Shown in pieces: positions 1 through 64,000 of a DNA stretch of 64,000 bases. The DNA comes from Rhodanobacter sp. GTDB lineage: Bacteria > Pseudomonadota > Gammaproteobacteria > Xanthomonadales > Rhodanobacteraceae. Below the pieces are notes generated by a model. The model saw only the letters and a list, made by a program, of their open reading frames with translations, was not told where the DNA came from and made no database searches. A program made the position numbers and the translations under genes. The stretch is taken from NCBI GenBank assembly GCA_030148505.1, contig JASBTI010000012.1, forward strand, positions 1-64,000. Reading direction: 5' to 3'. Positions within the stretch are counted from its first letter, which is position 1. The number at the start of each line of letters is the position of its first letter.

Positions 1-23
1 TTTGTTTTATTAAAACGCAACCC

Positions 24-83
24 GTCGGAGCGCACCGTGTGCGCGATCCAAACAAGACCATCGCGCACTGGGTGCGCTCCTAC
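24..83. repeat. REP-like inverted repeat, copy 1
   Basis: Two arms of about 24 bases, at 24-47 and 60-83, are imperfect reverse complements around the core GGAGCGCACC. A second, better preserved copy lies at 5306-5382. Both copies sit directly upstream of an A-type permease gene and are followed by the same leader (GGGGTATCTGG, then a T-rich run and GACGGGGGC), so repeat and leader seem to have been duplicated together. It is too large and lacks a terminal T-run for a simple terminator. Confidence 0.75.
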
Positions 84-120
84 AGGGGTATCTGGTTTTT
101 GTTGTTGACGGGGGCGCGTG

Positions 121-1425
121 ATGTTCGGCTATTACCTTGAACTGGCGTTGCGCAGCCTCAGGTGCAACAAGGTGTTGACCGCGCTGATGGTGCTGGCGAT
201 CGGACTGGGCATCGGTGCCAGCATGACGATGATCACGGTGTTGCACGTGATGACGGCCGATCCGTTGCCGGGGCGGAGCGTACAACTGTTTTATCCGCAA
301 ATCGATCCGCATGACATGGTGGGCTACGCTAAAAACAAGGCGCCGCCGGATCAGTTGACCTGGATCGATGCGATGAATCTGCTGCATGCCCGTCGTGCGG
401 TGCGTCAGGTGGCGATGACCGCGGGCCAGGTGGTGGTGCAGCCGACGCAGGGAAGTAGCCGTGCGTTCTTTGCCAGTGCGCGCTATACCTCGGCCGATTT
501 CTTCACGATGTTCGAGGTGCCTTTCGCCTACGGCAGCGGTTGGACGGCAGCGGATGACGCGCGGCAGGCACGTGTAGTGGTCATTGCGCGTGATCTTGCC
601 GACAAGCTTTACGGCGCGGATCACGCGGTCGGCAAGTCGCTGCGGCTTGGCAAGGATGTCTTCCGTGTGGTCGGGGTGATCGATCCGTGGCAGCCGGTGC
701 CGCGTTTCTACGACCTGACCCAGGGCAGCTATGCCAAGGTCGAGCAGGTATTCATGCCGCTGGAAACCGCGATGGCGCTGAAGCAGCCGACCGAAGGAAA
801 CTTCATGTGCTGGGGCGATCAGGCCCTCAACAACAAGGACATGGAGCGGGCCTCCTGCACCTGGATTCAGTTCTGGGCACAGCTGGATACGCCCGCCCAG
901 GTGGCGAGCTATCGCGATTATCTGGTGCATTACTCGCAGGAACAAAAAGCGCTGGGTCGTTTCCAGCGGCCGCCGAATGTCCGCTTGCACGATTTGATGG
1001 CTTGGCTTGACGTCAACCATGTGGTGCCGAGCAGCGTGCAGTTGCAGACACTGCTGGCGCTTGGCTTCATGCTGGTATGCCTGGTCAATACCGTGGCCTT
1101 GTTGCTGGTGAAGTTCTTGCGACGCGGCGCTGAACTGGGTATCCGCAGGGCAATGGGCGCTTCGAAGCGGTCGGTCTTCGCCCAGTTGCTGTTCGAGGCT
1201 TTTCTGGTGGGCTTGGCGGGTGGTGTTGTGGGCTTGCTGCTGACCCTCTCGGGGCTGTGGATTGTGCGTCAACAGCCCGTGCCATACGCGGGTTACGCCC
1301 ATCTGGATAGCGTGATGCTGGGGGCCACGGTAGTGCTTTCACTGTGCGCGACCTTGCTGGCCGCGCTGTTTCCCGCGTGGCGCGCCTGCCGCTTGCAGCC
1401 TGCCACCGTCTTGAAGATTCAGTGA
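121..1425 (+). CDS. FtsX/MacB-type ABC transporter permease (A1 of three A-B pairs)
   Basis: Inner-membrane permease of 434 residues. It has one N-terminal membrane segment (about 17-40), a large periplasmic MacB-like domain (about 45-300) and three C-terminal membrane segments (from about 305). The motif ELGIRRAMGASKRSV after the second helix is the coupling segment expected to contact an ATPase. An in-frame GTG lies at 118, but ATG 121 is preferred because the paralogue at 5418 starts with the same residues and GGGGG lies at ribosome-binding distance. It is 12 bases from the B-type permease at 1438, so the two probably form one complex. No ATPase gene is in the window; one may lie upstream of base 1. 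The substrate is unknown; the family usually handles lipids, peptides or antibiotics at the periplasmic side. Confidence 0.85.
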   Translation: MFGYYLELALRSLRCNKVLTALMVLAIGLGIGASMTMITVLHVMTADPLPGRSVQLFYPQIDPHDMVGYAKNKAPPDQLTWIDAMNLLHARRAVRQVAMTAGQVVVQPTQGSSRAFFASARYTSADFFTMFEVPFAYGSGWTAADDARQARVVVIARDLADKLYGADHAVGKSLRLGKDVFRVVGVIDPWQPVPRFYDLTQGSYAKVEQVFMPLETAMALKQPTEGNFMCWGDQALNNKDMERASCTWIQFWAQLDTPAQVASYRDYLVHYSQEQKALGRFQRPPNVRLHDLMAWLDVNHVVPSSVQLQTLLALGFMLVCLVNTVALLLVKFLRRGAELGIRRAMGASKRSVFAQLLFEAFLVGLAGGVVGLLLTLSGLWIVRQQPVPYAGYAHLDSVMLGATVVLSLCATLLAALFPAWRACRLQPATVLKIQ

Positions 1426-1437
1426 GGCAGGGACGTC

Positions 1438-2667
1438 ATGCATCCGATCATCTCAGCGCTGAAACACCACAAGACCGCCGTCATTCTGATGGTGCTGGAA
1501 ATCGCCTTGACCTGCGCCATCGTCAGCAATGCGATCTTCATCATTGGTGACCGCCTTGCCGCCATGCACGTGCAGACCGGCGTGGCGGACAACGAGCTGG
1601 TGTGGGCCAGAAGCAGCGGGCTGGATCAGGGGGCTAGCGCCGCCAGTGCCACCAGCCGTGCGCAAGCCGATCTGGCGGCACTGCGAACCATGCCGGGGGT
1701 GACTTCGGCAGTCATGGTGAACTCGCTGCCGCTCAGCAATATGAACTCATGGGGTGCCTGTGTACAGCATCGTCCGGGGCATACCAAGGACCAGGTTTGC
1801 AACGTGATCTTCTACGCAGGGACCCAGGGAACGGTCAAGACCCTCGGTATCAAGCTGGTGCAGGGGCGTGACTTTCTTCCACAGGAGTACGTCAACTACT
1901 TCCCGTTCGACAATATGCAGGCACCACCGGCGGTGATGGTTACGCGCTCGCTGGCAAATCGCCTGTGGCCAGGCAAGGATCCGCTGGGCCAGCCGCTTTT
2001 TCTCGGGGACAAGGCGGGCGACGTCACCCACGTAGTGGGCGTTGTGGGGCACCTGGTGAATCCCAGTATCAACAAATACAACGGCGTCGAACGCAACCTG
2101 TTGCTGCCGGTAACCGCCGCCGCCGTTAGGGGCGGCATGTATGCGCTGCGCACGGCGCCGGGCGCGCGCGACGCCACGTTGCGCGACCTGCCCAAGGTGC
2201 TCGACGGCGTCGATAGTCGTCGCATCATCACCGAACGCCACAGCTATGCGCAGACGGTGAAGGACTATTTTCACGATGACCGCGCCTTGATCTGGTTGCT
2301 GCTGCTGGTGATCGGCTGCCTGCTGGCCTTGTCCGCGTTGGGCGTGGTCGGATTGTCCAGCTTCTGGGTGCAGCAGCGCACGCATCAGATCGGCATTCGC
2401 CGCGCCATTGGTGCCACCCGGCGCGACATCATGTTGTATTTCCAGACCGAGAACTTCCTGATCGTCAGCGGCGGCATCGCACTGGGTTCGCTGTGTGCAG
2501 TGGTATTGAACCTGTTCCTGATGAAGCACTATGAACTGCCACGCCTGCCGTTGTCCTACCTGCCGATCGGCGCGCTGGTGCTGTGGGCCTTGGGCCAGCT
2601 GGCCGTACTCGGCCCCGCGCTGCGCGCCGCTGCCGTGCCACCGGTGGTGGCGACGCGGAGTGTGTGA
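1438..2667 (+). CDS. FtsX/MacB-type ABC transporter permease (B1)
   Basis: B-type partner of 409 residues with the same topology: N-terminal helix (about 14-36), periplasmic domain, and three C-terminal helices with coupling motif HQIGIRRAIGATRRD. It has a slightly smaller periplasmic domain than the A type. The last 76 residues are identical to those of the B3 protein ending at 7971, while the bodies are only moderately similar, which points to gene conversion. AGGGA precedes the ATG. Cotranscribed with the flanking permeases. Confidence 0.85.
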   Translation: MHPIISALKHHKTAVILMVLEIALTCAIVSNAIFIIGDRLAAMHVQTGVADNELVWARSSGLDQGASAASATSRAQADLAALRTMPGVTSAVMVNSLPLSNMNSWGACVQHRPGHTKDQVCNVIFYAGTQGTVKTLGIKLVQGRDFLPQEYVNYFPFDNMQAPPAVMVTRSLANRLWPGKDPLGQPLFLGDKAGDVTHVVGVVGHLVNPSINKYNGVERNLLLPVTAAAVRGGMYALRTAPGARDATLRDLPKVLDGVDSRRIITERHSYAQTVKDYFHDDRALIWLLLLVIGCLLALSALGVVGLSSFWVQQRTHQIGIRRAIGATRRDIMLYFQTENFLIVSGGIALGSLCAVVLNLFLMKHYELPRLPLSYLPIGALVLWALGQLAVLGPALRAAAVPPVVATRSV

Positions 2668-2698
2668 TGGGAGAGATCGGATGAGGAGCCATCACGAC

Positions 2699-4033
2699 AT
2701 GTTTCGCTACAACCTTGAACTGGCTTTGCGCGGCTTGCGCGGCTTTCCGAAAAGTACCGTGTTGGTGGTACTGACGGTGGCGCTGGGCCTGTCGGCCTGC
2801 ATGACCACGTTGGCGTTGTTGCACGTGCTGTCGGCCGATCCGCTGCCCGGGCGCAGTGAGCATTTGTATCTGGCGTGGGTGGATACGGTGTTGGCCAAGC
2901 CGTTCAATTATCAATCACTGAATGGTGTCACCCAGGCCAACTACAGGCGCATCAAGCTGGCCGATGCGCAGGCCTTGCTCGCGGCACATCGGGCGGTGCG
3001 GCAGGCGGTGGTGGCGGACATGGCCGCCGACGAGATATCGGCTGATGGCAAGCATGCACAGCGCTCGCAGCTGATTCTGGCGACCAGTGCCGATTTCGTA
3101 CCGATGTTCGGCGTGGCCTTGCGCTACGGGCGCAACTGGACCGCCGCCGAGGATGCTGCTCATGCGCCGGTGGTGTTGATCGACACCGAGCTGGCGCAGA
3201 AGCTGTTCGGCACCGTCAATGCCGTGGGGCGTCGGGTGCGCCTCCGAAACACCTTGTTTCAGGTGGTCGGCGTGATCGCTCCATATGCGCCGCAACCGCA
3301 TTTCTATGGCCTTGATTCCGGCGTATTCAGCAGCGACGGCGGGGAGAATCTCTACCTGCCTTATACCGCTGCGCTGGATGCCGGCCTGTCGCCGCGACGC
3401 GCCGATGGATGCGATGCGTCGTACAAGACGGCATCCCGGCTGGGCTTGTCCGACCCAACGCATTGCGCGTCGCTGGGCTTCTGGGTGCAACTGGATACAC
3501 CACAGCAGGTTGCCGCCTATCGCAGCTACCTGACGCACTACGTCGAGCAGCAGAAGGCGCTTTCCGGCTTCGGCAAACCGGCGACATCGCAGCTTTTCAG
3601 CGTGGCGCAATGGCTGAAGTTGCAGCATGTGGTTCCCGACAGTGTGCGCTTGAATGTGGGACTGGCGGGCGCGTTCCTGCTGTTGTGCATGTTGAATGTG
3701 GCCGGCCTGCTGGCGGCGCGCTTTCTGCATCGCAGCGGTGAAACGGGCATCCGTCGTGCGCTGGGTGCGCCACGCCGCGCGGTGTTTCAGCAATACCTGC
3801 TGGAGGCGGCGGCCGTCAGCATGCTTGGTGGCGTGCTGGCCTTGCCGCTGACCCTGCTGGGTCTGTGGATTTTGCGCCGGCAGGGCAGCGACTTTTCCGG
3901 TCTTGCTCGTCTCGACCCGCTGATGTTCGGTGGCCTGTTTGCCATGGCCTTGCTGGTCGGTGTGCTGGTCGGCCTGTTGCCGGCGTGGCGCGCCTCGGCT
4001 GTGGAGCCGGCATTGCAGGTCAAGAGCGCCTAG
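2699..4033 (+). CDS. FtsX/MacB-type ABC transporter permease (A2)
   Basis: A-type permease of 444 residues. It begins MFRYNLELALRGLRG, matching the starts of A1 and A3. I place the start at ATG 2699 because AGGAG lies at 2684-2688; an upstream in-frame ATG at 2681 would add six residues and overlaps that ribosome-binding site. N-terminal helix, periplasmic domain, coupling motif ETGIRRALGAPRRAV and three terminal helices are present. Compared with A1 it has a longer periplasmic insert with a Cys-containing loop around residues 230-260. It is 11 bases from B2. Confidence 0.83.
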   Translation: MFRYNLELALRGLRGFPKSTVLVVLTVALGLSACMTTLALLHVLSADPLPGRSEHLYLAWVDTVLAKPFNYQSLNGVTQANYRRIKLADAQALLAAHRAVRQAVVADMAADEISADGKHAQRSQLILATSADFVPMFGVALRYGRNWTAAEDAAHAPVVLIDTELAQKLFGTVNAVGRRVRLRNTLFQVVGVIAPYAPQPHFYGLDSGVFSSDGGENLYLPYTAALDAGLSPRRADGCDASYKTASRLGLSDPTHCASLGFWVQLDTPQQVAAYRSYLTHYVEQQKALSGFGKPATSQLFSVAQWLKLQHVVPDSVRLNVGLAGAFLLLCMLNVAGLLAARFLHRSGETGIRRALGAPRRAVFQQYLLEAAAVSMLGGVLALPLTLLGLWILRRQGSDFSGLARLDPLMFGGLFAMALLVGVLVGLLPAWRASAVEPALQVKSA

Positions 4034-4044
4034 GGAGGTCGAGC

Positions 4045-5292
4045 ATGTCCATTCGCATTCTGTTTTCCACCCTGCGCCGTCACAGCATGATGCCGGCGCT
4101 GGTCTTGCTGCAGGTGGCCGTGGCCTGCGCGATCCTGTGCAATGTGCTGTTCCTGGTATGGCAGCAGTTGCAGCCGATGCTCGCGCCCAGCGGCGTCGCC
4201 GGAAACCAGTTGATTCTGGTCGATCAGTTGGCGTCGCCGCAGCGAGCCTTCACCACTGCCGAGGTTCGCGGCGGTGAGGTAGCGCTACATGAGGTGCCTG
4301 GGGTGCGTGCTGCGACCGCGGCATTCGGTTTGCCGATGGTGGGGAGCAACCTCATGGATATCGCCTTGCAGGGACCGAATGGGGTGAAGGTGGGCGTGAA
4401 CGGCTATCTGGGCGCGGGACTGATCGATGTCCTGGGCTTGCAGCTGGTGGCCGGACGCGACTTTCTGCCGAGTGAATATCGTGATTTCGGGATCGGTGGC
4501 ACCCACGAGAAATGGAGTGCCGGCGGGCCACAGCCGATCATCATCACGCAGACCTTGGCAAAGCGACTATTCGCAAACGGTCGGGTGCTGGGCCAGCTGT
4601 TGACCGACCCCAGCGACAAGAATGATCTCGGTTACCAGGTGGTGGGGGTTGTGCGTCACCTGCTGCGCAACCAGTTGGGGCTGGCCACCAACGGTCGCGC
4701 AGACGACACGGTGCTGCTGGCAAGACGCATCGCCAGCACATCGACCCTGAGTTACGCGGTGCGCGTGGACCCGGCGCTGCGCAAGGCGGCGATTCGCGGT
4801 GTACGCAAGGTCATCCAGCAGCACTTCGGCGCCTTGCTGCCAACAGGTATCACCGCACGGGTGAGCAGCTACAGCAGCCGTCGCGAGGCGGCGTTCAAGA
4901 GCCAGCGTGCGGCCCTGGGGCTATTCGCCGGGATCACCCTGGCGGTGGTGGTGGTCACCGCGATCGGCATCATGGGGTTGACCGGATTCTGGGTGCAGAA
5001 GCGTACCCGGCAGATTGGCATCCGCCGCGCCCTCGGTGCGCGACGGGCGGATATCCTGCGTTACTTCCTCGCCGAGAACGCCCTGATTGTCAGCATCGGC
5101 GTCGCCATCGGCATGGCGTTGGCGTTGCTGGGCAACGCGCTGCTGATGCACTACTACGAGCTGTCCCGGTTGCCGTGGAGCTGGTTGCCAGTCGGCGCAG
5201 TGGTGATGCTGCTGCTTGGCCAGCTCGCCGTACTCGGCCCCGCACTGCGCGCAGCTGCCGTGCCACCGGTGGTGGCGACGCGGAGTGTGTGA
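4045..5292 (+). CDS. FtsX/MacB-type ABC transporter permease (B2)
   Basis: B-type permease of 415 residues beginning MSIRILFSTLRRHS; GGGAGG lies just upstream of ATG 4045. It has an N-terminal helix, a periplasmic domain, coupling motif RQIGIRRALGARRAD and three terminal helices. The last 24 residues are identical to those of B1 and B3, although the segment just before them differs, so the shared block is shorter here. A REP-like repeat and the leader of A3 follow. Confidence 0.83.
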   Translation: MSIRILFSTLRRHSMMPALVLLQVAVACAILCNVLFLVWQQLQPMLAPSGVAGNQLILVDQLASPQRAFTTAEVRGGEVALHEVPGVRAATAAFGLPMVGSNLMDIALQGPNGVKVGVNGYLGAGLIDVLGLQLVAGRDFLPSEYRDFGIGGTHEKWSAGGPQPIIITQTLAKRLFANGRVLGQLLTDPSDKNDLGYQVVGVVRHLLRNQLGLATNGRADDTVLLARRIASTSTLSYAVRVDPALRKAAIRGVRKVIQQHFGALLPTGITARVSSYSSRREAAFKSQRAALGLFAGITLAVVVVTAIGIMGLTGFWVQKRTRQIGIRRALGARRADILRYFLAENALIVSIGVAIGMALALLGNALLMHYYELSRLPWSWLPVGAVVMLLLGQLAVLGPALRAAAVPPVVATRSV

Positions 5293-5305
5293 TGAACAAG
5301 GAACC

Positions 5306-5382
5306 TGTAGGAGCGCACCCTGTGCGCGATTGCCCTTCGCGCGATGCAATCAAGAGCATCGCGCACAGGGTGCGCTCCTACA
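5306..5382. repeat. REP-like inverted repeat, copy 2 (perfect 25-bp arms)
   Basis: Arms at 5306-5330 and 5358-5382 are perfect 25-base reverse complements (outer end TGTAGGAGCGCACC) with a 27-base spacer. It lies between B2 and A3 and repeats the arrangement seen at 24-83. Such elements are typical interspersed repeats of Xanthomonadales and pseudomonads; here the RNA hairpin could also dampen read-through between the second and third permease pairs (inference). Confidence 0.85.
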
Positions 5383-5417
5383 GGGGTATCTGGTTTTGTT
5401 GTTGACGGGGGCACGTA

Positions 5418-6740
5418 ATGTTTGGTTACTACTTCGAACTGGCCGTGCGCAGCCTCAGGCGCAATCCGGTGCTGACGATCTTGATCGTCGCGCTGATCGG
5501 CGCGGGGGTGGCGTCGTCGATGGTCACGTTCGCCGCGCTGCGCGCGATGTCGGCGGATCCGATGCCGGGAAAATCGGCACAGCTGTATGAACCGCAGATT
5601 GACAACTGGGGGCCGGCGAATCCTGATGTGCATGGCGAGCCGCCGTTGACGCTCAGCTATATCGATGCCGAGGCGTTGCTGCACGCCCACGCCGCACCAC
5701 GCCAGACTGCGCTCTATCAGGTGGCCTTCTCGCTGGTACCGGCGGATGCGACGCGCGCGCCGTTTGCGGTGAAAGGGTATGCGGTGACGACTGATTTCTT
5801 TGCGATGTTCAACGTACCGATGGCGTACGGCGCAGGCTGGAGCGCGTTGGATGACGACAAGGGAACGGATGCCCTTGTGATCAGCCGGCGACTCAACGAC
5901 CGCTTGTTCGGCGGTACCGACAGCGTCGGTCGCGAAATTCGCCTGGATAATCACGACTACCGCGTGGTCGGTGTAGCCGGGGACTGGAATCCGCAGCCGC
6001 GCTTCTACGCGACCGGCAGTATCCATGTCACCACCGATCATGGCGATGCGCCGGATGTGTTCCTGCCTTTCACCCATGCAGTGGAACAGCAGATTGCAAC
6101 GGCGTGGGGCAATTACTGCCGCCCGGATTACAAGGGCATGGGCTGGGATGCCCTTCTGCACTCGGAATGTGTCTGGGTCGCTTTCTGGGTCGACCTGCCA
6201 ACGCCGGCCGATGCGTGGCACTACGCGAGCTTTCTGCACAACTATGCGGCCGCGCAACAGCGTATGGGGCGCTTCTCGTGGCCGCCGAACGTGCGTTTGC
6301 GCAACGTCCCGCAGTTGCTGGCTTACGTGCACGCCGTACCAGAACAGGTGCGGGTTTCGTTCCTGCTGGCGCTGGGTCTGCAACTGGTCTGCCTGGTCAA
6401 CATCATCGGTTTGCTGTTGGCGAAATTCATGCGCCGTAGCGTAGAGATCGGCGTGCGTCGCGCCCTGGGTGCCTCGCGCGGAGCGATCGGCCTGCAATTT
6501 TTGACCGAGGCCGCGATGGTGGGTGCCGTCGGGGGATTGCTCGGTTTGCTGCTGACGGGCATTGGCGTATACGGCATGGGTGCGCTGTTCACGCCGAAGA
6601 TCGCGCGACTCGTCCACGTCGACGCAGACCTGCTTGGCCTCACCTTGCTGGTGTCCATCGTGGCGACCGTGCTCGCCGCGCTCTATCCCACCTGGCGGGC
6701 GGCGCAGGTGCAGCCCGCCTGGCAACTGAAGTCGAACTGA
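5418..6740 (+). CDS. FtsX/MacB-type ABC transporter permease (A3)
   Basis: A-type permease of 440 residues starting MFGYYFELAVRSLRR, the closest relative of A1 at the N terminus. It has an N-terminal helix (about 18-40), a periplasmic MacB-like domain, coupling motif EIGVRRALGASRGAI and three terminal helices. The leader upstream of the ATG is nearly identical to that of A1, which supports duplication of the whole A-B unit including its 5' region. It is 10 bases from B3. Confidence 0.85.
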   Translation: MFGYYFELAVRSLRRNPVLTILIVALIGAGVASSMVTFAALRAMSADPMPGKSAQLYEPQIDNWGPANPDVHGEPPLTLSYIDAEALLHAHAAPRQTALYQVAFSLVPADATRAPFAVKGYAVTTDFFAMFNVPMAYGAGWSALDDDKGTDALVISRRLNDRLFGGTDSVGREIRLDNHDYRVVGVAGDWNPQPRFYATGSIHVTTDHGDAPDVFLPFTHAVEQQIATAWGNYCRPDYKGMGWDALLHSECVWVAFWVDLPTPADAWHYASFLHNYAAAQQRMGRFSWPPNVRLRNVPQLLAYVHAVPEQVRVSFLLALGLQLVCLVNIIGLLLAKFMRRSVEIGVRRALGASRGAIGLQFLTEAAMVGAVGGLLGLLLTGIGVYGMGALFTPKIARLVHVDADLLGLTLLVSIVATVLAALYPTWRAAQVQPAWQLKSN

Positions 6741-6750
6741 GGAGGCGAGC

Positions 6751-7971
6751 ATGCAGATCCGACTCATACTCGCCGCACTCAGGCATCACCGCGCTGCCAC
6801 CGTGCTGATCGTGTTGCAGATCGCGTTGACGCTGGCAATCGTGTGCAACGCGCTGTTTATCATCCAGCTGCGGCTGGCGCACATCGCGCGTCCCACCGGC
6901 ATCGACGAAGCGCACATCGTAGTGATCCAGAACCAGTGGATAGGCAAGCACGAGACGGCGCAGTTGAGTGCGCGACTGGCCACAGACCTCGCCGCGTTGC
7001 GCCAGTTGCCGGGCGTGGCCGATGCCTACGCCGACTACACCTACCCGGCGGGCGGGCCGTGGGCCGCGGTGTTACGCATTGGGCTCAAGCCGAATCAGCG
7101 AGCGCCGACATCGTTGGCGGAGGGTTATCAGGCCGATGACCACACGCTGTCGACGCTGGGTTTGCAACTGGTCGCCGGGCGCAACTTCCGGCCGGACGAA
7201 ATCGTTGCGGGAAGCGTCGATGACGCATTGGCGCCGCCGGTCATTATCGTCACCCGTGACCTCGCCGAACGGATGTTTCCGCATCAATCGGCGGTGGGCA
7301 AGCGGGTCTACATCAGCGACAAGCCCAGCACCATCATCGGCGTCGTCCGCCACCTGGAGGTGCCGGCCGTGGGCACGCACAGCTTTGCCTACTGCTCGGT
7401 ACTGCTACCGTCCTGGCCGGTGTGGCCGTATGGGAGCTTTTATGTGCTGCGCGCCAAACCGGGCCAGCTTGATGCGGTGATGCGTGCCGCCCCGAAGGCG
7501 CTGCTGGCCATCAATCGCATGCGGGTGATGGATGGTGGTGCGAAACGCTACGGCGACCTGCGCGCCGCAGTCTATGCGGATGATCGTGGCGTGACCTTGC
7601 TCATGAGTATGATCTGCGTGGTGCTGCTGCTCGCCACGGTGGGCGGTATCGGTGGCCTGACCAGCTTCTGGGTCGGTCAGCGGCGCAGGCAGATCGGCAT
7701 ACGTCGTGCGCTGGGCGCCACCCGCGGCGAGATTCTGCGTTACTTCCAGACCGAGAACTTCCTGATCGTCAGCGGCGGCATCGCACTGGGTTCGCTGTGT
7801 GCCGTGGTATTGAACCTGTTCCTGATGAAGCACTACGAACTGCCACGATTGCCATTGTCCTACCTGCCGATCGGCGCGCTGGTGCTATGGGCCTTGGGTC
7901 AACTGGCGGTGCTCGGCCCCGCGCTGCGCGCCGCTGCCGTGCCACCGGTGGTGGCGACGCGGAGCGTGTGA
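6751..7971 (+). CDS. FtsX/MacB-type ABC transporter permease (B3)
   Basis: B-type permease of 406 residues starting MQIRLILAALRHHR; GAGGAGG lies eight bases before the ATG. Topology as in B1 and B2, coupling motif RQIGIRRALGATRGE. The 3' 225 bases differ from those of B1 at only about ten positions, most of them silent. It is the last gene of the permease array; the regulator gene at 8131 follows after about 160 bases. Confidence 0.85.
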   Translation: MQIRLILAALRHHRAATVLIVLQIALTLAIVCNALFIIQLRLAHIARPTGIDEAHIVVIQNQWIGKHETAQLSARLATDLAALRQLPGVADAYADYTYPAGGPWAAVLRIGLKPNQRAPTSLAEGYQADDHTLSTLGLQLVAGRNFRPDEIVAGSVDDALAPPVIIVTRDLAERMFPHQSAVGKRVYISDKPSTIIGVVRHLEVPAVGTHSFAYCSVLLPSWPVWPYGSFYVLRAKPGQLDAVMRAAPKALLAINRMRVMDGGAKRYGDLRAAVYADDRGVTLLMSMICVVLLLATVGGIGGLTSFWVGQRRRQIGIRRALGATRGEILRYFQTENFLIVSGGIALGSLCAVVLNLFLMKHYELPRLPLSYLPIGALVLWALGQLAVLGPALRAAAVPPVVATRSV

Positions 7972-8130
7972 TGCGACGATGTCAGGTAGGCGCATGGCGG
8001 TAGTCATGGCGGCCCGTACGGGCCGGGTTGCCCCTGTGGCGGCGTTATCACTCGGTGGTGTATCGACATACACTCCTTCACTCTTCCTTGCCCTGCGGTC
8101 AACCCGATCCCGGCGCGAGGTGCTCGGGAT

Positions 8131-9489
<1,359 letters not shown>

Positions 9490-9750
9490 TGGGCTTGCGA
9501 GCAACGGCACCGACCCCCTCGTCAGCACCACGGATCGACGAGAGCAGTACCATAGCAAAGGACGCAAGCCGAGTTCTGTCAGAAGCCATCAGGAAGGGTT
9601 TGAGCCAATGCCCGCAAAATCAGTTTGCCTGCATCGGTGCGGCTATCTGGCCCGGGACGCTGCGCGAGACAGGGCGCTTGGTCCGGCGTGCGAGCATGTT
9701 TCGGCGATGTGCGGTGGCCAGTGAGCACCCCTTTCTGGAGGACGGTTGCG

Positions 9751-10083
9751 ATGCGATATCGACTTTTTGTACTGCTTCCCGCGTTGTGGCTGGCGGCAGT
9801 CGCCACAGCGCAAACGGTGCCTGCGCCTTCGGCAGGAGATAGGCTGCGTCTGACGCTGCCGCCGGGCATGGCGCCGTTGCCGACTGACAAGACTACGGTG
9901 GGGGCCGGGAACAGGCGGGCCATCCACTTCAGGTTCAATGCCGGCAAACGTAGCAATCTGCTGCAGCGGCCACCACCACGACCGATGGACCAGGCCGTGG
10001 TGATGGGCAAGCAGCGCCCGTGGTTGGCTGGAAAACCGCCGGTAAACTGTGCGTTCACGCCGATGGATCCCTTGTGCCGTTGA
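9751..10083 (+). CDS. Small secreted protein of unknown function
   Basis: 110 residues starting MRYRLFVLLPALWLAAVATAQ, a clear signal peptide with probable cleavage after ATA. The mature part is basic and proline-rich, with two cysteines near the C terminus (NCAFTPMDPLC). GGAGGA precedes ATG 9751 at good spacing. It sits between the response regulator and the sensor kinase, so it may take part in signal perception, but no known domain is recognised. The 261 bases before it hold nothing I can call. Confidence 0.55.
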   Translation: MRYRLFVLLPALWLAAVATAQTVPAPSAGDRLRLTLPPGMAPLPTDKTTVGAGNRRAIHFRFNAGKRSNLLQRPPPRPMDQAVVMGKQRPWLAGKPPVNCAFTPMDPLCR

Positions 10084-10114
10084 GACCCTGCTGTTTGCGA
10101 ACGGGGGATGCGCC

Positions 10115-11500
10115 ATGTGGCGTCGACTGAATTCGCTGCATCTGCGCCTGACCTTGCTGCTGCTGCTGGCGGGCGTGGCGGGTGCGTTGATTTACGCCGG
10201 GGTCAGCCAATGGCCGTTGCCGCAGCTGTTGCGCTGGCTGCATACGGATCTGGCGCTGACCGTCCGTGCACCGATGCAGGTAGGCATCTACGGTGGCCTG
10301 CTGGCCAGTTTGATCGTCTTGCTGCCGCTGGCGTTCTGGCTTGCCGGTCGCGCGATGGCGCCGGTCAGCCGACTGTTGCGGGCGCTGGAAGGCGCTGTGG
10401 CCAGCTACCGCGACGGCGATTTCAGTTTCTCGATTGCCATCGATCGGGGTGACGAGCTGGGTCGCCTGATTCGCATGCACAACGCACTGGGACACACCTT
10501 GCGCGAACAGCGTCAGCATCTCGTGCAGCGCGAATTGCTGCTGGACACGGTGGTGCAGAATACGCCGGTGGCGCTGGTGCTTACCGATGCAGCAGGTCGG
10601 GTGGCCTACGCCAATATCGCCTCCAGGCACCTGTTCAACGAGGGGCGCAGTCTGCACGGCCTGGATTTTTCCGCGCTGCTGGCGGTGGCACCGGAGGCCT
10701 TGCGCAAGGCGGTGGAAAGTGGCGAGGATGCGTTGCTGAGTGTGGAGATGGATGGCAGCGAGGAAACCTTCCACCTGTCGCAGCGGGCGTTTCGTCTACA
10801 GGGCCGGCCACACCGCCTGCAGCTGTTTCGGCGCATGACCCGCGAATTGTCGCGACAAGAGGTGGCGATCTGGAAGCGGGTGATCCGGGTGATCAGCCAT
10901 GAGCTCAACAACTCACTGGCACCGATTTCCTCGCTGGCACATTCCGGTGCCGAACTGGCGCGCCGTGGCGAAATCGAACGGCTGCCCGGCGTCTTCGCCA
11001 CCATCGGCGAGCGGGCGCGGCATCTGCACGATTTCATCGCCGGCTATGCCAGTTTCGCCAAGCTGCCGGCGCCACAATCGAAGATGATCGCTTGGGCACC
11101 GTTTCTCGAGGGGCTGGCCCTGCATTGCCGCTACCGTCTGGCCACCACGTTGCCGGAGCGACCTGGCCGCTTCGATGCGGCGCAGATCGAGCAGGTGTTG
11201 ATCAACCTGATCAAGAATGCGCACGAGTCCGGCAGCGCCGATGACGATGTCACCTTGTCGATTGTGCAGGATGGCCGCGAACTGCGTATCGAGGTAGTCG
11301 ATCGTGGCCCCGGCATGAGCGACGCCGTGCTGGCGCAGGCGTTGCTGCCCTTCTATTCGACCAAGCGCTCCGGCACCGGGCTGGGGCTGGCGCTGGCGCG
11401 TGAGATCGTCGAGGCGCACGGTGGACGGGTGCTGTTGGCCAACCGTGAGGGTGGCGGCTTGCGGGTGAGCCTGGTGCTGCCGCAAACCACGGCTCGCTGA
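10115..11500 (+). CDS. NtrY-like sensor histidine kinase
   Basis: 461-residue membrane kinase. Two membrane segments (about 10-32 and 55-78) are followed by a HAMP-like linker (79-130), a PAS domain (about 140-230) and a dimerisation domain with phosphoacceptor H262 in VISHELNNSLAP. The ATPase domain shows the N box (INLIKNAHESG), G1 (DRGPGMSD) and G2 (GTGLGLAL). The periplasmic loop between the helices is only about 20 residues, so sensing is probably within the membrane or through a partner. ATG 10115 is chosen because GGGGGA precedes it. Likely partner of the regulator at 8131. Confidence 0.9.
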   Translation: MWRRLNSLHLRLTLLLLLAGVAGALIYAGVSQWPLPQLLRWLHTDLALTVRAPMQVGIYGGLLASLIVLLPLAFWLAGRAMAPVSRLLRALEGAVASYRDGDFSFSIAIDRGDELGRLIRMHNALGHTLREQRQHLVQRELLLDTVVQNTPVALVLTDAAGRVAYANIASRHLFNEGRSLHGLDFSALLAVAPEALRKAVESGEDALLSVEMDGSEETFHLSQRAFRLQGRPHRLQLFRRMTRELSRQEVAIWKRVIRVISHELNNSLAPISSLAHSGAELARRGEIERLPGVFATIGERARHLHDFIAGYASFAKLPAPQSKMIAWAPFLEGLALHCRYRLATTLPERPGRFDAAQIEQVLINLIKNAHESGSADDDVTLSIVQDGRELRIEVVDRGPGMSDAVLAQALLPFYSTKRSGTGLGLALAREIVEAHGGRVLLANREGGGLRVSLVLPQTTAR

Positions 11501-11552
11501 GCATGGGGGCCCTTCCCCTATACTCGGGCCTTCATCAGGAGAGGGGAAATTT

Positions 11553-12497
11553 ATGGGACAGATTCTCGCACTGGTCATCGTGTTTCTGGTTGTCGTCGGT
11601 ATCGTCAAGCTGGTACGCATCGTGCCGCAGGGCTACGAATGGACGGTGGAAACGTTCGGGAAATACACCCGCACACTTACGCCGGGGTTGCATTTTCTGA
11701 TTCCGATCTACCAGGCGGTCGGGCGCAAGATCAACATGATGGAGCAGGTGCTGGACGTTCCCTCGCAGGACGTCATCACCAAGGACAACGCCGTGGTGCG
11801 GGTCGATGGCGTGGTGTTCTATGAAGTGCTCGACGCTTCCAAGGCGGCCTACGAGGTGGCCAACCTGGAGCAGGCCTCGCTGGCCCTGGTGATGACCAAT
11901 ATCCGTACCGTGCTCGGCTCGATGGATCTGGACGAATCGCTGAGCCAGCGCGACGCGATCAATGCGAAGCTGCTCAAGGTGGTCGACGAGGCTACGCATC
12001 CGTGGGGCGTCAAGGTCAGCCGCATCGAGATCAAGGACATCGCGCCGCCGCGCGACCTGATCGATGCGATGGCGCGGCAGATGAAGGCAGAACGCGAAAA
12101 GCGCGCGAACATTCTTGATGCCGAAGGTTTCCGTCAGGCCGCGATCCTCAAGGCCGAAGGCGAGAAGCAGTCGGTGATTCTGGCCGCCGAGGGCGAAAAA
12201 GAAGCGGCCTACCGTGCCGCCGAGGCGCGCGAGCGGTCGGCCGAGGCGGAGGCCAAGGCCACCACCATGGTCTCCGAGGCGATCGCCGGCGGCAACGTCA
12301 ACGCGCTGAACTACTTCGTCGCCAACAATTATGTGGAAGCCTTGAAAGAGATCGCCAAGTCGCCGAACCAGAAGATGCTGCTGTTGCCGATGGAGGCTAC
12401 CGGCATCCTCGGCTCACTGGCCGGTATTGCCGAACTGGCGAAGGATTCGCTCGGTCAGCAGAAGCCGCCAACGATCTCGCCGCAGCCGTTGCGCTGA
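11553..12497 (+). CDS. SPFH/stomatin-like membrane protein (QmcA type)
   Basis: 314 residues: one N-terminal membrane helix (3-25), an SPFH/Band 7 domain (about 26-190) and an Ala/Glu-rich coiled coil (about 185-250). The family forms large rings or scaffolds at the inner membrane and works with NfeD proteins and FtsH-type proteases in membrane quality control. A strong AGGAGAGGGG lies before the ATG. The NfeD gene follows after 18 bases, the standard pairing. Confidence 0.9.
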   Translation: MGQILALVIVFLVVVGIVKLVRIVPQGYEWTVETFGKYTRTLTPGLHFLIPIYQAVGRKINMMEQVLDVPSQDVITKDNAVVRVDGVVFYEVLDASKAAYEVANLEQASLALVMTNIRTVLGSMDLDESLSQRDAINAKLLKVVDEATHPWGVKVSRIEIKDIAPPRDLIDAMARQMKAEREKRANILDAEGFRQAAILKAEGEKQSVILAAEGEKEAAYRAAEARERSAEAEAKATTMVSEAIAGGNVNALNYFVANNYVEALKEIAKSPNQKMLLLPMEATGILGSLAGIAELAKDSLGQQKPPTISPQPLR

Positions 12498-12515
12498 GAA
12501 CAGGGGTAATCGACG

Positions 12516-12962
12516 ATGTGGGAGCTTTCCGTACATTACCTTTGGTGGATTCTTGCCCTGCTGTTGATTGCCGGCGAGATTCTGGTGCCAGGTTATTTCA
12601 TGCTGTGGATCGGTTTGGCTGCTGCCGCGATGGGCGTGCTGTTGTGGGTGATCCCTTCGCTGGGGCTGCTGGCGCAGGCGTTGCTGTTCGCCGCGCTGGC
12701 GATTGTCGCTTGCATGATCTACGCGAAGTGGCTGCGTCCGGGTCTGGAGCGGGGCGAACCCGGAAGCGAGCGACTCAATCGCCGCGGCGAGCAGATGATC
12801 GGCCAGCGCTACGAACTGATTGAGCCCATCGTCAACGGTCGTGGCAAGGCGCGCGTGGGCGATGGGCAATGGTTGGTCAGCGGGCCGGACATGCCGCTGG
12901 GCAGCACGGTCGAGGTGGTGGGGGTCGAGGGTTCGCTGCTGAAGGTACGCCTGCCCCAATGA
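12516..12962 (+). CDS. NfeD family protein
   Basis: 148 residues: two or three N-terminal membrane helices (about 8-70) and a small C-terminal OB-fold domain (about 85-145, containing VNGRGKARVGDGQW). It is the short NfeD form without the ClpP-like protease domain. It forms a unit with the SPFH protein upstream, and its stop codon overlaps the ATG of the next gene (ATGA at 12959-12962), so translation is probably coupled. Confidence 0.9.
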   Translation: MWELSVHYLWWILALLLIAGEILVPGYFMLWIGLAAAAMGVLLWVIPSLGLLAQALLFAALAIVACMIYAKWLRPGLERGEPGSERLNRRGEQMIGQRYELIEPIVNGRGKARVGDGQWLVSGPDMPLGSTVEVVGVEGSLLKVRLPQ

Positions 12963-14236
12963 GCGAGAGCGTTCCCGCCGGGCAGTTGTTTGCCACCACG
13001 GCGCTGACTACCCGCATCGCGTTTTTGCTGGAGCTGGCGCGGCGTCTGCATCAGTACGGCACCACCGCGCCACGGCTGGAAATGGCGATCGCCAGTGCGG
13101 CGCAACGGATGGGGCTGGCCGCCGATGTGTGGTCCAGCCCGACGGCGATCATCATTTCGTTCGCCGACCTGGCCCAGGGCGAGGAAGGTGTGGCGCAAAG
13201 CACGCAGGTGATGCGGCTGGCACCCGGCGACGTGAATCTGGCGCGGTTGTGCGAGGCCGATGAAATCGCCGACCAGGTCATCGACGGTGTGCTGGACATG
13301 CGCGAAGGCTTCCGCCGGCTGCGCGCCCTGGGGCGCCCGGTAAGCCGACGTTCGCAGGCCGCCGTGGTGGCCAGTTACGGGCTGTCGGCGGCAAGCATCG
13401 TGGCGTTGTTCCTGCACAGCTCCTGGGTGGATTTGCTGGCCGCGGCCTTCATCGGGCTGGTGATCGGCTCGATCACCGTGCTGTCGGCCAGCAGGCCGCG
13501 ACTGGCGGTCGCCAGTGAGGCCATCAGCGCGATGGTGGCCACCACGATTGCCATCGTGGTCAGTGCTTTCGTGACACCGCTGGCGATCAAGGCGGTGGTG
13601 CTGGCCAGTTTGATCGTGCTGATTCCCGGCATGTCGCTGACCACGGCGGTGCGCGAGCTTTCCAGCCAGCATCTGGTCGCCGGCGTGGCGCGCATGGGCG
13701 GTGCAGTCACCACCCTGCTCAAGCTCACCTTCGGAACGGTGGCGGCCACGCAGCTTTGCGCGGCTGTAGGCATCCATGCGCGCGACTATGCGCTGCAGCC
13801 GTTGCCGGGTTGGGTAGACTACCCGACCCTGCTGTTCGGTTCGTTCGGCTTCGCGATTCTGTTTCGCGCCGCACGGCGGGACTGGCTGGTGGTGATGGGT
13901 GCCGTGGCGGTAGGTTATCTGTCTACGCGTTGGGGCGGCCAGATCTCCGGTTCGCTGCCGTCCGCACCGTTTGGCGTGTTTCTCGGCGGCTTTCTGCTGA
14001 GTGCGCTGGCCAATCTCTACGCGCGCTACGCCAAACGGCCCGGTGCGGTTATTCGCGAGCCTGGCATCATCCTGCTGGTGCCTGGGAGTGTCGGTTTCAG
14101 CAGCATGTCGTTTCTGCTGGAGCGGGACACCGCGCTGGGCATGGATGCCGGGCTCTTGCTGCTTACCCTGCTGGTTTCGCTGGTGGCCGGACTGATGTTC
14201 GGCGAACTGCTGGTGTCACCGCGCCGCTCGCTTTAA
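12959..14236 (+). CDS. Threonine/serine exporter (ThrE family)
   Basis: 425 residues. The N-terminal soluble domain (about 1-115; DUF1212-like, with TAPRLEMAIASAAQRMGL) is followed by about ten membrane helices, including the motif LIPGMSLTTAVRELS near 225. This is the full fused ThrE architecture. Export of threonine and serine is known for family members and only inferred here. The start ATG overlaps the nfeD stop. Confidence 0.85.
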   Translation: MSESVPAGQLFATTALTTRIAFLLELARRLHQYGTTAPRLEMAIASAAQRMGLAADVWSSPTAIIISFADLAQGEEGVAQSTQVMRLAPGDVNLARLCEADEIADQVIDGVLDMREGFRRLRALGRPVSRRSQAAVVASYGLSAASIVALFLHSSWVDLLAAAFIGLVIGSITVLSASRPRLAVASEAISAMVATTIAIVVSAFVTPLAIKAVVLASLIVLIPGMSLTTAVRELSSQHLVAGVARMGGAVTTLLKLTFGTVAATQLCAAVGIHARDYALQPLPGWVDYPTLLFGSFGFAILFRAARRDWLVVMGAVAVGYLSTRWGGQISGSLPSAPFGVFLGGFLLSALANLYARYAKRPGAVIREPGIILLVPGSVGFSSMSFLLERDTALGMDAGLLLLTLLVSLVAGLMFGELLVSPRRSL

Positions 14237-14370
14237 AACGGCGGCTACCGAAGTCATCACCATTCAAGCCGTATGACGTGTGAAAACGGCGAACCTGCAG
14301 GGCACACCTGGCCGGCCTCCCTGCGGAATCGGAATGCGGAACTGACCGAAAACGCTTCGTTGGAAACCAC

Positions 14371-14394
14371 AAAAAAGCCGGCTGGAAAGCCGGC
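14371..14394 (-). terminator. Rho-independent terminator of the H-NS-like gene
   Basis: GCCGGC (14377-14382) and GCCGGC (14389-14394) form a six-base GC stem with a six-base loop. On the minus strand the stem is followed by six T residues (14371-14376 read as AAAAAA on plus). It lies about 40 bases after the stop codon of the H-NS-like gene. Confidence 0.85.
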
Positions 14395-14431
14395 GTTCTT
14401 GATCAGTCTGGATCGGTCTGGAAGCGAGGCT

Positions 14432-14755
14432 TCAGATCGCCAGATCTTTTTCCTTCTTGCCAGCCTTCAACGCGTCGTTGAACCAATGCGGACGCTTGCC
14501 ACGACCAGACCAGGTCTGTGCCGGATTGGCCGGATTGCGGTATTTCGGCGCGACCGGGTTGCTGCTGCGCTTGGCCTTGCCACGTGTGCTGCCGAAGATG
14601 TCCTCGAAGGTATAACCCTCGGCCTTGATCATGGCGTGAATTTTTTCGCGCAACTTGACCACTTTTTCCTTGCGCAGTTCGTTCTGGCGAACCTGCGCCT
14701 TGGTGATCAGATCGTTGAGCTGATTGTGATTGAGATTTTTGATATCGACGGCCAT
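14432..14755 (-). CDS. H-NS family nucleoid protein
   Basis: 107 residues. The N-terminal half is a charged oligomerisation coiled coil (about 5-50). The C-terminal DNA-binding motif (about 72-95) contains YRNPANPAQTWSGRGKRPHW, the H-NS/BpH3-type AT-hook-like loop. It silences AT-rich and horizontally acquired DNA. The start at 14755 (MAVDIKNLNH) is chosen because CGGAG lies just upstream; the frame continues upstream to 14896 but without homology. It stands alone with its own promoter and terminator. Confidence 0.9.
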   Translation of the reverse strand: MAVDIKNLNHNQLNDLITKAQVRQNELRKEKVVKLREKIHAMIKAEGYTFEDIFGSTRGKAKRSSNPVAPKYRNPANPAQTWSGRGKRPHWFNDALKAGKKEKDLAI

Positions 14756-14840
14756 GTAGGGACTCCGGGAATGCGTGTTATGACTTGATCGGTCAGTCCC
14801 TATGGTATGGGGTGGGTCTGACCCAAAGGTGCTTTTGCAT

Positions 14841-14846
14841 ATTATA
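14841..14846 (-). promoter_or_regulatory. Candidate -10 box of the H-NS-like gene
   Basis: A perfect TATAAT on the minus strand, inside an unusually AT-rich stretch (14825-14895) for this genome. It would give a leader of about 80 bases. No good -35 box is visible at standard spacing, so the exact start point is uncertain. Confidence 0.45.
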
Positions 14847-14953
14847 TTCTCGCTGATATGCAGAAGACTTGTAAAGCAACACGTATTTAGCAACAAATGG
14901 CGTGATTGTCGAGTCCCGGCCGCTTCCCGACAACCGGCCTGAATCGGACGTGA

Positions 14954-16651
14954 TTAATCGAGTATTGCCAGCAACTCATTCTGCGTAATGACCCGACTTT
15001 CGCTGTCTTGGCGTGCGCGATATTCAAGCGTGCCGGCACTCAGGCCGCGCTCACTGACCACCACGCGGTGAGGAATGCCAATAAGTTCCATGTCGGCAAA
15101 CATGCCGCCAGGGCGCAGGCCACGGTCGTCCAATACTGTTTCGATACCGCGCTGTTGCAATAGTTGATATAGCGCTTCAGCGGCCTCATGGATTGCAGGG
15201 TCCTGCTTCGGGTTGATGATGCATACGGCGACTCGCCATGGCGCCATGGCCTCGGGCCAGATAATCCCGGCATCGTCGTGACGTTGCTCAATTGCGGCGG
15301 CCACGATGCGGCTTACGCCAATGCCGTAGCAACCCATGCTCATGACTTGTGGCTTGCCCTGATCGTCCACTACGGTGGCATTAAGTGCCTTGGCATAGGC
15401 CTGACCCAGCTGGAACACATGGCCGACCTCGATGCCGCGGGCAATATGCAGCAGGCCCTTGCCATCCGGTGAGGGGTCACCTTCGACGACGTTTCGCAAA
15501 TCGGCGATACGGGTAATCCGGGCATCGCGTTCCCAGTTGCAGCCGGTGTAATGGATGCCGTCCAGATTGCCGCCGCAGACAAAGTCCGCGATGACAGCGG
15601 CATCGCGGTCGACAATGACAGGCAGCGAATCAGGCAGATTCACCGGGCCGATAAAGCCGGGGCGGGCACCGGTGATGGCGACAATTTCCTCCTCGCTGGC
15701 CAGCACCGACTCCCCGGGCAGCTCGGCCAGTTTGGCGGCCTTGACCTGATTGATCTCATGGTCGCCGCGCAGGCATAGCGCAACCAGGCCCTCACGGCCG
15801 CGTACCAGCAGGGTTTTTATGCATTGCTGCGGCAAAACCTGCAGGAAACCGGCGATTTCGGCAATGCTCTTTTGCGTTGGCGTGTCCACTCGCTGGAGTG
15901 GCGCGGTAGCTGCGGGGCGTTCGGCAGTGGGAGCCAGGGTTTCGGCTTTCTCGATATTTGCGGCGTAATCGGAGCCGTCGGAAAACGCGATGGCATCTTC
16001 GCCGGCATCGGCCAATACCTGGAATTCATGGCTGGTATTGCCGCCGATGGCGCCGGTATCGGCTTGCACGGCGCGGAAAGCCAGTCCGAGTCGGGTAAAG
16101 ATACGGACGTAGGCCTGGTACATCACAGCGTAGGTATCGGCTAGCGATTCGGCACCGAGGTGAAAGGAATAGGCATCCTTCATCAGGAACTCGCGGGCGC
16201 GCATAACCCCGAAGCGTGGCCGGATCTCGTCACGGAACTTGGTCTGGATCTGGTAAAAATTGACCGGGAGCTGGCGGTAGCTTTTCAGTTCATTGCGCGC
16301 GAAGTCGGTAATCACTTCCTCGTGGGTCGGCCCGTAGCAAAATTCCTGCTGCTTGCGATCCTTGATTTTCAACAATTGACCACCGAATTTCTGCCAGCGG
16401 CCCGTTTCTTCCCAGAGTTCCTTGGGTTGAACCGACGGCATCAACATCTCGATCGCCCCGGCACGGTTCATTTCCTCGCGCACGATGGTTTCGACTTTAC
16501 GCAGCACGCGCAAGCCCAGTGGCGACCAGGTGTACAGGCCGGACGCGAGTTTGCGGATCATGCCGGCTCGCAACATCAGCCGATGACTGGCGATTTCGGC
16601 GTCGGCGGGTACTTGCTTGACGGTGGCCAGATGAAATTGGCTGAGGCGCAT
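14954..16651 (-). CDS. proS: Prolyl-tRNA synthetase
   Basis: 565 residues, the usual length for the bacterial form with an editing (INS) domain between motifs 2 and 3. The N terminus [20 protein letters not shown] and the segment [16 protein letters not shown] are typical. The class II motifs and a C-terminal anticodon-binding domain (from about 465) are present. It charges tRNA-Pro with proline and edits misacylated alanine. Transcribed alone, away from the DUF4124 gene upstream. Confidence 0.97.
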
Positions 16652-16781
16652 GCGGGTCGTTCCGGCAGGGTAAAGGCGGCAATTGTAGCGGGCCGCCGTG
16701 GTTGACCGCTAAGCCGCGATGGGCCCATGGGCAGGGCGAGGCGGTACCGGCTGCGCCGATTGGCCAGCATCGACCATAATG

Positions 16782-17216
16782 CTAGTGCTGGCCCTCGCAA
16801 AACTGCTGGTAGCGAACCTCGGTTACGGCGGTCTGCTGCTTGCGCTGACTGGCGTCGAGCGCCACGGACTTGCCGCCCTGCTGCATGACTACCGGCCCGC
16901 TGGTCTTCAGCGCCGCGAGGTTGGCTTTAAGTTTTTCACAGAACTTGTTGCTGGATGATGTATTCGAAACAGGAGCAGAGGCCATGTCAGGAGTGTTGCG
17001 GTCGCTGCTTCTGGGGGGCGTGGCGGCGACCTCAGCTGTAGGCGGATTGCTGCTGGCGATCTTGACCTTGACAAAATGGGTACCCGGTGGGGGCGGCGAT
17101 TGCTGATAATGTACGGTGCCCTTGGCGTCCGTCCATTTGTACGCCTCGTTGTCGCTCTGGGCTATGGCAAGCGGTGCAAGCATGAGCAGCGCCACGGCGA
17201 TCAGTGAACGGTGCAT
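16782..17216 (-). CDS. DUF4124 domain secreted protein
   Basis: 144 residues with a signal peptide (MHRSLIAVALLMLAPLAIAQ). The DUF4124 core (about 24-60) holds YKWTDAKGTVHYQQSPPPPG, followed by a Ser/Pro-rich linker and a C-terminal segment with two cysteines. DUF4124 proteins are common small envelope proteins of proteobacteria with unknown function. It is divergent from pssA; the 110 bases between them must hold both promoters. Confidence 0.85.
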   Translation of the reverse strand: MHRSLIAVALLMLAPLAIAQSDNEAYKWTDAKGTVHYQQSPPPPGTHFVKVKIASSNPPTAEVAATPPRSSDRNTPDMASAPVSNTSSSNKFCEKLKANLAALKTSGPVVMQQGGKSVALDASQRKQQTAVTEVRYQQFCEGQH

Positions 17217-17327
17217 GGGGGTTCTCCGTGAAAAGCCATTGATGTGGTTACCTTGTTAACACTCTCGCGTCCCGGACTCAAGCAGCCTATGGTTTACACT
17301 GCGCGCACCCCGTCACGGTCTTGATAC

Positions 17328-18110
17328 ATGAGTGAGTCCATGCCCGTCCGCCCCCCCCGCCATCGGGGTATCTACTTGTTGCCGAACCTGGTCACTACGG
17401 GGGCTATGTTCGCCGGTTTTTACGCGATCGTGGCCAGTATCAGCGGGCATTATTCCGATGCGGCCATCGCCGTGTTCATTGCCGCGATCCTCGATGGCCT
17501 GGATGGCAGGGTGGCTCGGCTGACCGGAACCCAAAGCGAATTCGGCGTGCAATACGATTCGCTGTCCGACTTGATCAGCTTCGGACTGGCGCCGGCACTG
17601 GTGATGTACACCTGGTCGCTGTCGGCGCTGCGCGACTTCGGCCCGTTGTGGGGCAAGCTTGGCTGGTCTGTGGCATTCATTTATGTGGCCTGTGCCGCGT
17701 TGCGGTTGGCGCGGTTCAATACCCAGGTCGGCATAGCGGACAAGCGCTACTTTCAAGGTCTGGCAAGTCCGGCGGCGGCGGCGGTCTGCATGTCGTTCGT
17801 GTGGAGCGTGGACAAGTTCGGCCTGCCCGGCAGCGAGTTTCGCTTCATCAGCCCGGTGATCATGGCCAGCGCCGGTCTGCTGATGGTGAGCCGGTTCCGC
17901 TACTTCAGTTTCAAGTCGCTGCCGCTGGACGATCGCCAGCGGGTACCTTTTGGCTGGATGGTCGGCGCAGTCCTGCTGCTGGCCCTGCTGGTACTGGATA
18001 CGGCGCGGGTGCTGTTTGCCGGATTTACCGTATACCTGCTCTCGGGCCCGGTCTGGACGATCTGGGGCCTGGCTTCGCACCGCCGCCGCGCACGGCGCAA
18101 GACCGCGTGA
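17328..18110 (+). CDS. pssA: CDP-diacylglycerol-serine O-phosphatidyltransferase
   Basis: 260 residues. The CDP-alcohol phosphatidyltransferase signature DG-x2-AR-x8-G-x3-D-x3-D is intact (D59 G60, A63 R64, G73, D77, D81). About eight membrane helices follow. It makes phosphatidylserine, the precursor of phosphatidylethanolamine; it is the membrane-bound type, as in Bacillus, not the soluble E. coli type. ATG 17340 is an alternative start. Its stop codon overlaps the next gene (GTGA at 18107-18110). Confidence 0.93.
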   Translation: MSESMPVRPPRHRGIYLLPNLVTTGAMFAGFYAIVASISGHYSDAAIAVFIAAILDGLDGRVARLTGTQSEFGVQYDSLSDLISFGLAPALVMYTWSLSALRDFGPLWGKLGWSVAFIYVACAALRLARFNTQVGIADKRYFQGLASPAAAAVCMSFVWSVDKFGLPGSEFRFISPVIMASAGLLMVSRFRYFSFKSLPLDDRQRVPFGWMVGAVLLLALLVLDTARVLFAGFTVYLLSGPVWTIWGLASHRRRARRKTA

Positions 18111-18601
18111 GCGTGGCCAGGCTCCCCATGCTTGGCAAGAACCGCCGTGCCCGGGTGATGCGGGCGCTGGGGATACAGCCATGGGTGCGCCGGCTACCCT
18201 CTCCTGAAGCCCCGGTGCCGGGCGATGTCGCGTTTAGCGATGCGGTGAGTGCGTCCGCATATTCCTGTGTTGTGGTTCTTCCCGAGGGCTGCAGCGTACG
18301 CGAGCTGGATTTGCTGGGTCGTGCATTGAACGGGTGTGGTGCGGGACTGGCTCGTGCGGCGCGGCTTACTGTAACGGGGGGCCAGATTGTCGGCACGATT
18401 CCAGAGGCCCGGGCCTATCTGGTGTTCGGCGAGGCTCAGGCCCATGCGCTGGGCCGCAGCCTGCCCGCTGCGGTCATGCATCAGGCGCAGATTGTGCTGG
18501 TCGACGAACCCGCGCAGGTGTTACGCCGTGGCGATGCCAAACGGCGATTGTGGAGCGCTTTACGCAGTGTGCGTCGGGTGCTCTCCAGCACGGGGACTTG
18601 A
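18107..18601 (+). CDS. holD: Putative DNA polymerase III psi subunit (HolD-like)
   Basis: 164 residues from GTG 18107, which overlaps the pssA stop; ATG 18128 is an alternative. The N-terminal segment MRALGIQPWVRR matches the LGI-x2-W-x2-RR pattern of E. coli HolD, and the C terminus (RGDAKRRLWSALRS) resembles the terminal helix of HolD. The gene lies just before rimI, as holD does in E. coli. Psi links the clamp loader (gamma complex) through chi to single-strand binding protein. Most of the body is poorly conserved, so the call rests on the N-terminal motif and gene order. Confidence 0.65.
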   Translation: MSVARLPMLGKNRRARVMRALGIQPWVRRLPSPEAPVPGDVAFSDAVSASAYSCVVVLPEGCSVRELDLLGRALNGCGAGLARAARLTVTGGQIVGTIPEARAYLVFGEAQAHALGRSLPAAVMHQAQIVLVDEPAQVLRRGDAKRRLWSALRSVRRVLSSTGT

Positions 18602-18606
18602 GCGGG

Positions 18607-19098
18607 ATGGCTACGGTGGTTCGGCCGGCGATACAAGTTCGTGCCATGCACGCGGATGATCTGCCAACGATCAGCGCGATGGAAGCACGCTGCTACGAGT
18701 TTCCCTGGTCGGCGGGCGTTTTCGGCGATTGCTTGCGTGCCGGTCATTCCTGTTGGATCTTGAGTGTCGATGCCGTTACCGTCGGCTACGGCATCCTCTC
18801 GATGGGTGCCGGTGAAGCGCATGTGCTGAATTTGTGTGTCGATCCGGTTTATCGAGGCAGGGGCCTGGGCCGGCATCTATTGGGTCGTTTACTGGACGTG
18901 GCGCGTTGGAACGGCGCATCCCAGGTATTCTTGGAAGTCCGGCCGTCCAACGCACTTGCCATCGCGTTATATGAATCGGTGGGATTCCGGGAAATCGGCC
19001 GACGGCCACGTTATTACCCCGCACGCGAAGGTCGTGAGGAGGCGGTAGTGATGACGCTGTCTGCGTCGGCGAAGCATGCAACAGAGACAAACGACTAG
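18607..19098 (+). CDS. rimI: Ribosomal protein S18-alanine N-acetyltransferase
   Basis: 163 residues, a single GNAT domain. The acetyl-CoA loop is VDPVYRGRGLGRHLL, followed by QVFLEVRPSNALAIALYESVGF and RPRYY, the typical RimI series. It acetylates the N-terminal alanine of S18. ATG 18607 is five bases after the holD-like stop. The longer upstream frame lies within the holD-like gene and is not used. Confidence 0.92.
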   Translation: MATVVRPAIQVRAMHADDLPTISAMEARCYEFPWSAGVFGDCLRAGHSCWILSVDAVTVGYGILSMGAGEAHVLNLCVDPVYRGRGLGRHLLGRLLDVARWNGASQVFLEVRPSNALAIALYESVGFREIGRRPRYYPAREGREEAVVMTLSASAKHATETND

Positions 19099-19142
19099 GG
19101 GGTCTCTTGGCCGGCCCGGTCACTGTATGACATAGAGGGTTC

Positions 19143-19862
19143 ATGCCAGCATTCAGCGAGGGGGGCGCAGTGGTCGAAAGCATGCAATTTTCCACGGACT
19201 GGTTTGGTCACAATATTCCGCATTGGGAAAGGTGGCTCGGGTCCCTGCGTGGAAAACCCGGATTGCGGGTGCTGGAAATTGGCTGTTTCGAAGGCCGTTC
19301 GACCCAGTGGCTTTGTCACAACATGCTGACGGCGCCGGACAGTTCGATCGATTGCCTCGATTTCTTTGCGGTCGATCCGGTTTACGGCAACTACCACGAA
19401 CGCTTCAGGGCGAATACCAAGCCGTGGCGGAATCAGATCAGGGAGTTCCCGGGATCGAGTTTCGATTCGCTGAAGCGCCTGAGCGGGCTTTATGACCTGG
19501 TGTATATCGACGGCTGGCATTCCGCGTTCGGGGTGCTTGCGGACGGTGTCATGACATGGCCGCTGCTCAAGGTGGGGGGCGTGATGATCTTTGACGACTA
19601 TCTGTGGGTTCCGCCGCGGCTTGGCTCTCCTCCGCGACCGGGCTTTCTCAAACGGGAATGGATTCGCCTGACCGGACGCGATTGGCGGAGCGAGGGCCTG
19701 AAAAAGCAGATCGAGAGCGTCAAGACCGAAACGGTCAAACTGGGTGTGGACGGTTTGCTGGCCACGCTGGAGGGTTACTACGACTTGCTCGGTGTCAGCA
19801 ACCAGTTGGCCGTACGCAAAACCCGCGACTTTTCCCGGGGTCAGGTCGGGCACGATACCTGA
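19143..19862 (+). CDS. Class I SAM-dependent methyltransferase
   Basis: 239 residues. SAM-binding motif I is VLEIGCFEGRSTQWL, then DCLDFF and DLVYIDGWHS, the pattern of the Methyltransf_24 family, often found in cell-surface or polysaccharide modification. The region after about residue 145 is variable. An internal ATG (MQFSTDW, about residue 14) is an alternative start. It follows rimI by 44 bases; the substrate cannot be told from sequence. Confidence 0.8.
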   Translation: MPAFSEGGAVVESMQFSTDWFGHNIPHWERWLGSLRGKPGLRVLEIGCFEGRSTQWLCHNMLTAPDSSIDCLDFFAVDPVYGNYHERFRANTKPWRNQIREFPGSSFDSLKRLSGLYDLVYIDGWHSAFGVLADGVMTWPLLKVGGVMIFDDYLWVPPRLGSPPRPGFLKREWIRLTGRDWRSEGLKKQIESVKTETVKLGVDGLLATLEGYYDLLGVSNQLAVRKTRDFSRGQVGHDT

Positions 19863-19953
19863 GCAGGCGCTACTGTTGCCGGATTGTCCATAAAGACGCG
19901 GCTGGGGCAGCGTTTTGTCGGCAGGACACTTCAGGGATGAGGCGCCTCGCGCA

Positions 19954-22920
19954 TCACAGTTTCTGCGCCTGCTCGCGCAACGCATTCAGCGTGGTGTTCC
20001 AGTCGGCGATGCGCTGGCGCTCCTGGGCAACCACTTCGGCGGGAGCATTGGCGACGAAGCTGGCATTGCCGAGCTTGCCCTCGCACTTCTTGATTTCGAT
20101 TTCGATACGCGAAATCTCCTTGCCGATGCGGGCCTTCTCGGCATCGACATCGATCAGTCCGGCGAGCGGAATCATCACCCGCAGGCTGCCGACCACAGCG
20201 GCCGCTGAGGCCGGTTCCGGCGCCCCGGTGTCGATCCACTGCGGCGCCTCGACGCGGGCGAGCACGCTGATCTGCGTGGCAAACTTGGCGCAGCGCGCGC
20301 GATCGCTGGTGTCGCCGTCGGCGAGCAGCAGCGGGATCGTCTTGGCGGGCGAGATGTTCATCTCCGAACGAATCCGGCGGATGCCGCTGAGCACCAGCTT
20401 GAACCACTCGATTTCGGCGCTGGCCGCGGGGTCGGCGGTGATCTCGTCGGCGCGAGGGTAGGAGCAGTCGAGGATGTGCTTTATGGAAGAGTCCGGCTTG
20501 CATGCCGGTGTGCTCTCGGCGCTCAGAGAGGAGTGGGCAGGCAGCTCTTGCCAGATTTCCTCGGTGATGAACGGAATCACCGGATGCATCGCGCGCAGCA
20601 CACTTTCCAGCACTACCAGCAAGGTGTGGCGGGTCGACGCCGCGGCCGCCGCATCGTCGCCGTTCAACGCCGGCTTGGACAGCTCCAGGAACCAGTCGCA
20701 AAACTCGTTCCAGACGAACTCGTACAGCGCCTGCGCCAGATGGTCGAAGCGGTAGCGGGCGAAATGCTGCTCGACTTCCACCAGGGTCTGCTTCAGGCGG
20801 GTGAGAATCCAGCGTTCGGCCTCGGTGACCGGGGCGCCGATGGGCGCCGATACCTCGCCGTCGGCAATATTCATCAGCACAAACCGCGAGGCATTCCACA
20901 GCTTGTTGCAGAACGCCTTGTAGCCTTCGGCGCGCTTGAGATCGAAGTTGATGGTACGGCTGTAGCTGGCCAGCGCGGCAAAGGTGAAGCGCAGCGCATC
21001 GGTGCCGATGGCGGGAATGCCGTCGGGGTAATCCTTGCGGATGCGCTTTTCCACTTTCGCGCGCACCTGCGGGATCAGCAGCGAGCGGGTGGATTTTTCC
21101 ACCAGCGGCTCCAGCGCAATGCCGTCGATCAGGTCCAGCGGGTCCAGCGTGTTGCCCTTGGACTTGGACATCTTTTGGCCTTCGGCGTCTCGCACGATGG
21201 CGTTGATGTAGACCTCGCGAAACGGTATCTGTCCGGTGAAGTACTTGGTCGCCATCACCATCCGCGCGACCCAGAAAAAGATGATGTCGAAGCCGGTGAC
21301 CAGCACCGCGCTGGGCAGGAAGATCTTGTCCTGCTGCCAGTTGGCGACAGTCTCGCCGTGCGCGTTCTTCACCGGCCCGTCGCCGGGCCAGCCCAGGGTG
21401 GAGAATGGCCATAGCGCCGAGGAAAACCAGGTGTCGAGCACGTCGTCGTCCTGGCGCAGGGTACCGACCGGCGAGGTGGTGGCGTGGGCGCGTGCGTCGG
21501 CCTCGTCCTCGCCGACGAAGATGTTGCCGGCCTCGTCGTACCAGGCCGGGATGCGATGCCCCCACCACAGCTGACGACTGATGCACCAGTCCTGGATGTT
21601 ATCCAGCCACTGCGTATAGGTGTTGCCCCAGTTTTCCGGCACGAAGGTGATCTCGCCCGAACGCACCGCGTCCAGCGCCGGCTGGGTGATCTTGGTGCGA
21701 CCTCCCGGCGAACCGGGAGGCTGTGCGCGGCCTTCCGGTAATTCAGTCGAGGTCAGGTCGACAAACCACTGGTCGGTGAGCATCGGTTCGATCACCGCGT
21801 CCGAGCGTTGGCTCACCGGCACCTGCAGCTTGTGCGGCTTGGTCTCGACCAGCAGGCCGGCGGCTTCCAGGTCGGCGAGCACCAGCTTGCGCGCGTCGTA
21901 GCGGTCGAGGCCGCGGTATTTTTCCGGGATGCCGATATCCTCAGCCATGTCGACGACACCCGACACCTCAAACGCCGGCGTCGGGGTTGCCGAGCGCTCC
22001 TGCGAGGGCAAATCGGGATTGCCGACCACTTTCGCGTCCAGCGTAAAAATCTTGAAGACGGCCAGCTTGTGGCGCGCGCCCATCGCATGATCGTTGAAGT
22101 CGTGGGCCGGGGTGATCTTCACCGCGCCGGTGCCGAAATCCTTGTCGACATAATCGTCGGCGATGATGGGAATCGACCGCCCGGTGATGGGGAGGGTTAC
22201 GGTCTTGCCGACGAGATGGGCGTAGCGCGCGTCCTCGGGATGCACGGCGACCGCCGCATCGCCAAGCATGGTCTCCGGTCGGGTGGTGGCGACGACGAGG
22301 CTCTCGTCGGTACCTGCGACCGGGTAGCGGATCGACCACATGTGGCCGTCGCGCTCGACATTGTTCACTTCCAGGTCGGACACGGCGGTACCCAGCACCG
22401 GGTCCCAGTTCACCAGCCGGTTGCCGCGGTAGATCAGGCCTGCGCGGTACCAGTCGATGAACACCTTGCGCACCGACGCGGACAGCCCCTCGTCCATGGT
22501 AAAGCGCTCGCGCGACCAGTCGGCGGCGTCGCCGATGCGGCGCATCTGGTGGGTGATGGTGGAGCCGGACTCCTCCTTCCACTGCCATACCCGCTCGATG
22601 AAGGCGTCGCGGCCGAGATCGTGGCGCGTCTTGCCCTCCGCAGCCAGCTGATTTTCCACGATCTTCTGCGTGGCGATGCCGGCGTGGTCGTTGCCCACCT
22701 GCCACAGCGTGTTCATGCCGCGCATCCCCTGATAGCGGATCAGCATGTCCATCACCGTCTGCTGGAACGCATGTCCCATGTGCAGCGTGCCCGTAACGTT
22801 CGGCGGCGGCAGCAGGATGCAATACGGCTCGCCCTGGCCCGATGGCTTGAACGCGCCGCTGGCCTCCCAGCGTGCATACCACTTGGACTCGATCTGGGCG
22901 GGTTCGAAACTCTTTTCCAT
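19954..22920 (-). CDS. valS: Valyl-tRNA synthetase
   Basis: 988 residues from [15 protein letters not shown]. The class I signatures HMGH (in [13 protein letters not shown]) and KMSKS (in QKMSKSKGN) are intact, with the CP1 editing domain, an anticodon domain and a C-terminal coiled coil. It is longer than E. coli ValS (951). Compared from memory with that protein it has extra in-frame segments: about 19 residues near 21691-21757 (around QPPGSPGG), about 12 near 20462-20540, and perhaps 12 near 21960-22040. The first contains a perfect eight-base DNA inverted repeat. The open frame extends upstream to 23598, but only as a shadow of dxs. Confidence 0.96.
21701..21720. repeat. Inverted repeat inside valS
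   Basis: CCTCCCGG, a four-base loop CGAA, then CCGGGAGG: a perfect eight-base stem within the coding sequence. It encodes part of an insertion (PPGSPGG) that E. coli ValS lacks, so it looks like a small repeat element that entered the gene in frame. Confidence 0.6.
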
Positions 22921-23156
22921 CAGGGCTGGGCTCGGTGGCGCGCGGCGCGCGCTTGGGTCGTGGGAGTGAGCGGCTGATTGTACGGGGCGCGCCCCGGGCT
23001 GCCAAAACGGGGCGGCAGGAGCTTCACGCCAAATAGCATGTCGCGCTCTAGCGGGTTTTCCGAAAAGAGCAGGCGTGTTGCGGCATTGAGGTGTCGTCGA
23101 GGCGTGTGGTACCACGCTGCGGGCGCCATGGCCTGCGGATTGCCGCTTGCCCAGGG

Positions 23157-25049
23157 TCAGCCCACGCTGGCGATGTTCGCTCCGGCTAGTTGCGGAAAGC
23201 GCGCATGAATCGAGCGGCGAATGCCCGTCAGGTCGAGCTTGGCCATGCTCAGCACTTCTTCGCGGCTGCCATGCTCCAGATAGACGTCCGGCAGGCCTAG
23301 ATGCAGGATCGGCAGAGTGATGCCATGCGCCGCCAGACACTCGGCCACTGCCGAGCCGGCGCCGCCCGCGATCGCATTGTCTTCCAGAGTGACAAAGGCA
23401 TCGTGGCTGTTTGCCAATTCGACGATCAGGGTTTCGTCCAGCGGCTTCACGAAGCGCATGTTGACCAGGGTGGCGTCGATTTCGGCGGCGACCGTGGCGG
23501 CGCTTGCCAGCATCGTGCCGAAGCTGAGCAGGGCAAGACCGCGACCGCGTCGGCGCAGTTCGGCTTTGCCGATCGGCAAGGTATCGAGCGCTTCGCAAAC
23601 CACCGCACCGGGGCCGCTACCGCGCGGATAGCGGATAGCGGCTGGCCCGTTGAAGTGAAACCCGGTGCTCAGCATCATGCGGCACTCGTTCTCGTCGGCC
23701 GGCGCCATGATTACCATGTTGGGCAGGCAGCGCAGGAAGGTGAGATCGAAACTGCCCGAATGTGTGGCACCATCCGGTCCCACCACGCCGGCACGATCGA
23801 TCGCGAAGGTGACGTCAAGATTCTGCAATGCTACGTCGTGGATTGCCTGGTCGTAGGCGCGTTGCAGGAAGGTCGAGTAGATTGCCACCACCGGCTTGGC
23901 GCCCTCACAAGCCATGCCGGCGGCCAGCGTTACCGCGTGCTGCTCGGCGATCGCCACGTCAAAGTAGCGCTGCGGGTATTCCCTGGAGAACCGTACCAGG
24001 CCGGAACCTTCGCGCATCGCCGGGGTAATCGCCAGCAGGCGTTCATCGGCGGCGGCCATGTCGCACAGCCAGTTGCCGAAGATATCGGTATAGCTGAGTT
24101 TGGCCGGCGAGGCCTTTTTCAGCAGTCCGGCCTCGGGGTCGAACGGGCCGACCGCGTGGTATTCGATCTGCGCCTGTTCGGCGGGGGCATAGCCCTTGCC
24201 CTTGGTGGTGATCACATGGAGCAATTGCGGGCCAGGCAGATCCTTCACCGTGCGCAAGGCATGCAGCAGTTGCGGGATATTGTGGCCATCGATCGGTCCG
24301 GTGTAGTGGAAACCCAGCTCCTCGAACAGCGTGCTGGGCACGAACATGCCCTTGGCATGCTCTTCCCAGCGCTTGAACCAGCGACCGAAGAACGATTGTT
24401 TGGGAATCGCCCGCTTGGCCCGCTCGCGCCAGGCATTGAGCCGGTAACTGGCCATCGCGCGGGCCATCACCTTGGTCAAGGCGCCGACGTTCTCGCTGAT
24501 CGACATGCCGTTGTCGTTGAACACCACCACCATGTCCGGCTCGACGTCGCCGCCATGATTGAGCGCTTCGAACGCCATGCCGGCGGTCATCGCGCCGTCG
24601 CCGATCACCGCCACCACCTTGCGTCGGTCGCCCTGGCGTTGCGCCGCGATCGCCATGCCCAGCGCCGCCGAGATCGAGGTGGAAGAATGGCCGACACCGA
24701 AGGTGTCGTATTCGCTTTCCTCGCGACGAGGAAACGGTGCCAGACCATCCTTCTTCTTGATCGTGGTGATACGGTCGCGACGACCGGTGAGAATCTTGTG
24801 CGGGTAGCACTGGTGGCCGACATCCCATACCAGCCGGTCATGCGGCGTGTCATAGACGTGGTGCAGTGCGACAGTCAGCTCGACCACGCCCAGCCCGGCG
24901 CCGAAATTCCCGCCCGAACTTGCGACAGCTTCGATCAGGTACTGGCGCAACTCGTCCGCCACCGCCGGCAGCTGATCGTCGGGAACGCGGCGCAGGTCGG
25001 CCGGTGTCTCGATCGGCGCGAGATGGGGATAGTGGGAAAGCTCGTTCAT
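23157..25049 (-). CDS. dxs: 1-deoxy-D-xylulose-5-phosphate synthase
   Basis: 630 residues. The thiamine diphosphate site is visible ([16 protein letters not shown] with [15 protein letters not shown]), as is the pyrimidine-binding transketolase domain ([15 protein letters not shown]) and a C-terminal transketolase domain. It joins pyruvate and glyceraldehyde 3-phosphate in the first step of the MEP isoprenoid pathway. Full length. The valS start lies about 236 bases downstream, so the two may be cotranscribed or separate. Confidence 0.97.
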
Positions 25050-25190
25050 TTGCCTATTGTTGGCTTACCGGCGCGGTGTGGCAAGGGTGAAAGAGTGAAA
25101 AGCGCGTGGCCGTTGGCGGGCAATCGGCCTACACATACCGCTTACATACACCATTACAAGCTGTCGCCAAAATCCGCTGGAACCTCCGTC

Positions 25191-25760
25191 ATGATCAAGC
25201 TAGCGCAATCGTTCCGTCGTCTTGCCGAATCCACCGCAAGCCATTCCGGCAAGCCGATGGCGTTCCTGATCGCGGCGTCCATCGTGGTGATATGGGGGGC
25301 TACCGGGCCCTTGTTCCATTATGGGGACTCGTGGCAGCTGGTGATCAATACGGGCACCACGATCGTGACGTTTCTGATGGTATTCCTGATCCAGAACAGC
25401 CAGAACCGGCACACGGCGGCGCTGCAGATCAAACTTGACGAGTTGATCCGGGTAACCGAGGCCAGCAACGGCCTGCTGGACCTGGAGGATATGGATGAGG
25501 AGGTTCTTGAGCGGGTGCGCGAGAACTACCGCAAATTGGCGCGCCAGCGGCAGGAAAAAGCCCGCCGCGCGATACGCGGTGGCGGGACGGCGGCGACGGC
25601 CGCGGAAGCCGAGGAGGCTCGCAGGCACGTCGAGGAAATCGATCGCGAGCTGGATAAATGTCGCGCTGCGCATGATGCTGAATCTGCAGGAAAAGACGCA
25701 GCGCCGCCCTCAGTCACCCTCAGCTGTGCGCTGCCCGCCGGTCGCGGGGCAGGTGATTGA
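25191..25760 (+). CDS. Low-affinity iron permease family protein
   Basis: 189 residues. Two membrane helices (about 23-40 and 51-68) are followed by FLIQNSQNRHTAALQIKLDELIR, of which QNSQNR and LKLDELI-like residues mark the iron permease (PF04120) family. A charged coiled coil (about 100-165) ends the protein. It is about half a typical yeast Fet4 and may act in metal uptake or be a small membrane protein of other function. The 3' end overlaps the convergent HNH gene by 41 bases. Confidence 0.75.
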   Translation: MIKLAQSFRRLAESTASHSGKPMAFLIAASIVVIWGATGPLFHYGDSWQLVINTGTTIVTFLMVFLIQNSQNRHTAALQIKLDELIRVTEASNGLLDLEDMDEEVLERVRENYRKLARQRQEKARRAIRGGGTAATAAEAEEARRHVEEIDRELDKCRAAHDAESAGKDAAPPSVTLSCALPAGRGAGD

Positions 25761-26319
25761 CCAGAAACTCCATCTGGTCGGCGAGGATATTGCGATTGGA
25801 CAGGATCAGGTGTTCGACCCAGCTGGGACGGTATGGCACTGCCAACAGCGGCATGTTGGCTTGCTGCGGGGTGCGGTTGCTCTTTTTCAGGTTGCAGGCG
25901 AGGCAGGCGCTGACCACATTTTCCCATACATCTTTGCCATGCTTGGAAATCGGCAGCACATGATCGCGGGTCAACTCGCTGCGAGTGTGCTGACGGCCGC
26001 AATACAGGCATAGATGGCGGTCGCGCGCGAACAGTGCGGTGTTGGTCAGCGCCGGTGCGGGATCAATCGCGTGATCGCGGCAATGGCCGGTGCTGGCGAT
26101 GATCGGGTGCAGCTCGATCCGGCTCTGCTCACCGAGCTCCCGGTTATGTCCGCCGTGCACGGTCAGGCATGGGTCACCGAGGGTCCAGGCGACGGCTTCG
26201 CGCACGTACAGGCAAACGGCATCCTGCCAGCTGATCCAGTCGAGGATGCGGCCGGCGGCGTCCAGCGATAACACCCGGGTGGCGTTGAGGTCAGTCCGGT
26301 GTGGCACTTCCATCAGCAT
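25720..26319 (-). CDS. HNH endonuclease family protein
   Basis: 199 residues. The HNH core lies at about 97-152: C104-x2-C107, then TRDHVLPISKHG with H120, WENVVSACLACN with N134 and C139-x2-C142, so both zinc-binding cysteine pairs and the catalytic histidine are present. This free-standing family is widespread in proteobacteria and of unknown role; it is not linked to a restriction system here. It converges on the iron permease gene. Confidence 0.85.
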   Translation of the reverse strand: MLMEVPHRTDLNATRVLSLDAAGRILDWISWQDAVCLYVREAVAWTLGDPCLTVHGGHNRELGEQSRIELHPIIASTGHCRDHAIDPAPALTNTALFARDRHLCLYCGRQHTRSELTRDHVLPISKHGKDVWENVVSACLACNLKKSNRTPQQANMPLLAVPYRPSWVEHLILSNRNILADQMEFLVNHLPRDRRAAHS

Positions 26320-26568
26320 GTAGATCGTCCTTCAGCCAGGGCCGTGAGAGCGTTTCAGCGATGCGAAAAGAGTGTTCCGCGTCAGCATAGAACACTTTGA
26401 TTGCAAATCGCATGCGGATGGTCACGGCAGGGCACCTGATCGGCTGGCCAATCGGTCGCGCGCCACGCGCCTGCACTGATATAGTTGAAAATCAACACAG
26501 ACCCTACGCCGGGTTTGGTAGGGGCACCTCGGTGGCGACCCCGGCACGGCGGGGCAGAGGTAACTAAC

Positions 26569-27351
26569 GTGGCTGAAGTCATTTTTTACGAGCGTCCGGT
26601 ACCGCTCAATCGTGAGCAACACAAGGATCTTCACCTCAAGGCCGTGCCGCATGTGAAGTTCGCGATGAATGCGCATTCGGTGCCGCTGACCGGCGCCGAG
26701 TTCTCCATCGCCGCCCGGGATCTGCTGATCGTGTTCGCCGGCGTCAATGCCGAAGATTCCGGCCCGGTGGCGCTGCTTGGCTTGCGCGAGAACGAGAATC
26801 TCTATGTCGACGCCGAAGGACACTGGGCACCGAACAGCTATATACCGGCCTTCGTACGCCGTTATCCCTTTATCCTCGCCGAAAAGCCAGCGGGGCAGGA
26901 GGGCGAGGACATGACGGTGTTTCTCGACGAGCAGTATGAGGGCTTCGACCAGAGTGAAGGCGAGCGTCTTTTCAAGGAAGACGGCACCGACACCGAGATG
27001 CTGGCCAGGGCGGTGAACTTTCTTGGCGAGTTCCAGCAAAATGTGGCGCGGACCCGCTGGTTCATGCAGCAACTGAACAAACACGACCTGCTGGAGCCAC
27101 GCAATGTGCAGCTGAAGAAGGAGCCGAAGGACGGCTCCGAGGGCAAGTCGATCAACCTCAACGGTCTCTTTGTGGTCAATGAGGACAAGTTGCGGGCGCT
27201 TGATGAGAAGACGGCCTACGAGTTTGCCCGCGAAGGCATGTATGGCTGGATCTACGCCCATCTACTTTCGCTGTCCAATATCGACCGTCTGGCCCAGCGG
27301 CTGGATGAACGCGAGCAGGCTGAAGCAGCCGGCAGCGCAACCCGCAACTGA
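26569..27351 (+). CDS. SapC family protein
   Basis: 260 residues from GTG 26569, chosen because AGAGG lies eight bases upstream; an in-frame ATG at 26485 has no such site. The N terminus (FYERPVPLNREQHKDL) and the segment YIPAFVRRYPFIL are hallmarks of the SapC family (PF07277), named for a Campylobacter surface-layer protein but of unknown role in proteobacteria. In many genomes it sits with TonB-dependent receptors and halogenases; here it stands alone. Confidence 0.85.
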   Translation: MAEVIFYERPVPLNREQHKDLHLKAVPHVKFAMNAHSVPLTGAEFSIAARDLLIVFAGVNAEDSGPVALLGLRENENLYVDAEGHWAPNSYIPAFVRRYPFILAEKPAGQEGEDMTVFLDEQYEGFDQSEGERLFKEDGTDTEMLARAVNFLGEFQQNVARTRWFMQQLNKHDLLEPRNVQLKKEPKDGSEGKSINLNGLFVVNEDKLRALDEKTAYEFAREGMYGWIYAHLLSLSNIDRLAQRLDEREQAEAAGSATRN

Positions 27352-27360
27352 GATCCTCGA

Positions 27361-27396
27361 AGGTCGCAGCGGTGATGTGCGCCACCGCTGCGACCT
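27361..27396 (+). terminator. Strong hairpin after the SapC family gene
   Basis: Arms 27361-27374 and 27383-27396 (start AGGTCGCAGCGGTG) are perfect 14-base reverse complements with an eight-base loop. It begins ten bases after the stop codon. The following bases (CGCTATTTC) are only weakly T-rich, so it is a probable terminator or RNA-stabilising hairpin. Confidence 0.65.
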
Positions 27397-27616
27397 CGCT
27401 ATTTCATGACGTCGCACCGTGGATCGCCGGTGCGTACAAAAAAGTGCGGCGGCTTCTGGGGCGGCCAAAGCATGGGTCGCTTGCTATCCCCAGCCTGAAC
27501 GATTCATGGCACGCTTAAGAGACTCCTAAGCTGCGGACGCCAAGCTAATGGCCATGGATCATTCCCGGCATCTTCCCCTCGTTTCTCCGCAATCTCCGTT
27601 TCGACCACGTCATCCC

Positions 27617-28999
27617 ATGCGGCGCCATGTCGTCTGGAAGGCCGCGGCCCTGATGGCGGCATTGACCTTGTCCGGTTGTGCCACTTACTCGCCGCTGCCG
27701 CTGGGTAGCGGCAAGGGCGCGAACAGCGTGGCCAAGCTCAGCGCCTCGACCGCTGAGATGCCAACGCCCGCGCTGGCAAGCCACCGTTTCGATCCGTCCA
27801 ACGGGCTGGACGCTACTGAGGTGGCGATATTGGCGGTGGCCAATAGTCCCGAGCTGAAGGTTCGGCGTGATGCGCTGGGTATCGCGCAGGCCCAGGCGTT
27901 TGCCGCCGGACTGCTGCCCGATCCGCAACTGAGCATTACCGGTGACATCCCGCGCAGCTACAACGGCGGCCTGACCAAGGCATACAGCCTTGGACTGAGT
28001 CAGGACCTGAGCACTTTGCTGACCCGCTCCTCCCGTCAGGCCGCCGCACGCAATCAGGTGAAACAGGTCAATCTGGATCTGTTGTGGGCGGAGTGGCAGA
28101 CCGTAGCCCAGGCAAGGTTGCTGTTCGATCAGGTGCTCACCCTGCGCCAGGAGCAGACCCGACTCAAGACCGAGCGGGCCGCGCTGGGCAGGGTCGAAAA
28201 GTATGTGCGCACGGCGTTGCGTGCTGGCAATCTCACCTACGAGATGGCCAGTGCCGGGCTCAATGCGGGCGCCGATGTGCGCAAGCGCCTTGCCAGCAAT
28301 GCTCTCGCGCTGCATCAGGCGCAGGCCAGTCTGCGCAACCTGTTGGGGTTGGCGGCAACCGTTCCGCTGCAGCTGGCCGGTGCGCCATACCGGCCTCAGC
28401 CTACCCGCGCCCAGGTGCAGGAAGCTCTCGCCGATCTGCCGAAGCGGCGCCCCGATCTGCTGGCTTTGCAGGCGGGTTACCGTTCGCAGGAAGCGAAGGT
28501 GCGAGCTGCCATCCTGGCCCAGTTCCCCGCCCTCAACATCGGCTTCAACACCGCCCGCGATACCGGTGGTGTGATCACCAACGGTTTCAGCCTCGGCATC
28601 ACCTTGCCGCTATTCGATCGCAATCGCGGCAATATCGCCATCGAACGGGCAACCCGCCAGCAGCTAAGAGACATCTATCAGGCGCGCGTACTCACCACGC
28701 GCAGCGATATGCAGCGCATCGTCAGTGACCTGGCCACGCTGGATCGTCAGGCCACGGCGCTGGGCGCTCATGTGCGCGAGCTCAATGCCGCACGCGGTGC
28801 CGCCGAGCATGCATGGCATGCGCGACTGCTGGATTGGCCGACCTATCTGGCAATTCGCAGCAATGCGCTAGCCGCCGATCTCGACCTGTTGACGATACGC
28901 CAGGAGCAGGCCACGCAGTCGATCGCGCTACAGGCTCTGCTCGGCAATACCGACCTGGCGACCTCCCGCTCCTCCTCTGCCAAAGCGTCCACGCCATGA
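27617..28999 (+). CDS. Outer membrane efflux lipoprotein (TolC/OprM family)
   Basis: 460 residues from ATG 27617. This start gives a short lipoprotein signal with lipobox LSGC (Cys 21); the longer frame from 27548 would put 23 unneeded residues in front. Two OEP repeats of long helices follow. It forms the outer membrane channel of the efflux system encoded by the next two genes. Its stop overlaps the adaptor start (ATGA at 28996-28999). No clear ribosome-binding site is visible for either start. Confidence 0.85.
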   Translation: MRRHVVWKAAALMAALTLSGCATYSPLPLGSGKGANSVAKLSASTAEMPTPALASHRFDPSNGLDATEVAILAVANSPELKVRRDALGIAQAQAFAAGLLPDPQLSITGDIPRSYNGGLTKAYSLGLSQDLSTLLTRSSRQAAARNQVKQVNLDLLWAEWQTVAQARLLFDQVLTLRQEQTRLKTERAALGRVEKYVRTALRAGNLTYEMASAGLNAGADVRKRLASNALALHQAQASLRNLLGLAATVPLQLAGAPYRPQPTRAQVQEALADLPKRRPDLLALQAGYRSQEAKVRAAILAQFPALNIGFNTARDTGGVITNGFSLGITLPLFDRNRGNIAIERATRQQLRDIYQARVLTTRSDMQRIVSDLATLDRQATALGAHVRELNAARGAAEHAWHARLLDWPTYLAIRSNALAADLDLLTIRQEQATQSIALQALLGNTDLATSRSSSAKASTP

Positions 29000-30060
29000 A
29001 CCGACAACTGATTCTGCCGAGCCTTTGCGCGTTGCTGTTGACCGCCGCGCTGACGGGTTGCCACGGCGCGCCTTCCGGTAAAAATGCGGCCGCTGCACAG
29101 GCCAAGGTGCTGGTGACTACGGTCAAGCCGGTGCAGCGGACCTTTCACAACACGGTCCGCGCCTGGGGCAGTGTGGTGGGCGACCCACAGCATGCTCGCG
29201 CCGTCAGTCTCGCCCATGGGGGCCAAGTGGTGGCCTTGCGGGTCACCGCCGGACAAACCGTCAAACGCGGACAGCCACTGCTGACACTCACCCCCGATCC
29301 CGCTGCACACAACGCGTTTCTGCAGGCGCAGAACGCGCTGGCCCTCGCTCGCGGGGAACTCAAGCGGACCGAGCAACTGGCAGCCCAACGGCTGGCCACA
29401 CAGTCCCAGCTGGCCGCAGCGCGTAAAGCGCTGGCCGATGCTCAGGCGGCGCTGGCCGCCCAGCGTGCGATGGGCGGCGGTGCTGTGGAGCAGGTGGTCA
29501 GGGCCCCCGCCGACGGCGTGGTCACCGCACTCGATGTCTCGCTGGGTCAGCGGGTTGCTGCCAACGCGCCGCTGCTGAGTTTCACGCCGGCCCATGCCTT
29601 GATTGCCCAACTCGGTATTCAGCCGCAGGATGGCCCGGCTCTGCACCCAGGCATGACGGTGGCGCTGCGGCCGGTCTACGGCTCGACGGCGACATTTACC
29701 GGCACCTTGCGCGTCGTCGGCCAATCAGTCGATCCGCAGACCCGCTTGGTGCCCACACAGGTGGATCTACCCGCGCGCGCCAGTGCCCGGCTGGTGGCAG
29801 GTGCTGCGCTGGATGCGCAGATTCGCACCGATGCGTTTACCGCATGGGCGGTACCACGGGAGGCGGTGCTGCATGACGACAAGGGCTATTACCTGTTCCA
29901 GGTCGAGAACGGTCGCGCCAAGCGTATCGAGGTGACGATGCGCAATCCGCATGGCAAGACAGTGGGCGTGGAGGGCTCGCTGGATGCCAAGGCACCGGTC
30001 ATCGTGCTTGGGGTGTACGAACTGAACGATGGCGACGCGGTGAAGGAGTCCGCCAAGTGA
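28996..30060 (+). CDS. RND efflux periplasmic adaptor lipoprotein
   Basis: 354 residues with lipobox LTGC (Cys 22). It shows the biotinyl-lipoyl halves (VVALRVTAGQTVKRGQPLL and VRAPADGVVTALDV), a helical hairpin between them (about 100-150), and a beta-barrel domain. It bridges the RND pump and the outer membrane channel. Start and stop overlap both neighbours (ATGA and GTGA), so the three genes form one operon. Confidence 0.9.
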   Translation: MNRQLILPSLCALLLTAALTGCHGAPSGKNAAAAQAKVLVTTVKPVQRTFHNTVRAWGSVVGDPQHARAVSLAHGGQVVALRVTAGQTVKRGQPLLTLTPDPAAHNAFLQAQNALALARGELKRTEQLAAQRLATQSQLAAARKALADAQAALAAQRAMGGGAVEQVVRAPADGVVTALDVSLGQRVAANAPLLSFTPAHALIAQLGIQPQDGPALHPGMTVALRPVYGSTATFTGTLRVVGQSVDPQTRLVPTQVDLPARASARLVAGAALDAQIRTDAFTAWAVPREAVLHDDKGYYLFQVENGRAKRIEVTMRNPHGKTVGVEGSLDAKAPVIVLGVYELNDGDAVKESAK

Positions 30061-33000
30061 GTGTAACCGAGTGGATGCAGCGGCACCGCCGCTCGTTGCT
30101 GTTTCTTGCATTGATGCTGACCATTGGCGGTATCGCCAGTGCGTTCCTGATGCCGGTGGCATTGTTTCCGAACGTGGCGTTTCCGCGGGTGCAGGTAACC
30201 CTGGACGCGGGCGACCGTCCGGCCGATCAGATGGCGATCGAGGTGACCACACCGGTGGAGGTGGCGATTCGCCGCGTGCGTGGCGTGCGCGACGTACGCT
30301 CCACCACCAGTCGCGGCAGTGCCGAGATCGACGTCAAGTTCGATTGGGGTACCGACATGGCGTCGGCGCTGCAGATGATCAATGCCGCCGCCGGGCAGGT
30401 CTTGCCGCAGCTGCCGGCGGGAACCCGGCTGAGCACCCGCCGCATGGATCCCACCACGTTTCCGGTACTGGCGTACAGCCTGCGTTCGCATACGCTGTCA
30501 CCCAGCGCACTGCACGACCTGGCGATGTACCAGCTGCGCCCGTTGCTAAGTGGCATCAGCGGGGTAGCGCATGTCGACGTGCAAGGTGGTGAGGTGGCGG
30601 AGTTCCATGCCGATGTCGATCCGGGCAAGTTGCGTGCCTTGAACCTGAGTCTGGCCGAGGTCTCGACGGCAGTCAGCCAGGCGGCGACGATCCAGGCGAT
30701 GGGGCGGGTCTCCGATCACTACAAGCTGTTTCTGCTGTTGGCCGACAATCAGCCCAGGACCGTTGCCGCATTGCGTGACATCGTGGTCAGGGCAGGGCCC
30801 GGTGGCGTGGTGCGCCTTGGTGATGTCGCTCGGGTCAGCTTGAGCCATGTGCCGCAGTGGATTCGCGTCAATGCCGACGGCCAGAACGCGGTGCTGATGC
30901 AGGTATATCAGCAGCCGGCCGGCAATAGCGTGCAGATCGCCAAGGAGGTAAAACAGCGTCTTGCCGACTACGCGCCGCAGATGCCTGCCGGGGTAAAGGT
31001 GGCGAACTGGTACGACCAGACCCAGCTGGTGACCGGCGCTGCCGGCAGCGTGCGCGATGCGATCCTGATCGGCATCGTTCTGGCCGGCCTGGTGCTGTTT
31101 GTGTTCCTGCGCAACACGCGAGTGATTCTGATCGCGCTGATCGTGGTGCCATCGGTACTGGCTATCACTGTATTGCTGCTGCACGTGCTCGGCATGAGCT
31201 TCAATATGATGACGTTGGGCGGCATGGCGGCTGCGGTGGGTCTGATCATCGACGACGTGATCGTAATGCTCGAGCACATCATGCGCCGGCTCAACCAGGG
31301 CGAAGGCAAAGTGCATGAACGAATCGCCGGGGCGGCGTGGGAGTTCACCCGTCCGCTGACCGGTTCCAGCGCGGCCACGGTAGTGATTTTTCTGCCGCTG
31401 GCCTTTCTGTCCGGGGTGACCGGCGCCTTTTTCAAGGCACTGTCGTTGACGATGGCCAGCGCACTGATCATTTCCTACTTGCTGACGTGGGTGGCGGTGC
31501 CATTGCTGGCCGAGCGCTTCATGGATCGGCGGCATCTGGTGGAGCACCCGCCGAGCCGCTTCACCACACGAATGATGGAGGCCTACCACCGTGTGCTCGG
31601 GCGCTGGTTGAAGCGCCCGCTGCTAGTCCTGCTGCTGGTGGTGCCGCTGGTCGTGATTGGTGGGTTTGCGTACACCCGCGTCGGCACCGGCTTCATGCCG
31701 AAGATCGACGAGGGCGGTTTCATCCTCGACTACCTGTCCAAGCCGGGTACGTCGCTGACCGAAACCAACCGTCTGCTGAATCAGGTCGAGACCATCATTC
31801 GCGCCAATCCGTACGTCGATACCTACTCGCGTCGTACCGGCCTGCAACTCGGGGGCGGGCTGACCGAGGCCAACCAGGGCGATTTTTTCATACGCCTGAA
31901 AAACAGCTCGAGGCCATCGACTGAGGAGGTCATGGCGCAGATCCGTACCAAGGTGGAGCACAACGTGCCGGGTCTGGATATCGAGCTGTCACAGCTGATG
32001 GAGGATTTGATCGGCGACCTGGTGGCAGTGCCGCAGCCGATCGAGATCCAGCTCTACAGCGACAACGTCAAGCAGCTCGATGCTACGGCCACCCGGGTAG
32101 CCGGTGCAATCGGCAAGATCAAGGGTGTGGTCGGCGTGCGCAACGGCATCAACCCGGCCGGTGACGCCCTGACCGTACAAGTCGACTCGGTCAAGGCGGC
32201 GCTGCAGGGTCTCGACCCGGTGAGCGTCACTCGCCAGGTGGCGGCGGCGGTCGATGGCACCGTGGTGGCGCAACTGCCCGAAGTGAGCAAGGTGGTGGGC
32301 GTGCGGGTACGTTTTCCGGAAAATTCGCATCGACGGCTGGAACAGGTCGCCGACATGCCGATCCGGGCCGCCGACGGCCATCTTTTGCCGTTGTCGCAGG
32401 TGGCTACCCTGCATGAAGTACAGGGCCAGCCGGAAATCACCCGCGACAACCTGAAGCGGATGGTGGCGGTCACCGGGCGCATCAGCGGGCGCAGTCTCGG
32501 GTCCACCATCGCTGACGTGAAGCAGGTATTGGCGAAGCAGGGCATGCTGCCGAAAGGCATGTTCTATCAGCTCGGCGGCCTGTACCACCAGCAGCAGAAG
32601 GCTTTTCGCGGCTTGACCATCGTGATGCTGGCGGCGATCGCCCTGGTGTTTACCCTGCTGCTGTTCCTGTACGAGAGCTTCCGCGTGGCGATGACCATCA
32701 TGGCGATGCCCTTGTTGGCGTTGCCGGCAGTGTTTGCCGGGCTTTGGATCACCGGAATCGAGTTGAACATTTCCTCGATGATGGGCATGACCATGATTGT
32801 CGGCATTGTCACCGAGGTAGCGATCTTCTACTTTTCCGAACTGCAGGAGGCCGAGGCCGAAATGGCCTTGCACGGTGCGCTACACGAGGCCGGCAAGCAC
32901 CGCACGCGGCCGATCTTGATGTCCACGCTGGCCGCGATTCTGACCCTGTTGCCGCTGGCGCTGGCGATCGGTCAGGGCTCGCAGATGCAGCAGCCGCTGG

Positions 33001-33107
33001 CGATCGCAATCATCTCAGGCATGTTGCTGCAGTTGCCCTTGGTACTGCTGGTGATGCCGGTGCTGTATTCGCTGCTGCGTCGCCGGGACGCGAAGCAGGT
33101 GACGTGA
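30057..33107 (+). CDS. RND efflux transporter permease
   Basis: 1016 residues from GTG 30057, overlapping the adaptor stop. Twelve membrane helices are arranged as 1+5 twice, with two large periplasmic domains. Helix 4 carries GLIIDDVIVMLEHIMR; the paired acidic residues DD are those used for proton relay in drug-type (HAE) pumps. It lacks the extra features of CusA-type metal pumps. The substrate is unknown. No regulator gene adjoins the operon. Confidence 0.92.
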   Translation: MSVTEWMQRHRRSLLFLALMLTIGGIASAFLMPVALFPNVAFPRVQVTLDAGDRPADQMAIEVTTPVEVAIRRVRGVRDVRSTTSRGSAEIDVKFDWGTDMASALQMINAAAGQVLPQLPAGTRLSTRRMDPTTFPVLAYSLRSHTLSPSALHDLAMYQLRPLLSGISGVAHVDVQGGEVAEFHADVDPGKLRALNLSLAEVSTAVSQAATIQAMGRVSDHYKLFLLLADNQPRTVAALRDIVVRAGPGGVVRLGDVARVSLSHVPQWIRVNADGQNAVLMQVYQQPAGNSVQIAKEVKQRLADYAPQMPAGVKVANWYDQTQLVTGAAGSVRDAILIGIVLAGLVLFVFLRNTRVILIALIVVPSVLAITVLLLHVLGMSFNMMTLGGMAAAVGLIIDDVIVMLEHIMRRLNQGEGKVHERIAGAAWEFTRPLTGSSAATVVIFLPLAFLSGVTGAFFKALSLTMASALIISYLLTWVAVPLLAERFMDRRHLVEHPPSRFTTRMMEAYHRVLGRWLKRPLLVLLLVVPLVVIGGFAYTRVGTGFMPKIDEGGFILDYLSKPGTSLTETNRLLNQVETIIRANPYVDTYSRRTGLQLGGGLTEANQGDFFIRLKNSSRPSTEEVMAQIRTKVEHNVPGLDIELSQLMEDLIGDLVAVPQPIEIQLYSDNVKQLDATATRVAGAIGKIKGVVGVRNGINPAGDALTVQVDSVKAALQGLDPVSVTRQVAAAVDGTVVAQLPEVSKVVGVRVRFPENSHRRLEQVADMPIRAADGHLLPLSQVATLHEVQGQPEITRDNLKRMVAVTGRISGRSLGSTIADVKQVLAKQGMLPKGMFYQLGGLYHQQQKAFRGLTIVMLAAIALVFTLLLFLYESFRVAMTIMAMPLLALPAVFAGLWITGIELNISSMMGMTMIVGIVTEVAIFYFSELQEAEAEMALHGALHEAGKHRTRPILMSTLAAILTLLPLALAIGQGSQMQQPLAIAIISGMLLQLPLVLLVMPVLYSLLRRRDAKQVT

Positions 33108-33200
33108 TTGCTGCGTTGATCGAGGCAGGCATGGTGGGCACTGCCCGCCATGCCCCCACCTTCGGGGTACGGCGCCAGCCCAGTCCATGGTGGTGGCGGT

Positions 33201-33674
33201 TTAGCGGACCGGTTTGGCCAGGCGCAGCAGATCCGGCGCAAAGCCGGTTGCCTCGTACAGCGCACGGGCACGCTGATTGCCGGGAAACACGGCCAGCGTC
33301 ACCAGTTGGCAGCTGTGTTCGCGGGCCCATGTTTCGGCGTGAGCCAGCAATGCCTTGGCGATACCCTTGCCTTCGTGTTCCGGCACCACGGCAAGATCGG
33401 AAATATGGCAATTGCTGCGGCCGGTGAAGAAATCCTCCGCCCGCTGCAGATGAATGAAGCCGACCCGTTCGCCCTGCGCATTCTCGGCCACGAACAGGTA
33501 GCTGTTTGCGGGCTGATCCTCGAGGTGCCGCAGCAGGTCGTCGCGGATGCCTTCGATACATTCGTGGCGGCGGCGCCACGGCGGCAGCGTGAAATCCACG
33601 AAGCGTGGTACCAGTGCGAGGATGAAATCGTCGTCGTCGTCGGCAAGACGAATCAGCAAGGTCGTGTCAGTCAT
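33201..33674 (-). CDS. GNAT family N-acetyltransferase
   Basis: 157 residues. The acetyl-CoA binding region is ISDLAVVPEHEGKGIAKALL, followed by NQRARALYEATGF, a complete GNAT fold. The N terminus has an acidic run (DDDDDF). The substrate is unknown. It converges on the RND operon, 93 bases away. The 244 bases upstream (33675-33918) hold no gene that I can support. Confidence 0.85.
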   Translation of the reverse strand: MTDTTLLIRLADDDDDFILALVPRFVDFTLPPWRRRHECIEGIRDDLLRHLEDQPANSYLFVAENAQGERVGFIHLQRAEDFFTGRSNCHISDLAVVPEHEGKGIAKALLAHAETWAREHSCQLVTLAVFPGNQRARALYEATGFAPDLLRLAKPVR

Positions 33675-33918
33675 CGGGAGAATGTAAAAGCAGCAGGGTG
33701 ATGATGGTTTCTACACCTTGTAGCCGATTGACGAAAGTCCTGGACAGTATGTCGCCGTGGTGGCACCAGCCTCGAGATCCGGCACGGCAAACCCACAGCG
33801 GAGGTTTGGGCCTCTACTATCGCAAGTCAGCCGCACCGGACAAGCGAACTGCCCGGTTGTCGGCAATCACCGGTTTTTGCCGTGACGTACGCCGGGCCGG
33901 CGATCTTGGCGTGTGGCT

Positions 33919-34329
33919 TCAGCCCTGCCGGTACAGTTTCATCAGCCCGACCACGCCCAGGCCCCACACGCCGTTGAGCAGCAGGGCGCCGAGGATCAGT
34001 TTCGGATCGAAGCCGCCAGCGACGGGCATGCCCTTGAGCGGAAACACCACGAACAGTGCGACGCTGCTGGGCAGCAGTGCGCCCCAGATCATCCCCCAGA
34101 GCCAGCGTTTGCCGCCGTGATGCTTGCGGATCAAGGCCCACAGCAGGATGCCCCACAAGCCACCCCAAAATGCCAGGGAAAGCACCGAGGGTACGCCAAG
34201 CGGCGGGACCGGGGTCATGTTCCAGGCCCGATGCGGAAAGACACCGATCAGATGCAGTATTTGCAACAGGCCTTGGTGAAACACCAGGGTGGAGACGAAT
34301 CCTGCAATGAACGAAAGCAGCCACTTCAT
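33919..34329 (-). CDS. Small integral membrane protein of unknown function
   Basis: 136 residues from MKWLLSFIAGF; AGGAG lies seven bases upstream of the ATG at 34329. Four hydrophobic segments are visible (about 3-25, 45-65, 73-95, 105-130). No known motif. The longer frame to 34386 is not used. Confidence 0.7.
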   Translation of the reverse strand: MKWLLSFIAGFVSTLVFHQGLLQILHLIGVFPHRAWNMTPVPPLGVPSVLSLAFWGGLWGILLWALIRKHHGGKRWLWGMIWGALLPSSVALFVVFPLKGMPVAGGFDPKLILGALLLNGVWGLGVVGLMKLYRQG

Positions 34330-34469
34330 GGGAATCTCCTGGACAACGGGGTGCCGGGTTCGTGGCCCAGCTGCACCGTCCGGCATCGGCGCAGCGTGCT
34401 GCCGCTGAGAGTGCCGTTGCCGGCATTCCTCAGAGCGAGAGGCGGGGTGATCGACTCAGGCAACTGATT

Positions 34470-36443
34470 TCATGTGCCGACCACCGGTAGGGCGATGAAA
34501 CTGGCGTGGCCTGGTGCATGGTAGATCCGCTGGGTCGCTTTCTTGTAGTCGGCTGGCTTGGCCCAGAAGATGTTCGGCACGAAGGTCTGCGGGTTGCGGT
34601 CGTAGAGCGGGAACCAGCTCGATTGCACCTGCACCATGATGCGATGGCCGGGCAGGAACACATGGTTGGCGGTCGGCAGGGCGAAACGGTAGCTCAACGG
34701 CTGGTTCGCGGCCAGCGGCTGCGGATTGTCGAGCCCGGTACGATAGCGGCCGCGGAAGATGTCCATCGCCACGGCGAGCTGGTAGCCGCCCATTTCCGGC
34801 TGTGCCGCCACCTGGTCGGGATACACGTCGATCAGCTTGACCACCCAGTCGCTGTCGGTGCCGCTGGTGGAGGCCACCAGGTGCACCTCGGGCGAACCGC
34901 TGATGGTCAGTGGCTTGGTGAGCACGTCGGAGGTGTAGGTGACCACGTCGGTGCGCCCGGAGGCTTCGCGTTGGTCGTCCACCAGCCACTGTGGCCAGGT
35001 CAGGCCGTGGTCGTAGCCGATCGGCTGGATCGGGCGGGTGCGAAAGGGTACCGGGTGCGCAGGGTCGGACACGTAGGCGTCGAAGGCGGCACCGCTGGTC
35101 GGCGCGTTGAAGCCGAGTTTGTGATCCGGTTCCAGGTACAGTGGCCGGCTCTTGGCGGGGCAGCCGCTCTCACAAGCCAGAGGCCAGTGGCTCAGCCGCT
35201 GCCAACGGTTGGCGCCGGTCTCAAACGCGGTGACCGGGGCGATGTCGGCCTTCGGCGCACCGTCCTTGAGGTATTGCGCCAGGAACGGCCGCAGGATGTG
35301 TTCGCGGAAATACCTCCCGGTGTCGCTGCCGAAGCGGATGTCACCGAGCGCGCTGCCGTCGCCGATTTCCTGGCCGTGGTGCCATGGTCCCATCACCAGC
35401 TTGACCATGGTGCCGCTCGTGTCCTTGGGTTTGATGGCCCGGTAGACTGCCAGTGCGCCGTAGATGTCTTCCTGATCCCACAGGCTGTGCACCAGCATCA
35501 CCGGAACTTTCAGCGGCTGGGTCGCTAGCAGCCGGTCCACTGCCTGATCGCGCCAGAAGGCGTCGTAGGCGGGGTGCGCCACCAGCTTGTTCCAGAAACC
35601 CAGCTGTTGCATGCCGTATTGCTTGCCCAGTTCGCCGGCCGAGCCGGCCTGCATGAACAGGTCGTATTCGTCGTGATAGCTGGTCCACCACTTGATGCTG
35701 TTGTCGCGGCTGGCGGTCTGCTCGTAGATATACGCCATGTTCTGCTCACGGAAGGCGCCGTTGTGAAACCAGTCGTCGCCGCGCCAGCCGTCTACCATCG
35801 GGTTCATCGGTACCGCGACCTTGAGCGCGGGATGCGGGTGCACCAGCGACATCAAGGGCTCGAAGCCGTCGTAGGAAATGCCGATGGTGCCGACCTTGCC
35901 GTTCGATTCGGGCAGGTGCTTCACCAGCCAGTCGATGGTGTCATACGTGTCGGTGGCATCGTCGACCGGGGTGGGATTGAGCGGGCCGTGCACCGGCCGG
36001 TTCATCACGTAGTCGCCCTGCGAGCCATATTTGCCGCGCACGTCCTGCACCACGCGGATGTAGCCGTCCTCAAGGATCACATCGGTGACGTTGTCGTAGC
36101 CCTCGAGCATCGGGCCGAGATGGCCGCTGGGACTGTGGCTGGTCAACGCCTTGGCGTCGTAGGGCGTGCGGGTGAGCAGGATACCGGCGTGTTTGGCTCC
36201 TTTCGGGATCAGGATGATCGTGCGCAGCTTCACGCCGTCGCGCATCGGAATCATCACTTCCTTTCGCACGTAGTCGTAGCTGGTGCTGACCGGGGTGAAG
36301 TGGGCGGGGGTCTCGCTGGGGTAGTTCGGGTACCTGGCGGGGGCCGGGTCAGTGGCCAGTGCGACGCTGCAAATGGCAAGCAGCAGACTCAACAAAATGG
36401 GTAGCAGCGCAAACCGGACGGCCGCGATACGAGACGACTTCAT
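34470..36443 (-). CDS. CocE/NonD family hydrolase (X-Pro dipeptidyl-peptidase S15 type)
   Basis: 657 residues with a signal peptide (about 1-30) and a strong GGGGGAG before the ATG at 36443. The alpha/beta hydrolase domain carries the nucleophile motif GISYDG and a C-terminal beta-sandwich (from about 400). GPWHHGQEIGDGS probably holds the catalytic histidine. Relatives include alpha-amino acid ester hydrolases and glutaryl-7-ACA acylases of Xanthomonas and Acetobacter. Periplasmic; natural substrate unknown. The frame upstream to 36809 is not coding by homology. Confidence 0.88.
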   Translation of the reverse strand: MKSSRIAAVRFALLPILLSLLLAICSVALATDPAPARYPNYPSETPAHFTPVSTSYDYVRKEVMIPMRDGVKLRTIILIPKGAKHAGILLTRTPYDAKALTSHSPSGHLGPMLEGYDNVTDVILEDGYIRVVQDVRGKYGSQGDYVMNRPVHGPLNPTPVDDATDTYDTIDWLVKHLPESNGKVGTIGISYDGFEPLMSLVHPHPALKVAVPMNPMVDGWRGDDWFHNGAFREQNMAYIYEQTASRDNSIKWWTSYHDEYDLFMQAGSAGELGKQYGMQQLGFWNKLVAHPAYDAFWRDQAVDRLLATQPLKVPVMLVHSLWDQEDIYGALAVYRAIKPKDTSGTMVKLVMGPWHHGQEIGDGSALGDIRFGSDTGRYFREHILRPFLAQYLKDGAPKADIAPVTAFETGANRWQRLSHWPLACESGCPAKSRPLYLEPDHKLGFNAPTSGAAFDAYVSDPAHPVPFRTRPIQPIGYDHGLTWPQWLVDDQREASGRTDVVTYTSDVLTKPLTISGSPEVHLVASTSGTDSDWVVKLIDVYPDQVAAQPEMGGYQLAVAMDIFRGRYRTGLDNPQPLAANQPLSYRFALPTANHVFLPGHRIMVQVQSSWFPLYDRNPQTFVPNIFWAKPADYKKATQRIYHAPGHASFIALPVVGT

Positions 36444-36643
36444 GACAACTCCCCCTGGATGGACACCCCGCCATCCTACCTGCAGAACAGGGGCGCCGAA
36501 ACGGGCGCAGCGCCGAGGACGCTGTGGGTGGCCCTTGATCGCGAAGTCGTATCTGCCGGGCGGGTCGGGTTCACGCCGAGCCGGTACCTGCGTCGCGCGG
36601 GAACACCCGCGTCCGGCATGCCGGACGTGGGTGAAATCACGTG

Positions 36644-38419
<1,776 letters not shown>

Positions 38420-38448
38420 GACGGAGTCCTTCGGTAGATGGGTGTGGA

Positions 38449-38931
38449 TCAGCGATACGTGTGGGGGATGCCAGGCACGGGCGAGAGCCAGTCGTTGCCG
38501 TTGAAGCTGAAGTTGCGCGATTGCTTTTCCTGTTCGGGCCGGGCGCTGATGCTGCCACTGAGGCGATAGGCAAGCGAACCGGCGCTGCCCTTGTCGGCTA
38601 CGGCCTGTAGGGCTTCCGCCATGGCCGGCGTGGGCAGCACGTCAAGGTGGATCACGTCGCCGGCGAGCGCGGGGATATCCCGTTCGAAACGTGCGTGCAA
38701 CAGGATCGGCATCAACGAGGTCACCTGCAGCTGGCCTTCGAGCGACATGAAATCCATCTCGGCGTAACTGTTGTTCTGTATGCGTATCGTCAGCCGCCAC
38801 TGGCCGCCAGGCAGGACCGACAGCTGCTGGACGCTCACGCTTGGCGGAAACACACTCTTGCGTGGCGGTCCACAGGCGATCAGGCCAACCGTCAACAGGA
38901 CAAGCAGCAGGACTTGCAGCAGTCGTTTCAT
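38449..38931 (-). CDS. Lipoprotein with LEA/WHy-like fold
   Basis: 160 residues with a lipoprotein signal (lipobox GLIAC, Cys 20). The core has IRIQNNSYAEMDFMSLEGQL, a pattern resembling the water-stress (LEA_2/WHy) immunoglobulin-like domain; this is a weak match by eye. Function unknown. It is probably cotranscribed with the acyl-CoA dehydrogenase. Confidence 0.7.
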   Translation of the reverse strand: MKRLLQVLLLVLLTVGLIACGPPRKSVFPPSVSVQQLSVLPGGQWRLTIRIQNNSYAEMDFMSLEGQLQVTSLMPILLHARFERDIPALAGDVIHLDVLPTPAMAEALQAVADKGSAGSLAYRLSGSISARPEQEKQSRNFSFNGNDWLSPVPGIPHTYR

Positions 38932-39079
38932 GAGCTCACCTCAAACGATTGTTTGAATACTAACAGGGGCCGACCCATCGGTAACAGGTGCTCATGTTCC
39001 CGCGTGGCCGGCGCAATGGTTTCCATTGCGTCGCGGTGAAGGCATCATCGCGGCTCACTCTTCCGCCAGCAGACTGTCC

Positions 39080-39547
39080 ATGACCCGTCGCATCATCGCC
39101 CGCCGCTCACCGATCCACGGCAATGGGGTTTTCGCCAGCCAGGCCCTGGCCAAGGGCGATCACGTGATCGAATACAAGGGTCGATTGCTGACCCATGCCG
39201 AGGCTGACGCGCTTTACGGCGACGGTGGCGAGACGGGTCATACCTTTCTGTTCACGCTCAATGAGCAGTACATCATCGATGCCAACCAGCAAGGCAACAG
39301 CGCACGCTGGATCAATCACAGCTGTGCACCGAACTGCCGTGCGCTGGTCGAGGAAAGCCCCAGCGGCGATCCCCGCAAGGACAAGGTGGTGATCGAGACG
39401 CTGCGCAAGGTCCAGGCCGGGGAGGAACTCACTTATGACTACGGCATCGTGCTCGAGGTGCCGCATACCGCACGGATGAAGAAGCTGTGGCGCTGCCTGT
39501 GCGGCTCGCCGCATTGCAGCGGGAGCTTGCTCAAGCCCAGACGCTGA
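39080..39547 (+). CDS. SET domain protein (putative lysine methyltransferase)
   Basis: 155 residues starting MTRRIIARRSPIHGNGVFA; an in-frame ATG at 39026 would add 18 residues without homology. The SET signatures are complete: GNGVFA, the pseudoknot NHSCAPNC and the catalytic ELTYDYG. A post-SET-like cysteine cluster CLCGSPHCSG ends the domain. Small free-standing SET proteins are scattered in proteobacteria; targets are unknown. The gene stands alone on the plus strand and converges on the porin gene. Confidence 0.9.
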   Translation: MTRRIIARRSPIHGNGVFASQALAKGDHVIEYKGRLLTHAEADALYGDGGETGHTFLFTLNEQYIIDANQQGNSARWINHSCAPNCRALVEESPSGDPRKDKVVIETLRKVQAGEELTYDYGIVLEVPHTARMKKLWRCLCGSPHCSGSLLKPRR

Positions 39548-39622
39548 CGCAGGGGCGCGGCGTAGCGAGGTTCAACGCCCGGATGCCGGTTTGCATTCCG
39601 TTCCGGGCAGCGTGTTTGCACC

Positions 39623-40942
39623 TCAAAAAGTCAACGCGACACGCAGGCCCAGCACGGTGGCATCCGCCTTGCTACGGGCACCGCCAGGGTGGTGGATATA
39701 CTGGATATCGGGCATCAGATAGGCACCCGGGATGATCTGTGCCTTGTAGTTGAGTTCGGTGACGTATTCATAGCCCGGCGTAGCCACCGGCGGCCCCAGC
39801 GCAAAGCCGCTGAGTTGGTTGGCGTAGTTGAACTGGCGTGCGGCTACGTCGATCAGCTCGCTTACGTGATCGCGGCCGATCGCAAAACCGATGCGGTCAT
39901 GCGGGCGCGAGGCGAAGGGTGCCTCATATAACAGGCCCAGTGAGATCTTCTCGTCGACCAGATCGGTCTTCGGGTCACCCTTCATGAAGTTGCCGAAAAT
40001 CGACAGTCCGCCGCCAGCTGCATTGTCGAGCACTTTTTGTTGGCCCATTGCGTAAGTACCGGACACGCTGTTTTCGAGCTTGGCGGCGCCACCCGACAAG
40101 GCGATCGGCTGCTCATTGCTGTCAAATGCCACGTTCGGATAGTTGCCACTGTTGTGCCACCCGCCGACAGCCCAACTGCCGGGCAGGTCGTTATTGCCAG
40201 CGAGGCTGGTCTTCCAGCCCAATTCGAACAGGCTCAGAACGCCCTGGTTTTTCCCTGTTGGCGTAAAGGCAAGGCCACGTGCCTGCAGCAGATTGTTCTT
40301 GTTGGCCTGGAAGATACCTATTTTGATGTACCAGCTGCGACCTGGATTTATCCGCAGTACGCCCCCCGTCTGTGCAACGGGCCAGTTGTACCAACCCTGG
40401 GTGTTGTAGCCGGGTAGGGAGCCGCAGAAGTTGAGGTTCTGAAAATTGCACGAGAAAGGAAAGAAGCTGTCGCTGATGTCCATGCGGCCCAATTTGACGT
40501 CGATGAGGTCGCTCCAAAGCTGCTGCTCGTAGTAGAAGCGCGTCAATCGCGTGCCGTGTCCGGCACCGTATATTTCCTGGGTTTCCAGCAAGGTTCCCAG
40601 CCCGGCTTTCTGATCGAGCTGGGGGCCGTTGCGGTCGTTGAGGTCGATATGGAGCGAGGCGCCGCCCCATCCCAGAAGTTTTGCGAAATCGAACGCTGCG
40701 CCGATATGGATCTGGTCTGCGTAGGCGCTGGCTTTTCGGTTGCCGCCGCTGAGGTTGTGGGCAAACTCACCGACGTAGTCGGCGCTGAGATCGACGCCGT
40801 TATCATGCAGCCGCTGACGCGCGCCGCCCCAGTTGCCGCTCAGTGTGGTGGCGGTGTAATTCATGTCTTGCGCCATGGCAGGTGCACCGATGCTGGCCGA
40901 AACCCAGGTGATGGCGGCGATGGCGATAATTTTGATACGCAT
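39623..40942 (-). CDS. oprB: Carbohydrate-selective porin, OprB family
   Basis: 439 residues with a signal peptide cut after APAMA (residue 24). LSGNWGGARQRLHDNGVDL is the typical OprB start, and the protein ends LGLRVALTF with a terminal phenylalanine as expected for an outer membrane beta-barrel. It is the last gene of the glycerol gene cluster, so it may admit glycerol or related polyols; OprB proteins usually pass sugars. The function here is inferred from context. Confidence 0.88.
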   Translation of the reverse strand: MRIKIIAIAAITWVSASIGAPAMAQDMNYTATTLSGNWGGARQRLHDNGVDLSADYVGEFAHNLSGGNRKASAYADQIHIGAAFDFAKLLGWGGASLHIDLNDRNGPQLDQKAGLGTLLETQEIYGAGHGTRLTRFYYEQQLWSDLIDVKLGRMDISDSFFPFSCNFQNLNFCGSLPGYNTQGWYNWPVAQTGGVLRINPGRSWYIKIGIFQANKNNLLQARGLAFTPTGKNQGVLSLFELGWKTSLAGNNDLPGSWAVGGWHNSGNYPNVAFDSNEQPIALSGGAAKLENSVSGTYAMGQQKVLDNAAGGGLSIFGNFMKGDPKTDLVDEKISLGLLYEAPFASRPHDRIGFAIGRDHVSELIDVAARQFNYANQLSGFALGPPVATPGYEYVTELNYKAQIIPGAYLMPDIQYIHHPGGARSKADATVLGLRVALTF

Positions 40943-41045
40943 AGGTCAACTCTCCCTTGGAAAGACAGTCATCTCGCCGTGCCGCAGAACCATGCCGTGG
41001 TTATTTGCTGAGGCGCGCGGCTTGCCCGACTGTGGAAACATCTAT

Positions 41046-41082
41046 GCGATGAGTTGAAGTGCGACCCAGCGGCAACTCATCG
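41046..41082. repeat. Inverted repeat between glpK and the porin gene
   Basis: CGATGAGTTG near 41046-41055 and its reverse complement CAACTCATCG near 41072-41081 form a ten-base stem with a loop of about 16 bases. No T-run follows on either strand, so it is not a standard terminator; it could be an operator or an RNA structure. Confidence 0.4.
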
Positions 41083-41156
41083 TTACCGCATGGACGGCAT
41101 GGTCATGGCCAATGAACATTCCGTCGTTTTCCTCGCGATGGCATAACGACGAGATC

Positions 41157-42713
<1,557 letters not shown>

Positions 42714-42760
42714 TCAGAGCCGAACAGCGCATATCGAGGCTGCTCGCGTGAGGCGCGAAG

Positions 42761-42779
42761 GGCATGACCGAGTCATGCC
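42761..42779. repeat. Hairpin between glpF and glpK
   Basis: GGCATGAC, loop CGA, GTCATGCC: a perfect eight-base stem 37 bases after the glpF stop. Without a T-run on the minus strand it is more likely an RNA processing or stability element, or an operator, than a terminator. Confidence 0.4.
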
Positions 42780-42815
42780 GTCCGCCGATTTAAGAAAGGA
42801 TGCCTGTGCCGACAT

Positions 42816-43658
42816 TTAGCGGGTTGGCGTGGCGGCAAGTTGCTCGCCCGCGTCCATGCGCAGCTCATCCCTGGCGCGTTGTCGTGCCGGCAGGAACGGA
42901 TAGATCAACCATTGGTAGGCGGCACCACCGAAAACGCCGCCGATCAATGGGCCCACGATCGGGATCCACCAGTAGTCGTGCGGCGATGGTAGGGCAGAGG
43001 ACCCCCAACCGGCGAAGAAGGCAAACAGGCGCGGACCGAAGTCACGAGCGGGGTTGATGGCCCATGCTTCCAGATATCCCATCGACGCACCGATGGTTGC
43101 CACCAGCAGCCCAATGATCAAGGCGCCGGAATTGGCGGAAGGGGCCGCTTCGTTGTATTGCTCGGTGATGGCAAAGATGCCGAATATCAGGAACGCTGTC
43201 AGCACGATTTGATCCACCAATGCGTGCATGGGAGTGATCGCCAGGCCGGGGTGGGTAAAGAACACGCCCGCGGCGCCGCCGGCCTCGCGTGTCAGCTGGT
43301 GGGTTTGGTTGAAGTGATCGATAACCGGTGAGAACAACAGATAGACGATCGATGCGCCGACGAAGGCACCGACCACCTGAGCGACCCAGTAGGGAATGAC
43401 CTTCTTCCATGAAAACCTGCGAAACATCGCCAGCGCCAGGGTTACGGCCGGATTGGCGTGAGTGCCCGACACCGATCCGGTGACGTAGATGGCGAGAGTG
43501 ACACTGAGGCCCCAGGCCATGCAGACACCCCAATAGGAATTGAGGTAGGGACTGGGATCATAGAGGACGTACATGCAAGCGACCGAATCGCCAAAGGCGA
43601 TGATGATGAAGATGGCGACGGCTTCCGAGATCAGTTCGCCAAGCAATTGCTTGTTCAT
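42816..43658 (-). CDS. glpF: Glycerol uptake facilitator (aquaglyceroporin)
   Basis: 280 residues from MNKQLLGELISEA; GGAGC precedes the ATG at 43658. Two NPA motifs are present: GTHANPAVTLAL and INPARDFGPRL; the aspartate after the second marks the glycerol-conducting GlpF type. Six membrane helices and two half-helices. The open frame continues upstream to 44303, but that part is out of phase with glpD and not coding. Confidence 0.95.
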   Translation of the reverse strand: MNKQLLGELISEAVAIFIIIAFGDSVACMYVLYDPSPYLNSYWGVCMAWGLSVTLAIYVTGSVSGTHANPAVTLALAMFRRFSWKKVIPYWVAQVVGAFVGASIVYLLFSPVIDHFNQTHQLTREAGGAAGVFFTHPGLAITPMHALVDQIVLTAFLIFGIFAITEQYNEAAPSANSGALIIGLLVATIGASMGYLEAWAINPARDFGPRLFAFFAGWGSSALPSPHDYWWIPIVGPLIGGVFGGAAYQWLIYPFLPARQRARDELRMDAGEQLAATPTR

Positions 43659-43968
43659 GCCATGTGCTCCGTTGTCTGCGTGCTCTCGACGTATCCGATA
43701 AGGAATTGTCCAAAGACTTTCGAAGTCTCTGCGACGGATGGAAAGAATGTCTGGCTCTGCATTTCCGCTTCCTCCAAATGTGATGTTCACCTGATCGATT
43801 TGGCCGTCCGGCCTTCTTTTATTCAGCTTGCCTGTCGGAGCTCTTCTGGCGCCGTTGGTATTGCAGACCGGGTGTTTCAGCACCCCCCCTCCCTCCGTAC
43901 ACACGTACGGGGGCCTGCGGGAAGAAACGAACCCGCAAAGTAGAGTTTTCAGCGCGCGCGCCGCCATT
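43659..43968. other. Gap between glpD and glpF, no gene
   Basis: About 310 bases. It holds a near-palindrome AGACTTTCGAAGTCT at 43714-43728, which might be a regulator site for glpF, and GGCCGTCCGGCC (43802-43813) followed by TTCTTTTATT on the plus strand, terminator-like but with no plus-strand gene before it. No coding region with homology is seen. Confidence 0.5.
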
Positions 43969-45474
43969 TCAGGTTGGGGCGGGCGGCTCTGGAGGGGCTT
44001 CAGCGAGATAGGCCGACAGGCGTCGGGAGGCTGCTTCGCCGATGTGGAGCCCGAGTTTGCTTCGCCGCCACAGCACATCCTGGACGTCGACCGCCCATTC
44101 GTTGTCGCGCAGATAAGTGACTTCGGCCTCGTACAAGTCAGCGCCGAAATGCTCGCCCAGCTCCTCCAGCGACCCGGCTTTGCCAAGGATCCATTCGCTT
44201 CGGGTGCCATAGCTGCGAACCAGACGAGCGGCCAGCGATTCGGGAAGCCACGGGCGCTGTGACTGCAGTTCACGCTGCACGGCTTCAAGGTCGGCACGCT
44301 CACCGCCGGGCAGCGGGTGTCCCTTGGCGGTCCACGCTCGCGAATTTGTCGACAGCAGCGGCGCCAATTGCTCCATGGCCTGCTCAGCCAGTTTGCGGTA
44401 AGTAGTCAACTTTCCGCCAAAGACATTGAGCAGCGGCGCGCCGCGCTGATCCAGCTCCAGTTGATAGTCGCGGGTTACCTCGGCGGCATTGTCCTGTTCG
44501 TCATCGAACAAGGGACGCACGCCGCTGTAGCTCCAGATCACGTCAGCCGGAGAGATGGCCCTGTTGAAGTACCGGTTGATCGCTTCACAGAGGTATGCGG
44601 TTTCATTGGCGCTTATCCTGGGTGCTCCGGGATCGTCGTGATAGTCGACGTCGGTGGTGCCGACCAGAGTGAACCCGTTCTCGTAGGGGATGGCAAAAAC
44701 GATCCGACGGTCCGGCTGCTGAAAGATGTAGGCATAGTCGTGCTCGAACAGACGGGGGACCACGATATGGCTGCCCTTGACCAAACGCAGCACATGTTTG
44801 TGAGGTATGCCCGCCACGTCGTCGAGGAACTGCACAGCCCATGGCCCGGTGGCGTTCACCAGAGCCTTGGCGCTGACTGTCCGGTGCTCCCCGGCAGCCG
44901 ACGCCAACTCGACCGTCCAGTTTGCTGCACCCCGTCTGGTGGCGACGCAACGCGTGCGGGGAAGAATCGTTGCGCCTTTTTCGTGCGCGTCCATGGCATT
45001 GAGAACCACCAGTCGGGCATCCTGCACCCAGGCATCCGAATACACAAAGCCCCGGCGAAATTCCTTTCGCAGTGGGCGTCCCACGACGTGTTGGTCCAAT
45101 GCTATGCGGCGAGACCCCGGTAGCGTGCGCCGGCCTCGATCCAAATGGTCATAGAGAAACAGACCAAGGCGGATCATCCACGCGGGGCGCAGATGCGGCT
45201 GGTGGGGCAGTATGAAACGCAATGGCCAGATGATGTGCGGTGCGATCTTGAGCAGTATTTCGCGTTCGGCGAGCGCCTTGCCCACCAAGGCGAATTCGAA
45301 TTGCTCCAGATAACGCAAGCCTCCGTGAATCAGCTTGGTGCTGGCACTCGAGGTATGCGCTGCAAGATCGTCCCGTTCGCAAAGGCACACCGAAAGGCCG
45401 CGTCCTGCGGCATCACGGGCGATGCCTGCCCCATTGATGCCGCCGCCGACAACCAGTAGATCGAACTGGTCCAC
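43969..45474 (-). CDS. glpD: Aerobic glycerol-3-phosphate dehydrogenase
   Basis: 501 residues from GTG 45474, the same length as E. coli GlpD. AAGGAG lies six bases upstream of this GTG, whereas the longer frame has no start with a ribosome-binding site. The FAD-binding N terminus is DLLVVGGGINGAGIARDA, followed by STKLIHGGLRYLE. Membrane-associated; it oxidises glycerol 3-phosphate to dihydroxyacetone phosphate and reduces ubiquinone. Confidence 0.96.
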   Translation of the reverse strand: MDQFDLLVVGGGINGAGIARDAAGRGLSVCLCERDDLAAHTSSASTKLIHGGLRYLEQFEFALVGKALAEREILLKIAPHIIWPLRFILPHQPHLRPAWMIRLGLFLYDHLDRGRRTLPGSRRIALDQHVVGRPLRKEFRRGFVYSDAWVQDARLVVLNAMDAHEKGATILPRTRCVATRRGAANWTVELASAAGEHRTVSAKALVNATGPWAVQFLDDVAGIPHKHVLRLVKGSHIVVPRLFEHDYAYIFQQPDRRIVFAIPYENGFTLVGTTDVDYHDDPGAPRISANETAYLCEAINRYFNRAISPADVIWSYSGVRPLFDDEQDNAAEVTRDYQLELDQRGAPLLNVFGGKLTTYRKLAEQAMEQLAPLLSTNSRAWTAKGHPLPGGERADLEAVQRELQSQRPWLPESLAARLVRSYGTRSEWILGKAGSLEELGEHFGADLYEAEVTYLRDNEWAVDVQDVLWRRSKLGLHIGEAASRRLSAYLAEAPPEPPAPT

Positions 45475-45609
45475 AAGTCTCTCCTTCAGGGTGCCTTTGA
45501 CGCCCCGGGGTCGCGGCTTACCTTGACCCAATAGTTAATCGTTATTGATCACTAAAAGACATTTGCCAGCAATTTTAAGGTTGTGAGAAGGGATTATGCG
45601 GGTTTATGC

Positions 45610-45640
45610 CTATAAACGATCATAAACGAACATTTTCGAG
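45610..45640 (-). promoter_or_regulatory. Candidate GlpR operator upstream of glpD
   Basis: On the minus strand the direct repeats ATGTTCGTTT and ATGATCGTTT follow each other in this AT-rich gap between glpR and glpD. ATGTTCG is the half-site of the E. coli GlpR operator. A further ATAACGATTAAC lies closer to glpD (about 45535-45550). Binding by the GlpR encoded next to it is inferred. Confidence 0.5.
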
Positions 45641-45666
45641 TAAAGCACGCTGTGCTGCAGCGAACA

Positions 45667-46446
45667 TCAATCCCCGCTGGCGATATGCACCTGGGTGCCG
45701 GCCTCGGCGAGTACGGCGGCAAGCTCCGCCGGCGGAGGACGGTCGGTGAACCACGCCTGGACTCGCGAGATCGACCCGAGTCGAACCAGGGCGTTGCGCC
45801 CCAGCTTGGTGTGGTCGGCAGCCAGATAGACCTGCCGGGAATGCTCGATGATGGCCTGGGCCACCCTGACTTCATGGAAGTCGAAGTCGAGCAGGGTGCC
45901 GTCCATATCAATGCCTGAAATGCCGATGACGCCAAAATCCACCTTGAATTGGCGAATCAGCTCAATCGTCGGCTGGCCGGTGATGCCATGATCGCGCCCC
46001 CGGACCACACCACCTGCCACCATTACTTCGAAGCTGGGGTTGTCGCTGAGCATGATCGCGACGTTCAGATTGTTGGTGATGACACGCAGACCGTTGTGGC
46101 TCATTAACGCGCGTGCGACATCTTCATTGGTGGTGCCAAGGTTGATGAACAGGGACGCGCCGTCCGGAATATGCCTGGCAAGAAGCGATGCGATACGCCG
46201 CTTTTCCTGCTGCTGCAGGCCTTGACGGGCCGAATACGCGAGGTTTTCGACACTCGATGGCATGCTGACGCCACCGTGGTAACGACGCAGCAGGCTGCGG
46301 TCGGCAAGTACCACCACATCGCGTCGTATGGTCTGGGTAGTGACGCCGAAGTGGGCCGCGAGGGCTTCCACCGTGACAAATCCTTCTTGCCGCACCAGTG
46401 CAATCATTTGCTCCTGCCTGCGGTTGAGCAACGCGTCGCTCGTCAT
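45667..46446 (-). CDS. glpR: DeoR family repressor of glycerol genes
   Basis: 259 residues from MTSDALLNRRQEQM; GGAGAG precedes the ATG at 46446. The N-terminal helix-turn-helix (VTVEALAAHFGVTTQTIRRD) and the DeoR sensor domain, with TNNLNVAIML and ITGIDMDGTLL-like segments, are present. Its place directly upstream of glpD, F and K identifies it as GlpR, which releases DNA when it binds glycerol 3-phosphate. Confidence 0.92.
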   Translation of the reverse strand: MTSDALLNRRQEQMIALVRQEGFVTVEALAAHFGVTTQTIRRDVVVLADRSLLRRYHGGVSMPSSVENLAYSARQGLQQQEKRRIASLLARHIPDGASLFINLGTTNEDVARALMSHNGLRVITNNLNVAIMLSDNPSFEVMVAGGVVRGRDHGITGQPTIELIRQFKVDFGVIGISGIDMDGTLLDFDFHEVRVAQAIIEHSRQVYLAADHTKLGRNALVRLGSISRVQAWFTDRPPPAELAAVLAEAGTQVHIASGD

Positions 46447-46546
46447 CCAGCTCTCCAGCAATGAAGGGTTGGCGGCCACTGGCACGGCCGCTCCCTGGGT
46501 CGCTCAAGGCTCAACCTTGATCTCCTGGCGCACAAAGATAACGTAA

Positions 46547-47092
46547 TCAGTGGGTCGCCTGTCGCGCGTTGCCGGGCGCGACGGGTTTGCCGATCCAGCG
46601 TGCGGTGTCGAGCTCCTTGTCGATGGTCTTGGCGAGCTGGTCGATGCGCGGGCGGACCTTGTTGGCGATCGCGCCGCGGCAGCCGTAGTAGAAATCCACC
46701 GTCTTGCTGCCCTGGGATCCCGGAACGGTGATTTTCACTCCATTCATGTCCATCATCAGCGGACCACAGCCGTCCTTGCGTGTGGCGTAGCTGCTGCGCA
46801 GGCTGGGCAGGTCGGCCGCTTTGAGGGCGCGGCGGATCGCGGCAATCTGTGTCGGCGTGGCGTGACCGCTGGCCTTGCCCTTGGTCTGCACCTGGGCCAG
46901 GCCGTCGAAGCTGATGCGCCCGTCGCTGCTGAGGGTGACGCGATAGGACGGGCAGGGACCGAAGCAGGTGGTGCGCAACATGCTTACTACCGTGTGGGTT
47001 TGCGAGCGAGCGGCTTTGCCGGGGGTGGCGTGGATGCCGCAGGCGGTAAGCAGCAACACGCCAGCGGTGAGCAGGGGGTGAGATGAGCGCAT
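46547..47092 (-). CDS. DUF6438 lipoprotein
   Basis: 181 residues with a lipoprotein signal (lipobox LLTAC, Cys 18). The DUF6438 core starts TTCFGPCPSYRVTLSSDGRI and ends before DKELDTARWIG. The paired cysteines of CFGPC and two later cysteines (KDGCG, YGCRG) may form disulfides. Function unknown. Confidence 0.85.
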   Translation of the reverse strand: MRSSHPLLTAGVLLLTACGIHATPGKAARSQTHTVVSMLRTTCFGPCPSYRVTLSSDGRISFDGLAQVQTKGKASGHATPTQIAAIRRALKAADLPSLRSSYATRKDGCGPLMMDMNGVKITVPGSQGSKTVDFYYGCRGAIANKVRPRIDQLAKTIDKELDTARWIGKPVAPGNARQATH

Positions 47093-47161
47093 CGGGCAGC
47101 GTCCTTGGGTCGGGTATGAAACAACAGTGTGGCGGAATAACCTGAAACAGGTGAGCGACGT

Positions 47162-49204
47162 TCAGTCGTCCTCGCGTCGAGGCTTCCAAGCTTCGCACAA
47201 CTGTTTCTGCACGCTCGACGGCACCGCCTCGTAGTGGCTGAGATCGAGACTGTAGCGTCCCCGCCCGCCTGTCATAGAGCGCAGTTCGGTAGGGTAATCG
47301 ACCAGTTCGGCCAACGGCGCCTGGGCCTTGATGACCAGTTCGCCGCCACGCTGAGCATCGGTGCCCAGGATACGTGCCCGCTTGGCGGCCAGGGCGCCGG
47401 TGACATCGCCCACGCTGTGTTCGGGAATCGCCACATCGATATTGACGATCGGCTCCAGAACCACCGGTCGGGCCTTGCCGACGGCATCGATGAAGGCCTT
47501 CTTGCCGGCGCTGACGAAAGCGACCTCCTTGGAGTCGACCGAGTGGTGTTTGCCGTCGGTGATGGTTACACGCAGATCCTGCAGCGGGAACCCGGCGATG
47601 GCGCCCTGTGCCATCGCCTGCCGAACCCCCTTCTCGATGGCCGGCAGGAATTGACCAGGAATCACGCCACCTTTCACCGCGTCGACGAACTCGAATCCGC
47701 TGCCGCGTTCCAGCGGCTCCACCTGCAGAAAGACTTCGCCGAACTGGCCTGCCCCCCCGGTCTGCTTCTTGTGCCGGTGATGCCCCTCGGCGTGTCCGGT
47801 GATGGTTTCACGGTAGGCGATGCGTGGCGGATGGGTCACCACGTCCACGCCGTAGCGTTCGCGCATGCGTTCCAGCATTACCTTGAGGTGCAACTCGGAG
47901 ATACCACGTGCTACCGTTTCGTTGAGTTCCTTGTGGTGCTCGACGCGAAAACAGGGGTCTTCTTCGGACAGGCGCTGCAACGCGAGAGAAAGTTTCTGTT
48001 CCTGCCCCTTGTGCCTGGTTTCCAGCGCCAGGCTGAACATGGGTGTGGGAAACGACGGTGGCGCCAGGGTGATCAGATCCTCGTCGTGGGAGTCATGCAG
48101 CACCGCGTCGAAGTGGAGTTCATCGACCTTGGCCACCGCCGCGAGATCGCCAGGCACCGCCTGCTCGATTTCCACGTGCGTCCTGCCTTGCAGACGGAAC
48201 AGGTGGCCGACCTTGAACGGCTTGCGGCCATCGTCGATCAGTAGCTGGCTGTCACGCTTGATCGTGCCCTGCCACACCCGGAACACCCCGAGCTTGCCCA
48301 CGAACGGGTCATTGACGATCTTGAAGATGTCGGCGATCACATGCTTGTCGGGGGCGGGTCTTACCTCCAGCGGCTTGCCATTGCCACCGACAAACGGCGG
48401 CGGATTGCCTTCGGCCGGGTTGGGCAACAGTCGTGCAGCGAGCTCCAGCAGTTCGTTGACGCCGGCACCGCTGCGCGCACTGACGAAACAGATCGGCACC
48501 AGGTGCCCCTCGCGCAGGCACTGTTCAAAGGCGTCGTGCAGCTCCTGGGGGTTGAGCGCGCCTTCGCCCTTGTCCAGATATCGGCCCATCACCGCTTCAT
48601 TGATCTCCACCACTTGGTCCAGGATGCGTTGATGCGCCTCGGCCAGCGAGGAAAAATCGGTATTGCCCTCTTTGTGGAAAAAGCAGTCGAGCACCCGCTT
48701 GCCATGACCGGCGGGAAGATTCACCGGCAGGCATTCGCTGCCGAACTCGACGCGCAGCTCATCGACCAGGGTGCCGAGGTCGGCGCCATCGAAGTCGATC
48801 TTGTTGACCACCAGCAAGCATGCCAGCTTGCGCGAGCGTGCGTGGGCCATCATCCGGCGCGTGCTGTGCTCGATACCGTTGATCGCGTTGACTACCACTG
48901 CCACGGTTTCCACGGCGGCCAGCGCGGACAGCGTGCCGCCGCGAAAATCGTCGTAACCGGCGGTGTCGATGAGGTTGATGCGGCAGCCATCATGGTCGAT
49001 CTGGGCGATGCAGCTGTCGATCGAGTGGGCGCGCGCTTTCTCCTGGGTGTCGGTGTCGGAGACGGTGGTGCCACGCTCGATCGAGCCGGGCACCTGGATC
49101 GCCCCGCCGGCCAGCAGCAGGGCTTCGAATAGCGTCGTCTTGCCGGCGCTGGCATGACCGACAAGGGCGATATTTCGGATGTTTTCCGTGACAGGCTCGA
49201 ACAC
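47162..49204 (-). CDS. Elongation factor G paralogue (FusA2/EF-G2 type)
   Basis: 680 residues with all EF-G domains: GTPase domain (P-loop GHASAGKTT at 16-24, NKID), domain II (about 280-370), and domains III-V. It differs from true EF-G: the third GTPase motif reads DTAGYDDF in place of DTPGHVDF, so the catalytic histidine is a tyrosine, and switch I lacks the RGITIT series. These changes match the EF-G2 group seen in mycobacteria and many proteobacteria, which binds ribosomes but does not replace EF-G. Role unknown, perhaps stress-related. Not in a ribosomal operon. Confidence 0.9.
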   Translation of the reverse strand: MFEPVTENIRNIALVGHASAGKTTLFEALLLAGGAIQVPGSIERGTTVSDTDTQEKARAHSIDSCIAQIDHDGCRINLIDTAGYDDFRGGTLSALAAVETVAVVVNAINGIEHSTRRMMAHARSRKLACLLVVNKIDFDGADLGTLVDELRVEFGSECLPVNLPAGHGKRVLDCFFHKEGNTDFSSLAEAHQRILDQVVEINEAVMGRYLDKGEGALNPQELHDAFEQCLREGHLVPICFVSARSGAGVNELLELAARLLPNPAEGNPPPFVGGNGKPLEVRPAPDKHVIADIFKIVNDPFVGKLGVFRVWQGTIKRDSQLLIDDGRKPFKVGHLFRLQGRTHVEIEQAVPGDLAAVAKVDELHFDAVLHDSHDEDLITLAPPSFPTPMFSLALETRHKGQEQKLSLALQRLSEEDPCFRVEHHKELNETVARGISELHLKVMLERMRERYGVDVVTHPPRIAYRETITGHAEGHHRHKKQTGGAGQFGEVFLQVEPLERGSGFEFVDAVKGGVIPGQFLPAIEKGVRQAMAQGAIAGFPLQDLRVTITDGKHHSVDSKEVAFVSAGKKAFIDAVGKARPVVLEPIVNIDVAIPEHSVGDVTGALAAKRARILGTDAQRGGELVIKAQAPLAELVDYPTELRSMTGGRGRYSLDLSHYEAVPSSVQKQLCEAWKPRREDD

Positions 49205-49314
49205 GATGCGACCCTCCTCAAGGCAAGGCAGTGGCCTCGTGACACGCTTAGCGCGACATCAGGCCGCGAAATGGCCGTCTGGCCTACGGACGTCAGGCGA
49301 TCCCGACAAGCCTT

Positions 49315-50481
49315 GTGCCAACGGCGGGTGTGGTCAAGCTGCAGTGCGGGGGAACCGCCTGCGCATCCGGGTGGTCTGTCTACCGCATCGCCGGTCCCTG
49401 GGCAGCCGATTTTCCGGTAGCTGCCGGTTCAAGCGCCATCCGTCATGCTGGAGCTGCGTCGGATTGCCGCACACAACGAGAGCGAGACCAGGTTATCGAG
49501 CATCCGTTACCACAGCATCCCACTCACCAGCCATCGTCGAGCCAGTATCCCGCCCGCGGCGGGCTGTCGCCACTGGATGCGTCAACCTGTGCCACATTGC
49601 GGCACCGGGGCTGGCAGCACGCGCGTCGCCGCACTGCGCCTTGGCTGCTGTCCCTGCTGCTGGTGGCGGCGCTGCATGTCTTTTTCGCCGCCGTCATCTG
49701 GCACGAAATGCAGCCGCCGGAAAAGATTGTACGGACATCGTTGCGAGCGGATCGGGTGATGGAGGTGCGCTTCTTTCACATCGCATCCACGGCGGCGCCG
49801 AAGCCGCCACCCCCTCCGCCGCCCCCGACGAGGCGGGCGGTGCCGCCCCGCTCGCCTGCAAAACCGGTGGTGCCGGCGGCCAGCGATGCGATGACGGTCC
49901 AGCCGAAGCCGACGCATGCCCTCAGCACGCCAAAGCTGTACAGCAAGGATGGCCGTGTGCTGTTGCCGGCGACGGCAGCAAGTGTTTCAACGGTGCCCGG
50001 TTACGTACAGCGGATGCCGCAAGGCGACATGACAGTGATGAAGCATGACAGCCCGATCCGCTATCGCCCGACCCGTTTCAACAAGGACTGGACCCAGGGC
50101 GGCAACCTGATGGAGCGTGCTTTCGAAAAAGCGGACCGCGTGCTGTTCAAGGCGGTGCAGAAGACCACCTACAAGACCACTATCCGCTTGCCGCGCGGTG
50201 TGCGCATTCATTGTGGTATCTCGCTGGCGATGCTGGCCGGCGGCTGTGGTGGCGATCCGCCGCCGCCGCCCTCGAAAAAGGATGGCGACGAGCGTCTCAG
50301 CATGGCGCCGGCGCCGCTGGCGAAAGGGATGGAGCCTGCCAATCCACCTACGGTAGCCCAATGCATCGCGATTTATCGCGCCGACAAGCCACTGCCTTGG
50401 GGATGCCCGGTCGATACACCGAATCGTGCCGTCGACGCCGAGCAACGGGAGCGCGCGGCCAAGACAGCCCGGCAGCGCTGA
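49315..50481 (+). CDS. TonB-like proline-rich membrane protein of unknown function (paralogue 1)
   Basis: 388 residues from GTG 49315; this start is uncertain because the first 95 residues look non-coding and TTG 49597 would put a short basic N terminus before the membrane helix. One helix (about 109-129) is followed by a polyproline stretch (163-171) and a C-terminal module (about 235-370) shared with the next gene: RYRPTRFNKDW, LPRGVRIHC and two cysteine pairs (C300/C311 and C350/C364). The layout resembles TonB, with a periplasmic C terminus. No known family recognised. Confidence 0.65.
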   Translation: MPTAGVVKLQCGGTACASGWSVYRIAGPWAADFPVAAGSSAIRHAGAASDCRTQRERDQVIEHPLPQHPTHQPSSSQYPARGGLSPLDASTCATLRHRGWQHARRRTAPWLLSLLLVAALHVFFAAVIWHEMQPPEKIVRTSLRADRVMEVRFFHIASTAAPKPPPPPPPPTRRAVPPRSPAKPVVPAASDAMTVQPKPTHALSTPKLYSKDGRVLLPATAASVSTVPGYVQRMPQGDMTVMKHDSPIRYRPTRFNKDWTQGGNLMERAFEKADRVLFKAVQKTTYKTTIRLPRGVRIHCGISLAMLAGGCGGDPPPPPSKKDGDERLSMAPAPLAKGMEPANPPTVAQCIAIYRADKPLPWGCPVDTPNRAVDAEQRERAAKTARQR

Positions 50482-50601
50482 GGTGCCCCGACGTGGCCGC
50501 TCGTCGTGCCATCCGCCGGCCACTACACTGGTGGCATGCCCTTGCCGCCATCGGACCCACGCGCCACCGCCCGACCCGCGAGCGTCCCGTCGCGGGTGAT
50601 C

Positions 50602-52539
50602 ATGGATTCACCACGCGCTGCCGCGGCGAGGGCTGCGGTTTACCATCGGCGCGACCGGGACAGACCACCCGAGCGTGGCTTGCGCCTGGTCGCGGCCGTG
50701 ACCGCGTTGTTGGTGCACGTGCTGTTTCTTTTCAGCTTTGTGTTGGGGCCGGCCTACGAGGTGGTGCCGCCGCCACCCGCGAGGCAGCAGTTCGTGCAGG
50801 TACGTCTGATCGTGAGCAAGCCGCCGGTGCCGCAGGGCACGCCACCGAAACAGTTGGGGCCTCGTCACCAGGGGCACACCCCGGCGGTGGTGACGCCTCG
50901 CCAACGTCCGCCGGCGCGTATGGTGTCGCCGCCCGAAAGCACGGCGGTGAGTGCGCCGTCTGTAGTGCCGTCCGCGCCGCCCGTCCGCCACAAGGTGGTT
51001 GGCCCTGCGCCGGTGCCCGCCCCGCAGGCGAAGCGGCCTGCGCCTCCCGCTCCGAACGCGAAGCCGCTGCCGAAGGCGTTGCCCAGGCCGAAATCGGCAC
51101 GCCCGAAACCGGCCCCAGCTGCACCGACGCCGTTGCCGGCGATACGGCCAGTGCTGCAGGCGCCCGAGCCGCCGCGCTTGAGCATGCCGGCAGCGCCGCA
51201 ACCCCTACCGTTGCCACCGCCACTGCAGCCGCAAAGCGTGAGAAGGCCGCAGCTGGAGGGCAATCGGTCGGTACGGCCACCGACGTCGCTGGCGTTGTCG
51301 ACACGTCCGCCTCGCGCTGCCGTCACGCTGGCGGTGCCAGCTGTCGTGGTGCCGCTCGGCGACGCGACGCCGGCCGAGCTGGCACGCGCAGCGCCGATTC
51401 ACGCGCCGGTAGCGGCGCCGCCTCCGCCAGCCATTCTGCCCACGTTGGCGCCGGTACCGAGCGTGCAGATGCCGTTGTCGACCCGGTGGCGGCCTGGTCC
51501 GATGGCGCCCCCCAAGGTGCCATCGGCGGTGATCAAGGCGGTCGCCGTATCAGCGATAGCCCCGGCAGCCAGTGCGGACGCGGACTTGCCGACAACCGCG
51601 CAGACCCCGGCGCCAAAGATCGAGGTCGCGGCAAAGCTGTCACGGCCAAGCCTTCAGCCCCCCGAAATGCCCTTGTCGCTGCCGCTGGCCGCGATCGCGC
51701 CGATCGCCGTGACGACCCTACCGGTCTCCCCGGCGCGTGCGGCCAGCGTGCCGCCGCTGCCTGCGCCGGTGAGCTTGCCGGCCAACACTCCCTCGACCGC
51801 TGCGGCAAGGAGGGGGCGGCAGGATCTCAGTACCGCGCCCGACGCCACAGCTGCAGGCAGCGATTACGCTGCGCCCGGCACCCCCGATGCCGCCCGGGAG
51901 CCGCCGCGAGCCGTCCCCTCGTCCGTCCAGGCCAGCAAGACCGGCACGTCCGCGGCCGACTCGTCAGGCTCGCGCGGTACCTCGACCGCGGCGCTGCAGA
52001 CTGGTGCGGAATCGCCCGGCAGCTACGTGCAACTGAAGCCTCACGGCGACACCGAGATCATGCGCCATACTGCACCCGACATCGGCTACCGCCCCAGCCG
52101 CTTTGCAAAGGACTGGGCGCCTTATGGCGAAAGTTCGGTAGACACCGCCTTGCGTCACGCGGTGGAGAAAACGACGATCGGCCATACCTTCCATTTGCCG
52201 CGCGGCGTGCGTATCCGTTGCACCCTGACGCCCTTGCGGCTGGTCTCGTTGTTCGGCTGCGCCAATCCCGACCCACCGCCGCAGCCGGTGCCCGAAAAGG
52301 TCTACGATCGCCTGCATCTGCCATCGGCCGATCCCTTGGTGCCGCCGGCGCCGGCCAGCGTGGCCGCACCCGCTCCCGCGGCACCGATCCGTCTGGACAA
52401 CAGTGCTGAGTGCGCCACGGCGCGGGTCACGGGCGGGCCGATGCCGCCGGGCTGTGCGAAACCCGCGACCTACCAGCCGATCGACCGGCCGGCATCCGCA
52501 TCCAGCGCATGGGTACCGGCCAGCGACCAGTTTCATTGA
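50602..52539 (+). CDS. TonB-like proline-rich membrane protein of unknown function (paralogue 2)
   Basis: 645 residues from ATG 50602; ATG 50536 and GTG 50506 are in-frame alternatives and none has a strong ribosome-binding site. One membrane helix (about 28-48) is followed by some 450 residues rich in Pro and Ala, then a C-terminal module like that of the preceding gene: GYRPSRFAKDW, LPRGVRIRC, and cysteine pairs in C-x16-C and ECATARVTGGPMPPGC. A long open frame in another phase (50211-52409) is a base-composition shadow. The pair probably arose by duplication and may work together at the envelope. Confidence 0.7.
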   Translation: MDSPRAAAARAAVYHRRDRDRPPERGLRLVAAVTALLVHVLFLFSFVLGPAYEVVPPPPARQQFVQVRLIVSKPPVPQGTPPKQLGPRHQGHTPAVVTPRQRPPARMVSPPESTAVSAPSVVPSAPPVRHKVVGPAPVPAPQAKRPAPPAPNAKPLPKALPRPKSARPKPAPAAPTPLPAIRPVLQAPEPPRLSMPAAPQPLPLPPPLQPQSVRRPQLEGNRSVRPPTSLALSTRPPRAAVTLAVPAVVVPLGDATPAELARAAPIHAPVAAPPPPAILPTLAPVPSVQMPLSTRWRPGPMAPPKVPSAVIKAVAVSAIAPAASADADLPTTAQTPAPKIEVAAKLSRPSLQPPEMPLSLPLAAIAPIAVTTLPVSPARAASVPPLPAPVSLPANTPSTAAARRGRQDLSTAPDATAAGSDYAAPGTPDAAREPPRAVPSSVQASKTGTSAADSSGSRGTSTAALQTGAESPGSYVQLKPHGDTEIMRHTAPDIGYRPSRFAKDWAPYGESSVDTALRHAVEKTTIGHTFHLPRGVRIRCTLTPLRLVSLFGCANPDPPPQPVPEKVYDRLHLPSADPLVPPAPASVAAPAPAAPIRLDNSAECATARVTGGPMPPGCAKPATYQPIDRPASASSAWVPASDQFH

Positions 52540-52585
52540 ACACGCAAGCTGCGGTGGGCGAATACCGCAAGCTTGCGGTGCTCGC

Positions 52586-53389
52586 TCAGGTCGACTGCAG
52601 CGGTGCGGCGCTGACATCCTTGCGGGTGACAGCCAGGTAGGTCACCAGCCCGAGGATGCTGGTCAAAAACAGCGCACTGGTGGCGACCGTGCCCAGCCCC
52701 AGCGCGCCCTGATTCTGCGGCTGCGACATGTAGTCGCCAATCGAGGCACCAAGCGGGCGCGTCAGTACGTAGGCAAACCAGAACGCAAAAATCGCGTTCA
52801 AGCGGAACCGCCAGTGGGCGAGTGCCGCCAGCGCGATCAGGCCGGCGAAGATGGAGGCGGATAGCAAGTAACCCAGTTGCAACTTCTCCGCCACCAGGTC
52901 GCCGGCCGCCGTCCCGAGCGCGAAGGTGAACAGGATCGCCAGCCAGTAGAAGCCTTCGCGTCGGGTGGTCGCGATGGTGTGCACGGAAAGCGTTTTCTCC
53001 TTCACATACCAGGCGATGAATGTCGCAGCGAGGAGGAGGCTGAACACCGCCGTGGTGGTTACTAGCGATACGCCGAAGTGATCCGTTAGGTTGTCGGTGA
53101 TCAAGGTGCCGACGATGCTCAGCAAGACCACAGCAAGCCAGTAGATGCCGGCGATATAGCGCATGGCCCGAAACTGCAGGATCAAGGTGACTGCCAGCAG
53201 GCTGCCCATCAGGTAGGTGGCGTTGGTCAGCCCCAAATGCAGGTTCACGTTCAGGAAATCGGCGAAGGTTTCGCCCACCGTGGTGCAGAGGACCTTGATG
53301 ATCCAGAAATACAGGGTGATTTCCGGCACCTTGTTCAACAGCTTTTCCGGGGTATTGCTGCATTGCGTACTCGTCGGGTTGCCGCTCAT
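52586..53389 (-). CDS. Integral membrane protein, COG4705 type
   Basis: 267 residues from MSGNPTSTQCSN; GGAGC precedes the ATG at 53389 (ATG 53401 is also possible). Eight or more hydrophobic helices, with repeats of the type PEITLYFWIIKVLCTTVGETFAD near the start and FYWLAILFTFALGTAAGD in the second half, indicating an internal duplication. This matches the uncharacterised COG4705 family. Function unknown. Confidence 0.75.
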   Translation of the reverse strand: MSGNPTSTQCSNTPEKLLNKVPEITLYFWIIKVLCTTVGETFADFLNVNLHLGLTNATYLMGSLLAVTLILQFRAMRYIAGIYWLAVVLLSIVGTLITDNLTDHFGVSLVTTTAVFSLLLAATFIAWYVKEKTLSVHTIATTRREGFYWLAILFTFALGTAAGDLVAEKLQLGYLLSASIFAGLIALAALAHWRFRLNAIFAFWFAYVLTRPLGASIGDYMSQPQNQGALGLGTVATSALFLTSILGLVTYLAVTRKDVSAAPLQST

Positions 53390-53703
53390 GAAAAGCTCCA
53401 TCGGGATTATGTTCGGCGGACGCGCAGGGAGTGAGCATGTAATCCACCAGGCACGGAGCCAAGTCTGAAGGGCAATACTTAGTTTTCTCCGAGTCGCGGA
53501 TGCGCCTATCGTTATCGATGGCCAGCGAATGAATGAAATGCACGGGTATGAAAAGTTAATTTTTTGCACGAGTCTTGCGTATTGCATTAGCCGCGCCTGA
53601 ACATGGGTTGCGGAAATGAGGACACATAAGAATGAGCTAAGCGTCGGCTGTCATAAAGGTGGCGCGACGACCCCTCGTCGCTCCATCAACGAGAGGATTC
53701 ACG
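53390..53703. other. Divergent promoter region, no gene
   Basis: About 314 bases between the membrane protein gene and the PepSY gene, with both promoters expected here. An AT-rich stretch lies near 53551-53560 and a small hairpin CGACGA-CCCC-TCGTCG at about 53667-53682. I see no coding region. Confidence 0.4.
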
Positions 53704-54006
53704 ATGAAAAAGTTTGTATCCGTCATGGCGGCCGGTGCGCTGGCTTTTGCAGCATTCGGCGCCAGCGCCACGTCTTCGCACGCACTGGCCGCACAGGCCA
53801 AGATCCAGATGACACAGGCCCGTCAGATCGCGCTCAAGGCCTATCCCGGCAAGATCGTCAAGGAAGAGCTGGAAAAGGAAAGCGGCGGCAGCGGCCTGCG
53901 TTATTCCTTCGACATCAAGAACGCCAGCGGTACCCATGAGGTCGGTGTCGACGCCAAGACCGGTAAGCTACTGGAAAATTCCGTCGAAGGCGCTGATAAC
54001 GACTGA
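53704..54006 (+). CDS. PepSY domain secreted protein
   Basis: 100 residues with a signal peptide (MKKFVSVMAAGALAFAAFGA). The PepSY domain covers the rest: MTQARQIALKAYPGKIVKEEL and HEVGVDAKTGKLLENSVE. Such small periplasmic proteins may bind peptides or inhibit proteases. AGAGGA precedes the ATG. A strong terminator follows. Confidence 0.9.
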   Translation: MKKFVSVMAAGALAFAAFGASATSSHALAAQAKIQMTQARQIALKAYPGKIVKEELEKESGGSGLRYSFDIKNASGTHEVGVDAKTGKLLENSVEGADND

Positions 54007-54062
54007 TTGTCTGGGGATATCTTTCCCCTACCGTAAATAACCATGCGGTATTTGATCTCTAA

Positions 54063-54112
54063 AATCATCATCGGCATGCTGTGCCGATGATGATTATTGG
54101 TTAATTTTACGG
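54063..54112 (+). terminator. Rho-independent terminator after the PepSY gene
   Basis: Arms 54063-54076 and 54082-54095 (AATCATCATCGGCA) are perfect 14-base reverse complements with a five-base loop; ATTGGTTAATTTT follows. AAAA lies just before the stem, so it may also stop minus-strand transcripts from the SRPBCC remnant. Confidence 0.85.
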
Positions 54113-54150
54113 GCTGACGGCACCGCTGCGGGGTTCAGCGTATCGCCCGA

Positions 54151-54595
54151 TTAAAGGGTAATGTCGGGTTCGACGAGGTTTACCTGCTGTGCGGGCGATT
54201 CCTGCCACCTGAGGTACCAAATCTCGACGGGAATGCTCTGGGGAATGCCTTGTTGCGTCGCTCAACTCGGTCCCGCAGGAGACCTCCGCAGAATCACGGT
54301 CGTCTCCATCTCACCCAGCAGGTTTGGATCGTCGAACGTGTCCGTGTAACGAATTCGTTCATGGGGCGCAAGTTGGCGATACGTTCCACCAAATGCATGG
54401 CCGGTACCGGTAGCGAAGCGGGTGAACGACATCCTGAATGTGCCGCCCTCCTGGGCGTCCATGTGGTGCGCCTTGCAGGTGAATCCGTAAGGCGTCGGCC
54501 ACTTCGCCATAGCGTCAGCGTTCAGAAAGGCATGATAGATTCGCGCCGCGTCGGTCCGAATTACACGGTGAAGTTGTACGTTAATCCGCAGGCAT
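54151..54595 (-). pseudogene. Broken SRPBCC/AHSA1 family gene
   Basis: Most of the protein can be read on the minus strand. The frame from about 54583 to 54283 gives LHRVIRTDAARIYHAF, then AKWPTPYGFTCKAHHMDA and PHERIRYTDTFDDPN, typical of this family. After VILR the sequence VSCGTEL is in the +1 frame and a TGA interrupts the original frame; the original frame then resumes with ATQQGIPQSIPVEIWYL and runs to TAA at 54151. The presumed start ATG CCT GCG GAT near 54595 is followed by TAA. So there are at least three lesions; alternatively a poor base call could explain one. Confidence 0.7.
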
Positions 54596-54871
54596 TTTCA
54601 GCTGCGGCGGTAAGGGAACGCATCCCTAGGTGACGAACGAGTACGGCGAGTTTTGACGCGACGACAGGCGATGAAGCTGGGTCAGAGAGGGACCGAGAGG
54701 TTGGGGGTGGTCAACAGCAGGTCTCGTGATCGCCCCTTCGGCCCGTACCCGTTTTCGGCGGGGAAGGAGCGGCAACTCCGGCGAGGCTGACTTTCGACTG
54801 CGTGAAAAGTGAGGCGCGGACGCTATCCACCCGGTATGGGGACTTGCCGACGAGCGGCAGGCGAGGCCTGC

Positions 54872-55267
54872 TCATGCGCGGTAGGGCGAGGTCACCAGGC
54901 GCTGAGAGATCCACCAGATATTGCCATGGGGATCCCTGATGCCGCCCTGCCTGTCGCCATAGGGCATGTCCGCAATCTCCATTTCCAGGCTGCCTCCAGC
55001 GGCGAGGGCTTGCTGCACCGATCGCTCCGCGTTGTCGACGTACAGATAGCAGGCCGTGGGCATCGGCGGATAAGCACCACCCGCCTCACTCGCCATCAGC
55101 GTCGAGGTGCCAATTCGTACTTGGGCATTGGCAATGAGGCCATCGGGTCGAAGCGAGCGAAGTATTTCCGTGCCACCGAGTCCCTTGACCAGAAATTCTA
55201 CGAATCGATTCGCATCTCTGACGAAGAAATAGGGGGTGACGGTGTTGAACCCGGGAGGAAGGTACAT
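54872..55267 (-). CDS. VOC family protein (glyoxalase/PhnB type)
   Basis: 131 residues from MYLPPGFNTVTPYFF; GAGG precedes the ATG. One VOC domain with ACYLYVDNAERSVQQALAAG and GDRQGGIRDPHGNIWWIS, the PhnB-like pattern. It may be a small ring-cleaving, isomerising or resistance protein; the substrate is unknown. The 276 bases before it (54596-54871) hold nothing I can support. Confidence 0.88.
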   Translation of the reverse strand: MYLPPGFNTVTPYFFVRDANRFVEFLVKGLGGTEILRSLRPDGLIANAQVRIGTSTLMASEAGGAYPPMPTACYLYVDNAERSVQQALAAGGSLEMEIADMPYGDRQGGIRDPHGNIWWISQRLVTSPYRA

Positions 55268-55407
55268 GGACACCTCGGCTTGTGAGGCGGATGGCCGCCC
55301 AACGAAACAGCTCACCTGAACCGTACCAAGTATGCCTCCCCGGTTTGCAGGGTGGCAACGATTGGAAGCGTGCACGTGAGCGTGCGCCCGACGGTCCAAT
55401 CGGCGAC

Positions 55408-57675
55408 TCACAACAACCGCAGCAGCTCCTTCATCAGCGGCAGTCGGCGCACACGTACGGCGCTGGCGCGAAACACGGCATTGGCCAGGGCTGGGGCGGC
55501 CGTAGGCATGGCGAGGAAGCTGGCGCCGGTAGGGTCGCGATTGCCGGGGACAGTGATCACTTCTACCGCCGCGGGCAGCTGCGCCATGCTGGCCAGTGGG
55601 TAGTCCTTGTAACTGTGCTGTTGGATCTGGCCATTCTTGAAGGTGATCGCCAGGTTGAGTGCGGTGGACAGCGCGTCGAGGGTGGCGCCGGCGACCTGAT
55701 CTTCCAGGCCCAATGGGTTGATCACGCGGCCCACATCGACGGCGCAAACCACCCGCAGGATGAGCAGTTTATTGCCTTGCATCGCGGCTTCCACCGCATG
55801 CGCCACGTAGGCGCCGTTGACGTACCAGCACGCGATGCCAAGGCCGTTGACGCTGCGCAGCCAGTTTTTCCACTCGATACGCTCGGCGACCAGGTTGAGC
55901 ACGTTCAAAAGGCGGCCGATGTCCATCGTGCCGCCCGCGCTCAGCGGCAGCTGACGCGGTTTGCCAAGCAGGCGCAGGCGAGTATGCAGCGGATCTTCCC
56001 GCAGCAGATGGGCAATCTCGTCGACGAAACTCTCCACCGCGAACGCGTTGCTGAGAAACGGCATGCCGCGTGCGGGGCCGCGCGGGATCGCCGATTGCTG
56101 ACCGTACCAGTCGCTGCGGAAATTGGGGATCAGTCCAGCCGGCAACTGATCGGCCTCGAGTTCGGAGGTCCACAGCAGGTTGTCCGGCACGCCGCGATGG
56201 GCGAGGGCGGAGGCGCTGGCCATGCGCTGGTTCCAGCCGATCACCTGACGTTTGCGGTTGATGATCACGCTGAGCTGATGCACGCAGCCGGAGCGGTAGT
56301 AGTCGTGGGTGAAATCCTGTTCACGGGTCCACAGCAGGCGCACCGGCTTGTCGACGGCCTTGGCGAGTATCACCGCTTCGGCGACGAAGTCGTGATCGAG
56401 CCGGCGACCGTAGCCACCACCGACGCGCGGCACGCGAATCTCGATCTGCGCCGGTCCGAGGCCGGTCAGCCGTTGCACCACGGCCCAGGCCTTTTGCGGT
56501 GCCTGCGTCGGTACCACGAGGCGGGCACGGTCCTTGTCCAGCCGGACCAGGCAGTTCATCGGCTCGGCCGTGGCGTGGGCCAGCCAGGGCTGTACATAGC
56601 TGGCGCTGAGGCGACGCGCGGCCTTCTTGCCGGCGGCCTCGATGTCGCCGTCGTTGCGCACGCGGGTGGTCGGCGGGGCGTCACCTGCGAGCAGGGCGCT
56701 CGCCTGCTTTTCCATGGCTGCGCTGCTTTCGCCGACACTGGCACCGGGCGTCCATTCAAGCTTGAGCTTGCGGCGCCCTTGCAGGGCCGACCACGTGTCT
56801 TCGGCCAGCACCGCCACGGCCGGGGCGATCACCGTACTGCCCCAGGGCTGGTCGGGCTCGGGGGTCAGTTGCATCACGTTGACCACGCCCTTGACCGCGA
56901 GCGTGTCCGTCGTGTCGATCCGCTTAAGCTTGCCATCCGGCCATGGGCAGTGCGCCAGCACCGCGACCAGCGCGGTGTCAGCCTGATGGTCGATGGCAAA
57001 CGCCGCCTGCCCGGTGACGATGTCGTGGGCGTCGACGTCGCCGGCGGGGCTGCCGATCAGGCTGAAGCGGGCCGGATCTTTCAGCGGTGGTGCGGTTTTG
57101 GGCAGGCTGATCTTGCTGGCGTCGTCGACCAGGCTGCCGAAAGTGAAGCGGCGGCCGTCCGGCGCAATTACCGTGCCGGATTCGCTGCCCAGCCGGTCCG
57201 CCGGAACGCCCAGACGGCGCGCCGCCGCCTGCAGCAGCAGCCAGCGCGCCAGTGCACCGACCTGACGCAGGTCGCTCCAGGCGGCGGGAATCGAACTGCC
57301 GGTACCACCGACTTGGCGACCGTAGGTCCAACGCGGCTTGCCGTGGTTGTCGGCGACCCCCAGGCCCAGCGCAATCACGCTGACACGGTTCCAGTCGGCA
57401 TCGAGCTCCTCGGCGATGATCCGCGGCAACGCGGTGGCGACACCGGTGCCGGTATCCGGATCACGGGCGCCGATCAGCACGTTGCCATCGCGGTCGATGC
57501 GAACGTAGGCGCCCAGGTCGTGGAAGGTGTCGCCGAGCAGGGCGGGCGGCAACGGCGCGTCGGCCGCATCGGCCACCCGGATACCGACCATCAGCACGCC
57601 GGCTCCCCCGGCCAGCACTTGCAGGAAGCGACGGCGCGACAGTCGGATCGAGTCATTCATGCGGTGACGGCTCAT
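55408..57675 (-). CDS. Molybdopterin-binding large subunit, isoquinoline 1-oxidoreductase type
   Basis: 755 residues with a twin-arginine signal at the N terminus (SRRRFLQVLAGGAG). The xanthine oxidase family folds are visible, e.g. ALPRIIAEELDADWNRVSV and SNAFAVESFVDEIAH. The catalytic GxGE near the C terminus is replaced: the segment before APALANAVF reads PTGASFLAMPTA, so the usual glutamate seems to be phenylalanine. The start overlaps the small-subunit stop (ATGA at 57672-57675). Such enzymes hydroxylate N-heterocycles or aldehydes; activity here is doubtful or altered. Confidence 0.85.
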   Translation of the reverse strand: MSRHRMNDSIRLSRRRFLQVLAGGAGVLMVGIRVADAADAPLPPALLGDTFHDLGAYVRIDRDGNVLIGARDPDTGTGVATALPRIIAEELDADWNRVSVIALGLGVADNHGKPRWTYGRQVGGTGSSIPAAWSDLRQVGALARWLLLQAAARRLGVPADRLGSESGTVIAPDGRRFTFGSLVDDASKISLPKTAPPLKDPARFSLIGSPAGDVDAHDIVTGQAAFAIDHQADTALVAVLAHCPWPDGKLKRIDTTDTLAVKGVVNVMQLTPEPDQPWGSTVIAPAVAVLAEDTWSALQGRRKLKLEWTPGASVGESSAAMEKQASALLAGDAPPTTRVRNDGDIEAAGKKAARRLSASYVQPWLAHATAEPMNCLVRLDKDRARLVVPTQAPQKAWAVVQRLTGLGPAQIEIRVPRVGGGYGRRLDHDFVAEAVILAKAVDKPVRLLWTREQDFTHDYYRSGCVHQLSVIINRKRQVIGWNQRMASASALAHRGVPDNLLWTSELEADQLPAGLIPNFRSDWYGQQSAIPRGPARGMPFLSNAFAVESFVDEIAHLLREDPLHTRLRLLGKPRQLPLSAGGTMDIGRLLNVLNLVAERIEWKNWLRSVNGLGIACWYVNGAYVAHAVEAAMQGNKLLILRVVCAVDVGRVINPLGLEDQVAGATLDALSTALNLAITFKNGQIQQHSYKDYPLASMAQLPAAVEVITVPGNRDPTGASFLAMPTAAPALANAVFRASAVRVRRLPLMKELLRLL

Positions 57676-58247
57676 GGCTGCGACACCTTGGCGGCCACCG
57701 CGCGCTTGATCGCCCGGCGCACCCGGGTCTGGCAACCGCAGCGGCACAGGTTGGGCAACTGGTCGATGTCGGCATCGCTGGGTTGTGGCTTCCGGTTGAG
57801 CAGGTCCATCGAGGCCATCAGCCAGCCCGGCGTGCAGTAGCCGCAGCCGATGGCATCCTCGGCGATGAAGGCCTGCTGCAGCGGATGCAAGCTGCCGTCA
57901 TTGGCGGTCAATCCCTCTACCGTGGTGATCTTGCGGCCGGCCACCTTGGCCACCGGCACGGTGATTGCGGACACCGCCTTGCCATCGAGCAGTACCAGAT
58001 CGCTGCCGTTTTCGCCGTGGTTGTCGCCGTACTTGGTGCCAGTCAACCGCAACACGTCGCGCAGATACCACAGCAGCGGCATCTGCGGATCGCCGGTATG
58101 GCGGAAGTGCTCGCCGTTGATCATCAGGTCGACGCCATCGCGCGCCTTGACCGGCGTGATGCGGTTGTCCGGGCTGAGCGGTATGGCCTGGGCTGGCACG
58201 GGCACCATCACTGACGTCTCCAGAAAATTCTCGGGCCATTGTGGCAT
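57672..58247 (-). CDS. [2Fe-2S] small subunit of molybdenum hydroxylase, N-terminal cluster lost
   Basis: 191 residues. The second (all-helical) cluster domain keeps its cysteines (CGYCTPGW with C135/C138 and LCRCGC with C168/C170). The first, plant-ferredoxin-type domain keeps its frame (LRDVLRLTGTKYG), but where CGxGxCGAC is expected it reads DNHGENGSD, so C75, C80 and C83 are Asp, Asn and Asp, and the fourth cysteine is Ile near 95. One of the two clusters is therefore missing. Coupled to the large subunit by ATGA overlap. An internal start at M14 is possible. Confidence 0.85.
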   Translation of the reverse strand: MPQWPENFLETSVMVPVPAQAIPLSPDNRITPVKARDGVDLMINGEHFRHTGDPQMPLLWYLRDVLRLTGTKYGDNHGENGSDLVLLDGKAVSAITVPVAKVAGRKITTVEGLTANDGSLHPLQQAFIAEDAIGCGYCTPGWLMASMDLLNRKPQPSDADIDQLPNLCRCGCQTRVRRAIKRAVAAKVSQP

Positions 58248-58260
58248 TGCCGCGGCAGGC

Positions 58261-59580
58261 TTAGGTGGCCTTCTGGCTGAACAGGCGACGCCAGAATCCG
58301 TACACCGGTATCCCGGCCAGCATGATCAGCACGCCGATGCCGGCGTTGCGCGGGTTGTCCAGCATGGTGCTCACCACCACCCATGCCACGATGCCGATGA
58401 ACAGCAGCGGCAACCAGGGATAGCCTGGCACCCCGAAACCCGTGGCGGCCTGATCGTGACGCCGATACCAGAACAGCGTGCCCACCCCGACCGCGCAGGC
58501 CAGCCAGTCGCCGAAGGTGGCGTAGTCGAGCAGCTGGCCGTAGCTGCCCGACAGCGCCAGCACGATCGACCAGCCACTCAGCAGCAACAGCGCCACGTTC
58601 GGCGTGCGGTGGCGTGGGTGCAGCCGCGCCACCGCACCAAAGAACAGGCCGTCCTCGCCCATCACTTGCAGCACGCGCGCCCCGGCGACCAGGGTGATGT
58701 TGCAGAAACCCAAGGTGGAAATCGCGATGCCGAGCGCGATCAACCGCGCCCCGACCGGGCCGAACACGCGGTGCATGACGTCGGCCGCCGGCGCCGTGCT
58801 GAGCGCCAGGCCGGCATGACCGAGCACCGCCAGGTAGGCGACGTTGACCAACAGATAGGCGCCGATCACCAGCAACATGCCGATCAGCAGCGCGCGCGGC
58901 AGGGTGCGTTGCGGGCGATCGATTTCGCCGGCGAGATTGTTGAGGTAGGTAAAGCCCGAATAGGCAAACAGCACCGGCAGCGCCGCGCCCATGAAACCCG
59001 CGCCATGGTGCGCCGGATCACGCGCCAGGATCGGCGCATGGCCGGCACCGGCCAGAAACAGTCCGCATACCACCAGCACCGCGACCGCCAGCAGTTTGAG
59101 CAGCGAAAACACGTTCTGGATCTGCGCGCCCAGACGGATGCCGAACAGGTTGATGCCGCTGACGAAAACCAGCGCACCCACCGTCAACGGCAAGCCCATC
59201 GACGGCGGCAAGCCGAACAATGCCGAGGCGTAGCTGGCGAAGATCGTTGCCACCGCCGCGGTGGAGCCGGAGTAGATCACCAGCAGCATGGTCCAGCCGA
59301 ACAGGAAACCGGCCAGCGGTCCGAACGCCTCGCGCAGGTACACATAGGTACCGCCGGCTTGCGGGCGGCGCGCGCCGAGTTCGGCGTAGCACAGCGCACC
59401 GATCAGGGTCAGCACACCGGCGCCGACCCACATCAGCAGCAAGGCCAGCCCCGACTCGGTGCGTTGCGCGGCGACACCGGGGTTGAGGAAGATGCCGCCG
59501 CCGATGATGCCGCCGACCACGATCAGGGCGGCGTCCCACGGTCGCAGGCGGCGCAGGTAGCCGGGGGCAGGTGCCGTCAT
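58261..59580 (-). CDS. APC family amino acid permease
   Basis: 439 residues with twelve membrane helices. The APC motif VGGIIGGGIFLNPG in helix 1 and the segment LFAYSGFTYLNNLAGEIDRPQRTLP are typical. Likely transports an amino acid or related amine across the inner membrane. It ends 13 bases before the molybdenum hydroxylase small subunit start, so these may be cotranscribed. Confidence 0.9.
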   Translation of the reverse strand: MTAPAPGYLRRLRPWDAALIVVGGIIGGGIFLNPGVAAQRTESGLALLLMWVGAGVLTLIGALCYAELGARRPQAGGTYVYLREAFGPLAGFLFGWTMLLVIYSGSTAAVATIFASYASALFGLPPSMGLPLTVGALVFVSGINLFGIRLGAQIQNVFSLLKLLAVAVLVVCGLFLAGAGHAPILARDPAHHGAGFMGAALPVLFAYSGFTYLNNLAGEIDRPQRTLPRALLIGMLLVIGAYLLVNVAYLAVLGHAGLALSTAPAADVMHRVFGPVGARLIALGIAISTLGFCNITLVAGARVLQVMGEDGLFFGAVARLHPRHRTPNVALLLLSGWSIVLALSGSYGQLLDYATFGDWLACAVGVGTLFWYRRHDQAATGFGVPGYPWLPLLFIGIVAWVVVSTMLDNPRNAGIGVLIMLAGIPVYGFWRRLFSQKAT

Positions 59581-59642
59581 GTGCAGGCTCAGGGGTTGAT
59601 CAGGCGCGCAGCATGGCGTCCACGCCAGCGCTAGGCAAGCGC

Positions 59643-60524
59643 TTAGGCGAGCTGCAACTCACCGCGCAGGCCCGGCGCGCAGCGGCCACCGATGGTGATC
59701 GCGCCGCTGGCGGCGTCGCGGGTTACCTCCACCACGCCGTCCCGGCCGACTTCGCGGCCCTGGCTGGCGCAGTAGTGCAGGCCGTAGCCGGCCGGATCGC
59801 CGCGCTCGGCGAGCAACGCCATGATCGCGGCATTCGCGCTGCCGGTGACCGGATCTTCCGGAATCCCGTCGGCCGGACAGAACGCACGCACCGCCATCGC
59901 CGTGGTGTCCGAGGCTTCGGCGCCGAACACGCTGACGCCGACGGCGTCGTGCTGCTCGCACAGTGCGGCCACCGCCGTCATGTCCGGTTGCAAGCTGCGT
60001 ACCACGTCGCCATCACGCAGCTCGCCGACGATCCAGTGCGGGCCATTGTCGACATGCGCACAGCGGCCGGTATCCAGCGTGGCCCCAAGCGCTGCGCGCA
60101 AAGCGTCAGCCAGCGCGTCGTCCACCGCGGTCAGCGTGGCCGGCGGCGCCTGCACGTGAATCACCCGCCCGGGTCCACTGCCGATCACCCGCACCGGCAG
60201 CAACCCCGCCGCGCATTCCTGCACCAGCGCGGTCTTTCCCGCAGGGACCTGGCCGGCCTCGATCGCCACCCAGGCGCTGCCCACACTCGGGTGACCGGCA
60301 AACGGCAACTCCTGGCGCGGGGTGAAGATGCGCACACGGTAGTCGGCACCTTGCTGCGTCGGCGGCAGCAGAAAGGCGGTTTCGGACAGGTTGGTCCAGC
60401 GCGCGATGCGTTGCATGGTCGCGCCGTCGAGACCTTCGGCGTCGATCACCACGGCCAGCGGGTTGCCGTCGAACAGCTGGCTGGAAAAGACGTCGATCTG
60501 CAGGAAGCGGCGCGAGCTGGGCAT
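59643..60524 (-). CDS. PhzF family isomerase
   Basis: 293 residues from MPSSRRFLQIDVFSS; the longer frame to 60557 is less likely. The catalytic glutamate lies in WTNLSETAFLLPP and the signature ELPFAGHPSVGSAW follows; the second half repeats the diaminopimelate epimerase-like fold with DPVTGSANAAIMALL. PhzF proteins isomerise small acids; outside phenazine clusters the substrate is unknown. No phenazine genes are nearby. Confidence 0.92.
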   Translation of the reverse strand: MPSSRRFLQIDVFSSQLFDGNPLAVVIDAEGLDGATMQRIARWTNLSETAFLLPPTQQGADYRVRIFTPRQELPFAGHPSVGSAWVAIEAGQVPAGKTALVQECAAGLLPVRVIGSGPGRVIHVQAPPATLTAVDDALADALRAALGATLDTGRCAHVDNGPHWIVGELRDGDVVRSLQPDMTAVAALCEQHDAVGVSVFGAEASDTTAMAVRAFCPADGIPEDPVTGSANAAIMALLAERGDPAGYGLHYCASQGREVGRDGVVEVTRDAASGAITIGGRCAPGLRGELQLA

Positions 60525-60702
60525 GGTTTTTGGCGGCGTTATGGGGCATGAAACCATGCCACTGTCGCCTCGTCGTCGGCAAGCATGCCTTCACCTTCCT
60601 CGGCGCCGCCCTATCCACACCGCCAGCTTGCGGCACAATAGGCAGTTGGCGCCGTGGCATCGATTCGCGGCGTTCGATCCCCCAACCACGCAAAGTCCGC
60701 CC

Positions 60703-62217
60703 ATGACCCTCATCAAGCAAGAAGACCTGATCCAGTCGGTTGCCGACGCGTTGCAATACATCAGCTACTACCACCCGGTCGACTACATCAAGGGCCTGGC
60801 CGCCGCCTACGAACGCGAGGAAAGCGCGGCAGCGAAGGAGGCGATGGCGCAGATCCTGATCAACTCGCGGATGGCTGCCGAAGGCCATCGGCCGCTGTGC
60901 CAGGACACCGGCATCGTCACCGTCTTTCTCAAGGTCGGCATGAACGTGCATTGGGACGCGACGCTGTCGCTGGACGAGATGATCAACGAGGGTGTGCGCC
61001 GCGCCTACAACGACCCCGACAACAAGCTGCGCGCCAGCATCCTCGCCGATCCGGCCGGCAAGCGTGTCAACACCAAGGACAACACCCCGGCGATCATCAA
61101 CGTATCGATCGTGCCGGGCGACACGCTGGACGTGATCGTGGCGGCCAAGGGCGGCGGCTCCGAGGCGAAGTCGAAGTTCGCGATGCTCAACCCGTCCGAC
61201 TCGATCGTCGACTGGGTGCTGAAGACCGTGCCCACGATGGGCGCCGGCTGGTGCCCGCCGGGCATGCTCGGCATCGGCATTGGCGGCACCGCCGAGAAGG
61301 CGATGCTGCTGGCCAAGGAAGCGCTGATGGAGCCGATCGACATCCAGGAGCTGATCGCGCGCGGGCCTTCCAATCGTGCCGAGGAGCTGCGCATCGAGCT
61401 GTACGACAAGGTCAACGCCTTGGGCATCGGGGCACAGGGGCTGGGCGGTCTCACTACGGTGCTCGATATCAAGATCAAGGATTACCCGACTCATGCGGCG
61501 AACCTGCCGGTGGCGCTGATCCCGAATTGCGCCGCCACCCGGCATGCGCATTTCACCCTCGACGGGTCCGGCCCGGTGATGCTTGATCCGCCGTCACTGA
61601 AGGATTGGCCGCAGCTCACCTACGACAGCTCCAAGGGGCGTCGGGTAAATCTCGACACGGTGACGCGCGAGGATGTGGCCAGCTGGAAACCGGGCGAAAC
61701 CTTGCTGCTCAATGGCAAGTTGCTGACTGGGCGCGACGCCGCGCACAAGCGCATGGTCGAGATGCTGAACAGGGGCGAGCCGCTACCGGTCGATTTCAAG
61801 GGACGCTTCATCTATTACGTCGGCCCGGTCGATCCGGTGCGCGACGAAGTCGTCGGCCCGGCTGGCCCCACCACGGCCACACGGATGGACAAATTTACCG
61901 AGCAGGTACTGGCGCAAACCGGCCTGCTCGGCATGGTCGGCAAGGCCGAGCGTGGCCCGGCCGCGATCGAGGCGATCAAGAAGCACCAGTCGGTGTATCT
62001 GATGGCGGTCGGCGGTGCGGCGTATCTCGTCTCCAAGGCGATCAAGGCTTCGCGCGTGGTCGGTTTCGCCGACCTCGGCATGGAGGCGATCTACGAATTC
62101 ACCGTCGAGGACATGCCGGTGACGGTGGCGGTCGATTCGGCGGGCACGTCGGTGCACCAGACCGGGCCGAAGGAGTGGCAGGCGCGGATTGGGAAGATTC
62201 CGGTGGTGGTGGTTTGA
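60703..62217 (+). CDS. fumA: Fumarate hydratase, class I (iron-sulfur)
   Basis: 504 residues, the single-chain form with both alpha and beta parts. The [4Fe-4S] cysteines are visible at GHRPLCQDTGI (C66), GWCPPGMLGIG and IPNCAATRHAHF. It interconverts fumarate and malate in the TCA cycle and is oxygen sensitive. Start at ATG 60703 with no strong ribosome-binding site; the upstream frame overlaps phzF and is not used. Symbol by similarity; fumB is equally possible. Confidence 0.95.
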   Translation: MTLIKQEDLIQSVADALQYISYYHPVDYIKGLAAAYEREESAAAKEAMAQILINSRMAAEGHRPLCQDTGIVTVFLKVGMNVHWDATLSLDEMINEGVRRAYNDPDNKLRASILADPAGKRVNTKDNTPAIINVSIVPGDTLDVIVAAKGGGSEAKSKFAMLNPSDSIVDWVLKTVPTMGAGWCPPGMLGIGIGGTAEKAMLLAKEALMEPIDIQELIARGPSNRAEELRIELYDKVNALGIGAQGLGGLTTVLDIKIKDYPTHAANLPVALIPNCAATRHAHFTLDGSGPVMLDPPSLKDWPQLTYDSSKGRRVNLDTVTREDVASWKPGETLLLNGKLLTGRDAAHKRMVEMLNRGEPLPVDFKGRFIYYVGPVDPVRDEVVGPAGPTTATRMDKFTEQVLAQTGLLGMVGKAERGPAAIEAIKKHQSVYLMAVGGAAYLVSKAIKASRVVGFADLGMEAIYEFTVEDMPVTVAVDSAGTSVHQTGPKEWQARIGKIPVVVV

Positions 62218-62237
62218 TTGTTGGCCACGTGAGGCAT

Positions 62238-62808
62238 TTCAAGATCAAGAGCGTTTCGTCCTCCTGCGGAGGGCGAGTGGCTTTTCTCTGCGTGGCCAGA
62301 GAAAAGCCACCAAAAGAGAGGCCACCCCGCTTCCGCGCTTTCCGGGCGTTGCCCGGAAAGTCCGCGCCGGGGGTTACGGGGTTTGTCGTCAGTCCATCCA
62401 TGGACTGACGCCAAACTGGTTCGCATCCATGCGAACCACCCTGCGGGCTATTCCTCCACCCCGTCGCCGCTGCAGAGGGGAGGAAACGTCAAAAGCAGCG
62501 TGCCGCTGCGCGCCACAGCTTGAGCCCATCGCGTCAGCCGTCGCCGTTGCCGTAGATCTTGATCTTCACCCCCTTGTAAGGTGGTGAGTCGTGGACCACA
62601 GGCCCGCAGGGGCGTCGGCATGGATGCCGGCGCCTTTTCGCCAGGACAGGAGTCCTGTCGAAAAGCCCGGCCGCGGCTCACGGACTTGTCGGGCGTAGCC
62701 CGGCAAGCGCCGAGGAGGGTGCCCCTCTCTCTGGTTACTCTCTCTCGGGCAAGCGAGAGAGAGTGACTCGCCCTCCGCAGGAGGGTGAAACGCCTTTGAT
62801 TTCAAGAT
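62238..62808. repeat. Non-coding region with two inverted copies of an interspersed repeat
   Basis: The whole gap 62218-62987 (770 bases) has no supportable gene. Copy 1 starts at 62238 with TTTCAAGATCAAGAGCG and GCGTTTCGTCCTCCTGCGGA (62251-62270), then GGGCGAGT and AGAG repeats, GCGCTTTCCGGGCG near 62335. Copy 2 runs on the minus strand from about 62805 to 62640 with the same order (GCGTTTC, CCTCCTGCGGAGGGCGAGT, AGAG runs, GCGCTTGCCGGGCT). Together they form a long divergent palindrome. Short reading frames in it are chance products. A T-run at 62961-62966 precedes the aspartate kinase start. Confidence 0.75.
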
Positions 62809-62987
62809 CCGGTAGCCACGGCATTCGAAGGCCAGGGCGAATCAGCTGCGACAGATTGGGTTGCAGCACTACATCAAGGCTTGGAAGTCTAAACGTCCAA
62901 ATACAAAATTTCACGAAACCATTGCATTTGCATTGCCGCAGCGCAACACTGTCGGGCCCCTTTTTTCCTTCTAACCATCGGATAGCC

Positions 62988-64000
62988 GTGAGCCTGCCAA
63001 CCCCTGAGCCGCTGCCCGCCACCGCCCCTTGGGTGGTGATGAAGTTCGGCGGCACCAGCGTCGCTACTCTGCCACGCTGGCAGAACATCCTTGAACTGGT
63101 CGCCAGCCGTCGTGCCGAGGGCGCGCGCGTGGTAGTGGTGGTTTCCGCGCTTTCCGGTATCACTGATGCACTCAAACAACTGTGCAAGCTCGGCGAACGC
63201 GGCCAGCGTATCGAGGCGGCCCGGGAAATCAGCCAGCGCCATTACGCCTTGCTGGAGCACATGCAATTGGCGATGCCGGAGACGCTCGGCGCGCGCCTGA
63301 GTGACTTGGCGAAGCTCGCTGACGAGGGTACGGCGACGCTGGGTGAACTGGCGTGGCAGGCGCAGGTGCAGGCCCACGGCGAGCTGATGTCCAGCGCGCT
63401 GGGCGCGGCCTTTCTCAGCCACAGCGGCTTGCCCACACAGTGGCTGGATGCGCGCGATTGCCTGGCCGCGGTCGCGCTGCCGAACCAGAACGAGCGTACC
63501 AAGCTGCTCTCGGCGATGGTCGAAACCACCCCCGACCCGGCACTCAAAGCCCGGTTGGCGGCGCTGGGCGAGGTATTCATCACCCAAGGTTTCATCGCCC
63601 GCGAGACGGCTGGTCGCACCGTGCTGCTCGGTCGCGGTGGTTCGGATACCTCGGCCTCGTATTTCGGCGCGCTGCTGAAGGCGCAGCGGGTGGAAATCTG
63701 GACCGACGTGGCCGGCATGTTCACCGCCAATCCGCGCCAGGTGCCGACCGCGCGGCTGCTGCAGAAGCTGGACTACGAAGAGGCGCAGGAGATTGCCTCG
63801 ACCGGGGCGAAGGTGTTGCACCCGCGCTGCCTGTCGCCGTTGCGCGAGCCGCGCGTGCCGCTGCTGATCAAGGACACCAACCGGCCCGAGCTGGAGGGCA
63901 CGGTGATCGGCCCGGAGGTGCGTGAGCACGCGCCCAGCGTCAAGGCGATCAGCGCACGCAAGGGCATCACCCTGGTGTCGATGGAATCGGTTGGCATGTG
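62988..64000 (+). CDS. lysC: Aspartate kinase, 3' end cut by window (possibly aspartate kinase/DAP decarboxylase fusion)
   Basis: 337 codons are visible from GTG 62988 and the frame is open at the window end. VVMKFGGTSVATLPRWQNI is the aspartate kinase start, followed by LLGRGGSDTSASYFGALL and EIWTDVAGMFTANPR, and the first ACT region begins near 63950. It makes 4-phospho-aspartate, the first step to lysine, methionine and threonine. In Xanthomonadales this kinase is often fused to diaminopimelate decarboxylase (lysA); whether it is here lies beyond base 64000. Confidence 0.93.
   Translation, partial: MSLPTPEPLPATAPWVVMKFGGTSVATLPRWQNILELVASRRAEGARVVVVVSALSGITDALKQLCKLGERGQRIEAAREISQRHYALLEHMQLAMPETLGARLSDLAKLADEGTATLGELAWQAQVQAHGELMSSALGAAFLSHSGLPTQWLDARDCLAAVALPNQNERTKLLSAMVETTPDPALKARLAALGEVFITQGFIARETAGRTVLLGRGGSDTSASYFGALLKAQRVEIWTDVAGMFTANPRQVPTARLLQKLDYEEAQEIASTGAKVLHPRCLSPLREPRVPLLIKDTNRPELEGTVIGPEVREHAPSVKAISARKGITLVSMESVGM

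Follow-up and report, generated by a model that had tools for sequence, protein, structure and literature searches.

The six FtsX-type permease genes at the start of a 64,000-nucleotide stretch of DNA (hereafter the window) from a species of Rhodanobacter, a genus of soil bacteria, appear to make up the final three of seven A-B pairs in an ABC system of the MacB superfamily (type VII ABC transporters). It is probable that one adaptor and one ATPase drive several alternative MacB-fold heterodimers of this kind, and that these are co-induced with a family of small membrane peptides. The array looks like one engine for many interchangeable channels. No paper describing the array or the peptides was recognised among those listed from the open-licence PMC literature.

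The window permeases form the tail of a larger locus, and base 1 of the window is base 1 of its contig (C41). The end of a second contig (C9) carries four further A-B pairs, preceded by an adaptor and a single LolD/MacB-type ATPase. The sequence-only reading had described the permeases as lacking an ATPase, which proves to be an effect of the contig end, and its suggestion that an ATPase and an HlyD-type adaptor be sought upstream was borne out on C9. Nucleotides 1..120 (+ strand), which contain the contig start and the leader of pair 5 with its REP palindrome, align with the end of C9 at 82 of 109 columns (75% identity), and the two share a 15-nt deletion relative to the leader of pair 7; this segment is therefore probably the point from which the locus continues upstream. 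A search for an exact C9-C41 overlap of at least 8 bases found none, and the overlap is imperfect. Joining the contigs, as their sequences suggest, would place seven pairs in one array, in the order adaptor-ATPase-(A-B)x7-NtrC regulator-histidine kinase. This layout agrees with the earlier proposal of tandem copies of a permease pair, which probably forms a heterodimer, downstream of one ATPase and one adaptor. The locus is flanked by open reading frames that we take, from their sequences, to be lpd-like and aldo-keto reductase-like upstream and stomatin-like and prolyl-tRNA synthetase-like downstream.

All six permease reading frames of the window are intact, lie on the + strand and encode proteins of 406–444 amino acids that alternate between two related types, as originally read. 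Pair 5 consists of an A-type permease (121..1425, type g, 434 aa) and a B-type permease (1438..2667, 409 aa), pair 6 of A (2699..4033, type i, 444 aa) and B (4045..5292, 415 aa), and pair 7 of A (5418..6740, type k, 440 aa) and B (6751..7971, 406 aa), with A-to-B gaps of 12, 11 and 10 nt, respectively. Throughout the seven-pair array, identity is 37–61% among A proteins, 35–57% among B proteins and 22–33% between A and B. MacB_PCD and FtsX domains exceed the Pfam cut-offs in each of the six window permeases, which places them in the MacB superfamily. AlphaFold modelling, carried out for pair 5, predicts a MacB fold, the best PDB match of the A5 and B5 models being MacB 5gko (E 5.5e-19 and 8.5e-19). 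The structure alignments comprised the window protein together with 34 of the 158 A proteins and 34 of the 135 B proteins. Amino acid distance between pair types reaches about 0.75 in periplasmic windows and 0.25–0.55 in membrane windows; between orthologues the corresponding ranges are 0.28–0.46 and 0.09–0.28. The periplasmic domains have thus diverged more than the membrane parts, as had been noticed, but this is a weak sign of different ligands, because the periplasmic region also evolves fast between orthologues and shows no higher paralogue/orthologue ratio.

In 40 of 45 Rhodanobacter genomes, that of the window included, the ATPase of the array shows at least 93% identity across almost the entire protein. 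Three further ATPases of the window's own genome (50–53% identity), each in another locus, might energise a pair in trans. The adaptor scores 134.7 bits against the RND_mfp model (cut-off 94.9), is of the HlyD/MacA type, and lies upstream of the ATPase in most loci that hold this stretch, having gone undetected in one (L117). This adaptor of the RND_mfp/MacA kind, the predicted fold of A5 and B5 and their periplasmic core domain recall MacAB-TolC; the array differs in its separate ATPase, its two different permease proteins, its several alternative pairs and its NtrC/sigma-54-type regulator. Assignment to MacB sensu stricto (PRK10535) was rejected, with ATPase and permease in separate reading frames and scores of 26–60 bits (permeases) and 211 bits (ATPase) against a cut-off of 966. 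A separate ATPase with two different four-helix permeases is also seen in LolCDE, as outlined in PMC5985334, whereas the array has an adaptor and multiple pairs and falls below the cut-offs of the LolCE (TIGR02212; permeases at most 28 bits against 362) and LolD models (TIGR02211; ATPase 216 bits against 308). Together, A and B resemble a split form of the two-domain layout of ADOP (TIGR03434), since A of the window proteins aligns to positions ~4–401 and B to ~411–801 of the 803 positions of that model. ADOP proteins are by name orphan permeases, whereas the array has an ATPase and an adaptor, and membership was rejected on the splitting of the modules into A and B and on scores of 145–197 bits against 622. 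A likeness to DarBCD lies in the best-scoring ATPase model, DarD (254 bits), and in DarC, which was among the adaptor models matched (83.5 bits), but both scores are under the equivalog cut-offs (375 and 450), and the array was not classed as a darobactin exporter. In PADLOC, the best ATPase match was mad3 (E 7.9e-31), which was taken as generic ATPase similarity, and membership in a defence system was rejected; matches for A5 were weak, and there were none for B5, the adaptor or the peptide. A candidate parallel, by description, is SmaCDEF (smlt1651-4) of Stenotrophomonas maltophilia, from a related genus, a four-locus-tag ABC efflux pump that two reports link to levofloxacin (PMC12189255, PMC11356428).

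Unbroken Rhodanobacter arrays contain 2–9 pairs in which A and B strictly alternate. In 26 of the 32 Rhodanobacter loci that span ATPase to regulator, a count that includes the genome of the window with its two contigs joined, A and B are equal in number and unbroken; the other six (G001, G013, G015, G016, G018 and G020, the G018 locus being that of a 55%-identical ATPase) contain broken or unequal members, so some pairs decay. A single pair is the rule in the more distant loci that extend to the regulator: among the 80 named loci, 42 do so within the sequence covered, 39 with one A and three with more. The B gene is split in one of the one-A loci (L168). Distances among A and among B proteins correlate at 0.944, compared with 0.024 ± 0.015 (maximum 0.090) in 500 within-genome shuffles, which indicates that the pair is an inherited unit and fits a heterodimer. 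In 5695 of 6472 cases, a single pair supplied both the best A and the best B match in another genome. Pair types are old, their order is largely conserved (1849 concordant versus 157 discordant comparisons), and they are under purifying selection, with a median dN/dS of 0.13 for A (n=174) and 0.15 for B (n=179) and no value at or above 1.

These data bear directly on the origin of the window pairs, which the sequence-only reading had attributed to a unit copied twice to give three. The array holds seven pairs; in a tree that took in 18 Rhodanobacter genomes together with 37 of the 80 named loci, pairs 5, 6 and 7 sit on three separate branches, and all 196 A proteins and 195 of the 196 B proteins have their nearest relative in a different genome. 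An ordinary recent tandem triplication of one pair, with relaxed copies heading for loss, would account for the broken copies in some arrays, for the similar leaders of pairs 5 and 7 and for the C-terminal end of B5 (2386..2672, + strand), where DNA comparison revealed local sharing at the cassette edge: these 287 nt are 90% identical to the end of B7 (7690–7976) and 72% identical to 5011–5297. Such sharing is rare, weak overall and, with one exception, confined to the A start and the B C-terminal part, where at most 5 of 467 same-genome comparisons show it, as against 45 of 15744 between genomes; concerted evolution of whole permeases was not seen. Given the separate branches, the conserved order, the nearest neighbours in other genomes and the low dN/dS, recent triplication was rejected and is very improbable. 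The likeness of the leaders at 121 and 5418 itself held up, in an exact common 28-mer, found nowhere else in the genome within 3 mismatches, and in 77–81% identity across leader and gene start. The leader of pair 7 (5293..5417, + strand) contains a REP hairpin with 27-nt arms (5304–5330 and 5358–5384). Dozens of copies of this palindromic core are dispersed through the genome, so it is not specific to permease genes and was discarded as a mark of duplication.

The array is closed by an NtrC-type response regulator (8131..9489, + strand) with receiver, sigma-54 AAA+ and HTH_8 domains, followed by a sensor histidine kinase (10049..11500, + strand; start probably an ATG near 10115) with a HATPase_c domain above and a HAMP domain just below the Pfam cut-off, and with hydrophobic segments joined by a short loop. 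Where a Rhodanobacter locus extends to the regulator (32 loci), this gene comes immediately after the final pair, and the kinase adjoins it where the stretch continues; one-pair loci have both arrangements. Upstream of the adaptor, an exact palindrome occurs in 45 of the 75 leaders examined and is missing from 30; in 41 of those 45 a TGG-N10-GC box lies 60–100 nt downstream, most often at 78. A strict sigma-54 pattern was found in 37 of 75 adaptor leaders, and the composite of palindrome and sigma-54 pattern in none of 10 genomes of a genus with a more distant ATPase type. At the level of sequence, the domain set of the regulator, with its Fis-type HTH, and the −24/−12 box with an upstream palindrome both agree with an NtrC-type sigma-54 regulator and its regulon, and these putative sites may be where the array regulator acts.

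The same module lies upstream of genes for a hitherto unnamed family of peptides of 27–73 residues, present in 40 of 45 Rhodanobacter genomes. Among the matches listed, 37 palindrome-peptide pairs occur in 28 genomes; the palindrome classification comprised 77 sites, namely those among the matches listed for G001–G027 and two in the genome of the window. Twenty peptide loci, picked for having peptide hits, comprised 19 from 12 other genera and one from Rhodanobacter (L260). No Pfam or NCBIfam match to the peptides fell below E 0.008, and known small-protein families were rejected, the best E being 0.0084 and each such match occurring in one of 15 members.

Two readings of the peptides compete. 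In one, which we consider unlikely, the pairs are dedicated to secretion of the peptides, with the conserved N-terminus as leader and the variable Cys-containing tail as product. The identical palindrome/sigma-54 module upstream of transporter and peptides, the contrast between a conserved N-terminus and a variable tail, the latter with C-x-L-P-x-D-G-x-x-C in many members, and the co-occurrence of strong peptide hits with the close ATPase type (134/159 versus 0/50, uncorrected for relatedness) speak for secretion. However, some members of 27–29 aa consist of the hydrophobic segment without a tail, the 71 ATPase-carrying genomes (E<=1e-95) from other families of the order gave no strong peptide hit, and peptide number does not track pair number, one genome with a single pair (G061, genus g18) having two hits and other g18 genomes up to seven, so that one peptide per pair is not supported. 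In the other, a realistic possibility that we hold tentatively, each peptide would be a small membrane protein with a single span that modulates permeases or the kinase by binding to them, much as AcrZ, MgrB and KdpF act on their partners. The tailless members fit this explanation, as do the invariant residues (K2, E4, L8, L11, F12, C15, L21, G24, A25 and M26 in 15 sequences), which lie in the hydrophobic segment rather than the tail, and the lower pN of residues 1–28 (0.21 versus 0.43 in the tail), whereas retention of the two-Cys tail in many members argues against it.

A different account of the whole locus, possible in our view though open to some doubt, is a detoxification and sensing system like BceAB-BceRS, in which the A-B pairs act at the inner membrane by binding or removing envelope-active antimicrobial peptides, the minimal-loop kinase reads transporter activity, additional pairs broaden resistance, and export through TolC is unneeded. 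The regulator directly 3' of the last pair and the adjoining kinase fit this account, as do flanks that look like housekeeping genes rather than a biosynthetic cluster and an M16 peptidase gene divergent from a peptide gene. Simple hydropathy agrees with a Bce-type kinase that lacks an extracytoplasmic sensor domain: two hydrophobic segments were found in 11 of 14 kinases, and in these 11 the loop does not exceed 32 residues. To our knowledge, Bce modules have neither an adaptor nor a sigma-54 regulator; the regulator here is of the NtrC/sigma-54 kind, and the HlyD/MacA-type adaptor in the locus, as in the operons of tripartite ABC exporters, indicates a tripartite exporter. PMC5985334 describes BceB-BceS sensing and an FtsX-type permease tied to a two-component system with a short-loop kinase, but BceB as described there is a single ten-helix protein, whereas each pair here comprises two.

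Under the shared-motor explanation that we prefer, the adaptor and ATPase on C9 would be the common motor for all pairs, and each A-B pair would assemble as an alternative four-plus-four-helix heterodimeric permease. Pairs would dock on the common ATPase through a conserved E/QIGxRRAxGA cytoplasmic motif, contact the common adaptor through their own fast-evolving periplasmic domains, and presumably export to an outer-membrane channel, with peptides or antimicrobials as candidate substrates. Each pair would be an evolutionary cassette, old cassette types being gained and lost while mostly keeping their order. The NtrC-type regulator would activate the operon from a sigma-54 promoter via a TGTCCGCGGACA site that lies some 78 nt further upstream; it would also activate the separate small-membrane-peptide genes. 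Since hardly any of the kinase is periplasmic, its signal is probably sensed in or near the membrane; active permeases or the peptides might, for example, provide it, in the manner of Bce modules. A broader version, which we put somewhat below even odds, is that motor and adaptor are common to a heritable, expandable repertoire of heterodimers (2–9 cassettes), each a different receptor or exporter, under the control of a sensorless kinase, with undescribed single-span peptides as tuning subunits, signal or cargo.

ABC exporters are usually pictured as fixed assemblies of one motor and one permease set. The array contrasts with this picture in placing two to nine alternative pairs behind a single, almost invariant ATPase. 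Because the partners are tightly co-diverged, it offers a natural experiment on pairing rules, ATPase coupling and periplasmic specificity, and the common promoter module, by linking the pump to the peptide family, gives a handle on the question of its substrates.

Six intact permease genes, A and B types alternating, occupy positions 121-7971 of the window; the A-to-B spacing inside each pair is 10-12 nt, and in all six proteins an FtsX domain accompanies a MacB periplasmic core domain. After the last pair come the gene for an NtrC-type response regulator, at 8131-9489, and that for a histidine kinase, at 10049-11500. Because the window begins where its contig, C41, begins (base 1 of one is base 1 of the other), it cannot include what lies farther upstream in the locus. 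A search of the same genome (G000) for FtsX domains gave 26 matches, including a second run of eight that stops near the last bases of contig C9. There, four further A-B pairs accompany a HlyD/MacA-type adaptor (C9:56740-58011) and an ABC ATPase (C9:58062-58784), the two components that the sequence-only reading had expected upstream. The C9 end and the C41 start align over 109 columns, 82 of them identical, and have a 15-nt deletion in common when set against the leader at 5293-5417; they are mismatched at many bases, as is possible for contig ends in a REP hairpin, and no exact end overlap of at least 8 bases was found between them. Adaptor and ATPase flank the pairs on one side, regulator and kinase on the opposite side, an arrangement that matches genus loci with both ends present. 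The simplest reading is a single locus of adaptor, ATPase, seven pairs, regulator and kinase, formed by joining C9 to C41, in which the window pairs would be numbers 5, 6 and 7. The leaders of pairs 3 and 4 (C9:64152-64283 and 66826-66945; locus L021) contain a GTAGGGTGGGC-type palindromic repeat that differs from the REP found with pairs 2, 5 and 7. Over the final 287 nt around the end of the B gene, pairs 5 and 7 have 90% identity.

Among 196 complete pairs from 38 genomes, between-genome distances of A and B were correlated at 0.944, compared with 0.024 ± 0.015 (maximum 0.090) when B was shuffled within genomes (500 shuffles), and in 5695 of 6472 comparisons a single pair supplied both the best A and the best B match in another genome. 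The two-module ADOP model is matched in its first half by the window A proteins and in its second half by the B proteins, a layout that the array splits over two proteins. These results support the proposed two-permease unit; they are what an obligate heterodimer would be expected to show, without proving one. The suggestion that one unit was copied twice to give three heterodimers was not borne out: the nearest neighbor lay in another genome for 196/196 A and 195/196 B proteins, the order of pair types was largely kept across species (1849 concordant vs. 157 discordant order comparisons), and window pairs 5, 6 and 7 (types g, i and k) occupy separate branches of the A+B tree, in which support is low at some deep nodes and a distance cut-off defines the types. 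Median dN/dS was 0.13 for A and 0.15 for B, with no value reaching 1; judged from these ratios, both are under purifying selection. Local sharing within the genus was rare (per compared segment, at most 5/467 same-genome vs. 45/15744 other-genome comparisons) and, apart from a single further case in A, it lay near the A start and in the C-terminal region of B, which gives a weak hint of recombination at cassette edges.

In 40 of the 45 Rhodanobacter genomes, counting the own one, the array ATPase keeps 93% identity or more along almost its entire length. For the comparison, 40 loci were taken and 17 extended. Equal, unbroken A and B counts were found in 26 of 32 loci spanning ATPase to regulator, again including the own genome, with pair numbers from 2 (G021) and 3 (G008) up to 9 (G025, G027). 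The six exceptions comprise broken genes (G001, G015, G020), an extra B (G013, G016) and a locus whose ATPase is 55% identical (G018); G024, with a truncated B at the end and no regulator within the stretch examined, was left out of the 32. The broken genes or two consecutive B genes in G001, G013, G015, G016, G020 and G024 probably represent pairs in decay. The regulator was reached in 42 of 80 named loci, 39 of which have one A-B pair (Solimonas, Roseateles, Lysobacter, Arenimonas, Duganella and Massilia among them; B is split in L168) and three of which have more than one: two pairs in Luteibacter sp. Sphag1AF and three in each of two Stenotrophomonas species. The other 38 end before the regulator; among them, where the stretch is long enough, about three or four pairs are seen up to its end in Rhodanobacter, Dyella, Frateuria, Oleiagrimonas, two further Stenotrophomonas and Luteimonas huabeiensis. 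Since loci carry A and B in whole pairs, from one to nine, the unit of amplification is, on gene content, the A-B pair. Multi-pair arrays beyond Rhodanobacteraceae (L150, L153, L159 and L167 in Stenotrophomonas, L152 in L. huabeiensis) stand among neighbors mostly with one pair; because their pairs are scattered over several places in the tree, independent expansion or cassette transfer is possible. Two head-to-head ATPase genes occur in L117 (Rhodanobacter sp. C06), each with its own A-B array behind it and no adaptor detected, and at G189:C44:90265-91790, reflecting either inverted duplication or an assembly artefact.

Outside C9 and C41, the A and B models matched, in the own genome, only relatives in other loci: permeases on C3, C10 and C12 that are fused or score low, and one B-like fragment on C12. 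A paralogous one-copy system (L024, G000:C3:25000-36000) repeats the array order of adaptor, ATPase (53%), a single 892-aa permease ORF with fused A-like and B-like halves, regulator and kinase. Permease ORFs of 824-852 aa with two fused FtsX modules lie at G000:C12:107419-112433 (L022), with ATPases at 50-52% nearby, and at C41:196087-197775. An orphan B-type C-terminal fragment (L023, about G000:C12:69620-70219, minus strand) scores 162 bits over model positions 211-405; it sits in a 214-aa open frame and is probably a remnant.

AlphaFold models of A5 and B5, the pair 5 proteins (pLDDT 80.8 and 89.0), matched MacB 5gko best (E 5.5e-19 and 8.5e-19), with LolCDE, HrtBA, YbbAP and BceAB among further matches. 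A short cytoplasmic motif, E/QIGxRRAxGA, is almost invariant in both A and B, at the position where type VII permeases contact their ATPase, and in A proteins two periplasmic cysteines (C230, C246) are invariant across 35 sequences. The periplasmic divergence noted in the sequence-only reading is real, but as a sign of different ligands for each pair it is weak evidence, because orthologues also diverge fastest there, so that it shows fast evolution in general.

Upstream of the adaptor, a palindrome, TGTCCGCGGACA, precedes a sigma-54-type -24/-12 box, TTGGCACGTGGATTGCA. Among adaptor leaders of named loci, the exact palindrome was present in 45 of 75 examined (these loci have 48 exact palindromes in 1.5 Mb) and in all 28 examined from L096-L125, the 30 loci nearest the query; a TGG-N10-GC box followed 60-100 nt later in 41 of the 45, most commonly at 78 (23 counts), and 37/75 leaders had a strict sigma-54 pattern. 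At least one exact palindrome occurs in 43/45 genus genomes vs. 8/45 for a reversed-pattern control. Linkage and protein type suggest that the array regulator binds it. The own genome has just two exact copies, the second of which (C34:112169) faces away from a gene for an M16 peptidase and into a divergent 66-aa ORF of an unnamed family (G000:C34:111848-112042, minus strand; L177/L178), also with a sigma-54 box. This arrangement recurs: among the matches listed, 77 exact palindromes in 28 genomes include 37 at 126-145 nt before a peptide match, 26 before an adaptor and one more on the contig ahead of a split locus. The remaining 13 (e.g., L201, L203, L205) lie ahead of neither array nor recognized peptide; as read from sequence, an alpha/beta-hydrolase-like ORF follows a good sigma-54 box in L205, and a peptidase-like ORF follows a weaker box in L201.

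The peptide family was found in 40/45 Rhodanobacter genomes, a few by weak or interrupted matches alone (e.g., G021, G028), and in 150/397 relatives, 147 of them within the same bacterial family. In 20 loci picked for peptide matches (19 from 12 other genera, one Rhodanobacter), the sigma-54 box preceded the peptide genes in all 20 and the palindrome (TGTCCNNGGACA) in 19; two tandem peptides occurred in 11, the first only 27-29 aa and scarcely longer than a membrane span in three (L241, L246, L257). Within that bacterial family, strong peptide matches occurred in 134/159 genomes with the close type of array ATPase, in 0/50 with the more distant type, which gave 6 marginal matches, and in 7/24 without an ATPase match, an association that follows lineages and is given as raw genome counts uncorrected for relatedness. 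The 25 genomes with a close ATPase and no peptide match include three Rhodanobacter (G020, G030, G032), and the composite module pattern was found in 0/10 genomes of a genus with the distant type. Peptide number does not track pair number: 2 peptide matches accompany the single pair of G061, and other genomes of its genus have up to 7.

Fifteen aligned peptides share invariant M1, K2, E4, L8, L11, F12, C15, L21, G24, A25 and M26, all in a hydrophobic N-terminal segment, followed by a variable tail, often with two cysteines; over the whole length, non-synonymous change was below synonymous in 105/105 comparisons. The two-cysteine tail still allows a role as cargo or signal, but the 27-29-aa members and the conservation within the hydrophobic segment point to a membrane partner rather than a secreted product. 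A folded sensor in the kinase is unlikely, because at most 32 residues separate the first two hydrophobic segments in those kinases, 11 of 14, in which two were found. BceS is described as sensing the state of its permeases (PMC5985334); by analogy, the array kinase could plausibly read its permeases, or else the peptides.

The array components belong to known superfamilies. Their combination, a single motor serving a variable number of heterodimer cassettes, together with a sigma-54 module and an unnamed peptide family, was not found in the open-licence PMC papers searched. In the best reading, one motor and one adaptor would drive several alternative A-B heterodimers, and the array and the small membrane peptides would be induced together.
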